From: Siphonodentalium dalli
Lineage: Eukaryota > Mollusca > Scaphopoda > Gadilida > Siphonodentaliidae
NCBI GenBank assembly: GCA_032622095.1
Contig: CP136068.1
Span: forward strand, 126,301,989 to 126,365,988
Length of the DNA: 64,000 nucleotides
Direction: 5' to 3'
Both the position numbers and the translations under genes were made by a program. How positions within the stretch are numbered: the first letter of the stretch is position 1; each line of letters begins with the position of its first letter. Below, in pieces: positions 1-64,000 of this stretch. The notes under the pieces are model-generated. The model saw nothing but the letters and a program-made list of their open reading frames with translations, ran no database searches and was not told where the DNA came from.

Positions 1-2720
1 CGTATGGGGCATGACATTCATTTTAAAGTATGCAATTTTGCCGAGAACCTCTTTTGTGATTTTGGCCACATTTATTGAAAGGAAATGGGCAGAACTTTGA
101 TACAGAACTGAGATGGACCATAATCTTTGGCTATTCTGGTCCATTATTATGAAATGTCAACAGGATACAGTGTGGATGCAAAGATCATAGCCAGGGAGTT
201 ACTCTATGATCATACGTGAGGTGAATATGTATACAGGGAGGTATTGTATGTCATGACTGATGTGAGTAGGTATACAATGAGTGACTATATGGTTATGAGT
301 GGGTTGTCCATGGTAAGATGCATCTATGTATACAGGGAGAGGTCATGGTCAGGTGTGAGGTCAATCGGTATGCATGGAGTGACTATATGGTGTATGATTG
401 TGTATATTCAGTACGGGTGCAACCGGTGTACCTGTATGGTCATTGGTGTGGTGTATGGATATAGCTACATGGTCATCTATGTGTTGATTATGTATATATG
501 GAGTGACTGTAAGGTCATGGGTGGTATGTGCATGTGTTGTCTGTATGATCATGGATGGGGTGTGTGGGTAAATAGGGAGTGATTTTATGGTTACGGGTAA
601 TGTGTACAGGTATACATGGAATGACTGTACGGTCATGATTGAATATGAATACCTGGAGAAAGCTGGGTGGACATTATCGAGGGTGTGGGTATATAGGGAG
701 TGTCCGTGTGGTAATGGTGGGATGTATATTTATATATCTCGTGGATGTATTATCATTTGTGGGTGTATAAGGCTTAGCTGTATTATCATGGATGGCGTGT
801 ATGATTATGCAGTGAATTGCTGAATTGTCATGTGTGATGTGTATATGCAAGTATGGAGTGTTTGAGTGGTCGTGTGTGCGGTTTTTTGTATATCTGGAAG
901 GGATGAATGGCCATTAGTGAGGTTTACATGTATACCTGGAGTGAATCTATAGTCTAGGGTGGGCTGATTATGTATATCGAGTGGTAATATGACTATGTGT
1001 GTCGAATATGTATACAAGTAGTGACTGTATTGTTAATGGTGAGATGAGTACATTTAGGTATACAAGTAGTGACTGTATGGTCACAAATGTAATGAACATC
1101 TATACAGGGGGTGACTAAATGGTGATGTGTCAGGCGTATACCTGGTGTTCCTGTTTGGTGACTCGTGGCGGTATGGTCATGTGTAGGTTATACCAGCATA
1201 CACACGTGTTGCTTTATTGTCATGGGCGAGGGATATGAGTATATAGCGAGTGGCTATATGGCCATGGATGAGGTGCATATGCATACATGGAGTGACTATA
1301 CTGACATGGATGGGGTGTATTAGTATATCTTGAGTGGCTATTCGGCTATGGTGTGACAAATAGGGATACAGGGAGTGACATGGCCAATGTTGAGGTGATT
1401 ATGTATACAAGGATTGGCCATGATCATGTATGAATGTACACACGGGGTGACTATATGGCCATAGGTCAGGTGAAGGAGTATACTAGGTGACATGGGTGAG
1501 GGTATGTGTATGAAGCGAGTGGCTATATGGCCATTGGCGAGGTGCATATGTATACCGGAATGACTTTATGGTGTTGATGTAGATATTGATTGTCTATTTG
1601 ACCATGCGTTTGGAGAATAGGTATGCAGGGGGTGACCTTATGGCCAATGGTGAGATGAATGGGTATACAAGGAGTGACTATATGGTTATGGGTCATGTTT
1701 AGGAGTATACCCGGTGTGCCTGCATTGTGACGCATGGCTGTATGGTCACCCGTGGTCATGGGTCAGGTGTACATGTATACATGTATACAACTTAACGTCC
1801 CCTATCTACATAAACATCACAAGATGGAGAACTCTCTGACATGACCTCTCTATTGATTAACATACCCTTGAGTTATTGTGGAAAGCGATAGCCACCCAAG
1901 ATACACATGTACAACCCACTCATTACCCAAGTCACTCCATATGTACATAAACACCACACAAATGCCAACATAGTAACCCACTTTATACACGTACAGCTGA
2001 TCATGCAACCATACTTGGTTATACCCGTACATACCACAAATGACGATACAGCCACGAGTCACCATGCATGAACACCAGGTATACACATACACCCGACACA
2101 TGACCAAAAAGTCACTCTATGTATACATATTCACTACATTCACAACCATACAGTCACTCATTTTATACATATTCACCTCACCATGGACCATACAGCCACT
2201 ACATGTATACCTATTCGCCATACACATGACCATAGAGTCAATCCAGGTATACATATGCACAATACCAATGGTGAGCCCTTCCAGATATACCAATACCCGC
2301 ACATACGACCACTCATAAGTTCCATACTTGCCACTCATAAGTTATATACACGCCATCCATGATCACACATCTACTCCCCATACACCACACATGATAACAC
2401 ATCCACAACATATATAAATATATGTCCCACCGTCACCAACAGGGGACTCCCTATATACCCACACATCATTCATGACCATACAATAACTCCCTGTATACAT
2501 ATTATCCTCATCTATGACCATAGAGTAACTCCGTGGCTGCCATCCAGTTGATAAATTTGTATCATAGTGGGCATGAATACCCACATATCATGATGGTTAA
2601 TCTCAGTTCCGTCTCAAAGTTCTGCCCATTTCCTTTCAATAATATGGCCAGAATCACAAAGAGGTTCTCCGCAAAATTCCATACTGCAACTTTAAAATGA
2701 ATTTGTCATGCCCCATACGG
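1..2720. repeat. Foldback element with satellite arms
   Basis: The first ~120 bases are repeated in reverse complement at the right end; both copies run from a CGTATGGGGCATGACA-type end through AAAGGAAATGGGCAGAAC. The similarity continues about 200 bases further inward with gaps. Between the ends lies degenerate satellite with a ~38-bp theme (GTATACA, GGAGTGACT, ATGGTCATGG, GAGGTG). It reads in one orientation from about 200 to 1790 and in reverse complement from about 1860 to 2560. The whole is therefore a large foldback unit with unequal arms. The left end may lie outside the window. Long open frames here are satellite artefacts and no transposase is seen. Confidence 0.75.
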
Positions 2721-3800
2721 AACTGGGACAAATATAATAGAACGTATGTGTCAGTTAATTAACTAATACGTAAAATAACCAAGTGAGTCACAATTTGCTA
2801 TCTTTTTCGGATAACGCAGATAATAATGTTCGGGATATGTTAATTTTTAACTTTTTACAAATTTGGTTGCCATTTTGGAAGCCATCTTGAGCATTTTAGT
2901 CTTTAAACACCACCGTGTGACACACTTAAGATAGACCAAAACAATAAACACCTTTGATACCAAAGATAGTTGCATTTTACTTGAACAAATGGTCGAACCC
3001 TGAAAAGTGAATTTTTGCCGATATTTATGTCAAGTTTGTGAGAGAAAAATCCCATATTTCTGGTGATGTCAGTGGTGACAATAGTAAAAATGATCCATGG
3101 TGCATCAGAGATGTTAGTACGCAATGTATAGAATACAGATTAGCCAATTGTATACATCAACCACAACTTGTAAGCGATTGCAGGACACCCTGGGGCAATA
3201 TTTACCATTTTCCATATTTTGGCGGCCATTTTCGCAGCCATTTTGAGCCAAGTAAAGATTTTTGGTTCCAGAGAGTTGGAATATTCATAGGTAATGATAT
3301 GCCTCACTTACATTACAATGTTCTTTTCATTTCTTTTTGAAATATGACTAGAATCCCAATTGTGATTTTTTGTAAAATTTTGTACCGCGTTCTGTAAAAT
3401 CGAATTTTTGAGGGATCAGAAGGGGCTATGACCCCATTAGTTGCACATTTAATTGCTCCAATGATCAGTTAATATACACAACACTAAATAAAGTCATATT
3501 ACTCAACCAGTTCCAAACAGCATGAATTGATCTAGAAGATATTTGTGAAAAAATGTCATATTTTCAACTTCCGGCGGCCATTTTGGCGGCCATCTTAGAT
3601 GGTGAGTTTCAATTTTGGCCCAAAAAAGTGTCATTATGTCTTAGCTTCACGAAAATATATACATTTGTATACATTTTACAAGATTTTCCCGCTATAATTT
3701 GCATAAAACTGACCTAGGGTCTGGTCTGAAAAACGGCGGCCATGATGGACGCCATCTTGTCTGGAGTCTACACGGCCACTTTTTTTTCTTGTTAACATTG
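2721..3800. repeat. Diverged repeat with four GCCAT-rich motifs
   Basis: A CCATTTTGG/GGCCATCTT motif recurs near 2866, 3221, 3572 and 3734; the first three are about 350 bp apart. This suggests a decayed tandem or composite repeat. No gene is supported. Confidence 0.4.
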
Positions 3801-4042
3801 CTTAAAAGTTGAAGGACATAATAAGGAACAAAATAAATAGGGTGAAGTTAAGTCCCAGGGGGGGTGAAAGGGTACCCCTATTAGCTCCCTGACTAATTGC
3901 GATTATATTATTTATCTCAATATTTCGTGATAACTTCTTTATATTCCGAGATAAAGTCGCAATATCTTGATATATTTTCTCGAAATTTTGAGAAAAATCA
4001 GGATAACTTCTCAATGTTTGGAGATAATGTATAACTTTGACG

Positions 4043-4131
4043 AGAGGTGAAGTGGCGACCAATTCACTCAGTAACCCCATCTTACAAGTGCAAATGTGGT
4101 TACTGATCGAATTGGCCACTTCCCCTCTACT
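4043..4131. repeat. Short hairpin element
   Basis: Arms of about 35 bp pair imperfectly (GAGGTGAAGTGGCGACCAAT on the left, the GAATTGGCCACTTCC side on the right) around a short loop. It is a small foldback repeat with no coding content. Confidence 0.5.
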
Positions 4132-4139
4132 GACAATAT

Positions 4140-5780
4140 ATCATAGTTTATAATAGTTTTGTGACAGAGCCCAACTCGCCATGTTCGCAATAACTTCATT
4201 ATTCAATTCACTTCAATTATTATTTATTTATTCACTCAAATCGTCAAATATGACACAATAGAGCTCGGTGGAATACAGTGCATATAATTTCTGTGCAAAT
4301 TACAAAAGTGGTGCGCGTTGAAAATTACACATATTATAATAATACAGTTGATTGAGAACAGCCCATGGTTGTGCAAATGTCGGATTTTAATGTATTACGT
4401 ATATAGTATGCCTCAGGAGTTTTTAAATGACGGCGTTACTGGTCGAACCGGGTACCAGTTCACCATTCCCAGGGATCTAGTCAATACTTCTTGGGATGGG
4501 GTATTGAGAATGGGTTCGAATATAGTTAAGAATCTACGTATTATCTTCCATACCAATATTTTTATACAACTACGACAGGCTGAATGTTGTCGGAACTCTA
4601 TCCGTGAGTTGCGAAACAACCATAAGGGCTAAACACAGATATGATGTTCCGATAACGGAAGGAAATATGGTACGGATGGGCGAACGAAATAAATGAATTT
4701 GTTTTTATATATATTTTTGAATTTTTGAATATATCACTGTAAAATATTGGTGTTTTTCACAGTATTCTACTGTCATAATATACACCACATACCGTATTTC
4801 GACCTTTTACAGTATCTATCCCGTTAATTTGTAATCGTGCGTACTTGGCTATGCACCTTTGGTTGGTCTGCAACTGATTGAATTTATGACCGCCTGAGTG
4901 AAATAACTGATATAACTCATATGAATGTAGGCGGATATTTACCTATTTGATTAGTTATGACAAGTTGTGCTCGTATTTATTGAAAAGTGCATTCCGGCTT
5001 TTTGTCATCCTGTAATTACCAACCTGTTTCCTTACGTCTATTGACTTCTATAACTATAACATGGAATGTAATGTGATTCGCCCGACAACAATTAATTATA
5101 TAGCGCTTGAATGATGTTCAGACGTCTTATTTATGATATGTGAAGCGGACACGATGTTCCTCTGTGAAAACCGGCCGATGGCTCTCTGGATGTTCTTCTC
5201 CAAATTGTGGCAGTTGGGTTCAACAGTTCAATGTATTCAGTTCATTAACGCAGTGTTGACCTTGACATTGTTGTGTCTGTTTCAAAGGCACAGAAACTTC
5301 CGCAAGAGGATAAGCACACCCGAGAAATACACAATAGCTTTAATTTCAACCAATAGAGACTATGGGACAATATCAACAACGTTGTGGAATGAACTGACGT
5401 AGTGGCGTTTGATCACTTCACATTCACATTCCATCCAGACAGTCACAAGTCGCTGTTATATAACACTAACAATGCTTTGACTTTGTTGACTATATAACAA
5501 CCGTATTACACGGACCGATGCATCGTGTGCATCAATTTTAATCGAAACATGTGTGTCTATGAATGCATATATGAGAATGTTGGTCATTGCCCAGTTATTA
5601 CGGAATACGGTAGTATGGAGTCTGCTAGCCTATTGACGTATAGCCTCGAAGCTGTCTACTAGAAAACTATCTGATTCTTAGTATCACTACTACTGTTGTC
5701 ACTGATCGAAGGCCATGGATCCAATTTCCACCCAGTCAGTCACAAGCTAGTATCACAATGCTTTGTTCACTACTACAGCT
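4140..5780. other. No recognised gene
   Basis: AT-rich sequence with two open frames of about 90-105 codons. Neither has a recognisable domain, splice context or homologue I can name. Confidence 0.4.
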
Positions 5781-5783
5781 ATT

Positions 5784-7062
5784 AAAGGTACGTCTGGCGT
5801 TCGTTGCAGAAATATTCATATGTTTTCAAATCGCCATCAACAGAAGGACTATTAAAATATATATATTTACACACTAAGTTTTGTCATCACTAAATCCAGC
5901 ATTCTGATTGGTCGGCGCCCACGTGGCTAGTTGCAGTTATTTCTCGGTGAATGCGCAACGCCTCATGACACCAAGCTAATAACACCATCGATACGTCATT
6001 AGGTTTGGAAAGACGAACGCGTAATGCTTTGGGCGCATTTTGACTCGCACAGGATTGACTTAATACATCATCGGGTTTCAACGTGAAGATAAATTGTTCC
6101 TATTAACTCTTGCCAAGGGTGCTATTGGGTATTTTGGGCTGATCTTGTCACGATACACTTTTCGATTTAAATATATTTACAAAAGTGGCTTTTTCGCTAA
6201 ATGTATATAAATATAAGGATTAACTGTCATGTGGACTATTTTTATGGAGATGTAACGGTGATGTAAGTGGACATAACCTGTATGTAAAACCCTTCGGGTT
6301 TTACACAAGTTATGTCCACTTACCTCACCGTTACATCTCCATAAAAACAGTCCACATGACAGTTAATCCTTATATAGTTGTTAATATGCCAAACATAATC
6401 AGCGCGTAAATAGTATATTGTCGCCAAGACGTACGATGGTGTACGTAAACAAGAACCTGCTCGTGTTACAGAAGTTGTACTTCTGTTTACATAACACAGC
6501 GCAATTATATTGGTTAATCACACACAAATGATATAAACGCTCTTTATTATTTCCATATCAGCAAAACAGCAACAAAGAACGCTCTTTATGTTTACCATAA
6601 CCGGATCTAAACACAAGCCAGGTAACGTAACGTTTTTTTGCTTTTGTTTACATAACAAAGGGCGAAAATTTACAATAACATACTGTTTATGCCATATTTA
6701 TGATTGGTGTAAGAACTAAGTTTGTCTATAATTTACTATTCTTTCTGTTTATGGCGGCTTTTGACGAAGGTGAATATTTTTTTATTTTTTTTATTAAATT
6801 TTGTATTGGAATTAACATACATCAATGAAGGAATGTAAACATAAACAGAGGTACATATTATTATATATCAAGTGACATTCTTCCAATTCGCTCACATCTC
6901 GCTCGCTTCATTTACACGTCTTTCGTACACCACATGCACTCCCAGTGACTGACATGTAAGTTGGAATTAATGGAATATATGTTCAAATTAATATATTACT
7001 TCAGATTTTAAATATTTCAACTTTAACATACCCACCGCCCAACGCCGCCCGTATCTTTAATG
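5784..7062 (+). mobile_element. Family A MITE, interrupted copy
   Basis: The left end (TTAAAGGTACG) and right end (AACGCCGCCCGTATCTTTAA) match the uninterrupted copy at 33.35-33.87 kb, and so does the middle (GCCAAACATAATCAGCGCG; AACGCTCTTTAT). Relative to that copy, about 510 bp is inserted at 5.87-6.38 kb, including a hairpin, and about 240 bp at 6.78-7.02 kb. The element is non-coding, so the inserts date later than the host copy. Confidence 0.7.
6211..6376. repeat. Long perfect-arm hairpin
   Basis: About 80-bp arms pair almost perfectly (ATAAGGATTAACTGTCATGT against its reverse complement), with a tip reading AAACCCTTCGGGTTT. It is the right end of sequence inserted into the surrounding family A element. 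A foldback MITE is the likeliest identity. Confidence 0.75.
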
Positions 7063-7204
7063 CAGGGACCGATGCAACACGTTATCAATGTTCAGGACTA
7101 TGGAAACCTTGTCGCCGAGTCATAACCCAGTTATTACGGAGTCTGCTATTGTCGTGAATGTTTAAATCCAACTATCAGTGACTGTTAGTGATATTATCAT
7201 GATA

Positions 7205-8460
7205 CGGTGTCAGACCGATTCTCCGAAGACCTATTACTACGAAGGCCCACAACTCCGAAGACCCGATTCTCCGACGGCCCATAACTCCGAAGACCCGATT
7301 CTCCGACGGCCCATAACTCCGAAGACCCGATTCTCCGAAAGCCCATAACTCCGAAGATCCGATTCTCCGAAAGCCCATAACTCCGAAGGGCCGATTCTCC
7401 GAATACCTATAACTCCGAAGACCTATAACTCCGAAGGGCCGATTCTCCGAAGACCTATAACTCCGAAGGCCCGATTCTCCGACGGCCCATAACTCAGAAG
7501 GTCTGATTCTCCGAAGATTTTGTTTTATCGAGGTATTATCGTTTACTAAATAGTGTACAGTCCAGTGGCGAAGCCAATGGGTCCCAAAATTCCTACTGCC
7601 CCCATTAAACCTCAACTTGCTATTTCAGACAATATGGGCCCCTATCAAAACATGTCCAATGTCATGTAAACGCCCGAAAATCGTTCATGGGGCATCAAAA
7701 TATTCAAACTATTCCTACTGCCCCACCTAAATGGGAATTCTGAACCGCCACTGACTATACACCAGATACTATAACGTTACGTTGGTCCATGATATGCCAG
7801 AGTAAAATGTACAGGGGTGAACGGGGAAGAACTTGTCTTTTTCCATATATAAAATGAACTTGATTGCATCAAATCACTCCAATGCAGTCGGGTGTGCACA
7901 GTTTAATCATATTAATTGTATTAAGACGTACATTGTGGCAAAATAATTGTATTTCTTACATAAATTTAAGCATTCTGTGGAAAATTAAGGCTTGTCGCAC
8001 ACTACTGAGTACTGATGGTGTAGATATCACCTTATTATAATACATAGTTAACGTTTCCAATATATGAGGGCCCCTCCCCCCTTTCGTACGGATTCCATGC
8101 AGACGTCAATTTGAAGTTGGTCCGGGTGCTCCCCTGGGCAGGAACACTGTGAACATTTGAATGCCTAGGAGGGATTTCCGGACGTTTACATGACATTTGA
8201 CATGTTTTTTGGGGGGCGGTCTTCCCTAGGGCCCCATTGACTCCGCCATTGGACTGTACACTATTTAATAAGCGATAAAACATGATCTTCGGAGAATCGG
8301 ACCTTCGGAGAATCGGCCTTTCGGAGTTATAGACCTTCGGAGTTATGGGCCTTCGGAGTTATGGGCTTTCGGAGAATCGGGACTTCGGAGTTATGGGCTT
8401 TCTGAGAATCGGGGCGTCGGAGAATCCGACATTCGGAGTTATGGGTCTTCGGAGAATCGC
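7205..8460. mobile_element. Foldback element with TCGGAG minisatellite ends
   Basis: The left end is a ~17-bp/34-bp minisatellite built from CCGATTCTCCGAAG and CCCATAACTCCGAAG. The right end (8283-8460) is the same minisatellite in reverse complement. Immediately inside, about 60 bp (GTTTACTAAATAGTGTACAG on the left) is also inverted, and weaker pairing reaches ~180 bp inward. The structure is a non-autonomous long-TIR element. The 146-codon frame through the left array is a repeat artefact. Confidence 0.7.
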
Positions 8461-9087
8461 TACGTAACCAATGATACGCATGCAATGTGCACCCACTAGT
8501 AATTAGTATGCATGAAGTGTGTACTATTAAGTGACTAGACAATTTCTCACCTTACATCTTACCAAAACAAGTATGCCAGTTAATTCAAATGTTTTACATT
8601 TACATACATACTTTGTTCCTTCTTAAAAAGGGAGGTCCGATTATTATGTTCTGGATTGGTCGAAATTAGTGTTACTCGTAATTGAATAGCTCACTTGAAA
8701 TATAATATATATGCAATTTAGTAGGTATGTAGTTAATTGATTATTCAATCGTGCATAAAAATTACATCTTTGTGGGACATCTAAACCCTTATAGATAAAT
8801 GCCGCAAATATTTTCAGTTCATTTTCCACATTGAATCGACTCACTCACTCTAGTCACTGTAATACACTACACTCGTCGCGCATTTTGTCTGGATTTCGTC
8901 CAACGCGATCGGGAATGCTTACAATGCTTTAACCGTGTACAGTATTTGTCAAAACGCATTGGCAACTCAACAGAAACAACATGTCCACAGTTTATTACAC
9001 TGGATAAGCTGATAATACAATGTTTTGGAGCTTCTCTTTCAAATGGTATATAATATGGCATATATTTTATTTAAAGTAATCTGGGGG

Positions 9088-11196
9088 TTCGAAAATTAAG
9101 TGGGCCTTTAACAAAGGCGGTTCGGGTCGAACTAGAAACCTGGGGAACTTTGGTACACACCTGTCTATTCTGCATGATAGTGCAAGAACGATCTCGTTCG
9201 GACTTCTGGGACGGCACGGCCGGGAGCGGTCTGACGCGGTCGAATGCGGTCTGGTTTTGTTGGAATCTGTCGGAATTTCAAACTTGACAATGGCGCTCTA
9301 AAATTACCCGCCGAAGCATTGTTCGCCATGACACCGCATACCATAGAGAAAGCTGGTCATTGGAGCGGATCTATCGATATTTAAGCTATATGCAGGTGTG
9401 TCATTTACATTGAATTTATCGCTCTCGTGTGACATTCAGTAGGCTACTGTAGAGAGTAGGACAGCAGGCAAGCAGCTAAAATATATAGTTCTTTCTGTTT
9501 GGAATATTTTGACCACTCTGTGCCGTGTCATCGTGCCATGGCGATTTAAATACCCCCGTCGAAGCAGTTTTTATGTTCTAACTCGCTTGCAGCTCGAACG
9601 AACATAAAGTATTTATGGAATAACTACAACGAATGCATTATGTTATATGTAAACTTTAATGGACAAACGTGAAGTGTAGCGAGTTAAACCAATGCAAAAA
9701 TCAGTCGTGTGAATAAGCTCACACGAGCTCGTCGTTACGATTGCCTTGAGCATCGTTCAGACGGCGCGGTATTGACCCAGTTTGAATGAACAAAACAAAC
9801 TGGACAACTTCGTTAACTCGTTACCGATCGTGCACTATGCACACGTTGGCGAACATCAATAAAGATATTTGTCATGTTACTCCTTGCTACCATACATGGC
9901 GTTATTGGGGCGGTTTGCAATTGGTCGAGTAACTCACTGTGAACATTGTTCGGACGCGTCGCTTGCTCTGAATTGATCGCTAGCACGTAGCTTTTGAGTA
10001 GACACTCTGCATCAATACTGGACTATGAATGCCGTACATTTAGTCGCATGAAAACTGTTTAACAGGGTTCGAATGCAAGCATTTCAAGGACCAAGCTGTG
10101 ATGAACTGATGTACTTGTGAGGTTTGCGAGACAGTGTTCGTTGCCTGGCTCCATGCAATAGAGCCATTTCAATTGCTCTACATGTATGTCATTATAAATG
10201 CCACCGTCCTAGCAATGCTCTCCATTCTACTACAAGAAAACCATAGTCAGAAATGGTAACGCCACCAATATCATATTATTAGCCATAAATATAAATTATA
10301 ATACAATTATTCTATAAACTAGCTTTCAAATTTGATGCGGGAAATTTGCATACTTCCATATTTCAAGTTTTCCCGTTTCTCGTGTCATACGTTACTTTCT
10401 TCAAACTGTCTTCTTTATTACACAAGCTGATGGGCCCGACTTCGCCCGGGCTGTTTCCCATCTGATTTCCGGTGAAAGGCGCGATTTGACCTTCAATTGA
10501 CTATTTCGAAAGTCATGGTCAGGTCAGGGTCATGATTTGACCAGTCCAAAACACCCCCACCCGGAGAAAGGTACCCCTAGGTATCAAATTTCGTCGAAAT
10601 CCGTCCGTTTTACCCCTCTTGACCTTTAATGAACAATTTTGAAGGTCAAGGTAAGGTCGGAGTCATGATTTGACCCGTCCAAAACACTCCCCCGACAAAA
10701 GTATCCATAGGTATCAAATTTCGTCGAAATCCATCCGTTTTGTCCGATTTGACCTTTGATTGACCACATTGAAGGTCAAGGTCAGGCTGAGGTCACGATT
10801 TGACCCGTTCAAAACTTTCCCCGGACAAAAGTATTCCTAGGTATCAAATTTCGCCGAAATTTGTCCGTTTTACCCAAATTTACCTTGCATTGACAGTTTT
10901 AAAGGTCAAGTCGGGGTCACGATTTGACCCGTCCAAAACACTTCCCGGACATAAATACCCATAAGTATCAAATTACGTTGAAATCTATGAAAAGCCGAGG
11001 ACATGCTGGTTGCTAATTGCTAGATATACGACGCTGTATTTTAAAGGTGTTTCAAACTAGGAGATAGAAGTATTCTGCGTTTCAAATGGTGATGATTATA
11101 GTATTTTATTCAAATTTTATGGCATAAATTGTTATTAAAACCGTATATACTATAAAAGATGAATGACTCGAAAGTTAAGTGGGCCTTTAAACAAAG
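9088..11196. other. Segment bounded by a short direct repeat
   Basis: A ~28-bp sequence containing TTAAGTGGGCCTTTAA occurs in the same orientation at 9088-9116 and 11167-11196. The interval holds no recognised gene but contains the tandem array at 10.5-11.0 kb. Whether the pair marks one element is not established. Confidence 0.3.
10485..11000. repeat. Tandem repeat, ~125-132 bp unit, four copies
   Basis: Each unit contains GATTTGACCCGTCCAAAAC, a GGTATCAAATTTCGTCGAAAT stretch and a GACCTT...GAAGGTCAAGGTCAGG block. Copies differ by about 10-20 percent. The motif set resembles the core repeats of Helitron-like non-autonomous elements in marine invertebrates, but the ends are not clear. Confidence 0.7.
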
Positions 11197-11439
11197 TCAC
11201 AATTGCAGTTAGGCTCATCTCATACTCGTCCATTCAGCGATATTCTGCTGCGCAGTTTGTTATAGCCTCCAGTATTCATTGAGCGTTATAGCCCCAACTG
11301 TTATAATTCGCCTTTAGCAGGCGTACTCTTGCCTCAGATTATTGAGATATTAGGTCACACGTAATCACATTAAATCGCATGGAAACATAGCAATTGTGTG
11401 GGCTGCTTGGCGTGAATATGTAATGAGAAATAAGGTCAT

Positions 11440-11945
11440 ACGTAATGACATTAAAGGTACGGTTGGCCTTGGCGGTGGGTATCCTGTGAAAATATTTCCA
11501 CCCGTCAAAAACTGCCACAAACAGAAAGCACATCAAAATGTAGACAGACGTTGTCCGTATACAAATAAGAAATATCGCATAAACAGTATGTTATTGTCAA
11601 ATGTTTGACCATTGTTATGTAAACAAAAGCATAAAAAGTAACTTTTCTGGTGTTTGTTTATATTATGATGGTAAACATAAAGAGCGTACTTTGTTGGTGA
11701 ATTCCTGATATGGAACTAATAAAGAGCGTTTATGCCATTTGTGTGAATAGCCAGCAGCATTGTGTTGTATTCTGTAACACAGTCAGGCTCTTGATTAGGT
11801 AAAATATAGTAAATCGTTATGATAACATGCTGTTTACGCGATGGTCATGGTATATATGAACGAAACTGTATGCGTTTTAATGTTTTTTCTGTTTACGGTG
11901 ATTGGAACAAATATGAATATTTTCGACAACTAAGGCCTCACGTGC
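11440..11945 (-). mobile_element. Family A MITE, reverse-oriented diverged copy
   Basis: It begins ATTAAAGGTACGG and contains, in reverse complement, the GTTTACATAACA, ATGGTAAACATAAAGAGCG and AATAAAGAGCGTTTATG segments of the intact family member. The far end is degraded and no TTAA-flanked right end is seen. Confidence 0.6.
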
Positions 11946-11947
11946 CT

Positions 11948-12215
11948 TTAAACTCAAGAAAACCCGCGAAAACAAAACAAAATCACATTTAATGTTTTAA
12001 GTTATTTCCTTCATAAAAAGAATCTTCGTGATAATGAACCCTCTCAATACTTTAGAATATAGAATTAACCTTAAAATAACAAAAATCTTCGGAACACAGA
12101 ACCTTCGGAATAACGAACCTTCGGATTGGTGAACCTTCGGAATAGCGAACATTCAGAGAAATTTCGGAATAGTGGACCTTCGGGATAGTGAACCTTCGGA
12201 ATAGAGACATGCCCC
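11948..12215 (+). repeat. Direct repeat copy 1 with CTTCGGAATA minisatellite
   Basis: A unit starts CTCAAGAAAACCCGCGAAAA, passes through CTTTAGAATATAGAATTAAC and ends in short repeats of ACCTTCGGAATAGYGA. The same arrangement recurs about 480 bp downstream. The terminal motif echoes the TTCGGAG minisatellite of the 7.2-8.5 kb element. Confidence 0.65.
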
Positions 12216-12429
12216 CCAATATTCATATTATATGCCCAGAGTTCAAAGCTATGGACCCATAAAATTATAAACTTGGCCCTTAAAATATTGAACTCCAAAT
12301 TGGAGCCCACACAGAACATCACTTAAGTCAACTGTACCTGTGTCATGTCCCAATGCGGGAGGGTCCATATATACCACAACATTGATATTATATGCCAAGA
12401 ATTCAACGGTATGGGCCCACGTAATGACA

Positions 12430-12700
12430 TTAAATCTCAAGAAAACCCGCGAAAACAAAACAAAATCACATATAATGTTCTAAGTTAAGTTATTTCCTCC
12501 TGTATCTGTATCGGTGTGCGCGCAGGATCAGTTCGGATGTGAGCGCACACTCCATAAAAAGAATCTTTGTGAAAATGAACCCTCTCAAATTAGTCTCAAT
12601 ACTTTAGAATATAGAATTAACCTAAAAATAACAAAAACCTTCGGAATAGAGAACCTTCGGAATAGCGGACCTTCGGGATAGCAAATCTTCATAATAGAAA
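12430..12700 (+). repeat. Direct repeat copy 2 with CTTCGGAATA minisatellite
   Basis: Same order of segments as the upstream copy, with an extra ~55-bp GC-richer insertion after TAAGTTATTTCCTCC. Between the copies a second, shorter direct repeat occurs (ATATTATATGCC...TTCAA), consistent with an old tandem duplication. Confidence 0.65.
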
Positions 12701-12719
12701 CATGTCCCCACAATTACAC

Positions 12720-14040
12720 CGGTGACGTAAACACATGTGCTAATCTTTGTCGTACTATCGTAATTATCGGTACGATTTATACTCTAGTACGAAACAAGAA
12801 TACATTCCTCCATACGACCATGAGTCTATACAAATCTGTACACCAGTGTCCACCCACTTCGTGGCGGTAATGACATTGCACCACTGGGGATGATTGATCG
12901 ACAATTGAATAGTATGCGGACGTGTTACCTACATGTACACTGCAAATACAAGTGTTCATATTTGAACGTGGTTAGCCTCGCTTCTTTGAACGTATGCATG
13001 TAAAAGCGAAGGGAGCGCGTAAGTTATCGTCATGGCTGCGTACAATTCTTATCCAGGTAGTTTGGATTAGTGGGCATATGGCAATGACATGATCGACGTC
13101 CGCAACTAACATTTCTTAGAGCACAATCCCATTCTTACAATTGTTCCCTGATTTTTGGTAAAGCACACCAACTTCCAAGGCTGGCAAAGGAATAGTTCAG
13201 TGATTATCCCATTGTTCTGGACACGCCACTCATAACAAAGAAATCGCACGGGCACTTCAAAGTAGTTTCAATTACTAGAGACCATATGGGAATGACAAAC
13301 GCTCCGTTGCCCCACCCGCACTTCCGTTCTTCTCCGTCACTATATATATATATACGCATCAACTACCATGGCGCAAACTGGCGCACATATATTTTGGGAC
13401 GGCATATAAGTGGAGTGGGGGAAACGGAGCGCGTAACAAACCCATTTGGACTCGAGTATAATGGAAGCTAATTTGAAGAGACTGTGCGATTTGTTTGGTT
13501 TGGGTGGCGTGTGTCAAAAAACGGGGTGATCATTGAACTATTATTTTGCCAGCTTTGGGAATTGGTATTCCTTACCAAACATACAATATATATATATATA
13601 TATACATCAACATGCAGAGCGAGCGGAGTAACACATGCATTGGTTGAAATATTATTTAATAGTATCCGCATACCCGAGAAAACTAATAACAGCACTTGTT
13701 ATAAAGTTTATAACACTTAATTCGGACGCATCCCGTTCAGAAAATAATCACATGTATTTCTTGCAAGTATTTCAAAGATACCAAAGTTGACATAAACATT
13801 TCTCTCAGCTATATAGTAATATAGCCGATAATCCAACGGGGACATCACTAACTATATATTTATGGTTATATTCCCCACAGATCGAACGACATTTTCATCT
13901 TCTTGTCTCCTTGCTAACACAACTGTGGTTACGCTGTTTGGAAGTTAAGTGTGTTACTGTCCTCAGTGGTTGTCGGCGGAGAATGAACACATGCCGGTGT
14001 TGAGGTAATTGCACTGGTGTTGACGGCTCAGCCTTGGGTA
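12720..14040. other. No gene; TA microsatellites and a small inverted repeat
   Basis: Contains (TA)n runs near 13342 and 13584. ACGCTCCGTTGCCCCACCC is matched in reverse about 100 bp downstream by GTGGGGGAAACGGAGCG. No coding region is supported. Confidence 0.4.
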
Positions 14041-14589
14041 CTAGTATATTTCCGCTGGTATTGTGGAAACGGATTCAGCTGCAGGTTTCGGTGGCTGGAG
14101 AGCGTCACATACAGCATTTTTTTCTTTTCTTTTGACGGTCGTTTGTAAACCTCCACTACCGAACTTCGATGGCCGCTGTGTGACCGAACCATCTGGCGTC
14201 AAATCTGCCGTTGTAGAGGGTGAAACAACAGGTACATTTCCCGGAGTGGTTGGTGATATTCCTTTCTTCTGTAGATATATTGGAATCACTGAACATCTGC
14301 TTCATATATGTTTTTAGAAGATTTATTCCAATAATCTGGGAGCTACGTTGGTGTGATTTTCATACAGTTTAACGACACATCGTGGGTTGTTTGGCTCTTC
14401 TTATTGACGGATGTTTTTTTGACTAATTTGTTTCTGATCTAGTCCCCCACTATAACTTTTGGAATTTCTCCCATCATATTTCAGTTTTAATACTGTATCA
14501 TATTTCACGGAAATCTGTTCTGCGCACAAACTTTTATGCTCATCTACCGCCCTAAACCGAACCATTTTATATGTAGAAAAATACTCCAT
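14041..14589 (-). pseudogene. Possible decayed reading frame, unidentified
   Basis: Two minus-strand open stretches lie in the same frame 300 bp apart, separated by stop codons. The upstream piece starts near MVRFRAVDEHKSLCAEQ and has a lysine/aspartate composition unlike random AT-rich translation. The downstream piece is proline/serine/threonine-rich. I do not recognise the protein. It could be chance. Confidence 0.2.
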
Positions 14590-15049
14590 AACTTAATGCC
14601 TTTGAAGAGGGAAATCCTATTGTACCCATGTTCCACAACTGACCCTCATCATCTGGGGTAACCAGATCAGCCAGCTTGGTTGTCACACATATGCCTTGCT
14701 GTGTTATTTTTTTCATTTAGGGTAAACAATATTTTATTCTCAAGAATAGCACATATAATACATAATATAAGGACGATAACAATTTAACTTTAGAGAAAAG
14801 GATTTGGCAGTAAGCCAAAGGCTTATAGGTGGCCATTTCCTTTGTATATGTATTGCATCATGGTTTGATTGGGTCTCAATGATGAATTGCCTGTTCCACA
14901 AGCACCCGCAACCTATCACGTTGCCAATCGCTGCGAGCCCACCCCTCACACACAATCACACCTCTGGCATGCTTGAGTATACGAGAGCACAATATTTTTG
15001 TTTTATGTAGGCTTTTGGTTCACGCTTTACAGTTCATAACCATATTATG

Positions 15050-15300
15050 TCAGTTAAATCGTTTGGTATCGTCGATGAACTTTTGGACGGCAATGAATAT
15101 GTCGGCATTTTTGGTATAAGATATATCTACGGACCCGTACAGTAATATTTTGACTTCCAAGTTCACATTCGGAGTGGCTAAATAACGGACTCTTTCATGC
15201 TCGAATATTGGACAATGGAGTAAGAAGTGCTCAGCAGTTTCTAATTCTCCAATTTTCATTTGTGCGTCGAGACTTTTTCTGGTGTTGTCAAAATTAGTGT
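15050..15300 (-). pseudogene. LINE reverse transcriptase 3'-end fragment
   Basis: The frame reads GELETAEHFLLHCPIFEHER and then ILLYGSVDISYTKNADIFIA, followed by VQKFIDD. That is the conserved tail of non-LTR retrotransposon ORF2 proteins: an ET-EH-L-HCP zinc-knuckle-like motif followed by an ILLYG...VQKFI helix. The upstream cysteine pair and reverse transcriptase domain are missing or frameshifted. This is a 5'-truncated, decayed copy in the orientation opposite to the LINE at 43 kb. Confidence 0.6.
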
Positions 15301-17130
15301 CAGTTGTCTAATAAAAATGTTAAGATATGGACCATTGAATTCATCCTTGACGTGACGCTGGATTCCTGCCACAAGTTTAGATAAAGATAATGACGGATAC
15401 GGGGATCAATCACGTCTACAGACTTTAACGACAAAGCCAGTTGTCAAGTCTTGCCACATCTACCCCGTTTAAATCGACTGGCACTGGATAGCAACTATCA
15501 CTGAATGTTTCGAGTTGGCAATTTCTGCATGAAGCCCATTCGTATCATGTCTGCCGTGCCAACTTATCACTAGACTTAGTTTTTTTGTTATTCTGGACGA
15601 AACTGCTCTTGCAAATCACTGTTAGATATTGGGTTTCCGTGGTGCTGATTTGCAGGAGAACCTGGAGGAACAATTGGACTGTCAGTGGTAATTTCGAAAG
15701 AGTTCTCCTCTATCGGCGAAACGTTTGTTACATAATCATTATGAGCAGAATTACGTTTGGCAAACAGTAAGTTTGTTGTTGCTATCATATCCAACGCCAG
15801 GAGTTCAAACTCCCTATCATCTGGCAGACCATCTTCTTCGTAATGCATGATTCACTTATATTCGTAACATAAACCGAGTCAAGAAAATGTGCCCAGAAAA
15901 AAGTTTTGTTACAACAATTCGGGGACTACGGGAACATTGCATTTGTTTATGGGAAATAACCTATACTATCATAATGTCAAATGTTCCCAGACCCAGACTT
16001 GCACATTTTTGTAAAATTTACTTTTGTTGACATTTTTCACTAAAATATTCGCAAAATTATTTAGCCAAAACTTGGCAAGTAAGCTCTTATTAATTTATTC
16101 TAGTACAAACATTAGCTAACAAACCATAATGTACAACAAAAAATCACCGTCGTTATTGCAGTTTGCGTTATAAAACAGCGATCTTGAATGTTAATTTTCA
16201 TTTTTATTTTTGCATAAATAGAGTTATCGTTCTTGTCTAGTCGATTTCACTGCATTTTGACTTAATTAAGAACACGTTTTGGATGCGATATTTTCAATAA
16301 AAAACGTCGAAATCTTTAAGATGGTAAAATATGTCCAATTAATATAACTCATATGTACACTTCATATTTTCATTAAAGTGGCATACTTGACTCATATTTA
16401 TTCTGAAAATGGATGAAATTCCTGTTTTAACGCATAAACCCGTTCGAGGAGTTAAACCACAGTCCAACTGCATTGGCCCGGGATTTCATTAGCCCCAACA
16501 TTAGATAAATCAATGTAATACATATATGACATATTATGAAGATAATTAAGACAATTAATCGATCTTTACTTTGCATTATGTCCTTTGAGATAGCGTATTA
16601 TATTCTGAGTCCATATTGGTGGAGTCGTCAAATGAATCGTGTTCTTCTTGATCGACACGGGATTCGTCTGTCATATTACCACACCCAGTGCAATTGCACA
16701 TTTCAGTATACAAGACATAATTTTGGCTCTACGTTTGCACATTTTAGATATATAGTACGTTTTTTTGCAAGTGTACCGAACTTTCTCGGTCAGATACTCT
16801 GGTGCAATTGACAAAGTTCCCCATAATATAGATATCCCATCGCTTGATTCAGACCATACACGCGTGGCAGGTCTGGGCGTATTGATACTTTTTTCTACCA
16901 ATCATCTGTAAATAAACGCGTGATAATTTTCTCGCCTGATGTGATGGTCGAGAGAATCTTTGTTGGGGGGAACGTATCCAGGCATTACTTTTTTTTTATA
17001 GAAAAACACTTGTATCTCATTTCGTTTACGCTAGATACATCACTTCGACCATACATGTATATGTGACACACAAACTGTTTCAGGGCGTGCAAAACTGATC
17101 CGGAAAGTTGCAAATCATTACCCAGTACAG
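15300..17130. other. No recognised gene
   Basis: Includes an 86-codon acidic minus-strand frame at 15588-15848 (starting MHYEEDGLPDDREFEL) with no recognisable domain. The rest is AT-rich and non-coding by eye. Confidence 0.35.
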
Positions 17131-17335
17131 TAATGCCGTAATTAATTGACTCCATAACCACAGCAGAATTATGGGTAATTTTTCAGGATTTAGTCGGAAA
17201 TATGGCTTGTTGCCATTTATCGGAAAGCTCTCCTCGAGAGCTTTCCGATGAATGGCAACAATCCATATTTCCGACTAAATCCTGAAAAATTACCCATACT
17301 TCTGCTGTGGTTATGGAGTCTATTAATTAGGGCAT
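17131..17335. mobile_element. Hairpin MITE related to palindrome interior
   Basis: About 100-bp arms pair nearly perfectly around a tip reading AGCTCTCCTCGAGAGCT. The outer ~65 bp (ACCACAGCAGAATTATGGGT, then TTTCAGGATTTAGTCGGAAA) matches, at roughly three quarters identity, sequence in both arms of the 54.4-61.8 kb palindrome. The two therefore share a terminal sequence family. Confidence 0.7.
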
Positions 17336-17678
17336 CACTGGCTGCGATTTTGCTTATATTTGGAAGTCTCAGCTGGTCTATCATATTTTAGTTCTTTAAA
17401 GTGGCAACTAAGCAGAGGAACGTTCCAGCCAAGAGTGATACTGTTTTAGAAGTCCATCTTGTTTCATCCTTATCCCTAATCGGGCATGATTTCAACCGGA
17501 AGTTGAAAGAAAAATACACCGATTGCTCAAATCTCGCTGTGTAGGTTTATCTATGTAATTGGCGACGTCACACAGTCAGATATGTACATTATAATACACC
17601 ATGCGGTCAGTATTATACATGTACATATGTGTAACTGGTGTTTGCCAGACGTATAATGAGTAATGGACTATACTTTAC

Positions 17679-17963
17679 CATGCTTCTGATAATCCACGTC
17701 CCGTCTCGGATATCACAGTCATCCGCGTGTGCCATGTCCCGGAGCATTATGCAATCTCTGGTTGAAACATCGTAAGCCACGTGATTGCAACTAACATTGC
17801 GAGAGCAGAGTACCTCACATCGTACGATGTTCGGGATTCTAAATCGGTCTAACAATCCGCCTGACCCAGTGAGTTTATCCAGTATTAACTCTGACATTAA
17901 TGTTTGTCGCGATATCAGAATACAAAACAACTGGAAGTAAAACATTAACACGAATATGTTCAT
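17679..17963 (-). CDS. Secreted PAN/apple-like protein, first exon
   Basis: The frame opens with ATG and a hydrophobic N-terminus (IFVLMFYFQLFCILI), a likely signal peptide of about 19 residues. Next comes a cysteine pattern C49-x3-C53-x5-C59-x11-C71 and a further C83, with RCEVLCSRNVSCNHVAYD in the middle. That spacing is typical of PAN/apple modules, which bind proteins or carbohydrates outside the cell. A good donor (ATG|GTAAAG) ends the exon after 285 bases, in phase 0. Reading past it adds a low-complexity tail before a stop. Further exons should lie to the left but were not identified. Confidence 0.5.
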
Positions 17964-18589
17964 CGTCCCAACACTGTTGTATTAAGATCACAGTCTAAAT
18001 CAATGTATTACATACACTTGGTCGTGTATATGTGAGTATATAAGCATGCCTGTCATTACATCCATCACTCGTTGAAATCGTCCAGGATATGCTAACATCA
18101 CTGAAATTCACTAGCACATTCCATGTTACCCTATGCAGCCGTTCGTCAATATAACAAACCAACTAGAGACAGGTACATATCAGTTTAATTCGTTTACATT
18201 GTTCAGTTCGCAGTACAGTTAAATTGTAATATGGCATGCGACATGTCCTCATAACTTAGTCGACCACCTGAGTATCTGATCCTAATGGATATGTGATCAC
18301 TCTACTACATATCACAGAATATCATGGAAGTGTAGGGACCATGTATATGTGACCACATCACAAGCCCACAGCCACAATGGTCCGCCTCGACAACAGAGCT
18401 ACATATGCATCCCATTAATTTCCTAGAACCTCCTTCGTCAATGCGCTCGGTGATTTGATTCTAATTCTCTTTATCAACGGTTTCACGTATCTTGCCTGAA
18501 GATTTTCTTGGGTGCTTGATCGATGCGAAATCTATTGTCGCTGCACACAAGTCGTTGGTCTTATCGCAACATTGTGCGTGTATTTCTCA

Positions 18590-18730
18590 TTCGTAAATAG
18601 TGCTACATAGAGAATACATACAGTTTTTGCTTGAATACCGAAATGTCCCATGGGTGTCTGGAAGGAAAACTCGAACGTTCGGGCATTCAAACAAAATACT
18701 GTAGTTATATTCTTTTTATTATACGCGCCT
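18590..18730. repeat. Diverged hairpin MITE, family B
   Basis: Imperfect palindrome: GAGAATACATACAGTTTTTG...GAATACC pairs with GGGCATTCAAACAAAATACTG, followed by TTTTTATTATACGCGCC. Better-preserved relatives lie at 37.49-37.67 and 62.19-62.35 kb. Confidence 0.5.
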
Positions 18731-19059
18731 TTATGCTCCCAACTAAATTGTACGGCATTTTCGCTCTTAATAATACAACAAATTGAACAAAACGCGTGTC
18801 AATTTGTATAGCCATAAGAGTTTTGGGCGTATTGGTGCGCACTCGCGTAAACCCCGACAATCAACAATGTAGCCTGTTATAGCGAAAACCCGCACATTAT
18901 CTGCTTATAATATAACTTATTTTATGTAGATGATGTGCTGAAAATGAGAGGGTTTTATATATATAGTTACATTATCGACACACAATGAGGCGATTCTAAG
19001 CATGTTTTGTGCTGACAATGATACACAGCAGCCAACTCACAACTTTTCAGTGTACGCTC

Positions 19060-19350
19060 TTTAACACGTGTTTTCACTGTGGCCCGGGCCATAAAACAGT
19101 ATGCGCTCACTATCTGCTTATTTCAGAATAAAGTAATCACATTATGTACCTCGTTCACATTATAGGCGGACTGTGTGCGTATTCGGGTGAGGATAAGTTG
19201 CACAGTGCAACATATCCTCGCGCAAATACGCACAAAATCGACCTATAATGTGAACTATGTTCATATTGGATTCTGAAATAACCAGATAATGGACTCATAT
19301 TCGTTATTCCATTTTATTGCGCGGGCCACAGATAAAACACATTTTAAACA
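19060..19350. repeat. Nested palindrome
   Basis: Arms of about 130 bp pair through CACATTATGTACC, GTTCACATTATAGG and CGAGGATATGTT-type segments. GGCCCGGGCC stands near the left end and GCGCGGGCCACA near the right. It is probably a separate insertion or the element's own core. Confidence 0.6.
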
Positions 19351-20466
19351 GTGTTCGCGCTGTCGGTAGCCAAATTAGCCAATGGCTAATCTTTTTCGAA
19401 TTTGGCTAATAAAACTGTCATTTGGCTAAACTTTTGGCTAAGCTTTTTTTTACCCCAAATGGAGACTGAAAGCATGGAGTCAGAAAGCTAATTAATAAAA
19501 GCGCTCAATAGATCGACATTCAAGACGAAGTTAGGTGACGAAAGTATTTCATTGTTTTCGTACTTATGAAATATCGTTCCGTAGCAGCAAAATTTAGGCT
19601 CTAACATTTAGTGATGTGAACGATCTAGTCCGAAAACAACGAAAGTGGGAATATATCGCCGACTGTACAAAGGGAAACCCGATCGCGGACAGTACAAAGG
19701 GAAAGCCGATCGACAACTCTATCAACCAAGCGATCACAAAGTGATATGCAATCATATTTAGTGTTTTAATCTGGAGAAAGATTACGTCACTCTGCACGAA
19801 ACAGCAAAAGGTCATTATTTTACATTTAATCCCCTAATCCCCCATTGTCTGTCTGGTCACTCATGGGGCTTCTGCACAATGCATGTTTGTGATGACATTG
19901 TATTTATGACCGTCGAGGTTTATGAGCACCAAGTGTAGGACAATAGCTTAATCAGCCAAATGTGAATCACGACATATATTTTGTGGCTATTTGTCGTCAA
20001 TATCGATACAGTCAAAATAATATGCATGCTTTTATGACAGATTGTAATTTGATAATTGCGTAACAATATTAAGTTATTAGTTTCCAGATGTCACTTAGAT
20101 ATTTTCGAAAGGATAAATATTTAATGATTTAACAAAAGGTATTGATATAAAACAAAACAAAAATTAAGGACAATCCCGGGTTACCCCACCCCCAAATCAC
20201 TCTTTCACATAAAGATTAAATAAATTTTTAATAAATTATGTATATAAAAATACTTCTAGTTCATCAAAATTATTTAAATTATTGTGTATTTTACCTGTGT
20301 CTGTCAGATTTTACGTTTTAGTCATTAATTGTGAACCGACCAGAAAACGATGATTTAATTTGGCCAAATTTTTTTTTAATTTGGCCAAAAAACATTTGGC
20401 TCAAGTTTTTTTCATTTGGCTAATAAAATGTTCATGTGGCTAAACTTTTGGCTAAAGTTTTTTTCG

Positions 20467-20545
20467 GTCCAGCTCACGACTTATCAGAGGTGTATGCTCT
20501 TTAAATTTTTTAAAGAGCATACACCTCTGATAAGTCGTGAGTTGG
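20467..20545. repeat. Compact hairpin
   Basis: Arms of 38 bp (CTCACGACTTATCAGAGGTG, then TATGCTCTTTAAA) pair almost perfectly around a 3-base loop. The sequence is homologous to ACTCACAACTTTTCAGTGTA at 19.03 kb, so it is an inverted duplication within the element. Confidence 0.75.
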
Positions 20546-21160
20546 ATTATTTGTGTCGTTGTTCCGCACACAGTGAACCTATAATGAACCGCACACAATG
20601 AACCTATAATAAGTCATTACGAGTCAATTCTAAGCAGATTATCGGCCTAAAAACAAAACAAAATTATATTATACGCAGATAATGGGCGGGTTTTCAGGAG
20701 AACAGGCTGTACTGTGGAATAACGAAATCTACATGTACAGTATAACAGTGAAATCGTATTTTATTGTGGCGTCTAATAGATACATAAGAAGATCTACGTT
20801 TCGTTAATTTTCCGCTATTTTATAGGCAATAGAAATTGAAGATGTTCGACACCGAATAAGTCAAAACTTCCAAAACCAAGCAGACAATAATGACATTCCT
20901 GCAACTTATACATATCGGTTCGGTTAAAACGCGGTAGATTTGCTCATGTTAAATTAAGATGTCGGTTGGACAAGACCCATTATAATTCTGAAGACACTTA
21001 GCGTGCGATATAAAGTGACACTTTATTGTCAAAATGACTTTTGGATCGATAGATATTTGCTTCACTTCTGCAGTGTCCGTAAAGTGTATCATACATATTC
21101 AGTTTTAGAGAAAAGAAACGAAGCTGCCATTACGAGGGATTTTTGTAACGCTCGTATTGG

Positions 21161-21926
21161 TATATTATAGACCTCTGTCTGTTTGTCTGTCTGTTTGTCT
21201 GTCATTTATACAAATCTACGATTCTCGACCGATCGGGACGAAACTTGGTACGTGTGTGTAGTTTGACCAGGCGGTCGACGTTGTCGTATTGCCGACCCCG
21301 TGCGGCGCCCGCTTCGCGCATGCGCAGACGAGATCTCGGAAACGGGTGGAGCTATCGACTTGAAATTTGCTATGTGAATGTATCTTATCTTGCCCCGGAT
21401 ACGAATTTTATCGGGTCGCCGAGCCCGTGCGACGCCAGATTCGTGCATGCGCAGACCAGATCTCGGAAACGGGTAGAGCTTCGCGCATGCGCAGACCAGA
21501 TCTCGGAAACGGGTAGAGCTATCGACTTGAAATTTGGTTTTTGAATAGCCCGGACAACGTCGGGCACATCAGCTAGTCTATTATATATTTTGGGAAACTA
21601 TATACACGGCTGGTTTTACTGGGTTGCAACTATACTTACTACAGTTATATTTACAGTAAATTTAACAGCAAAACATTATTTAAATAACGAAACTAGTAGT
21701 AATTGGGTATCCGATATCCCATTATTTCATCATATGTTAATAAAATCTCTATCAAATATTGATAGTACCGCTCATTCAATGTCAAAGAGCAACTGAAAAT
21801 TGAACACCACATCTCACAGAAACTTTAAAAGCTCACAACCCCGATATTAAGAGCCATTGTTTTGGTTACGTACATTAAATCTGAATTTTAATATTCGTAG
21901 TATAATACAAGTGACAGGCATGTCCA
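21161..21926 (+). repeat. 763-bp direct duplication, copy 1
   Basis: The Helitron-like repeat plus about 350 bp of following unique-looking sequence (from TCTATTATATATTTTGGG to GACAGGCATGTCCA) recurs almost identically about 2.19 kb downstream. Divergence is only a few bases, so the duplication is recent. Confidence 0.85.
21164..21575 (+). mobile_element. Helitron-like non-autonomous repeat, copy 1
   Basis: Starts at TATTATAGACCTCTGTCTG and contains two or three internal units of the CGGAAACGGGT(G/A)GAGCTATCGA / TTGAAATTTG kind with GCGCATGCGCAGAC. It ends in a small stem (GCCCG...CGGGC) followed by CAGCTAGT. A 3' hairpin followed by CTAG is what Helitron-type ends look like, and core tandem repeats suit the known mollusc HINE/pearl elements. 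Assignment is by eye. Confidence 0.5.
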
Positions 21927-21942
21927 GAATAGATTTGTATTA

Positions 21943-22490
21943 ATGACAGACAAACAGACAAACAGACAGACAGACAGAGGTCTTCAAAATATATATGAGA
22001 TAAATGCAATGAATCTCGATTGCGAAATCATTTTCGTTAGTTTATCGCCGATTGTTGCGTCCAGAGAAATACCAATCTCATCGTAATTATTCATATGTAC
22101 ATGTAAAACGAGAAATCATGTTTAAATCATTATTCATATGTACCTGTAAAACGAGAAATCATGTTTAGATCTTTGATGTTAAATTAATGCTTCTAAGAAA
22201 TACACACATTCCTGACTGAAGGTGCACGAAAGCACGTCTCCGTGTTCACAACCCCAGGGCATACTGTGGTCAAACAGTGTGAGTTAGTTGTGCATTTAAA
22301 ATACACGCAATCATGTCTATTGTAATGTTTTCTATATGTATAGTGTATATATACTTATAGTTGTATATATACTAGTTAATACATGTATAACATAAAAGGA
22401 TATATATATCTCATATATATTTTGAAGACCTCTGTCTGTTTGTTTGTATGCCTGTCTGTATGTTTGTCTGTATGTTTGTCATTTATACAA
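21943..22490. repeat. Inverted pair of CTCTGTCTGT ends
   Basis: ACAGACAGACAGACAGAGGT near 21965 is the reverse complement of the element start near 22426, and both are flanked by CTTCAAAATATATATGAG-type sequence. The ~400 bp between holds two 43-bp direct repeats (ATTATTCATATGTACATGTA...) at about 22085 and 22130. Confidence 0.6.
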
Positions 22491-22985
22491 ATCTACGATT
22501 CTCGACCGATCGGGACGAAACTTGGTACGTGTGTGTAGTTTGACCAGGCGGTGGACGTTGTCGTATTGGCGAGCCCGTGCGGCGCCCGCTTCGCGCATGC
22601 GCAGACGAGATCTCGGAAACGGGTGGAGCTATCGACTTGAAATTTGCTATGTGAATGTATCTTGCCCCGGATACGAATTTTATCGGGTCGCCGAGCCCGT
22701 GCGACGCCAGCTTCGCGCATGCGCAGACCAGATATCGGAAACGGGTGGAGCTATCGACTTGAAATTTGGTATGTGAATGTATCTTGCCCCGGATACGAAT
22801 TTTATCGGGTCGCCGAACCCGTGCGACGCCAGCTTCGCGCATGCGCAGACCAGATCTCGGAAACGGGTAGAGCTATCGACTTGAAATTTGTTTTTTGAAT
22901 AGCCCGGACAACGTCGGGCTGGGTAGAGCTATCGATTTGAAATTTGGTTTTTGAATAGCCCGGACAACGTCGGGCTCATCGGCTA
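22425..22985 (+). mobile_element. Helitron-like non-autonomous repeat, copy 2
   Basis: Same start and internal units as copy 1, with one additional core unit. Its 3' end (GCCCGGACAACGTCGGGCT) is duplicated, giving two successive hairpin ends before CGGCTAGT. Variable core number is expected of this class. Confidence 0.5.
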
Positions 22986-22994
22986 GTCTATTAT

Positions 22995-23230
22995 ATATTT
23001 TTGGAAGATCTGTGTGTGTGTGTGTGAGGGTGTGTGTGTGTGTGTGTCTGTGTGATCGCGATGAACTCGAAAACGGCCGACCCGATTTCGATGAAACTTG
23101 GTATGTGGGGATATTTTCGGCCGGGGACTGGCATAGGCATAATAATTTGTCCGTGCGACGTGACCTTGACATTGAAATCGGGTCATTTCAAGGTATTGAA
23201 AAATGCAAGAACATTGAAAGGCCTATAGAC
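22995..23230 (+). repeat. GT microsatellite and related short repeat
   Basis: A (TGTG)n run is followed by CGATGAACTCGAAAACGGCC and GATGAAACTTGGTATGTGGG, which parallels the GACGAAACTTGGTACGTGTG segment of the neighbouring repeats. It is probably a distant member of the same superfamily. Confidence 0.5.
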
Positions 23231-23315
23231 TAAACGAATTAAAAATCTGTTCAGACCATGGATTATTCATTTCTACTATATATATATCTGTGCATATATT
23301 TCTCAACACTTTATA

Positions 23316-23346
<31 letters not shown>

Positions 23347-23356
<10 letters not shown>

Positions 23357-24113
23357 ACCTCTGTCTGTTTGTCTGTCTGTTTGTCTGTCATTTATACAAA
23401 TCTACGATTCTCGACAGATCGGGACGAAACTTGGTACGTGTGTGTAGTTTGACCAGGCGGTCGACGTTGTCGTATTGCCGACCCCGTGCGGCGCCCGCTT
23501 CGCGCATGCGCAGACGAGATCTCGGAAACGGGTGGAGCTATCGACTTGAAATTTGCTATGTGAATGTATCTTATCTTGCCCCGGATACGAATTTTATCGG
23601 GTCGCCGAGCCCGTGCGACGCCAGATTCGTGCATGCGCAGACCAGATCTCGGAAACGGGTAGAGCTTCGCGCATGCGCAGACCAGATCTCGGAAACGGGT
23701 AGAGCTATCGACTTGAAATTTGGTTTTTGAATAGCCCGGACAACGTCGGGCACATCAGCTAGTCTATTATATATTTTGGGAAACTATATACACGGCTGGT
23801 TTTACTGGGTTGCAACTATACTTACTACAGTTATATTTACAGTAAATTTAACAGCAAAACATTATTTAAATAACGAAACTAGTAGTAATTGGGTATCCGA
23901 TATCCCATTATTTCATCATATGTTAATAAAAATCTCTATCAAATATTGATAGCACCGCTCATTCAATGTCAAAGAGCAACTGAAAATTGAACACCACATC
24001 TCACAGAAACTTTAAAAGCTCACAACCCCGATATTAAGAGCCATTGTTTTGGTTACGTACATTAAATCTGCATTTTAATATTCGTAGTATAATACAAGTG
24101 ACAGGCATGTCCA
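23347..24113 (+). repeat. 763-bp direct duplication, copy 2
   Basis: Matches the 21.16-21.93 kb block with a 1-bp insertion in an A run and few substitutions. Similarity stops abruptly after GACAGGCATGTCCA. Confidence 0.85.
23350..23765 (+). mobile_element. Helitron-like non-autonomous repeat, copy 3
   Basis: Nearly identical to copy 1, including its truncated middle unit, because it lies within the duplicated 763-bp block. It is preceded by a (TA)n run of about 50 bp. Confidence 0.5.
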
Positions 24114-24119
24114 CCGGGT

Positions 24120-24855
24120 GAATAATGGGGCAGGCCAATTGCAAGGAATACAAGCGCATTATATCAATAGATGTGTGAGTTATTTCTCCATAAATGTATT
24201 GGAGTAATACATATAGATGTTTGTTGATTTTTATTTAAAGGGACTCCCGGGTGGCCTTTGTTGTAGGTTATACTTTAGAAATAACATTATCAAATTATGA
24301 TAATTTCCACAATAATATACTTATAGTATAGCATAACGATGATATGAATGTGGTATTATTCACAAAACACGCTTTTTGTCCGAGAAAATACAGGTCGACT
24401 GCTGTTTAGTTTCTCGCAAAAACAACGCAGTAGAGGGTTTATGAACAGAATCACGATATTGCCCATTTCCTTATTTAGATTCGCGTGATTTATGGCCCGG
24501 TTGTAAAACCCCTTATTTGGTGCGCCTACAACTTACAACTCACAATACGATTTGTAGTAATATTCCTTATTTTGGAATGTATGACCATATATAGGTTAGG
24601 AGAAAATACTAACTGGATTGAAAAATGTTCATCTCTTTGCAAGAACAATTATATTATGTACACGTTTTCTGTCTGATCATTTCCCAAGCATGATGTAACG
24701 TGGATTATCTTGATTTTGAACTGACAGCGGGTAGAATGGTTCGATTAAAATAAAATTTGGTTTGATTTGAATGCCAATAATTTTATCTATGCATTTCACA
24801 ACGCAACGGAACATTTTCATTGGACGGTACGGTAGTTTCAAGTGTCTGTCTATAA
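24120..24855. other. No recognised gene
   Basis: AT-rich sequence with only short chance frames and no clear repeat. Confidence 0.4.
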
Positions 24856-24859
24856 ACAT

Positions 24860-25072
24860 CGTAACGTAAAGTTTTTTATGTTTGTTTACATAAACAAGGG
24901 TACAAACGTGACAATAACATGCAATGTGCGCGATATCTATGATTTTTTTAGAACAACATATGTCGTCTATTATGTAATATTCCTTCTGTTGATGGCGGTT
25001 TTAGTGGATGTGACTATTTAAAAACCTATACCCACAGTGAAGACCACCCGTATCTTTAAGATTCCCATGTTT
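24860..25072 (+). mobile_element. Family A MITE, 3' fragment
   Basis: GTTTACATAAACAAGGGTAC, CAATAACATGCAATG, CTGTTGATGGCGGTTTT and a terminal CACCCGTATCTTTAAG correspond in order to the right third of the intact element. It is diverged and 5'-truncated. Confidence 0.55.
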
Positions 25073-25735
25073 GAAATATCCAAACGGATATAATCATCAA
25101 ACATGTTACTAATCAATCAATTCGCCAGATATATTAATTTTATCTTATAAATGATAGCAGTTCACATACCGGTTTGTTTCATTCTGCGCGTTTTCTTCCA
25201 GAGATTTGCAAGAGAAGCCGCATGAATTTCGGTCGTATACATACTCCTTACAAAAACGAAAGTTATCCTCTACACGGATGTGTAAATAACATGTAATATT
25301 AGATCATAGCCACCATTCACACAATGAACTACTACTGTTACGAATTACTAATAAGGTACTATACACGTCACTAGAATTTGTGTTCTTTCAGTTCTATCAT
25401 TTGTCGTTTTGCCACACCCGTATTTACGATTTCGGTTTCAGTTTTTCAACAAAACTCATTAATGCATCATATAGCAATCACTTGGAGATCGCTTCTCTGG
25501 TCCTCAACGTCGGAGTTGACTGTGAGAGTGTCTGCTTAAATTGTAATCGCCGTGTAGATTTAATTTCAATGTCTATCTTGGTGGAAATAAAACACAATGC
25601 TCTAAGCCATGACCTGATAACAACATGATTAAGTAAAAGCAGAAACCTATAAACTCACTTCGATTGGCAAGAAGTTTGAACGGCACTAATTTCTAACAAG
25701 TGTACTAGAGAATGTTTTCGGACCGTCTGAAAAAT
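25073..25735. other. No recognised gene; region downstream of the GPCR
   Basis: AT-rich intergenic DNA. An 82-codon plus-strand frame here does not begin with ATG and shows no domain. Confidence 0.4.
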
Positions 25736-25738
25736 GTA

Positions 25739-25748
25739 TTTATTTATT
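25739..25748 (-). terminator. Overlapping AATAAA polyadenylation signals
   Basis: On the minus strand the sequence reads AATAAATAAA about 150 bases beyond the GPCR stop codon. It is a plausible 3' end signal for that transcript. Confidence 0.5.
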
Positions 25749-25897
25749 AGATATTCGTAATATTAGCAGTAGTACACGTAGTTCAATACATGAAAGGTGT
25801 CTATTGACTGTGCACGCATCCACTGTTCTTGTGATGTTGTCCATTAGAATAGTCAAAACACAGTAAGCTATAAATACATGTATGTTGTGTCGTCCGA

Positions 25898-28639
25898 TCA
25901 CAGAAGATCAACGTCATCCACAACAAAGTTCGTCTCGATTTCGCCGAGAGATTCTGTTTCAGAGGCAGATTCACAATGACATGCGTCCTCACTCGCTTCA
26001 GGAAAAGCGTCTTCTGTTGATCCGATGTCACCCGCAGCATTGTGTTCCATGATCAAAACAGGTGCACACCCGTTACCGTGCTCCTCCTTGGTCTCCATGT
26101 GCGGACTACATGCAGGGCTCACTTGATGAGCACGTGGGCTGCCCTCGTTAATGATACAAGACTTATCATGTACACAACTTCCGGAATCGGGCTCATTGAC
26201 TGATCCAGTTGCTGTTGGCGAAGGGTCTATATATTCCACCTCAAGCTCATATGATCCAGTTTCGCCCAATGTCTCGTTTTGCACAATTGCCTCTGATGCG
26301 TATGTTGGTTCGGGGGCTTCAGTTTTTGTCTGGTTCCCATTGACTGATCCGTTGTCAGTCGAAGTTTCTGCTAGTGATCCAGAAATACTTTCTGTATCAG
26401 ACTCATCCGCCGATCCTGTATCACCCGCTTCTGTTGGCGATGACGCTATGTTGTCTTTCTCAAAGCCATTGACCGACTCGGTTCCGTCCAAATCTTCTAC
26501 ATGTGATGAATACTCGTGTGCCGTCTCCAGCTTGTTCTCTGATCCAGTTTCAGTCGAAGTTTCCACTGGTGATGCAGATATATTTTCGGTATCATACTCA
26601 TCCGGTGATAGATCTGTCGTCAACAGAAGTGCATGAAACAGGTCACGCACTTCTGTTGGCGATGAAGCGATATTTTCATTCTCAAATATCTTGTCTGGTG
26701 TGGTTCCGTTCAAATCTTCTACATGTGCCGTCTCCAGTCGGTTTTCTGATCCAGTTGCAGTCGATGTTTCTGATGGTGATGCCGGTATATTTTCTGTCGC
26801 AATCCCACACACCGATCCTGTTTCGTTCAGAGGCTCATACGGCGATGCACTTACGATTCCACTTTCATGGCCATCGACTGTTTTGCCCAAAGGTTCTTCT
26901 TGCGAAGGAATATGTTCCGTCTTAAACGCAAGGATTGACCCTGTTTTTTCACTTGAAGCTTCTACAGGTGATGACACTATACTTGTTGTCTTAAGTCCAA
27001 TTACTGTTGATGTTTCACTTGCTGTTCCCGGTAGCTTTTCCGTCTCATTCTCTTTCACTGGCGCCGTATTTCCCACAGTTTGTGCTATATAGGAACGTGT
27101 AATCTCCCCATCGAGCAGTTCCAGTTCACATACGGTATTTTGTTCTGATCCAGTGCTCACGTGATGATGCTGAGTACCGTTTCCGCTCTCATGTTTATTG
27201 ATATGTACACATTGGTCCGAAAACTCCGTGACGGAGTGGGCTTCATTCTGATTTTTGGTCGTCCCGTATTCCCAGTTGGTACCCTCTTCTCTTTTCTGTC
27301 CCATATCTGATATCTTGCCACCACTTTCGTGAATGGCTGGACTCTGCGTTGTGGCGGCAAATTTGTTGGAATGTCCAAATCGATGGCCTGCCCACAGTTC
27401 AAGCTCGTTCCCATCGCTAAGTGTTCTATCGTGTTCAACTTTTGTTGTTCTGGTGAATATACCATGTGACTGGCGGAGCAACTGAGCCCAACCTCGACGC
27501 AACTGAGCCCAACCGGTACCAAAAGGAACCTTGTTATCGGACTCGATTTCATCATGACTCATAATGCATGTCGAATTTGACGAAGGTTCAGTCTCCTTCC
27601 TATCTGACTTCTTCAGACGAGTTGTATTGCCTTCCTCGACCTGAGTGATAGCTAGGACGCTCACGTTTGTAATATGAATGACACTAACTTTGTCTCTGAG
27701 TGTGAATAACCTCCGACAATGTTGGCGAAAATCTCTCCAAGTTAACAAGTAGACAAAGACGCGGATACATTTCTCGAAGTGGGCGAATATTTCAAAGAGG
27801 TTTGAAGCGACTTGCGTCCCCGACTCTCCATTGGCAGAGGGATTCTTGCTAGCAATCTCTGGCATTTTACTTGCGAATAATAGCGCGGCCATAAGAAGAA
27901 TGGTTCTTGCAATGTGGTCTGTTTTTGGGGTTATAGTCTTAGGTGTGTCGTGCTCTGTCTCGCTATCACTTCGATTGGTAGAGATGTCAACTTCGTCTTG
28001 AATGCCAAATTTCAAGAATGGCATGCTCAACCCCGTGATCAACACAACGGGAATGATCACTTCAATCACGACATCAAACAACGGCCAAGTGTTGGTGACA
28101 AATTGTTGGTAGTCGTTATCAACGTATGTGCAGATGCCTCCGGTAATGTCGAATCCGTGGACTAAGTGTATGTTCAGAAGGATGAGCACGCATGCTGATA
28201 TGACGAAGAACGATTGAAAATAAACTTTGCATCCTCCTGTTCTGGTGTTCGCAGCGAGCATGTATCTCAATATCGCATGGACGAGTATCCATGACGACAT
28301 TTGTGGCGTAAAGCTGCGAACAAAGGGAGCTAATGCGCATGCTATGGTGGATGTATCCTGTACGTCACTTCCGAATGCGGCACAGATCCACCCCCTGATC
28401 AGGTTGGTGAACACCGAAGCTACGTCGACCACGGCGAGAATTAGCAGAATGTTTGAAATACTGACGTCTATGGCTTCCTTCATTCGCCGCAGCACTAGAA
28501 TGGTTAATATGCTACTGAAGAGTGACGTCAGAAGCAAAATGGGTGGTAGAATACGCCACATCCCTCCAACGTCGCCGTTCGTACTGTTCGCATCTTGCGA
28601 CATCTTGGGTTGTCCAAAATAACAAATTCCGGATGCCAT
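25898..28639 (-). CDS. Rhodopsin-like GPCR with very long acidic tail
   Basis: A single uninterrupted 913-codon frame. Residues ~28-51, 60-82, 101-126, 140-161, 186-209, 244-264 and 278-300 form seven hydrophobic segments. An N-glycosylation site (N18-S-T) lies before the first, and C101/C170 are placed for the usual extracellular disulfide. LAVVD (D72) fits the conserved TM2 aspartate and a proline (P197) sits in TM5. The DRY motif is replaced by LRY (124-126), TM6 lacks the CWxP tryptophan, and the NPxxY position reads RVFVY. The frame ends VYLLTWRDFRQ before a C-tail of ~580 residues rich in Ser, Thr, Glu and Gly. The tail holds repeated units such as ENIxASPxETSTxTGS and HVEDLDGTE. The fold suggests a peptide-receptor-like class A GPCR at the plasma membrane; the ligand is unknown. 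The first ATG is used; M13 is an alternative start. The gene is intronless in coding sequence. Confidence 0.8.
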   Translation of the reverse strand: MASGICYFGQPKMSQDANSTNGDVGGMWRILPPILLLTSLFSSILTILVLRRMKEAIDVSISNILLILAVVDVASVFTNLIRGWICAAFGSDVQDTSTIACALAPFVRSFTPQMSSWILVHAILRYMLAANTRTGGCKVYFQSFFVISACVLILLNIHLVHGFDITGGICTYVDNDYQQFVTNTWPLFDVVIEVIIPVVLITGLSMPFLKFGIQDEVDISTNRSDSETEHDTPKTITPKTDHIARTILLMAALLFASKMPEIASKNPSANGESGTQVASNLFEIFAHFEKCIRVFVYLLTWRDFRQHCRRLFTLRDKVSVIHITNVSVLAITQVEEGNTTRLKKSDRKETEPSSNSTCIMSHDEIESDNKVPFGTGWAQLRRGWAQLLRQSHGIFTRTTKVEHDRTLSDGNELELWAGHRFGHSNKFAATTQSPAIHESGGKISDMGQKREEGTNWEYGTTKNQNEAHSVTEFSDQCVHINKHESGNGTQHHHVSTGSEQNTVCELELLDGEITRSYIAQTVGNTAPVKENETEKLPGTASETSTVIGLKTTSIVSSPVEASSEKTGSILAFKTEHIPSQEEPLGKTVDGHESGIVSASPYEPLNETGSVCGIATENIPASPSETSTATGSENRLETAHVEDLNGTTPDKIFENENIASSPTEVRDLFHALLLTTDLSPDEYDTENISASPVETSTETGSENKLETAHEYSSHVEDLDGTESVNGFEKDNIASSPTEAGDTGSADESDTESISGSLAETSTDNGSVNGNQTKTEAPEPTYASEAIVQNETLGETGSYELEVEYIDPSPTATGSVNEPDSGSCVHDKSCIINEGSPRAHQVSPACSPHMETKEEHGNGCAPVLIMEHNAAGDIGSTEDAFPEASEDACHCESASETESLGEIETNFVVDDVDLL

Positions 28640-28947
28640 TTCTGCCTACCTGCGTTTGTTTCTCTGTTGTGGATGTGGTGGGATCTCCAGGCAGTACGAC
28701 GGACAATCGTATTCGTTTAGCCGAACAGGGATATTGTGCCGTGGAACAGTCGGATTGGTATAGATAAGCGATGAAAGCTACGGAACAGTAGATATATCAC
28801 CTATGTACTTATTCTCGGGAGTGTGCTGAAAGTGGCACGCGGGTAGTAGTGGCATTAACTGATTGTTTCCCATTCATCGCCGCATTCACGAAATAACAAC
28901 CGTTTAGGGCGCATTCACCAATACACAAAGGAGTTACAGCGAGAGAT

Positions 28948-29090
28948 GACTCCGATGTGTGTGCGTGTGATGGTATACGGGGGTGACCCCGATGTGTGTG
29001 CGTGTGATGGTACACGGGGGTGACTCCGATGTGTGTGCGTGTGATGGTACACGGGGGCGACTTCGGTGTGTGTGCGTGTGATGTTGCTCA
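28948..29090 (+). repeat. 37-bp minisatellite, about four copies
   Basis: Units read GACTCCGATGTGTGTGCGTG, then TGATGGTACACGGGGGT. Three are complete and the fourth diverges. It lies ~300 bp upstream of the GPCR start codon. Frames across it are artefacts. Confidence 0.85.
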
Positions 29091-29099
29091 TCTATTGAA

Positions 29100-30250
29100 G
29101 GCGCTTTCATCTTATGGGTCAGATTCCCCACATAAGGTTGCCCGTTACACAATATTATTATACTTTCACGGTGTAACAAAGGAAGTATATTGTTCTTCTA
29201 TTGGGGGAATTTTCCGTTTAATTTGAAATACTCAGATACTAATGGCAGTAGGAACGCGAAATATGTAGGGACTGGAGACATCTAAGGGCCAGTGAAATGA
29301 AGGTAACGCGATTTCAGCTCAACCTTTTTGCAGATTAATCGCCCTTTTGAGAATATTTCTTATTATTTTTGCACGGGTCACTTTTGAAACCAATATATAT
29401 CGGAAAGTATGAGGAGTAGAACATTACAAGTTGGAACGTATGTTGGTGCTAATGAGTTCTAACTATTTGTCATATAACCGATATTATCTGCGTTTTCTCC
29501 GCGGAGTTGTCTCTCTTGATCTGAAACAAATAACATTTTATTATCTCGGAAATTGGACCGTATGCACACCTCGATATGTCCTACTGGCCACGTGCATCAA
29601 AACGTGCGTTCGCGGTTTTTCTGCGGAGTTAACGCCCATAGGTAGGAACACCTCAAATTGATTGTAGTCAGCTGTCTTCTGGTATTATCAAGATAACTGA
29701 ATTTGGTTTTCAAAGTCGTGTTAATCATTGTCAGTTCAGTGCCAAAACAAACACTGGACATGATATGTCTGATGTTGTTTAAATTGGGAGGGGGGATTTT
29801 CCGAATGTTTTCTCGTGACAAAACTCGTCTATTTAGGTGTATGGATTCCAGAGTACAGCTGATCATATACCAAGAAAGACTTTTTTAATCTGAGTAGAAA
29901 TTCCAGAGTTGTGGGCCCTCAAACATAGTATATTTGTGCAATCGGATATTCGCCATATCTCAATTAAAACGGTCAAACATTGGAAGTCGTCACATAATTC
30001 TAAGCGCCCGGAATAAATAGTGCTACGGGTGTGTACAATTTTGCCAGTGCCGCATCAGTATTGTGGGTCAGGAGAGGAGTGATCCATGGTACCAAATTTG
30101 TTTTTGTCTCCGAATCAGATGAAACTTGGAATATAACATCCACCACACAAGCTGATCATGAAACTGAAAACAAATAGTAAATATGTTGGAACGCTGGTGG
30201 AGATTTGGGCCCTCAAAGTTTGAAATTTGGGCCTATATGCCTGATAACAT
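29100..30250. other. No recognised gene
   Basis: AT-rich sequence with frames up to 89 codons and no recognisable domain. Confidence 0.4.
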
Positions 30251-30281
30251 TATACAGTTGTCGCCCGTTGTCGAGGGAGAC

Positions 30282-30402
30282 ATTGAGATTTGTCACCCGC
30301 TCGAGAACGGAATGTCTCCCGAGGAGCGAAGCTCCGAGGGATATAGCTCCGAGGGAGACATTCCGTTCTCGAGCGGGTGACAAATCTCAATGTCTCCCGA
30401 GA
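30282..30402. repeat. Nested hairpin, left arm
   Basis: About 50-bp perfect arms (CTCGAGAACGGAATGTCTCC) with a loop containing GAGCGAAGCTC. A shorter-looped relative occupies the mirrored place at 32185-32295. Confidence 0.75.
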
Positions 30403-30571
30403 AGAAGGGCAACAACTGTTTTGTTATCCGATTATACCACAGAAAATATCCTTGCCATCCACACGCACGATGTTGCACTGAGTCATGAGTGCTTCTTTCC
30501 CGATTATGTACATTTTCAGTAACTACTTATCGTCCCATAGGATTTCTATTCCATAAAGGATAGTCAAGCTT

Positions 30572-30790
30572 TTAAGCGTTTGATAATCCGCGTTTATTTA
30601 CGATCATTTTGGTGGTCAAATCGTCAATATCGCTCCATGCAATGTAAACCATTAAGCCATATTGGTATGTTCTCGTCTTCTGCAAGGCATATTCAATGTC
30701 GTCTTGTGCGCGCAATTTACTCGCGATGTTCATTTCATAACGGTCTTCTCCGAAATCTATTGGGAAGTTGTCAATTTCATTAATGTTCAT
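30572..30790 (-). pseudogene. Unknown protein fragment in inverted repeat
   Basis: The frame reads NEIDNFPIDFGEDRYEMNIA, later MVYIAWSDIDDLTTKMIV. The mirrored right arm (31780-31990, +) retains recognisable but broken homologous sequence. Similarity between the arms is no evidence of selection, but the amino-acid composition looks like real protein. I cannot name the family. Confidence 0.35.
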
Positions 30791-30823
30791 TCATATGTGT
30801 CAGTGCTCATGGCGATCCTCACA

Positions 30824-30975
30824 TAAAATACTTCTATGATCACATTGCAGACATCGCGGAAGATAAGCGTACAGTACCATTCATTCGCGACAAACGTATG
30901 CATTACGTTGTCTACCAGCGAACATTTATAACCAACCAACCTAAAGGGATCCTCTCTTTCAATCTTGCATCATAA
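30824..30975 (+). pseudogene. Unknown protein fragment, C-terminal end
   Basis: An open stretch runs YFYDHIADIAEDKRTVPFIR and ends in FITNQPKGILSFNLAS followed by a stop. The mirrored copy in the right arm (about 31575-31735, -) has the same residues split by a frameshift. It diverges from the fragment at 30572-30790, so the two may be parts of different genes. Identity unknown. Confidence 0.35.
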
Positions 30976-32479
30976 TGTCGACATGAACAAATTGAATCAC
31001 CGAGAGTTTGCGATGTAAAAAGTAAATAATAACGCTTGTCCGATAAAAGTATCAACTTAAAACTTAAGAATATTAGTGTTCACTAAATATATGCAAATTA
31101 GCAAACACCACAACCAAGATCTATGATTTTATAGTACGTTGTAGTGATGCGAAGTAGATGAGTTACTGCAGTTTGTGTCTGGAGATATTCTTGCAATATA
31201 ACATCAGGCGGGCGACAAAAACAATGTCTCCCGGGTAAGCGGGCGACAGTGTGATTTGTTACCCTCCTCCCTATTTCCACCCTTCTGATTGGCCCATGTC
31301 CTGTCACGTGCCGGGCGACAAATCACACTGTCGCCCGCTGAGCAAACACAAACTGCAGTAACTCATCTATTTCATATCACTACGACGTATTAAAGTCATA
31401 AATCTTATATACCCCACGGATTCGCAAAAAACACCAGTTGTGGTGTTTGCTAATTTGCATATTTTTAGTGAACACTAATATTCGAACTTTTAAGTTGATA
31501 CTTTTATCGGACAAGCGTTATTATCTACTTTCTACATCGAAACATCTCGGTGATTAAATATGCTCACGTCGACATTATGGTGCAAGATTGAAAGATTGGA
31601 TCCCTTGAGGTTGGTTGGTTATAAATGTTTGCTGGTGGACAATGTAATGCATACGTTTGTCGCGAATGAATGATATACTGAAGCTCATCCATGATATCAG
31701 ACCGCTCCGCGATGTCTGCAATGTGATCATAGAAGTATTGTGTGTGATTATCGTCATGTACTTGGGAGCACTGACACATATGTATGTACACGAATGAAAT
31801 CGACAACTTCCCAATAGCTTTCGGGGAAAACCGTTATGAAATGAACATCGCGAGTAAATTCCGCGTACAAGACAACATTGAATATGCCATATTGCAGAAG
31901 GCGATAACATACCTATATGGCTTATTGGTTTACATTGCATGAACCGATATTGACGATTTAACCACCAAAATGATCGTAAATAAACGCTGATTATCAAACG
32001 CTTAACGGCTTGACTATCGTTTATGGAACAGAAATCCTATACGACGATAAATACTTACTGAAAATATACATAATCGAGAAAGAAAGCACTCGTGCCTCAG
32101 TGCAACATCGTGCGTGTGGATGACAAGGATTTTTTTCTGTTGTATAACCGGATAACAAAACAGTTGTTGCCCTTCTTCTCGGGAGACATTGAGATTTGTC
32201 ACCCGCTCGAGAACGGAATGTCTCCCTTGGAGCTGCGCTCCTCGGGAGACATTCCGTTCTCGAGCGGGTGACAAATCGCAATGTCTCCCTCGACAGCGGG
32301 CGACAACTGTATATTGTCACCGGCACGTGACAGCACATGGGCCAATCAGAAGGGTGGAACATAGGGAGGAGGATAACAAAACTCTTTGAAGCTGTCGAGC
32401 ATTGGATGTCATTTGATACGCCAGTCCTTATGGGCTGACCAGAGCGCACGGTGTGCCAAGTTTTGTCATTGTCTGTTAG

Positions 32480-33350
32480 GTATTGTGAGTCTGGGGAGGC
32501 TGATCAATGGCACCCAACAATTGTTCGTTTCCGAATCGGATGAAATTTAAAACATAATATGTTGGAGAGAAGCAGATCACTAAAATGGCTAGACTTAAAG
32601 CCACATGGCGGTTTGCGTTCCAAATTACACCTAACAATATTTGCTTTTGAATTTTTCCCGGTATCAAAATACTTCGATAAATACTTGAACTACCTTTCTA
32701 CGGGTATTATATGTCACAGAAAGACGCACTGAAGACATAAAAAATACAACTTTGAACACGGTGTTTGGGTCCCAAACAAACAACAGCCACGTGCACGGCG
32801 TGGAACAGAAAAGAGCGTTCCGTGTTAGTCTGTTCCTGATATGGTAGAACTAAAGAGCGTTTGTTTCATATCTGTGCGAAAACAGCTGCAAAGTATTACT
32901 GAGAATATATCAACATTTCGTGTACATGTAAACCTATCTTATATCTCCTCCCAAATTACTTAGACAAAATTTGGAAGCTTGAATGAGCCATGTCCGTTTC
33001 ACACACATACATTCTAACAATATGAACTTATGTGAATAGTATAGATCCATTGTGAACCTATTTTACGAGCATCTGTTGAGTATAACCGGTATTTGTGGCA
33101 CTATGCATTATCGTTGAGATATTTAAATGCATTGAATGCAAGAGGTCACAACCTTAACGATATGTCTGATCGCCCCAGATGTTCGCTCATCACACTTTGT
33201 TGCTATACAGAAGTTATCAACATGAATTTCTAACGACAGTTTGGGCTTCCACGTATCACTGAATGAGAAGCTATCCGTGGCCATCCGTACATATGCAAGT
33301 ATGCACGGACCAGGTTACTGGAGTCCCGAGCTTGTTTTAACCCTGATATG
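32480..33350. other. Non-coding; contains a family A fragment
   Basis: Around 32760-32900, AGAGCGTTCC and CTAAAGAGCGTTTGTTTCAT with CCTGATATGG match family A in reverse. The remainder shows nothing recognisable. Confidence 0.4.
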
Positions 33351-33872
33351 TTAAAGGCACGGGCGGCGTTCGTTGCAGAAATATTCAAATTTGTTCAAAT
33401 CGCCATCAACAGAAGGAATATTAAAATATATATAGTTTTGTTCATATGCCAAACATAATCAGCGCGTAAATAGTATATTGTCGTCAAGACGTACCATGGT
33501 GTACGTAAACAAGAGCCCGCTCGTGTTACAGAAGTTTTGCTTAACAGCGCAATTATATTGGTTAATCACACACAAATGATATAAACGCTCTTTATTATTT
33601 CCATATCTGAAAACAGTAACAAATAACGCTCTTTATGTTTACCATATCCGGATCTAAACAAAAGCCAGGTTCTGTCACGTTTTTTTTTTTTGCTTTTGTT
33701 TACATAACAAAGGAAAAACATTTGACAATAACATACTGTTTATGCCATATTTCTGATTGCTATAAGAACACAGTCTGTCTATATTTTACTATTATTTCTG
33801 TTTATGGCGGTTTTTGACGGAGGTGAATATTTTAACAGCATACTCACCGCCAACGCCGCCCGTATCTTTAAT
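33351..33872 (+). mobile_element. Family A MITE, intact copy
   Basis: Termini TTAAAGGCACGGGCGGCGTT and AACGCCGCCCGTATCTTTAA are near-perfect inverted repeats of about 20 bp. The interior is non-coding and contains GTTTACATAACA and AACGCTCTTTAT motifs on both sides. Ends lie on TTAA or TA, so the target duplication is ambiguous. This copy defines the family in the window. Confidence 0.75.
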
Positions 33873-35345
33873 TATTTATGAGCCAATATTTGTGTTGCGT
33901 TATTTCTCTCTCATTAATCGAGAATCGTTTGGTATTCCACAAACAGACTGAAATGGTTTGACATTGATTATTACACTAGGTCGTTAGCTCATTATGAAGT
34001 CTTAATTATAGTTAAGATTACTTGCGACAATTGAATCGATGGTCTTGGGTAAATTCGTACTTGGTCAAAGAGTCTTCACACATCTGTCAAACTCCCATGG
34101 CTCGTTTCAAGCTACGTATATTAAATCACGTAACCCTGGCGGTTTGAAGCATGCATAGTATGGAAGTGGTACGCGAAAACAGTGGCTTCCCAGAAGTTGG
34201 CAAAGAAGCAATTGTGTGGACATTAAACACATACGAAATTTCCAGTACAACACACCAACTATCCGGACAAAACAATTACCCACGTTCTATCTTAAGTATT
34301 TGTATACGTCAGACACAGAAAACGTGTGCCAAACAACCGCCTTTTTCTCGCAGCGTTGCCATGAATTTCTCAGGAAACGCAATGATTCCCTCATCCGACA
34401 GAACCCTTTTTTCAATATATGGTTATCCAGTCGTAATTTAGTCACTTAATCCGCCGTGTCAGTTCAACGTTATACTACACCGAAGTACTATCATTTGCTT
34501 CCCTTTATCACTACTTAACTTAAAGGGTCCCAAGGTTCTCGCGGTGTGTAAATGTGCAAAAATATATAAGTCGGACAGTCTGTAAAAACATCACAAATAA
34601 GAACACGGAGAAATCGATAAACTGTGTTCTTATATTCGTTATTGATAATTCTACAATAACGAAATATCGCGTATTGAAACCATTGTTGTGTGAACAAAAC
34701 CGTTGGTCCGCTAATTGTACAGAAAGCTATTTTATTCTATAATTTTATTATAATATTATTTGTATTATATTATTATTAACTATTATTTTATATATTTTAT
34801 TTCTATATTTTAGTCTGAATATGAATTTCAGAATATTGTTCAATACTTTTACCCTTTCCAATGTTTACCGTCAATGGACTAATTGGACTATTATCGGTAA
34901 TTCCAGTTTACATAACAGTGGTTTTGACTTGTGAGATCTCGATCATAATTGGCTATTGGAGAGTTATTATTAGTGAAAATATGAATATTTACATTTTATG
35001 AACATTTACAGACATTTTTGTTATTTCGCATGAACCCCACACTTCGAATGCATTGGGTGCCTTTAAGCAGTCCGTTCCTTCGATTTCCATGCGGTCGTTA
35101 AATCAGAACAAGTTTAAACCGTGTCGTTGCTCCTGACCTGTCATGAATTTTTCAGGAAAACAAACTGCTCTCGTTTTATTATCCCCGCGGCTGTATTAGC
35201 GACAACTATTAAAACCATTGTGTCCAGACAAAACAAAACTTGCATTTGGATATTGATATAATTTGACTGGTTCTGATTGATCTATTGCAAATTCACATTT
35301 AATAGTGAAACAAGCTAAACGCTTGTACACTCAGTACAAATTTGA
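33873..35345. other. No recognised gene
   Basis: AT-rich; a run of TATTATA-type low complexity lies near 34740-34810. The 96-codon plus-strand frame at 34151-34441 has no recognisable domain. Confidence 0.4.
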
Positions 35346-35348
35346 ATA

Positions 35349-35812
35349 CCTAATTCGTATTTAAATTCGCGCAGTATAATTGTTTCGCTCCGTTTTGAAT
35401 TCGCGCACTTTAAATTCCGGCACCTATCTGCGCGAATTCAAAACTGACAAAAATATTTTCGCAACAGTCTTGGATTTTATGACATTTTGAGTTATCAGTC
35501 GTTTATGAAGATACATTTGTATATTACACACGATCACAGTGGATTTACATCGTATAAAACATAACTACATCATCAATGTGTTGTGTTGCAATGTTTATAT
35601 GCTCTATGTTAATGATTCTGATACTGAAATAGTTATGGACTGGACATCAATGCAATGAACTCGAAAACAGAATACGTCAAGTGCGAAGGCAACTGTGTTG
35701 CGGGTTGTGATGATTTTAATTTCAGAGTTGTACTATTTTTCGCTCAGTTTTAAATTTGCGCACCGACGTGTGCGCGAAAAATATTACTGCGCTAATTTAA
35801 ATGCGAGTAAGG
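35349..35812. mobile_element. TIR element with TA target duplication
   Basis: About 40-bp imperfect terminal inverted repeats: CCTAATTCGTATTTAAATTC on the left, CCTTACTCGCATTTAAATTA read inward from the right. Both ends are flanked by TA. Inside the left TIR is a GAATTCGCGCA...TGCGCGAATTC inverted repeat. At 464 bp with no coding capacity, it fits a Tc1/mariner- or similar TA-targeting MITE. Confidence 0.6.
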
Positions 35813-37320
35813 TACCACGTTGGTTATTTGTCATTGGATATATATACGTATAAACATGTCTGCGTTTATACGTCAGTAGTTATATTATATTACAGAATAA
35901 TAGGCGATACACAAAACAACTAGGATAATTACATATGTTCACGCATACCAATAACTATAAACTCCTGCTTCCGATCATATAGAATAGGACACCTTCTTGG
36001 CGGCGAATCCTAAGAATGCACATAGTCTTTCCAAGGGCTTATATTTTGAATAGATGGGAGACCACGGACTTTCTCTCTCGTTTGGTTGTTCTAAAAGTAC
36101 TCGGGGTATATTGTTTTCAGATTTCAGCCACATGGCTGCAAATAATAACTAAATGGTGTTCGGCTACCAAATATTCTCCACACATCTTACATATTTTCTA
36201 TAGTCATTATTATTCTGATATTTCGTTAATCTATTTTGCTTCGTTTCCACAACTGGGTCATATCACGTTGTTTTGTTTATCTGCAGAGGAATGGGGTATG
36301 TAAAGAATGTGCGATAAGCAAAACACTTAAACGGACACTGTACTCAAATGTTGTTGTTGTTAGTTTCTATAGGCTCTGAGTCGTAGAATAAGGTAACCAG
36401 ATTTCCATTAATTGAAAGTCTGTTGAGTACGAAGTAATGTTACGGATGGCAGATTAGCCGGAATGCGAAAATACAAATTGTCGTTGTCGAATAATTTTTG
36501 CAGTTTTCAAGCAAATGTATCAAATACAAGTTATATTGTATGCATGCTATTCCCATAATAGTCATTTATGTTATTGTATAGTCATTAGTCAGTGAGTAGC
36601 TGGAGTTTACGCCCCGTGTCAACATAAATTTGTACACAATCATGTAAGCTACGCGTTGCCCAATCCACTATCCGTTAAATAATTTGATTACATCTTCTAC
36701 TCGGAAATTCGTAATTTAATTTATAGCTCCAGCCATAAATTAAATTTATATCAAGTTATTAACTTTGATTTTAAATTAACCTATTAACCTGAACGTTTAC
36801 AGAATACATCTTCAACTCAAATTACTTATTGTTCTATATAATATTGATATTAGATCGTTGTTATTACCGGGAATTTATTGAAAATGGCGTACATACCCCT
36901 TTAATACGTCGGACTATTTAGCTTTCAGTATACCGGACCTTCTGTGTATTGGGTCTTCGAGATAAAGGTACGTCACCGAGCTGACAAAGAGCCATTTCAA
37001 ATGTTTCTTGGAGCTGTCCCGCCGAAACCAAACAACGTGATTGACTATACTGTACGTTGTACCGATTTCTAAATAATACCTTTATAAGTTTGCCGCGAAA
37101 CCACTTCGCTTGCATGATTTGTTCGCTGAACTCAGATCTCGATACGAGTGTATTAAGTTATCGACACGATGCAATATCGCAACAACAACATTTCAACTGA
37201 AGTGGTGGTTATAGAAAAAGCACTAGTATTCTGACTGACAAATATATAGTATGTATTTCATTTACTTGGGGTTTGTAAGTTAATAATCTTCGTTCAATCA
37301 TGCATAGTAATACATGTAGG
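35813..37320. other. No recognised gene
   Basis: A 95-codon plus-strand frame at 36016-36303 has hydrophobic patches but no nameable domain. Otherwise AT-rich non-coding DNA. Confidence 0.35.
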
Positions 37321-37328
37321 TATTGATG

Positions 37329-37399
37329 CAGTTCTGATTGAAACCAGACTCGAACCGCTACATGGTATAGCGATCACAGCCTGGTTTCGATCAGAACTG
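37329..37399. repeat. Short hairpin
   Basis: 19-bp arms CAGTTCTGATTGAAACCAG and CTGGTTTCGATCAGAACTG with one mismatch around a 33-base loop. Confidence 0.7.
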
Positions 37400-37492
37400 G
37401 GATTGAGGTGGCAGCTTAATTCGACGGATAGCCATAACCAAATAATATCTCAAATTTAAATGTGACAACCTCATCAGCTCGGGCATGTATGC

Positions 37493-37672
37493 ATAAATAG
37501 AGAATACCTACGAGTTTTGGTTGAATACCCGAATTATCTCATGAGTGGGTGCAAGGAAGTACATAATTTCCACGAGCGGCTGCAATCCGCGAGTGGAAAT
37601 TCTGTACTTCCTTGCACCCACGAATGAGATAATCCGGGTATTCAACCAAAACCCGTAGATTTTCTTTTTATT
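37493..37672. mobile_element. Hairpin MITE, family B, best copy
   Basis: About 80-bp arms pair almost perfectly (GGTTGAATACCCGAATTATC, GTGGGTGCAAGGAAGTAC) around GCGGCTGCAATCCGC. It is followed by TTTTTATTATATGCGC, a flank shared with the two other family members. Confidence 0.75.
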
Positions 37673-38200
37673 ATATGCGCTATAAACCGCACCAAAACTG
37701 CTAATTTTGTCCTACAGTTCACTTCAAATTGTTAGAAAGCTTCGACATTTGCATTTTGTTTACATTCCATCAATTGATTTGCTCACCACCGAATGACAAA
37801 TATCAAGCATAGCCGCCATAAGAAATAGTCCCCATTGTTTTATTCTGAAATGATGCGAGAAAATTAATGTATACATAATTTAGTGATAAGAATATATTAA
37901 AACAAATGAGTTAACATTATAACAATTAAATAACAGTTTATGAACCGTGAAAATCAATAATTAAAACAATAGTCCGGCTGTTATTGATACGCTTTGAAAC
38001 TTAATGTGATTCGCCGCTATAAACCGGAAGTAATCTCCGAAAAAGTAATACTATTGTGTTATCCATCGAGTCGGTCAGTGTTATCCATCGAGTCGGTCCA
38101 GGCGATGGATATAACGCTCTACGCCACGGCAATTTCCCACTATTTAATGGGGAAGCATATAATAAACACACCTCTCATCCGTAAATGGAGACAATAGAGA

Positions 38201-38572
38201 CCTTTCGCAAAATCACGAATACGATTACGGATATTGACAATATATCCTGCCAGTATACGGCCAAAATTCGATCTTTACGCACGGGGGTTCTTATGTGAGA
38301 CGAAATTTACCCGCTCAGTGTTAACTATGTGCGGATGTGCCACTGGTCCTTCTTGGGGCGCTCTAACATTATCCATGTGGTGTACAACACACGGATAAGA
38401 ACTTGGGATCAGAAAGAGATACACATTACTTTTTCCATCAAATAGTATGTGTAACTGAATATAGAAGGGCATATGTCACACCAATTAACCATCGTAAAGG
38501 TAAATCGTCAAGGTGTCCACCTTACTAGGACAATATATCCTATCCGTAATCGTAATAGCGATTTTGCGAAGG
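38201..38572. mobile_element. TIR element, 372 bp
   Basis: Ends CCTTTCGCAAAATCACGAAT and, from the right, CCTTCGCAAAATCGCTATTA continue as inverted repeats through ACGATTACGGATA and GACAATATATCC, about 50 bp in all. No coding capacity, so a MITE. Just upstream a 19-bp duplication of TTATCCATCGAGTCGGTC occurs. Confidence 0.65.
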
Positions 38573-38575
38573 ATA

Positions 38576-39309
38576 CAGGCCAGATATGCCACTTAACCAA
38601 GATTTAATTCAAGTTAGGCATTCAAACATGCACTACATGTACTTCCCGGATTATGCATTGATAATTTAATCATAAGCTGCCAATCCACGGAATTATGTAA
38701 AACAATTGGCTGCCACAAACTTTGCCATTAAGGTTATTTCTTGATAACCTAAATTCTTTGATTACTTTCCCTCTGCAGAAATGACAACAGCGTCGAGTGG
38801 CCACGCCTATACAGTGCGTGCTTAAAGAATGTACATGGAAACTATTCGATACGTCCTACGATTTAAAATGAAATATCGAAGCTGCATCATAATTTCTTTG
38901 GGCAGGACTTCCTTGACAATAACCGTACTAGCTGATAATTATCAGTGTATAAGTAACCAGACAAATCAACAAGATTGAACATTTGCAAAGAAATGAAACA
39001 CGGCCATTAAAACTAACAAGGGTTATGCCACCGTGGTCGAATATATCAATCTCACCTGCACCCCACAAATGCCCGGTGCGTGTTCAGTTGCGAGTAACTA
39101 GTCAAAATGCTCTATTGGTGACGCTACGCGATTAATCGATAAGTACATGTTTTGAGTGACAGGTGTCTCTTTCGTTGGAAATAATCTTAAAGCTGTACGC
39201 TCATGATACGTCTACCTTCTACTTATGGCGGTTCTCCTGTGAAATGACGGATTCCATTATAATAAATAACTCTTGTTTCGATTCAGGTTATGAGTTATAA
39301 CCGAAAAGT
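38576..39309. other. No recognised gene
   Basis: AT-rich DNA without clear repeats or coding frames. Confidence 0.4.
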
Positions 39310-39313
39310 TTAA

Positions 39314-40446
39314 CCCTTTGAACCCCAGCGGCCGGAATACCGGCCGCTGCGTGAACCTCCATATACCCTAGCGGCCGGTATACCGGCCGCTGAACCGGTC
39401 ATTATAACGACCGCCACGTGTTTATAGTTAATAGCTATGCGATTCAATAACAAATCGACGTCTAAACTCTAGTTATATATATCAAATATAAAAAGCCTGT
39501 TCAAATTATATTTATATGGTGAAGGGCCTCGATCGCATATCAAGTTGATTTCTTGGCGCATGCGCAGAGCAGCGAAATGCGAAATAAATGGTTTATAGCG
39601 TACTTATGCACGTCATACCCACTAATATATGTTTAAATGGCCCCATAGACATCGGCGGTGGTCAGGGTGTGTATATGGAATGTCTACCCGCTTTTGTATC
39701 GGGTAGCAATATATGCGCATGCGCAGAACATAGGTTGTAAATGACAAAAACATGCATTTTAAGCGAAATGTGGTGTTATATATAGGACATATAGCTGCAT
39801 CATAATTGCAGTTTCTTGCTAATGCCGGGTAGTTGTCTGGTAACCATTACTACGGATCGATTGGGTGGCAAAGTGTCCTTATAATTTTAAAAATCATAGA
39901 ATGGTCCATGCATAACATACAGATGTGTGCACAGTTTCAAACAGGTGCCACCATTGAACATATACAGCATTATGCGACTAGATATTGTATACATTAAGGG
40001 AACACTACCACTTAATGGTTAGTGCAGTGGTGTCATCCGTTCATTTGTGGTACTCGATTAGCAACCGTTGCTACCTTAAATAATTAATTTCATTCGATCT
40101 CTCTTAAATTCTTGTCGGATATATCTCAAATTTCACATTAGGGTATTATCGTCATCAAAAACACAATCACTGGCATTGAGTTATGACATACCATGCTATA
40201 ATTGCCGTTTCCAGTCAATTCGGGGTAGTTGCCTAGCAACCGTTACCAAGACGCTGCCTCGTGGCAAAGTCTTCCGATTTTATAATGATCAGTGATCAAT
40301 GGGGGGACCTGTAAATTTTCATACCTGTGTCACAAATTAAACATAACCAACATCATCCAACAAGACACTATAAAATTTAAAGGAAAATCCCACGAGGAGC
40401 CCAGGGTCAGGGTGTCGGTCGTGGTAGGGCGTCAGGGTTCAAAGGG
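39314..40446. mobile_element. piggyBac-type MITE (TTAA-flanked)
   Basis: Perfect terminal inverted repeats CCCTTTGAACCC and GGGTTCAAAGGG are each bordered by TTAA, the piggyBac target signature. Inside the left end two copies of a GC-rich palindrome (GCGGCCGG-TATACCGGCCGC type) stand 40 bp apart. Internally, similar blocks recur (GGGTAGTTGCCTAGCAACCG; GGGTAGTTGTCTGGTAACCA). No transposase frame is present in 1.13 kb. Confidence 0.7.
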
Positions 40447-40624
40447 TTAAAGACAAATGTACTATTACACGCTACGGGCGTTTTAGAATTTCTTCTAACT
40501 TTTCGATTATAACTAAATAACCCTAATTGAAACAAGAGCTATTTCTTAATTATACATGTAAAAATGACGAATTAAAACAGTAATGAACACTTATCAGTGA
40601 TTTTTGTGAATTGGGAATACCGAA

Positions 40625-40985
40625 ATTTAACATAAATAGAGGATCTCACATGAGTTTCTATTTTATACGGAATTTATCAACCGAGTTCACTAAATTCAAT
40701 TTGAGCCAAGGTTTACCGAGGCTCAAATATAATTTAGTGGACGAGGTTGATAAATTACGTATAAAATAGGACGAGTGTGAGATACTTTTATCATATGATC
40801 AAATAAACGCGAAGCAATGCGAAATATCCATCGAAAACAACGATAAAAACCGCAGCGATCGCAAGTCATTTGAAGAACGATGTTACGTCATCGCACGCGC
40901 TGATATTAAACGCGTCTCTTACGATAATTATGAAACTGCTTTTATGGGCAAATTATGTGATAAACATAATTAGCACATAAACGGT
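40625..40985 (+). mobile_element. Hairpin element, family C, copy 1
   Basis: A ~140-bp imperfect palindrome (TTTTATACGGAATTTATCAA...GAGGCTCAAAT...) is followed by ~200 bp (AACGCGAAGCAATGCGAAAT, GCGATCGCAAGTCATTTGAA). The same compound unit occurs in reverse orientation near 48.5-48.8 kb. Confidence 0.7.
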
Positions 40986-40989
40986 CAGT

Positions 40990-41660
40990 AGACTTTATGT
41001 AGTCCCGCATGTATGACTCCTATAAGAATCAAAGTCTATTTTTGTAATGGCAGTTCAGATTGGCAGATGTGCCTGCTGGTCGGTCTCACATATTTACTAA
41101 CAAGATTTGATATGTCTATGGGGCTCTCCCAATGATGCGTTGACTACATTTTTATTGTACCTCTGTGAGGCTCTGTCTGTAAAAATGTTCACATATAACG
41201 AATTCCACTTTGGGTAATAAACAATTTGTTGTCTAAAAAATAAAATTCCCATCAACCAATTATAGTTCAAAAATCATTGTCCCGGCGTGTGTAACTGTAA
41301 ATATGTGGGCATCCTTCTGGGATTGATATGTCCTTCATGCGTGTTCATGAAAACCATTTCAGCAACGAATGTGTATCTTGTTGCCAGCCAAGCTTGGGGT
41401 TGGGGTTTGCATGAATCAATAGTTTATGTTTGATGATGGGCGAGAACTGACTTGTTGTTTATGGTCTTGCAATATAATTTAACTTGTATGTGGACTTATC
41501 ATGTTGTTTATTACTTCTAAGTAACAAGGTATCGAGAGATGGAGGCAACCGCTTAATCGAATAATAGTTTGTTGTAACAGTGATCTGCATACATGCAGTT
41601 GATTAATAATTGGCATGGATAGAAATCGGTATAGTACTACGACACCATACGATTCCTGGA
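40990..41660. other. Upstream region of the PAN gene; nothing recognised
   Basis: AT-rich sequence ahead of the secreted-protein exon. No definite promoter element could be assigned. Confidence 0.35.
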
Positions 41661-41668
41661 GTTGAGTC

Positions 41669-41954
41669 ATGGATTCAAGTTTTCGAATTGTTGTGCTCTG
41701 TGTCGTTCTTTCCTCTCTCGTCTGCCGCTGTCGTGGAATGGAAGGGAAAATAGCATGGACTTCTGTCCAGTCATCGCCTGCAATACCAGGCGCGATTTCC
41801 GGCGCATCTGTGGTACCAGCCAGATCGCTTTTGGACTGTGCGAGTAGATGTCAACGGGAAGGTTGTAAGACATTCAACTTCATCAAGACAACGGATATCT
41901 GCACCATGATATACACCACAGATGGACAGATGTATGACTGGAAACAGATAGATG
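41669..41954 (+). CDS. Secreted PAN/apple-like protein, first exon
   Basis: ATG is followed by a typical signal peptide (SFRIVVLCVVLSSLVCRC; cleavage near residue 22). The module SLLDCASRCQREGCKTFNFI then places cysteines at 57, 61, 66 and 78 (C-x3-C-x4-C-x11-C), the PAN/apple pattern. A donor-like G|GTAGGT follows DWKQID, leaving phase 1. Without splicing the frame would end after 104 codons. The protein is predicted extracellular and would need downstream exons, none of which was confidently found. Confidence 0.55.
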
Positions 41955-42177
41955 GTAGGTTGGGCAGTCATACCGACGTATGAAGTGATGCTCATGTGAA
42001 CGAACAGCCAATATGCACACGATTTGATAGCGACATATACTTAATCGGAGTTCACGATTAGATAGTGATTGGTATTAAATCGCAACAACTCGTGCCACGC
42101 GTGGTTAGGATTGAGGCTATGATTATTGACGAAATAACGGAGAAGTTTGAAGAAGTGATTTTAATGAGCATCCGTTT

Positions 42178-42236
42178 TTGACGGAGGTGAATATTTTAAC
42201 AGCATACCCACCGCCAACACCGCCGGTATCTTTAAC
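42178..42236 (+). mobile_element. Family A MITE, terminal fragment
   Basis: TTTTTGACGGAGGTGAATAT through CCACCGCCAACACCGCCGGT to ATCTTTAA matches the last ~60 bp of the intact copy. Confidence 0.7.
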
Positions 42237-42596
42237 CTCGCCCAAGCCCACCAACAAAGCCATCCGCCCAATATGTGACCTATATTTAACCACAGTTGAT
42301 CACTTGTGGTGTGGTAAATTCTTTCATACAAATCTCCGTTATTTCGTCAAAGTACGTTGTATATAGAGTTATCACCCTTCCGATTAACTCATGATACTTA
42401 TTTCGAAACTTATTTTCGTAATGCTAACCTCGCGTGTCACCCGTTACTCGTTTGAATATCAATCGATATATGTAATCGTGAACCCGAATTAAGGATAGGA
42501 TCATTTATTTACAATACACACTGCAGCAACGATTGTTAATTTTACTCAGAAACTATGTCTGCACGCAGAAAGCACTCTACAGTAGGCAACTGATTA

Positions 42597-42725
42597 ACTC
42601 GCTCAGACACTCTAATACAGATAGATACCCCCCAGACACTCTAATACAGATAGATACCCCCCCCCGACACTCTAATACAGATAGATACCCCCCCCCCCAG
42701 ACACTCTAATACAGATAGATACCAC
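42597..42725 (+). repeat. ~30-bp tandem repeat, four copies
   Basis: Units of GACACTCTAATACAGATAGA followed by TACC and a C run of variable length. Length variation is confined to the C run. Confidence 0.85.
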
Positions 42726-42965
42726 CCTCCTCTTCTTCGCATGCAGGGATTATATTAAGACTAACTTTAAAATTCTGACGATAATAAGAACCCTAATAAT
42801 GCTCACTAGATTGGATAATGAAAGTGTCTATGAAACTGTAGCTCAACTTGGAGAGGGGGTAATTTCATGCGTTACAGTTAATGGAGCGATTAGGAATAAC
42901 AGATGTCAACATGAAGAGATATATAGTAACAATGTAATGCGGTATATCGTTGGTGGTAAATCGTT

Positions 42966-43018
42966 GAGGTCTCCTATTATGCAAGACAATGCCATTGTCT
43001 TGCATAATAGGAGACCTC
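42966..43018. repeat. Perfect 53-bp palindrome with 1-base centre
   Basis: 26-bp arms (GAGGTCTCCTATTATGCAAG, then ACAATG) flank a single central C. The right arm runs into the first preserved codons of the LINE endonuclease, so the palindrome seems to mark the truncation point of that copy. Confidence 0.85.
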
Positions 43019-44040
43019 GACATCGACCTCTTAAATTTCGACAAGCATCCAAAAACTAACGATTTCATAAACAATGTTTTCACAAGAGGATTCATGCCCA
43101 TGATAATGAAAACCTACCAGAACGACTGAGCACCATGTTACCCTAATTGATAACATCTATACCAACAAAGTACAAGGTGGTCACCAAACAGGGATAATTA
43201 CCTGCGATATTTCCGATCATTTAGGCATATTCCTCACCGAATCAAAGAAACCCAAACCCGTAAACCCCTCTCATAAAAAGTCACATATACAGCCAAAATA
43301 ATGTTAATATTTTCAAAAACTTGTTAAAATCATGTAAATTCGACTCAGTTCTCAGTTGTAACTCAGCTCACAAGGCATATGAATTATTTTTAGGCATATA
43401 TATGACCGCGCATGACTTAGCCTTTCGGCTCATAACAGGAAATATACCCAAAATGTATATAAAGCGCGAACCATGGATGAGACCTGGACTTATCACATCC
43501 TCTGTTCAACCCATTGAAGTGTGAATCACTATTAATAACTAGGAAGTGAAAATTAGTGCATAACAATAAACCACCCTCCAATAATGATGGGAAATTTAAC
43601 TATATGCGAAGTTACCTCACATAAACACTTAGGAGTAACATTCAGTAATAGCTGTGATTTGACAGAACATATCAGAGACATAAGACAAGGCCTGGAAAGG
43701 GTGAATGTACTTCGAATGCAGATATTTTCATCACACCGAAAATGCCTTGAACGAATTTATATTTCATACCTACTATTAGAGAATGCAAGCCCCGTCTGAG
43801 ATGTACTGAGAAACAAAACATTACAGTATGAAAAAATACAGTATGAAGCGTCTCGTATTGTTAAAGGTGCTACACAAAGCTTGAGTAATAAAAAACTTTA
43901 CAAGAAGTAGGATGTTAGACCCTCAAAATCCGTAGGAAGAACGCGAAACTTGCACAGGTTTACAAAATGGTTAACAGGACCACCCCTTCTTATTTTGCCG
44001 ATAGACCCTTTCCTTCACCACTCATATTTTGGCCTTTAAT
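43013..44040 (+). pseudogene. LINE ORF2 remnant lacking reverse transcriptase core
   Basis: In order, with frameshifts: an endonuclease C-terminal part (DLDIDLLNFDKHPKTNDF; TLIDNIYTN; TGIITCDISDHLGIF), the endonuclease-RT linker (YIKREPWMRPGLITSS), then the post-catalytic thumb region (HKHLGVTFSNSCDLTEHI; CLERIYISYLLLENASPV; YEASRIVKGATQSLSNKKL). Only about 55 bp separates linker and thumb, so the whole catalytic reverse transcriptase region is deleted. The motifs suit the CR1/L2/Jockey-like side of the LINE tree. The copy is dead. Confidence 0.75.
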
Positions 44041-44086
44041 TCAGAAAATGAAAAAGAAAAGAAAACCACATTAAATACATAAAAAA

Positions 44087-44740
44087 TTAACAGTATTTCT
44101 TGTTTCGTCTCTTGGGTGGTAGTGGAATCGATTCGTCAGGAGGAGGAATGCTGCTTGATGCTGGAAGGCTATACATGTATCTGTATTTGATACCATCATC
44201 GTCTCTCCAGGCATAGCTGAATTTGGTGTGGTAGGGGTTGCATGCATCAGCTCCCTTGTAGAAGCTGCCCTCATGGATCATTTTTCTGCTTTGGTGATGA
44301 TGTAATTTTCTTTTCCATTTTTTAAGCCGATCCAAGAGTTATTTATACAGGCGAGCCCCTTTATCGTAATAGGCACCATCCTTTCTGGGGGATGGAGTCG
44401 CCGGCCTTTCGTTGTAGCTCGGTCCCTTCTCGTCTGTCCCTGATCGAGTATGTGATGGCGGCGGTGACTATTCGGTGTCAGGGACGGGTCCCTCATTATA
44501 TGCCCCTGATGGAGTCTGTGGCGGTGACTCCAGTCTGATGTTGAATTCGGTGGCAGGGACGGCCGGGGTGACATCGGCGTCCCTGGATTCACTGGCAGCA
44601 GCACCACTGACGGCTGGGACCAAATGGGAGAGAGCTGTGCGTCTATCAGCTCTCTATTTCCACTTGGCCCTCCTTTCAGCGTCTCTGGAACGGCGTGCTG
44701 GATTGTTTTCCCGTTCTTTTTATTTTTCTTCTCCATCTGG
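44087..44740 (-). pseudogene. Unidentified gene copy with stops and frameshift
   Basis: One frame reads coherently for ~190 codons with two internal stops. It has a proline/serine-rich region (SPPQTPSGAYNEGPVPDTE; ERPATPSPRKDGAYYDKGA). It is followed by a conserved-looking end, GSFYKGADACNPYHTKFSYA, then WRDDDGIKYRYMYSLP and PPKRRNKKYC before a stop. An N-terminal piece (MEKKNKKNGKTIQHAVPETL) is in another frame. That looks like a decayed gene or retrocopy rather than noise. I do not recognise the family. Separate exons are an alternative explanation. Confidence 0.4.
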
Positions 44741-45162
44741 TTGGTTTTAAAATATGGCAACCATTTTGATTTGAATCCATCGGCACTCTGCAGCCAACCT
44801 TATTGGAGAAATCTTCTTGCAATTTACAGTCATGTTCAGGTTCATGTTTGGATGGGCGTTATCGAATTTGAACGATTTTTGAACAAAAACATGATTGCCG
44901 GCAGCCATCTTGGATTTTACTCTTTGCACAACTAAATCCAGCCAGCCACCCAGCAGTTTTCAACAAATGAGATTCCAATGTCAATGATTCACCAATTGTA
45001 ACAAAACAAGGTATAGCAGTTTTAATTAAAATTGTGACAGCCCTGTTGAATGTTTAGAATGGTGTGTGATAACTAATTTGTTTCAATCCAAATGATCAAT
45101 ATTGGTATATTCATAGATATGACTGTTGCCCCCAAGTGTGGATCTGACAGTTAGGCCATTAA

Positions 45163-45556
45163 CCCTTTACCCAACAAACCGGCCAAAACCGGCCAAATAA
45201 AGCTTCAACAGCCTAAAATATCTTCGGTCTGTCTCAATAAAACCATACAAATATGGATATCATTAGAACCGGCTCATTGACAACATTGTGATGGTTATAG
45301 AGTTATGCCCTGTGCCAATGCATTCTCTTATATATGCGAGTCGACCATAGGTCGCCTCGCATATATAAGAGGATGCATTGGCCTAACAAAAATCTTTTTT
45401 TAACACTTTTTACCATTTTTTCTTACATTCTTTAACAATTTTATAATTTTTAATGTGTTAAGCCAATGCATTCTCTTATATATGCGAGGCGACCTATGGT
45501 CGACTCGCATATATAAGAGAATGCATTGGCACAGGGCCCTTCTGTTGGGTAAAGGG
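45163..45556. mobile_element. TTAA-flanked MITE carrying paired hairpins
   Basis: Termini CCCTTTACCCAACA and TGTTGGGTAAAGGG are perfect inverted repeats bordered by TTAA, as in piggyBac-type elements. Inside, two 69-bp hairpins (GCCAATGCATTCTCTTATAT...) at 45313-45382 and 45462-45530 face each other. With their CCCTGT/ACAGGG edges they form a cassette also found in a different outer element at 63.5-63.9 kb. Confidence 0.7.
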
Positions 45557-45559
45557 TTA

Positions 45560-48480
45560 AAACTAAATACCTGTGTTATTGGGTAGTTACATATGGGGAA
45601 CTTGATGAGGGTGGATGCTTTGTATCGCTCCTCATACATCCGTCAACATCTTGTCAAGAACCGCAAGTCATATGTATTGTCCTGTTTAGCATATATATAG
45701 TATGGAAGGTTAGGTTTGTAAAAATGGGTCCGACCAGTCAAGCAATTGCGTTTTGGTATTTAGGGTGCATATAAAGTTGGGAATCCAATATGTTTGAATG
45801 GGGTCGGCTATTAAAAAGGAAGAGGGCATGTCAGGTTAGAGGCATCACTTTCAATCTAAGGGGGATGTGCAAAGGAATTTTACGAACTTGGTAGTATGTT
45901 TGCTCCAGTTGGGAGTTAATACCCCACTGCATAACGGAGACCATCTAGCGACGTTCCTGTTTAGAACTACTTAAGTGATATTTACATGTTCTAACCATAA
46001 TCTTCAGAGTCCGAGTATTCTCGGTCTTTATAGTCAGGCGAGCGGCGACTCAACGGTCATCAATTGACTATCTTGTATAAATAGTCTACGACTGAGACCC
46101 CACATTACGCCAGTAGCATTTTCGCCAAATCCTAAGGGTCGCAAAGCATCATATTCTTTCAATCCGTGGTGCCCTATGCCACTTTATATTCATAATAACA
46201 TACACTGCCTAATAGCACAGCCGTTTTGCCACACGTATCCAACTGTCTTTTTGTGGCATTCCATGGTTTGCTTGGGTATTTGAATGAGACAATGAAAAAC
46301 ATAAAATACATTGTGGTTGTTCAAGTTATTTGCCAGCCGGGTTCTGTAAATGGTACATGCTGTTGGAGAAAGTTCAATATATCCCATATTTAAATTAAAT
46401 GCCTACACATGATAAAAGTATAAGGGGGAAATGTTGACATAGATTATGTTGACCTGACCTTGATCAATCTGATCCCATCCGGATAACCACCTCCAACAAT
46501 GTTCAGCTTGAGGTCACTCGACCAATATGCCCAGTTTCATGCTTTAGATACTATCGTCATGATTCATGTGATTCTTAAGGGTCACCGCTATGTGTAAGGA
46601 TTAGGAATGTGCATTGATCCCAGTTAGATGTGAGAATATGGTAAAATATGCATGATAATTCCTCTCTGTAATATTGGCTCTGCGTGGTCGTGTTATAAAA
46701 TACATCCCCATAAATCATTTCCCCCGTTAGTAACCTTGACGTATGTTGAATATCACAGGCGTAGCCAGTGTTTCCATAAGGCGGGTTCGTTGTGTGATTG
46801 CAACGGTAAAATTTGTGCGGGGGCCGCATTGGATGGGGCGATATTAGCCCAGCATGACCTGGTGACGGACTCATCGCACAACAAAACGTTCAGACTTCTT
46901 GAAAACGAACCTTATGAATCAGTAACTTTCATTTCCCTCCCATGAGCTATAATCGAACCACTGCACGGGTGGTTTGTGTGCGACATATGTATATACTATT
47001 CAAGTATTGTCTAAGTGGATTAACGCCAATAGTTCAGTATGCGCGAAAGGTTCTGGACGCCTGCCGATTCTTCAGTTCCCGAACCAAATATAGCGATCCC
47101 CAACTAAGCGCAAGCATCACAAGAATAGACTCCAACTGCTCTAACTTGGATATTTTTTCCCCAATAGTTCAGTACGAAAGATTCTGGTCTCCTGCCGATT
47201 CTTCAGCGCGATTCCCTACTGAGATTAAGCGTCCTAAGAGAAAACTCAAACTGCTTCGAACTTGAGTCAGATAATGTTTTGTCCGCCGGTGGTTTATTGT
47301 GAATTCGCACAACATCGGCTTGGCCGCTTTGAGCGATGTGCAAGGTCACAGTGGCTAAACCGTAGAAATATATAATCGGAAGTTGCTTTCGCCAAGACGA
47401 ATAATTCTATTTTTAGAACATAAATACAACAGAGGAATCAAAGTAACACCACAAAAACAAGTTTTTAGACCGGATAAACGGTTTCCCCAACAGCAATAAA
47501 CGTGTACATGCAGATTTGCTGATCGCAAGCGGGCCCCCTTTGAGCGAAGGACTCTTTTCTATATATAGAAACGGCCTTTGATTACTTCATAAAATAATTT
47601 TCTCGCAAAAATTCCCTCTTCAAATGTCATTTTAACACATATACAGCATATGTCGGAAATCCCACTATATTGCAACGGAAAGGCCGTTGTGTGTTCAACA
47701 GATATTAACATTACCTTGGCTCGAGTGTATTTACAATCAGAAAGTAGAGGCTATTTATTTGGACACCCCACTCGTTAGTCTATGTATGCCTAGTTGTTTA
47801 AGTTGCTGATCACTAGTTGCCAAAAATATGTACGTCAAGTTGTGATGATGGGATTTGTGGGCAAAGACGAAACAATGAATTAGGTTTCTATATTAGACAT
47901 GCTACACCTCCCGATTGTCATTATTTACCTTCATTCACACGACGAAGGCACTGATCCCTTCCACATCCATTTTCCGATTTCTCGACAAAAAAAATTCCGA
48001 ACGTAACTATATATATATCAATAGACACCGTGCTGAAATCTTTAAGTGTATTTGAAATATATTTTATAATGTATTATGACATTGAATAACATGATGTAGT
48101 ACATCGAAAAGCATGGTACGTAATTGAATACTTCTGCTCTACGTGTATACATATCATGAATATTACGTCTCGTTTTGCGGTGTCTCTAGAGATGAAACTC
48201 TATATTTTCAATATAAGTACCAAAAGCATTTCAAATAAAATTAAGTTAACAAATATAATAATGTAGAATTAAACATATTGAAAAACATAAAACCTCAAGT
48301 CTTTTAGCGACAGGAAACTGAAATAGGCATGTAAAACCAAAATCGACATCGCACGGCATATCTCTTAACGGGTACTTCCGTACATAACACACCTTTTTAT
48401 ATTGATATTATGATCAGAAGACATATTTAGGCACAGTGAACCGTAAAATACAGTCTATCTCTCCAGTTAACGAACAGTTA
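45560..48480. other. No confident gene
   Basis: A cysteine-containing plus-strand frame at 46652-46945 (middle SQCFHKAGSLCDCNGKICAG) could be an exon of an extracellular protein but has no clear splice pair. A ~45-bp block (CCAATAGTTCAGTATGCGCG... CTGCCGATTCTTCAG) is directly duplicated at about 47025 and 47160. Otherwise the stretch is AT-rich and non-coding. Confidence 0.3.
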
Positions 48481-48484
48481 ACGA

Positions 48485-48830
48485 ATATTTATCACATAAT
48501 TTGGCCATAAAAGCAGTTTCATAATAATCGGTAATAGACACGTTTAATATCAGCGCGTGCGATGACGTCACGGCGTTCTTCAAATAACTTGCGATCGCTG
48601 TAGTTTATGATTGTTGTTTTCGATGAATATTTCGCGTTGCTTCGGGTTTATTTGATCATGTGATAAAAGGTATCTCACACTCGTCCTATTTTATACGTAA
48701 TTTATCAACCTCGTCCTCTAAATTCTATTTCAGCCTCGGTAAACCTCGGCTCAAATCGAATTTAGTGAACTCGGTTGATAAATTCCGTATAAAATGGAAA
48801 CTCATGTGAGATCCTCTATGTCTTATCCAC
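48485..48830 (-). mobile_element. Hairpin element, family C, copy 2 (inverted)
   Basis: Reverse-oriented match to the unit at 40.6-41.0 kb, covering both the palindrome (AATTTATCAACCTCGTCCTC) and the GCGATCGC-containing flank, at about 85 percent identity. Confidence 0.7.
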
Positions 48831-49600
48831 ACATATCTTAGCCAAGTCTACTTATGTGAACATCTGTGGCTTTATTGGAGACACTGTGTCTAAAATGTGG
48901 GCATCCAGGGACTTTATGATGTGCGAGCGCTATCTACCCCCCCCCCCCCCCCATTGTTTTGGGTTTTCAATATGAATCTAATTCAAACTACAAATGGGCA
49001 GGGTGGTGTTGGGGGTAATTTTCTCCAATCGTTTGTCTGCGAGTCTCTGTCGGAAAATTCCAAGCCAAGAGGTGCAACTCGAAGCTAACACTTGTTACGG
49101 TTTAGCCACCGTGAAGGTCGCTCGTACCAGTACCAGTCAGCATGTCATACTCAGTATCAGATCTCGTTTTGATCAAATTATAGCAGAACATGTACACAAT
49201 ATCATGGCTTTAGCCTGTTCATTGGTTGGCTTGTACAAATGACTGGGCTAATAGTGCAATATTTAAAAGCGTCTTAGAACAATAATACTGAGCGCTATAT
49301 AAAACCGCCATTATTATTTGCTACATTTTTCGATTATTGCCGACATTAATGTACTTTTTGTAACACACAATGTCATGTATGTTGCGATAACGTGCATATT
49401 ATATACAGTGCATGGTCGCACAATAGAGCATTGTCCTTCCTAGGGCGGGTTCGTCCTAACCCATCGAACCCTAGCTAGTTACCCCCATGCGAACTATCCT
49501 GATTGGCTGAAACAATTAGGTCACTAATATGCAGATTTGCGATGGTTGAAAGGTATTGTGGGGCATATAGTACCAATCACATTATTTAGCCACAACAAAA
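48830..49600. other. Non-coding with a poly-C run
   Basis: About 16 consecutive C residues lie near 48937-48952. No gene recognised. Confidence 0.4.
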
Positions 49601-49619
49601 CAACAGTTATTAGATCATT

Positions 49620-51160
49620 ATGGCATTTGGTCTTTGACCTTTGTCCTCTGACCTTGAAATACAACTCCCCCATCGGAAATCACATCCCAAAAGTGCTTGT
49701 ATAACTAAGCATCCAATATGTGAATTTCCATGCTTGAGAATAAACATAAACATATAGTCATAAAATCGTGTTCATTTGGGTCTGATTGTCCCTCAATTCG
49801 GAGTTGGACCGTGACTTTTGTATTAATAGCTAATCGGGTTTCCACAGTGGGCTTTTTTTTTTACTTTTATCCAAATATTTTGACATGGAAACCATATTTT
49901 ATCCTGATACATGAGGTCACCCCAATCCAAAAAGTTCCTACAATAACTAAGCAACATATTTGTGAAGTACAGTGCTTCAGTTACTGAAGTCACAAAATCG
50001 TGTTTATTTGTATCTGATTTCTCTAAAGGGTAATGCATCGTGACTTAAGTACTGCCTCAACTACTATAAAACTTAAAATGTGATTGAATATAAACTATAA
50101 ATGTTGTGACATGTTGACTGTGATCGTCTTGCATCAAGTATATCATACCAAATTGAACGCGGTGATGGTGTTCAAGTGTTTGTGTATTATGAAGGGGATT
50201 GCTTTTATGACTAAGACATGGGCTAGTGCTATGCGTAGCGGAATATGAGAAATATATAAAAATATATATACAATTACCTTTTTCCAATAACCTTGACCTT
50301 AGCAATTGACCTTGACCCTATATGTACTATGGCCTGGTCCATGTGATTGACCATTATTGGCACTGTGACTTCACATCATTTCTTCAAACACAAGGATCAT
50401 CAGGTTGTCAACATGGGCTTTTTCAACTTTTCTCAAAATATTTGATGCCGTTGCCATGGAAACCAGATTTTATCCTGATACACGATCCCTCACCAAAGCA
50501 TTCCCCCTCCAAAACGTTTCAACTATAACTAAGAAACACATATGGTGAAGTGTCATGTTTTAGTGCTAAAGTCACAAAATCATATTTATTTGGTCTGATG
50601 GTCTCATGCTAATATATCGTGACTTTCGTACTGCCACATTACATTACAAATTAGTACTTAAAATGTGATTATGTATCAACAAAACGCTGTCACCTGTTGA
50701 CAGTTACTGTAGTATACCAAATGCATCATATATCAAATTGAACACCGTGATTTCGCCCCACGTCTTGTGTATTATGGTGGGGATTGCTCTTAAGACTAAG
50801 TCACAAAAGGGGTAGCGGAATATGAGATAATTATAAAACATAGACCAAAATATCACATTTTTTTCAATGACCTTGACCTTAGTAATTCACATTGACCCTA
50901 TATGTCATAGTGGCTCAGTCCGTTTGGTGGACCATTGTTGGCAGTATGTGTTAACATCATTTCTTCAAACAAATGGCTCGTTGGTTCTCAACGGTGGCCT
51001 TTTTCAACTTTTCTCCAAATATTTGATGCCGTTGCCATGGAAACCTGATTCTATCCCGACAGAGGACCGTCCACCCGGGCACCCCCTCCAAAAGGTTTTC
51101 CCTATGAATAAGCAACATATCTTTAAATTTGCATGCTTTAGTCACTAAAGTCACGATTAA
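49620..51160. repeat. Tandem array, ~570-580 bp unit
   Basis: AAATATTTGATGCCGTTGCC and the following TGGAAACC...TTTTATCCTGATAC recur near 49872 (diverged), 50438 and 51018. TGACCTTGACCTTAG, ACTTAAAATGTGATT and GGTAGCGGAATATGAGA segments recur at matching spacing. About two and a half diverged copies are present, and all reading frames here are incidental. Confidence 0.75.
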
Positions 51161-51179
51161 ACCCATAAGGGACTCCACT

Positions 51180-51475
51180 ATAATGACAGAACGAGAGAGA
51201 GAGAGTGAGAGAGAGCGATTGAGAGATACAGAAGAGAGAGAAACGGACAGACATAATGGAGGGAGAGAGAGACATGTATATATATGACTAAGTTCCAAAC
51301 TAACTACCTGATAAAATGCAGTTATTTAGAGAAAGCCGCCTTGAACTGAATCGAGACGACAGGTATGCACACGCACCGCCTTTCGAATGACCAGGGGCTA
51401 ATGAATAAACGAAAGAGATAGATAGAGAGAGATAGATAGAGAGAGACAAAGAGGGGGAGAGAGAGATATAGTAAC
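51180..51475. repeat. GA-rich microsatellites
   Basis: Two purine runs, (GAGA)n and GATAGA/GAGAGA mixtures, are separated by ~120 bp of ordinary sequence. Confidence 0.8.
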
Positions 51476-51607
51476 GATACAAGTGACCCAGTCCGGGTCC
51501 GGGATTAACAAGCGAGAACAATCCGGATTCACTTGTATGAGCCAGTTGTCTGTTTGCAACCACGGGAAGCCCGGATTCATGGCTAGGACATCTATCTAGC
51601 TGATAAT

Positions 51608-52058
51608 GGTTACACTGGTGTAAATGTTTTCCATAGGCCTCAGTGCTAACGTTTTAGCGTATAGTGTTGGCAATATAAATGTTGGGTCCAAAATTTTCTT
51701 TAAATCTGAAAAATTGACATTTTGGGAAACTTTTTACACAAAAAAATCATGTCTGTCTAGCAGGGAATTCGCCTTTAAATCTTATGTTTTCGTAACTAGT
51801 GTCAGAACCGCATAAACAAATACAGTCATATTTTAGATCACACCAAAAAATTCAAACTTCACTACAAAGGGTTAATTCCTGTGCCAATGGTTATTTTACC
51901 TATGGGAAATCATAGGGAAGAGGTGTGATGATTTTTTTATGTGAAAAGCACACAAGGCTATTGACCAATCAGGGCCCAGTGTCTATTTTATTCTCTCCTA
52001 TATATTCCTCCCGCATCCGCTAGATGTCACTCGGAACCTTATTTACACCAGTGTAACC
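51608..52058. mobile_element. 451-bp TIR element, copy 1
   Basis: Perfect 18-bp terminal inverted repeats GGTTACACTGGTGTAAAT. The interior is non-coding; a 63-codon frame is incidental. The copy is almost identical to the one 0.9 kb downstream, with one substitution noticed (ATAAACAAAT versus ATAAAAAAAT). Confidence 0.85.
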
Positions 52059-52959
52059 TAAAGCGATAGCCCGCTTTTTCGCGGAATAATTGTAACTCCC
52101 TACATTTCTTCAGAATTGCCCATCAATGGAAAAAATGTGTTCAAAAACAATATCACTTCTGTGGTTCTTTATTTATCACACACAATTTAACCCCACCCCC
52201 TTTAACAAATTATTCATCAAAAAAGCACAATTTTCCACCACCAGTCATGTTCAGGCCCCATTTTCACTCAGTTTTAGGGGTCTGGTGTTGCAAACTTGGA
52301 TCAGCTATGGAAGACTGTTCAATATTCTTTCCATGAGAGAACTTCTGGTGATGTGAGGTCATTGAGTCCAGATCTGATCAGCTGAGCATCAAGCGCATGA
52401 CTTTATCAGCACATTGAAGAATAAAATATGACATTTTCAGGTCTGCAAGGGTGATCCAAGATAACTGGATGTGGGTGTATATTGAATTAGTTGAATAAAG
52501 ATATGCTCTCTTTGAATTGCTGAAGCATTTTCTTAAATGTGTCCAAGTTTTAGTGCTATTAACCTTCAAATGACCATACCCACCAGTGGAAATGACACAC
52601 TTTTATGATATATATCTGTATATCACTGGCTATAAAATCCAAAATACTTGTTAAATTAGGTTCTTATATCAATTGATATATGTGTCGTTGACATGCCCAT
52701 GTTATGGGTCATTTGCATTATCATGTGACTATTACCACCTTGAAATTTTTTGAAAATACCTTGAAAAATTGGCATTTTTTATGAAAAATCTTACTATTTT
52801 TTTGGCTGATGTAAGTGAAAGAAGGCATCAGCAGCAAGAATAGCCACATCAAGCATGAGATATTCATTGGACTGAAAGACCAGGCTCTGTAAAATGCATT
52901 AAAATGCTTTAAAGTGACTCCCAGGAATCAAAAATGATAAAAAGCTATTTTTCCCTTTA
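52059..52959. other. Segment between the two 451-bp elements
   Basis: 901 bp of AT-rich DNA starting AAAGCGATAGCCCGCTTTTT and ending AAAAAGCTATTTTTCCCTTT. These edges are roughly complementary, so this segment may have its own inverted ends. No coding region is recognised. Confidence 0.5.
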
Positions 52960-53410
52960 GGTTACACTGGTGTAAATGTTTTCCATAGGCCTCAGTGCTA
53001 ACGTTTTAGCGTATAGTGTTGGCAATATAAATGTTGGGTCCAAAATTTTCTTTAAATCTGAAAAATTGACATTTTGGGAAACTTTTTACACAAAAAAATC
53101 ATGTCTGTCTAGCAGGGAATTCGCCTTTAAATCTTATGTTTTCGTAACTAGTGTCAGAACCGCATAAAAAAATACAGTCATATTTTAGATCACACCAAAA
53201 AATTCAAACTTCACTACAAAGGGTTAATTCCTGTGCCAATGGTTATTTTACCTATGGGAAATCATAGGGAAGAGGTGTGATGATTTTTTTATGTGAAAAG
53301 CACACAAGGCTATTGACCAATCAGGGCCCAGTGTCTATTTTATTCTCTCCTATATATTCCTCCCGCATCCGCTAGATGTCACTCGGAACCTTATTTACAC
53401 CAGTGTAACC
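52960..53410. mobile_element. 451-bp TIR element, copy 2
   Basis: Same length, termini and orientation as copy 1, flanked on both sides by TA. Copies 1 and 2 plus the spacer form a 1.8-kb insertion in a surrounding tandem repeat. Confidence 0.85.
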
Positions 53411-53710
53411 TAAAAGCATATACAACGGTGATATAATGCGAAAATGTCACATAATAGTGATTTAATGCAATTTAAAAAAGTGGGTCGGATCCGGATCCGG
53501 AATCCTTGAAAAAGCACTTTTTCGGCCCGGATTCGTGGCTAGGACATCTATCCAGCTGATAATAGCACATTCAACGGTGATATAATGCGAAAATGAAACA
53601 TAATAGTGTTTAAAGCAATATTAAAAAAGTGGGTCGGATCCGGATCCGGATCCGGAAAAAAAACTTTTTCGGTCAAATCCGGATCCGGATCCGGAATCCG
53701 GATTAAAGTT
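53411..53710 (+). repeat. Tandem repeat with GGATCC runs
   Basis: A ~160-bp unit (ACGGTGATATAATGCGAAAA, then AAAAAAGTGGGTCGGATCCG) occurs twice, each ending in a (GGATCC)n run. Part of the same unit (CCCGGATTCATGGCTAGGAC) lies left of the 1.8-kb insertion. Confidence 0.75.
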
Positions 53711-54433
53711 AGTACCCACTGTGACACCGTTTTCGTTTCAGGCGCGCTTTCTGAGCGACGTCATACTGGAAATTTCAATTCGCTCTTTGCTTAGGTCTTT
53801 GCTTTGCGATCGTTTTGAGGGTATAAATGACTGATTTAAAACAAAAAGGTGTGGATTTTGCGAGTTGCGTCTATCTCTTTAAGGTTAGAATGAACTAAAT
53901 AAGTAGAATTACGTCCCTTTCGTTTTTACACACAATCTCGAATATGAGTTTAAAAAATTCTGGCTCGCGATTGGCGTATATTTCAATTAAATTTACAAAT
54001 TCAAAAAATATAATACCCATGGCGTGAAAAATGTGGGTCTTCCCTAGTCTGAAATGCGTTGATGTCCAAACAATGACGGGAGAATAAGGCTGGGTATTTC
54101 CTTTCGTCAGCCGTACACATTTTGTGCAAAAAGATAGGTATGGCTCGGATAGTACTCATGCATGGCAAAATATTCGGGAAAGGTTGGTCTTCACGACGTT
54201 TATGATTTCGTGCAATTCGTAAGTGGCAAATTAGTGGCCGTGGCCACAAGTTAACACTGATGCCTATGGAAAACATTTAGTTCCTTCTAACCTGAAATAT
54301 AACTGTTCTAACGTATTGCAGGAGATAACGCAGAGCTTATAATAGAACTCATTTTGAGTCGATAATATGCTGAAAATGAGAGCGTTTTGGTCAGATTACG
54401 CTCTTTTCGTTTACGTGTTTTCAATATGGCCCG
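53711..54433. other. Non-coding; target repeat left of the palindrome
   Basis: The last ~130 bp (GCTGAAAATGAGAGCG... GTGTTTTCAATATGGCCCG) matches the left part of the 18.85-19.09 kb sequence. The remainder shows nothing recognisable. Confidence 0.45.
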
Positions 54434-55472
54434 CAGAAGAATAGGAGCCTCGTTGCCTTCACATCTAAAAATAGAATCTTTGGGGTCTAAAATTGGTTGT
54501 ACTAAAATATTCCCAAAATATCAAAACCCAAAAATTATTTTTCCAAAAAAAAAATTTCAAAACCCAAAAAATTTAAAAATTTCCAAACTTCCAAATTATC
54601 AAAACCCCAAAATTTTAAAACCCCAAAATTTCAAAAGAAAAAATTTCAAAACCCTCAAAATTATTTCTCTAAAAAAAAAAGTTTAAATAAAAAATTTATA
54701 ACGAGTTTTCGGTTTCTGATAATCTCGATATTAAAAAATGTCGAATGTTAAATTATTTGCGCGTAATATCTTTCGTTATTTTTTTTGTTCAAATATTTTT
54801 CATGAAATTATTAATCGATGTTTAGAAATAGCTTTATTGGACATTGTGACCATCGATATGAATGCATACATTCCAGTGTTTATCGGACGCAGTTCATATA
54901 ATTGTCATACCTGAAAATAGACACCATTACTTTTACATAAATAATAAAGAGCGTTTATTCTTTACACTCTCTATCCCATATGACAGGTGTGTATTATCGT
55001 GAATTATTGGAAGTATTGAGATGTACTATGTTGAATCACTAACGGTCGAAAATTGTAATGTGAAATTACAACCCTCCAGAATGAATTGTCATATTCGCTG
55101 TACACGCAATCACACACGCGACATTGGTGGTAACAATGTGTCTTTCACACCTTTGCTTTACCAAATGAATTATATTATTTCCCCGTTCACAGTTATATGC
55201 TATTCAGAAAACATATCGATTTAATGTCTGAACAAACGGGTTAGTATCAATTAAGGTTGATAAACTGTGTCATTCACACGATAATTAGTTAGCCAAAACA
55301 TGCATACATCCAGGTCACTCAATTATAGACATTGCTTTGATGACATTGTTATAACAACATTACGTAATAACCACTTATCATTCCATTCACACTTACGCTC
55401 ATTTTGTATACCAAAAATTTCAATATAAAGAAGATGACGAAAAGTTACCTATAATTCTGCAGTGGTTAAGCC

Positions 55473-55508
<36 letters not shown>

Positions 55509-55572
55509 GTCACCAAGCGACATAACATCCTGTTTTGATGATCCAATGGCCAATGTCCATGAAGATTTTATT
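55473..55572 (+). pseudogene. (AAC)n and displaced ATPase 5' fragment, left arm
   Basis: After twelve CAA/AAC units, about 60 bp beginning CACCAAGCGACATAACATCC repeats the start of the ATPase gene and stops in the codons for ...VHEDFI, then turns into unrelated sequence. The CAA run is in frame with it (glutamines followed by SPSDITSCFDD). On both sides stands AAGTTACCTATAATTCTGC, a ~165-bp-spaced direct repeat. Confidence 0.65.
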
Positions 55573-56570
55573 TCCGATGCAAGTCATATTTCAGACTAAC
55601 TCCTGAAAAGTTACCTATAATTCTGCTGTGGTTAAGCAGTCCATTATTTAGGGCATACCTGTATGTAGGCCTATCAGTGGATGAATAGTCTGCCGGAGAA
55701 GTACTGTGTAGACAGGTCTTGTCGTTAAGAGAGTCAGACGAGAAGTGAAGGCTCGGCTATTAAAACATAGTAATGCGATAGCGAACATCAAACGAGTCTG
55801 CGCACGCATATCTGTCAAAAGGATACAATGGCAGTCATTGGTCAATTTATCCCCGGTGTCAGCTCAGTACAATGGCAGTCATTGGTAAATTTATCCCCGG
55901 TGTCAGCTCAGTACAATAGCAGTCATTGGTCAATTTATCCCCGGTGTCAGCTCAGTACACAATCGGCACGAAGACGGAGGTCATAATTACTCTTACGAAT
56001 GAAGAGCGTTGAACATATACGAAATTATTACACGAATGAACTGAAATTTATATTTCACATCTTACCAACAACAGATACAGACATAGTCATAGTGTTATAC
56101 TATCTTACATGTACCCATGCTATGACATCATTCGAAGGGGCAATACACTCAAGGAGTTAAAGTGACACGAAACAAGGGACGTGATGTAATATTGGTGTAT
56201 GAATCTTAAAGGAACACAAGACACTCTAAAGGGACACTCATTATGAAGGAATGTTAACAATACAAGCGCACGAATGAAGAGCGTTGAACATATACGAAAT
56301 TACTACACGAATGAACTGAAATTTATATTTCACATCTTACCAACAACAGATACAGACATAGTCATAGTGTTATATTATCTTACATGTACCCATGCTATGA
56401 CATACTTAAAGGGGGATAATGCACACACGGAGTGTGGAATGTTAAAGTGACACGAGGTAAGGGACGTTATGTAATATTGGTGTGTGAATATTAAAGGAGC
56501 ATTCTCGCTATACAAACCCCCTCCCCACTTATAGATATATAACGAAGACGAGAATAACATGTTGATGAAG

Positions 56571-56576
56571 TTTATT
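56571..56576 (-). terminator. AATAAA signal, left ATPase gene
   Basis: Minus-strand AATAAA begins five bases after the stop codon, an unusually short distance that is mirrored in the other arm. Confidence 0.5.
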
Positions 56577-56581
56577 GAAAT

Positions 56582-58138
56582 TTAATCATTGTCTGAATCT
56601 TCGACCGTTAGATTTACTTCTAAGAGTTTCTTGAATTTTCTCATCGCTTCATCTGCAGCCCATTCATTATTATATCCGCGTTTGGTCAGTTTGACCATTT
56701 TCTTCATGATCGTGTTATGTATGGGTGATGTTTTCAATCGATACTGGTATTCTATTAATCGTCTATAACTTTTGAGAAACAGAACAAACTCTGTGTCGAT
56801 GGTATCCTCTTTTCCCGACATGCTCTCATCTCCCGAAATGCTCTCTTCTTCTTTCACATCATTGGTGACGCGTTTCATCATACTTTTGAATGTGTCCATC
56901 TCGTTGACACATCGCGCAGCTTTCTTAAGACCGAATACCGTTCTACTACCGACGACATTACCATCTTTTGAATCTGATAGCGCTCCCCGTTCATCTTCAT
57001 CTGTATCTTCTCCGAAGAGAGTTGTTTTTGTCTCGGACATAGCTCCGTGTTCATCCGGGTCCTCAGTTAATTTTCGTTTTAACTTATTTTCTTGACACCA
57101 GTTTTTTACGTGTCTCTGAACATCATAATGATCTGCGAACAAAAGCCCGCATTCATTACAAGGGTACGACATGTCTTCTCGAATGTTTTGACGGTTCTTC
57201 TTATTAATTTCATCGAGCTCACCAGGTGGCCGTATGTCGTTAGTATAGTCATTATGTTGACCCTGGGGCACAATATAATTATATGTTATGCCCTTCTGTT
57301 GACCAGGGAGTTCTCTGTCATCGTATTTCATCGCATTCTGTTGACCCTGGGTCTCAGTGTCTTTTGTATGTTTTTTCATCCCATTCTGTTCATCTGGGTG
57401 TTCTCTGTCTTTTTGGAGATTATATTTCATGCCATTCCATTCACCCCTATGTTGGTTCGTGTCCTCTTTTAGTACATTCTGTCGCAGACGTAATGTGTCC
57501 GGTGTTGCGGCTTTTAAATCCACCAGTAGGTAACCGTACGGTTCACTCGTCGCTTCCGAAAACTCTCGAACCATACGCTGAGGACATTCAGGATACATCT
57601 GTCTTGATAATGTTGAAATTAATCCCTTGTCGATTGGGTTATTGAACAATACCAAATATTGACAATTTCGTCGTTGCGTTGGATCTTTGTTGTAGTAGAA
57701 ATTCTGGTTCAAACTTATCAAAGATAAGTTCAAATGGTGACTTCCTTCGGAATGCAAATCATTAACTCTCTGGTCTTTTGATGAAGTTTGCATCAAGTCA
57801 TCGAGTATAACTAGATTTTTATACCGGGGGTTGATAAGCGAATCCAAGTTTGCTGGTATTCCTCGTATAAAGTTGACCTGAGGGGTGACGGTATACTTTA
57901 ATTCGTCATATAGGGGCTGCCAATATTTATAAAACCATATTATTCTGTCAGGTGCGGGTGATATTTTTGAGGCAGACTTTTGTAGTAAGGTTTTCACGAA
58001 GTATGTCTTACCACAAGATGTCGGTCCACTTACACATGCCGTGAATGGATGCTTGAAAATAAAATCTTCATGGACATTGGCCATTGGATCATCAAAGCAG
58101 GATGTTATGTCGCTTGGTGGCACCAAGCGACATAACAT
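56582..58138 (-). CDS. A32/FtsK-HerA-type packaging ATPase, left copy
   Basis: 518 codons from the first ATG; the frame is open a few codons further but with TTG. It has a P-loop GPTSCGKT at residues 38-45, a Walker B NLVILDD at 108-114 and a polar SLNQN motif at 142-146. A YLVLFNNP strand and an RQMYP...GYLLVDL block complete the nucleotide-binding fold of virion packaging ATPases. Residues ~228-304 are four or five 17-20-residue repeats (NGMK, QQ). A C2HC zinc finger follows (C327, C330, H343, C348), then an acidic linker and a helical lysine-rich C-terminus. It would be expected to pump genome DNA into a capsid; here it is an orphan. It differs from the right copy only near residue 7 (P versus A) and by silent change. 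Family placement is inferred from motifs. Confidence 0.7.
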   Translation of the reverse strand: MLCRLVPPSDITSCFDDPMANVHEDFIFKHPFTACVSGPTSCGKTYFVKTLLQKSASKISPAPDRIIWFYKYWQPLYDELKYTVTPQVNFIRGIPANLDSLINPRYKNLVILDDLMQTSSKDQRVNDLHSEGSHHLNLSLISLNQNFYYNKDPTQRRNCQYLVLFNNPIDKGLISTLSRQMYPECPQRMVREFSEATSEPYGYLLVDLKAATPDTLRLRQNVLKEDTNQHRGEWNGMKYNLQKDREHPDEQNGMKKHTKDTETQGQQNAMKYDDRELPGQQKGITYNYIVPQGQHNDYTNDIRPPGELDEINKKNRQNIREDMSYPCNECGLLFADHYDVQRHVKNWCQENKLKRKLTEDPDEHGAMSETKTTLFGEDTDEDERGALSDSKDGNVVGSRTVFGLKKAARCVNEMDTFKSMMKRVTNDVKEEESISGDESMSGKEDTIDTEFVLFLKSYRRLIEYQYRLKTSPIHNTIMKKMVKLTKRGYNNEWAADEAMRKFKKLLEVNLTVEDSDND

Positions 58139-59658
58139 CCTGCTTTGATGATCCAATGGCCAATGTCCATGAAGATTTTATTTTCAAGCATCCATTCACG
58201 GCATGTGTAAGTGGACCGACATCTTGTGGTAAGACATACTTCGTGAAAACCTTACTACAAAAGTCTGCCTCAAAAATATCACCCGCACCTGACAGAATAA
58301 TATGGTTTTATAAATATTGGCAGCCCCTATATGACGAATTAAAGTATACCGTCACCCCTCAGGTCAACTTTATACGAGGAATACCAGCAAACTTGGATTC
58401 GCTTATCAACCCCCGGTATAAAAATCTAGTTATACTCGATGACTTGATGCAAACTTCATCAAAAGACCAGAGAGTTAATGATTTGCATTCCGAAGGAAGT
58501 CACCATTTGAACTTATCTTTGATAAGTTTGAACCAGAATTTCTACTACAACAAAGATCCAACGCAACGACGAAATTGTCAATATTTGGTATTGTTCAATA
58601 ACCCAATCGACAAGGGATTAATTTCAACATTATCAAGACAGATGTATCCTGAATGTCCTCAGCGTATGGTTCGAGAGTTTTCGGAAGCGACGAGTGAACC
58701 GTACGGTTACCTACTGGTGGATTTAAAAGCCGCAACACCGGACACATTACGTCTGCGACAGAATGTACTAAAAGAGGACACGAACCAACATAGGGGTGAA
58801 TGGAATGGCATGAAATATAATCTCCAAAAAGACAGAGAACACCCAGATGAACAGAATGGGATGAAAAAACATACAAAAGACACAGAGACCCAGGGTCAAC
58901 AGAATGCGATGAAATACGATGACAGAGAACTCCCTGGTCAACAGAAGGGCATAACATATAATTATATTGTGCCCCAGGGTCAACATAATGACTATACTAA
59001 CGACATACGGCCACCTGGTGAGCTCGATGAAATTAATAAGAAGAACCGTCAAAACATTCGAGAAGACATGTCGTACCCTTGTAATGAATGCGGGCTTTTG
59101 TTCGCAGATCATTATGATGTTCAGAGACACGTAAAAAACTGGTGTCAAGAAAATAAGTTAAAACGAAAATTAACTGAGGACCCGGATGAACACGGAGCTA
59201 TGTCCGAGACAAAAACAACTCTCTTCGGAGAAGATACAGATGAAGATGAACGGGGAGCGCTATCAGATTCAAAAGATGGTAATGTCGTCGGTAGTAGAAC
59301 GGTATTCGGTCTTAAGAAAGCTGCGCGATGTGTCAACGAGATGGACACATTCAAAAGTATGATGAAACGCGTCACCAATGATGTGAAAGAAGAAGAGAGC
59401 ATTTCGGGAGATGAGAGCATGTCGGGAAAAGAGGATACCATCGACACAGAGTTTGTTCTGTTTCTCAAAAGTTATAGACGATTAATAGAATACCAGTATC
59501 GATTGAAAACATCACCCATACATAACACGATCATGAAGAAAATGGTCAAACTGACCAAACGCGGATATAATAATGAATGGGCTGCAGATGAAGCGATGAG
59601 AAAATTCAAGAAACTCTTAGAAGTAAATCTAACGGTCGAAGATTCAGACAATGATTAA
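58102..59658 (+). CDS. A32/FtsK-HerA-type packaging ATPase, right copy
   Basis: Mirror image of the left gene, starting head to head with it so that the first ~12 codons of each are the antisense of the other's 5' end. The initiating ATG lies left of the palindrome centre. It therefore exists only because of the inverted joint; residues 1-6 (MLCRLV) are probably not native. M19 (in DDPMANV) is a possible native internal start. Walker A, Walker B, internal 17-20-residue repeats, C2HC finger and C-terminal helices are all intact, with no stops. The open frame in both arms argues for recent origin. No partner genes are present nearby. Confidence 0.7.
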   Translation: MLCRLVAPSDITSCFDDPMANVHEDFIFKHPFTACVSGPTSCGKTYFVKTLLQKSASKISPAPDRIIWFYKYWQPLYDELKYTVTPQVNFIRGIPANLDSLINPRYKNLVILDDLMQTSSKDQRVNDLHSEGSHHLNLSLISLNQNFYYNKDPTQRRNCQYLVLFNNPIDKGLISTLSRQMYPECPQRMVREFSEATSEPYGYLLVDLKAATPDTLRLRQNVLKEDTNQHRGEWNGMKYNLQKDREHPDEQNGMKKHTKDTETQGQQNAMKYDDRELPGQQKGITYNYIVPQGQHNDYTNDIRPPGELDEINKKNRQNIREDMSYPCNECGLLFADHYDVQRHVKNWCQENKLKRKLTEDPDEHGAMSETKTTLFGEDTDEDERGALSDSKDGNVVGSRTVFGLKKAARCVNEMDTFKSMMKRVTNDVKEEESISGDESMSGKEDTIDTEFVLFLKSYRRLIEYQYRLKTSPIHNTIMKKMVKLTKRGYNNEWAADEAMRKFKKLLEVNLTVEDSDND

Positions 59659-59663
59659 ATTTC

Positions 59664-59669
59664 AATAAA
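59664..59669 (+). terminator. AATAAA signal, right ATPase gene
   Basis: Begins five bases after the stop codon, mirroring the left arm. Confidence 0.5.
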
Positions 59670-60667
59670 CTTCATCAACATGTTATTCTCGTCTTCGTTA
59701 TATATCTATAAGTGGGGAGGGGGGGTTTGTATAGCGAGAATGCTCCTTTAATATTCACACACCAATATTACATAACGTCCCTTACCTCGTGTCACTTTAA
59801 CATTCCACACTCCGTGTGTGCATTATCCCCCTTTAAGTATGTCATAGCATGGGTACATGTAAGATAATATAACACTATGACTATGTCTGTATCTGTTGTT
59901 GGTAAGATGTGAAATATAAATTTCAGTTCATTCGTGTAGTAATTTCGTATATGTTCAACGCTCTTCATTCGTGCGCTTGTATTGTTAACATTCCTTCATA
60001 ATGAGTGTCCCTTTAGAGTGTCTTGTGTTCCTTTAAGATTCATACACCAATATTACATCACGTCCCTTGTTTCGTGTCACTTTAACTCCTTGAGTGTATT
60101 GCCCCTTCGAATGATGTCATAGCATGGGTACATGTAAGATAGTATAACACTATGACTATGTCTGTATCTGTTGTTGGTAAGATGTGAAATATAAATTTCA
60201 GTTCATTCGTGTAATAATTTCGTATATGTTCAACGCTCTTCATTCGTAAGAGTAATTATGACCTCCGTCTTCGTGCCGATTGTGTACTGAGCTGACACCG
60301 GGGATAAATTGACCAATGACTGCTATTGTACTGAGCTGACACCGGGGATAAATTGACCAATGACTGCCATTGTACTGAGCTGACACCGGGGATAAATTGA
60401 CCAATGACTGCCATTGTATCCTTTGACAGATATGCGTGCGCAGACTCGTTTGATGTTCGCTATCGCATTACTATGTTTTAATAGCCGAGCCTTCACTTCT
60501 CGTCTGACTCTCTTAACGACAAGACCTGTCTACACAGTACTTCTCCGGCAGACTATTCATCCACTGATAGGCCTACATACAGGTATGCCCTAAATAATGG
60601 ACTGCTTAACCACAGCAGAATTATAGGTAACTTTTCAGGAGTTAGTCTGAAATATGACTTGCATCGG

Positions 60668-60732
60668 AAATAAAATCTTCATGGACATTGGCCATTGGAT
60701 CATCAAAACAGGATGTTATGTCGCTTGGTGAC

Positions 60733-60780
<48 letters not shown>

Positions 60781-60782
60781 GG
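60668..60782 (-). pseudogene. (AAC)n and displaced ATPase 5' fragment, right arm
   Basis: Mirror of the left-arm fragment, with sixteen trinucleotide units. The neighbouring sequence reads CCACAGCATAATTATA where the left arm has the equivalent of CCACTGCAGAATTATA. Confidence 0.65.
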
Positions 60783-61828
60783 CTTAACCACAGCATAATT
60801 ATAGGTAACTTTTCGTCATCTTCATTATATTGAAATTTTTGGTATACAAAATGAGCGTAAGTGTGAATGGAATGATAAGTGGTTATTACGTAATGTTGTT
60901 ATAACAATGTCATCAAAGCAATGTCTATAATTGAGTGACCTGGATGTATGCATGTTTTGGCTAACTAATTATCGTGTGAATGACACAGTTTATCAACCTT
61001 AATTGATACTAAGCCGTTTGTTCAGACATTAAATCGATATGTTTTCTGAATAGCATATAACTGTGAACGGGGAAATAATATAATTCATTTGGTAAAGCAA
61101 AGGTGTGAAAGACACATTGTTACCACCAATGTCGCGTGTGTGATTGCGTGTACAGCGAATATGACAATTCATTCTGGAGGGTTGTAATTTCACATTACAA
61201 TTTTCGACCGTTAGTGATTCAACATAGTACATCTCAATACTTCCAATAATTCACGATAATACACACCTGTCATATGGGATAGAGAGTGTAAAGAATAAAC
61301 GCTCTTTATTATTTATGTAAAAGTAATGGTGTCTATTTTCAGGTATGACAATTATATGAACTGCGTCCGATAAACACTGGAATGTATGCATTCATATCGA
61401 TGGTCACAATGTCCAATAAAGCTATTTCTAAACATCGATTAATAATTTCATGAAAAATATTTGAACAAAAAAAATAACTAAAGATATTACGCGCAAATAA
61501 TTTAACATTCGACATTTTTTAATATCGAGATTATCAGAAACCGAAAACTCGTTATAAATTTTTTATTTAAACTTTTTTTTTTAGAGAAATAATTTTGAGG
61601 GTTTTGAAATTTTTTCTTTTGAAATTTTGGGGTTTTAAAATTTTGGGGTTTTGATAATTTGGAAGTTTGGAAATTTTTTGGAAAAAATAAATTTTTGGGT
61701 TTTGAAATTTTTTTTTTGGAAAAATAATTTTTGGGTTTTGATATTTTGGGAATATTTTAGTACAACCAATTTTAGACCCCAAAGATTCTATTTTTAGATG
61801 TGAAGGCAACGTGGCTCCTATTCTTCTG

Positions 61829-62000
61829 CCCGCGCCATAAAACGAAATAACGGGTAGGTGTCCATTATCTGCTTATTGCAGAATAAAATAATCACATTAT
61901 GGACCTATTTCACATAAAAGGTCGATTATTTGCGTATTTGCTCGAGGATATGTTGACCTATCAGCAGTGGACAAAACGAATGTCAATCAAAAGCTGGAAC
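61829..62000. repeat. Target repeat right of the palindrome
   Basis: CGCCATAAAACG, TATCTGCTTATTGCAGAATA and AATAATCACATTATGGACCT match 19.09-19.15 kb (GGGCCATAAAAC, TATCTGCTTATTTCAGAATA). Joined to the left flank, this restores one copy of that family interrupted at its GGCCCGGGCC-like centre. Confidence 0.65.
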
Positions 62001-62189
62001 GGGCCACATGTTATACGCTGTAAACGACGATAACTCGACGATAAGAATGACGGCTGTGTATCAATGGATAACTCGTAATTGATTTGGATTTTTGCTCTAA
62101 ACAATGCACCGATTTAGCATGACACTTGTCGAATCATTTTTTGCAATATTTTTGGTTATGCCTCTTTTTTCAAATTCACAAAATGGCGA

Positions 62190-62350
62190 TATTTTGAGGA
62201 CATCTACAATTTTTGGTTGGATATAGGAATTATCTCACGAGTGATGACAAAAATCTTAATTTCCACGAGTGGAACTTAATTTTATTGTCATCACGAATGA
62301 GATAATTACCATATCCATCCAAAACGTTGATGTTCTGTTTATTATATGCT
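62190..62350. mobile_element. Hairpin MITE, family B, diverged copy
   Basis: GGTTGGATATAGGAATTATC and GAGTGATGACAAAAAT pair with their complements around CCACGAGTGG. The flank TGTTTATTATATGCTCC matches the 37.5 kb copy. Confidence 0.65.
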
Positions 62351-63456
62351 CCGCTCAGTTGGCCCATGACTCAACTCGAAAGAAGAGTAAAGTCGCGTTT
62401 GTATACTCAAGCACACCCATGAATTAGTGCATATAAAAATAGTTCCATTATCAGAGATATTAAAGGGGATAACATAGAATTTTTAACAAAATAATTAAAT
62501 TGATCACATATTACAATTTTTCAACCTGAACACTCGGGGAAGTTTAGCAATCTTCAATCAATAACGGAATCACTTTTAATTTTTGAGCGGATGGATAAGA
62601 GTGAGATATCGATATCTCAATATACGGATATCGGTTTCTATCTTGTGCAAAAATACTATTATTTGATAGCTTAGCATATAATAAAACTGTAATACTAGTA
62701 GTTGAATCAAGGATATGTGCAGACCTGTGCCTATACTATGATCTAGGGATCAAAATAAACATATGGGCGGAATAATAGTACAGGGGGATTTCCTCAAAAT
62801 TAAATAATAGTACAGGGGTGAAATTATTGGGTCATTTCCCCAAGATACCCTTTGGTCAACCCAAGAGAAGCTGTGTTAGCCCTTGTCTGATTCTTAAGAC
62901 TCATTTTACATCACATGTAAGTGGTTTTATATGAATAGCAGTCATTTAGAATGAAATAAAAAATAGTGACCCAAATAAGCAGCATACAGGGGGACTTTAT
63001 TTTAAATTTAATAAGAGCACCTGTATGTTAATATGGATCCCAAGAGTAATATAATCGCAATTCTTATGCTATTATCATTCCTTTGTAATTTACTCATTTT
63101 GTAATAAAAAATGTGTTTTTTTGTCTTCGACCTCAATTTCTACCATTCTATTTCTTTCATTGTTGATAATTCTTACTTTACAACACGTATATACGATAGC
63201 ATATTTATATATTTCTGGCGGCCCGTCTACTTAATGGGATTCACTTGAATAAGAAACTTTCCATTTGGGGGAAATGGAGGTCCTGAATGTTCCATCCATT
63301 GAGGTCGATGGTATTCGATTTGCCTGGTATGATATTTACAAGTCGCATACAAGCCTGATTATAGCGTGTCTGTCATTTGCATAGTGGGCTAGCGTCACTA
63401 AACTCACCTTCTGGTGATCTTATTCTGCTCAGACCTCGTCATCTTTCTTTATTATC
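62350..63456. other. No recognised gene
   Basis: AT-rich; AAATAATAGTACAGGGG is directly duplicated near 62770 and 62805. Nothing coding is recognised. Confidence 0.4.
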
Positions 63457-63460
63457 AAAT

Positions 63461-63919
63461 GTGACCCGCCATATCAAATCCAGTCTTAAGTCGGGATTTG
63501 TTTTACCCTGTGCCAATGCATTCTCTTATATATGCGAGTCGACCATAGGTCGCCTCGCATATATAAGAGAATGCATTGACCTAACAATTTTTTACAATTT
63601 TAATAATTTATTCATGTTTTCTTTAACAATTTTATAATTTTACCCATACAGAGCCCCAGACAATCATGAGCAGACGACACTCTTCTATATGCTTCTATAT
63701 ATGTGTGGGGCTCCCTGCAGGGTAATGGATGTTTTTTTATTTTATGTCCTAAAAATTGTAAGAAACATTTATTTTTTAAAAATGATAAAAAATTGTTAGG
63801 CCAATGCATTCTCTTATATATGCGAGGCGACATATGGTCGACTCGCATATATAAGAGAATGCATTGGCACAGGGTAAAACAAATCCCGACTTACGACTGG
63901 ATTTGATATGGCGGGTCAC
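63461..63919. mobile_element. TIR element with paired hairpins
   Basis: Terminal inverted repeats start GTGACCCGCCATATCAAATC and extend through AAGTCGGGATTTGTTTTACC into two facing 69-bp hairpins (63512-63579 and 63799-63868). AAAT on both sides may be a 4-bp target duplication. The paired-hairpin cassette is the same as in the 45.2-45.6 kb element, but the outer ends are unrelated. Confidence 0.65.
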
Positions 63920-64000
63920 AAATATCTATAGAAACTTAGATTATATCTCTTTTTTAGTTTAGTTTCTCTATATACCCAAAATTGGCAGACGACACATATT

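What the first reader, a model, noticed from the sequence alone, without database searches (positions are those of the whole stretch)
54434..61828. 7.4-kb near-perfect palindrome with divergent packaging-ATPase genes
Seen: ~3.7-kb arms join at one base and each holds an intact 518-codon ATPase frame. Known: Maverick/Polinton and adintovirus-like elements carry an A32/FtsK-HerA packaging ATPase together with polymerase, integrase and capsid genes, none of which is here. Inference: either a derivative that retains only the ATPase and moves as a giant foldback unit, or a head-to-head replication intermediate fixed in the genome. A mobile unit made solely of an inverted ATPase gene pair would be new to me.
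Basis: partly seen in the sequence, partly recalled or inferred. Interest (0 to 1): 0.88.

Follow-up and report, generated by a model that had tools for sequence, protein, structure and literature searches.

The report
Palindromic satellite transposons of a Polinton
The mirror-image DNA block is one of several hundred mobile elements in this 2.2-billion-base genome that are mirror images from end to end, share their ends with a virus-like transposon (a Polinton) and carry two mirrored copies of a DNA-packaging motor gene, which suggests that they live as satellites of that transposon.

Summary
The palindrome is real. It is a discrete mobile element (54435-61827, 7393 bp) with 6-bp target duplications (GCCCGC). 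It is not a lone oddity. The ATPase Walker-A 38-mer occurs 774 times in the genome; of the first 100 listed, 86 lie in 43 divergent pairs. TSDs are perfect in 13 of 13 copies with both ends found; 2 of 13 have paralogous empty sites. Twelve other complete copies are palindromes of 8.3-8.7 kb; the window copy lacks about 1.1 kb at its centre. The ends match a 16-kb Polinton (integrase, PolB, protease, capsid-like gene), the likely helper. For 26 of 26 arms compared, the nearest relative is the other arm of the same element, so arms seem to be copied from one another each cycle. The gene is a zinc-finger/A32 ATPase that other molluscs carry beside Polinton-type integrase, 31% identical to the local Polinton's own. 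A second class with the same ends (107-aa gene, 533 places) and further ATPases show the same divergent pairing. Best reading: Polinton-dependent satellites that re-form their palindrome during protein-primed replication. Packaging hijack is inferred, not shown.

The parts
54429..54434 (.). 6-bp target-site duplication, left (GCCCGC)
54435..61827 (.). complete palindromic element, 7393 bp, ends AGAAGAATAG.../...CTATTCTTCT
54435..55430 (+). left TIR (about 1 kb, inner border approximate), of the kind shared with the 16-kb Polinton (88-89% between copy L010 and L026/L027)
55430..56580 (+). left subterminal region without a long frame, with 44-bp tandem repeats (55824-55959) and a 146-bp pair 275 bp apart (55995-56140, 56270-56415)
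56582..58138 (-). left-arm zinc-finger/A32 ATPase gene, 518 codons from ATG, read outward from the centre; the N-terminal finger and polyQ of other copies are missing here
58120..58120 (.). centre of symmetry (one unpaired base); about 1.1 kb of the centre of other copies is missing here, at the edge of the CAG/CAA (polyQ) tract
58102..59658 (+). right-arm ATPase gene, 518 codons from ATG; Walker A GPTSCGKT, Walker B LDD, C-terminal C2H2-like finger
59660..60810 (-). right subterminal region, mirror of the left (tandem repeat 60283-60418); borders approximate
60830..61827 (-). right TIR (about 1 kb, inner border approximate), mirror of the left
61828..61833 (.). 6-bp target-site duplication, right (GCCCGC)

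Best explanation
The element is one copy of a non-autonomous, whole-body-palindrome transposon that depends on a resident 16-kb Polinton. SHOWN: it is a discrete unit with TIRs and a 6-bp TSD; its family shares ~1-kb TIRs with that Polinton; it has no frame for integrase, polymerase or capsid but two mirrored copies of a zinc-finger/A32 ATPase gene; the two arms of each copy compared are far more alike than arms of different copies, right to the last bases; the architecture recurs with a second gene set sharing the ends and with further ATPases. INFERRED: Polinton integrase inserts it and Polinton protein-primed PolB replicates it from the shared TIR origins. During replication a strand that has copied one arm folds back or switches template at the centre and copies the same arm again, so every cycle rebuilds a palindrome with two identical arms (an adenovirus- or AAV-like 'snapback' genome that became a stable family). 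TIRs picked up from the helper by recombination are thereby duplicated onto both ends. The ATPase probably acts while the element is mobile; the likeliest role is loading the element's DNA into helper capsids.
For: Unit and TSD: 13 of 13 copies with both ends found (of 18) have identical 6-bp flanks; empty sites for 2 of 13 in paralogous repeats (L012 site in window 11452-11952; L020 site at L020:235-377). Copy number: 774 Walker-A 38-mers (up to 3 mismatches, control 0); 43 pairs, all divergent, and 14 singles among the first 100, one of them at the cut end of the list. Helper: C1:3742246-3758397 has an ATPase, rve integrase + chromodomain, Peptidase_C5-like protease (20.4 bits, cut-off 21.3), DNA_pol_B_2 and a 420-aa capsid-like protein (assignment recalled; no Pfam hit). 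Over 44 end pairs on C1, a 42-mer of that capsid-like gene is in 9 of 10 spans above 15 kb and 0 of 34 smaller; the ZnF-ATPase 38-mer in 0 of 10 and 9 of 34 (exact matches only in both). Re-copying of arms (13 elements): own partner nearest for 26 of 26 arms; arm-arm differences 0.32/0.27/0.18% (TIR/subterminal/ATPase) against between-element means 7.1/1.8/0.5%; non-majority letters on both arms 510, on one arm 75; end tetramer identical in 43 of 44 pairs, shuffle mean 4.7, maximum 15. TIR exchange: the Polinton TIR's nearest non-self relative is the ATPase palindrome L020 at 1.2%, below the smallest distance between any two of the 13 palindromes (1.7%). Selection: both-arm variants 19 N:12 S, below neutral 3.93:1 (p=0.022); one-arm variants 30 N:9 S plus 2 stops, fit neutral (15 elements); pN/pS 0.45 between and 0.87 within elements. 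Recurrence: 107-aa gene 533 places, 35 divergent and 1 direct pair plus 28 singles among the first 100; further ZnF-ATPases, 10 divergent pairs among 59 hits, the one centre read 96.9% self-inverse over 800 bp.
Against: No replication intermediate, transcript, particle or excision was seen. The N:S ratios of both-arm and one-arm variants do not differ significantly from each other (Fisher p=0.19). Arm homogenisation could in part be gene conversion in the chromosome. The local Polinton has its own ATPase, so the need for the satellite's is not obvious. Use of the Polinton's integrase and polymerase rests on shared TIRs and TSD length. TIRs interleave with Polinton TIRs but do not sort cleanly by end tetramer, and the L019 TIR is at least 11% from every other. 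Singles (14 of 100 and 28 of 100 places) and the truncated or interrupted copies L021, L022, L024, L025 were not explained one by one. Lists of the genome search are truncated, so an autonomous element with this very ATPase may exist unseen.
Confidence: 0.77

Rival explanations
1. The palindrome formed once; copies spread as double-stranded units (cut-and-paste or plain copying), and arms are kept alike afterwards by gene conversion between arms in the chromosome, as in Y-chromosome palindromes.
For: Close inverted repeats are good gene-conversion partners (general knowledge); arms are very similar in every copy measured.
Against: Identity reaches the very ends and the end tetramer (43 of 44 pairs), and also holds for the ~1-kb TIRs of the 16-kb Polinton, which lie 14 kb apart (0.7% different). 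Arm differences vary less than twofold along the arm (0.32/0.27/0.18%) and fit neutral decay (30 N:9 S), as expected for clocks reset at insertion. The window copy has a new perfect centre, easiest to make by re-copying one arm.
Confidence: 0.15
2. Packaging is not the role: the ATPase is a passenger or a regulator (for example a zinc-finger DNA-binding repressor of the helper), and the palindrome persists only because snapback molecules replicate fast (defective interfering DNA).
For: A sister palindrome class (L031) with the same ends carries a shortened protein without the ATPase domain (189 aa: zinc finger + C-terminal part) plus a 107-aa gene, so the ATPase is not needed by every member. 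The full gene has two finger-like motifs (both below Pfam's cut-offs).
Against: Walker A and B residues G25, K26, D95, D96 are invariant across 27 aligned relatives; the frame has no stop in 79 of 82 listed copies (a list that favours intact copies); both-arm variants show some purifying selection; the 107-aa gene is 74% identical to a Polinton gene next to the capsid-like gene, so both cargo sets look virion-related.
Confidence: 0.35
3. The ATPase palindrome is a deletion derivative of an autonomous Polinton of this genome that carries the same ZnF-ATPase but was missed.
For: Mya and Mytilus proteins join the same kind of ATPase to integrase/chromodomain or protease, so such Polintons exist in molluscs. 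Genome hit lists are truncated.
Against: None of 150 listed integrase hits lies within 15 kb of the 59 further ATPases listed; 0 of 10 large spans with the same ends hold the ATPase 38-mer (exact matches only); gene orientation relative to the TIR is opposite to that of the 16-kb Polinton's ATPase.
Confidence: 0.3
4. Assembly artefact (palindromic read errors or mis-joined haplotypes).
For: Long-read chemistry can make false palindromes (general knowledge).
Against: Hundreds of copies; TSDs, arm-specific substitutions and empty sites in those read.
Confidence: 0.01

Closest known systems
Maverick/Polinton transposons (PMC8097293: passages and first part of the Discussion read; PMC6431247: passages and section 10 read)
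   Same: 6-bp TSD, AG...CT ends, ~1-kb TIRs shared with a Polinton in the same genome, A32-type packaging ATPase.
   Different: No polymerase, integrase, protease or capsid frame; about half the length; the whole body is an inverted duplication; two copies of one gene.
AAV snapback subgenomes / defective interfering particles (PMC8235507: abstract and outline seen)
   Same: Self-complementary genome in snapback form, carrying one gene region, postulated to act as a helper-regulating satellite.
   Different: AAV snapbacks are by-products of a parvovirus; here the palindrome is an integrated, multi-copy, diversified lineage of Polinton type. Palindromic adenovirus defective genomes are recalled; no paper on them was seen (listings).
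Phage satellites (PICI/SaPI) that carry their own small terminase (PMC6092414: passages read)
   Same: Helper-dependent element bringing its own DNA-packaging gene; helper supplies the rest.
   Different: Bacterial; not palindromic (recalled); packaging redirection there is experimental, here only inferred.
Foldback transposons (Galileo, Tm1; search listing only; FB recalled)
   Same: Very long inverted repeats occupying much of the element.
   Different: Other transposase superfamilies (P, Mutator; from listed titles and abstracts); no packaging ATPase and no known renewal of the palindrome each cycle (recalled).
Virophages and Polinton-like viruses (recalled; listings)
   Same: Parasites related to Polintons.
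   Different: They carry capsid and replication genes (recalled); this element carries neither.

Membership tests
Polinton/Maverick (autonomous) | 6-bp TSD | tested here: met
   13 of 13 copies with both ends found, of 18
Polinton/Maverick (autonomous) | TIRs shared with a Polinton | tested here: met
   88-89% over ~1 kb, L010 against L026/L027; best pair 98.8%, L020 against L026
Polinton/Maverick (autonomous) | PolB and rve integrase encoded | tested here: not met
   window element: no frame of 120 aa or more besides the ATPase and frames of 120-126 aa overlapping it in reverse; L010 and L011: no other open stretch above 133 codons
Polinton/Maverick (autonomous) | capsid and protease genes | tested here: not met
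   capsid-like 42-mer (exact) in 0 of 34 small spans with these ends
Non-autonomous Polinton / satellite | helper with the same ends in the same genome | tested here: met
Non-autonomous Polinton / satellite | mobilised in trans by that helper | not testable with these tools
   inferred from shared TIRs and TSD length
A32-like packaging ATPase | Pfam Pox_A32 above gathering score, Walker A/B | tested here: met
   25.7 bits against cut-off 22.8; invariant G25 K26 D95 D96 among 27
A32-like packaging ATPase | FtsK/HerA-type fold by structure | tested here: inconclusive
   model pLDDT 68.7, pTM 0.46; no PDB match at E<=0.001
Snapback / defective-interfering-like genome | arms copied from one another each cycle | tested here: met
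   26 of 26 arms nearest to own partner; 510 against 75; conversion in the chromosome not fully excluded
Foldback transposon (FB/Galileo/MULE) | P- or Mutator-type transposase | not tested
   no such search was made; no long unassigned frame in the element
Packaging-hijacking satellite (PICI-like) | own packaging gene directs own DNA into helper capsids | not testable with these tools
   gene present; action not shown

The most novel reading that the evidence does not exclude
A genome hosts a guild of satellite transposons with obligately self-complementary (palindromic) genomes that parasitise a virus-like Polinton: they replicate by snapback on the helper's protein-primed polymerase, rebuild both arms from one in every cycle, swap TIRs with the helper, and encode their own zinc-finger-guided packaging motor (or, in the sister class, a capsid-associated small protein) to divert helper particles, a eukaryotic counterpart of phage satellites with their own terminase.
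Probability: 0.35. Interest if true: 0.9.

Novelty: new variant of a known kind. Interest (0 to 1): 0.8.

Why it matters
Whole-body palindromic transposons in hundreds of copies, with both arms renewed each cycle, would give a readable genomic record of snapback replication, otherwise seen as defective viral genomes. A Polinton satellite that brings its own packaging ATPase would be indirect evidence that animal Polintons make particles worth hijacking; Maverick particles have not been observed (abstract of PMC8097293). Each element also carries a built-in clock (arm-to-arm differences).

Tried and rejected
Assembly artefact: rejected. Single accident: rejected. Simple deletion of the local Polinton: rejected by ATPase identity of 31% and orientation. 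Relatives in viral contigs: none confirmed with one protein or with an alignment. Structure: model of modest confidence and no convincing PDB match, so no fold claim. Own-genome adjacency of ZnF-ATPase and integrase: none within the truncated lists. I expected TIRs to sort by end tetramer across palindromes and large elements; they interleave but do not sort that way. Host species not identified; mollusc relatives of the ATPase suggest but do not prove a mollusc-like host. Print: four library searches showed no palindromic Polinton; only titles and abstract starts were seen (5 of 5, 9 of 9, 20 of 49, 40 of 44 papers listed), and the library lacks most subscription papers. My note said 14 of 14 TSDs; the right count is 13 of 13 (corrected).
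Full report
Observation. The window holds a 7393-bp element, 54435-61827, whose halves are reverse complements with 8 substitutions and 6 gaps; the inner 1603 nt of each arm are identical around one unpaired base at 58120. It is bounded by a perfect 6-bp duplication, GCCCGC. Each arm has one long frame, 518 codons from ATG, read outward from the centre. Pfam puts it with Poxvirus A32-type packaging ATPases, 25.7 bits against a cut-off of 22.8, with C2H2-like finger hits below their cut-offs.

A family, not an accident. The genome (2.23 Gb, 9 contigs, unnamed) was searched with one arm and the 17 best further loci were read. Eleven of 17 are palindromes in one unbroken self-alignment of 7.9-8.8 kb (L009-L019); L020 and L023 are palindromes in pieces; L021, L022, L024 and L025 are truncated or interrupted within the stretch fetched. 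Both ends were found in 13 of 18 copies (window included) and all 13 have identical 6-bp flanks. For 2 of 13 a paralogous empty site lies in held sequence: a 91.5% match in the window at 11452-11952 for L012, and L020:235-377 (91.6%) for L020. A 38-mer of the ATPase occurs 386+388 times with up to 3 mismatches, control 0; of the first 100 places, all exact and on C1-C4, 86 form 43 divergent pairs and 14 stand alone, one of them because the list ends there. Some 330-390 ATPase palindromes in the genome is my estimate.

What the window copy lacks. Twelve other complete ATPase palindromes (L009-L017, L019, L020, L032) are 8312-8732 bp long and palindromic through a centre of trinucleotide repeats. 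Their ATPase frame is 580-582 codons in the three arms I looked at that are intact (right arm of L010, both arms of L011) and 573-574 in L032, starting with a C2H2-like finger and polyQ; the left arm of L010 is out of frame there. The window copy lacks about 1.1 kb of this centre; the junction lies at the edge of the CAG/CAA tract and each frame now borrows its first codons from the opposite arm. A perfect one-base centre is most simply made by copying one truncated arm twice (inference).

The helper. The end pattern AGAAGAATAGNNNNCTCGTT occurs 641+626 times (control 0). Among the first 100 places (C1), 44 adjacent end pairs include 10 of 15.5-17.5 kb and 11 of 8.2-8.75 kb. One 16-kb element was read in two pieces: an ATPase (221 aa; Pox_A32 below cut-off), rve integrase with chromodomain (E 8e-15 and 8e-8), adenovirus-type protease (E 4e-4, just below cut-off), DNA_pol_B_2 (E 1.5e-49) and a 420-aa frame that I take for the capsid protein from memory. 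A 42-mer of that frame is present 88+94 times and in 9 of 10 spans above 15 kb but 0 of 34 smaller ones; the ZnF-ATPase 38-mer shows 0 of 10 and 9 of 34 (exact matches only).

Arms are renewed each cycle. In 13 elements (L009-L017, L019, L020, L032, window; the near-duplicate L018, L023, L033 and incomplete copies were left out) each of the 26 arms is closest to the other arm of its own element. Arm-to-arm differences are 0.32% in the TIR, 0.27% in the subterminal part and 0.18% in the ATPase, against means of 7.1%, 1.8% and 0.5% between elements; non-majority letters sit on both arms 510 times and on one arm 75 times. The variable tetramer near the ends agrees in 43 of 44 pairs, shuffle mean 4.7 and maximum 15. 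Simple inheritance of two independent arms cannot give this. Protein-primed replication with fold-back or template switching at the centre can. TIRs of palindromes and of large elements interleave in a tree; the TIR of the Polinton L026 is 1.2% from that of the ATPase palindrome L020, below the smallest distance between any two of the 13 palindromes, 1.7%. I read this as TIR exchange with the helper followed by duplication onto both arms. Against a tidy picture, TIRs do not sort by end tetramer, and the L019 TIR is at least 11% from all others.

The gene. The palindrome ATPase is 31% identical to the local Polinton's (E 4e-24) but 67-69% identical in the core to its closest listed relatives, which include two scallop proteins. 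In Mya three database proteins join such a ZnF-ATPase to rve integrase or chromodomain, and in Mytilus one joins it to a chromodomain and one to a Peptidase_C5 domain, so it is a regular Polinton gene elsewhere (inference from these joined gene models). In 15 elements, variants on both arms (inherited) are 19 non-synonymous to 12 synonymous, below the neutral 3.93:1 (p=0.022); one-arm variants (after insertion) are 30 to 9 plus 2 stops and fit neutrality (p=0.69); the two classes do not differ significantly from each other (Fisher p=0.19). Pairwise pN/pS is 0.45 between and 0.87 within elements. Selection in the mobile phase is therefore suggested, not proven.

The architecture recurs. Eight of the 34 smaller spans on C1, picked by hand, were read: all 8 have inverted arms of 1.2 kb or longer, though in L035 (1.2 kb) that is hardly more than a TIR. 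L031 (9.5 kb, 97.8% self-inverse) carries a 189-aa zinc-finger protein made of the C-terminal part of the ATPase gene and a 107-aa gene 74% identical to a Polinton gene beside the capsid-like gene. A 51-mer of the 107-aa gene occurs 270+263 times (up to 2 mismatches, control 0); the first 100 places hold 35 divergent pairs, 1 direct pair and 28 singles, and 7 of the 44 C1 spans contain it. A query with a Mya protein found further ZnF-ATPases: 59 hits, 10 divergent pairs; the one centre read, 800 bp, is 96.9% self-inverse and encodes a related start, 47% identical with polyQ counted. The three such hits on the listed part of C1 do not lie in spans with exact AGAAGAATAG ends, so these may use other ends or have decayed ones.

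Mechanism and status. Shown: unit, TSDs, shared TIRs, two mirrored genes, arm renewal pattern. Inferred: integrase and polymerase in trans from the Polinton, snapback renewal, ATPase used for packaging. Nearest precedents: AAV snapback subgenomes with a postulated satellite role (PMC8235507, abstract and outline) and phage satellites with their own small terminase (PMC6092414, passages). Vertebrate Mavericks have 6-bp TSDs and sizes within about 10% of 17 kb (PMC8097293, passages and first part of the Discussion). No palindromic Polinton turned up in the library searches (listings only).

Noticed in passing
G000 C1:25825090, C3:112391793, C3:293381343, C5:236842634, C6:8205451, C6:118372922, C7:20590775: Seven of nine neighbouring Polinton-integrase hits (of 150 listed) are convergent pairs 4.7-10.2 kb apart, possible palindromes with an integrase pair in another Polinton family.
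   Followed up: partly
G000 C5:130151901-130155051 (L041 = centre) and nine further pairs: Further ZnF-ATPases, also divergently paired about 1.8 kb apart; the one centre read is 96.9% self-inverse.
   Followed up: partly
G000 C1:43715854-43725428 (L031): Sister palindrome class with a 189-aa zinc-finger gene and a 107-aa Polinton-like gene; a 51-mer of the latter occurs 533 times genome-wide.
   Followed up: partly
G000 C1:159746518-159773502: Six element ends on one strand about 5.4 kb apart, apparently a tandem array.
   Followed up: no
G000 C4:173054671-173059086: An ATPase pair with unusual spacing (4378 bp) that encloses another ZnF-ATPase at 173056281, possibly a nested insertion.
   Followed up: no
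window 25898-28639 (-): Intronless 913-aa frame that looks by eye like a seven-helix receptor with a long acidic tail; no Pfam hit.
   Followed up: partly
window 11452-11952 and 33351-33853: Two copies (91% and 75%) of a dispersed repeat into which the palindrome L012 is inserted elsewhere.
   Followed up: partly
L017/L018 (G000 C4:181395500-181415300): Two neighbouring palindromes with the same left flank and the same end type, apparently a segmental duplication that includes the element.
   Followed up: no
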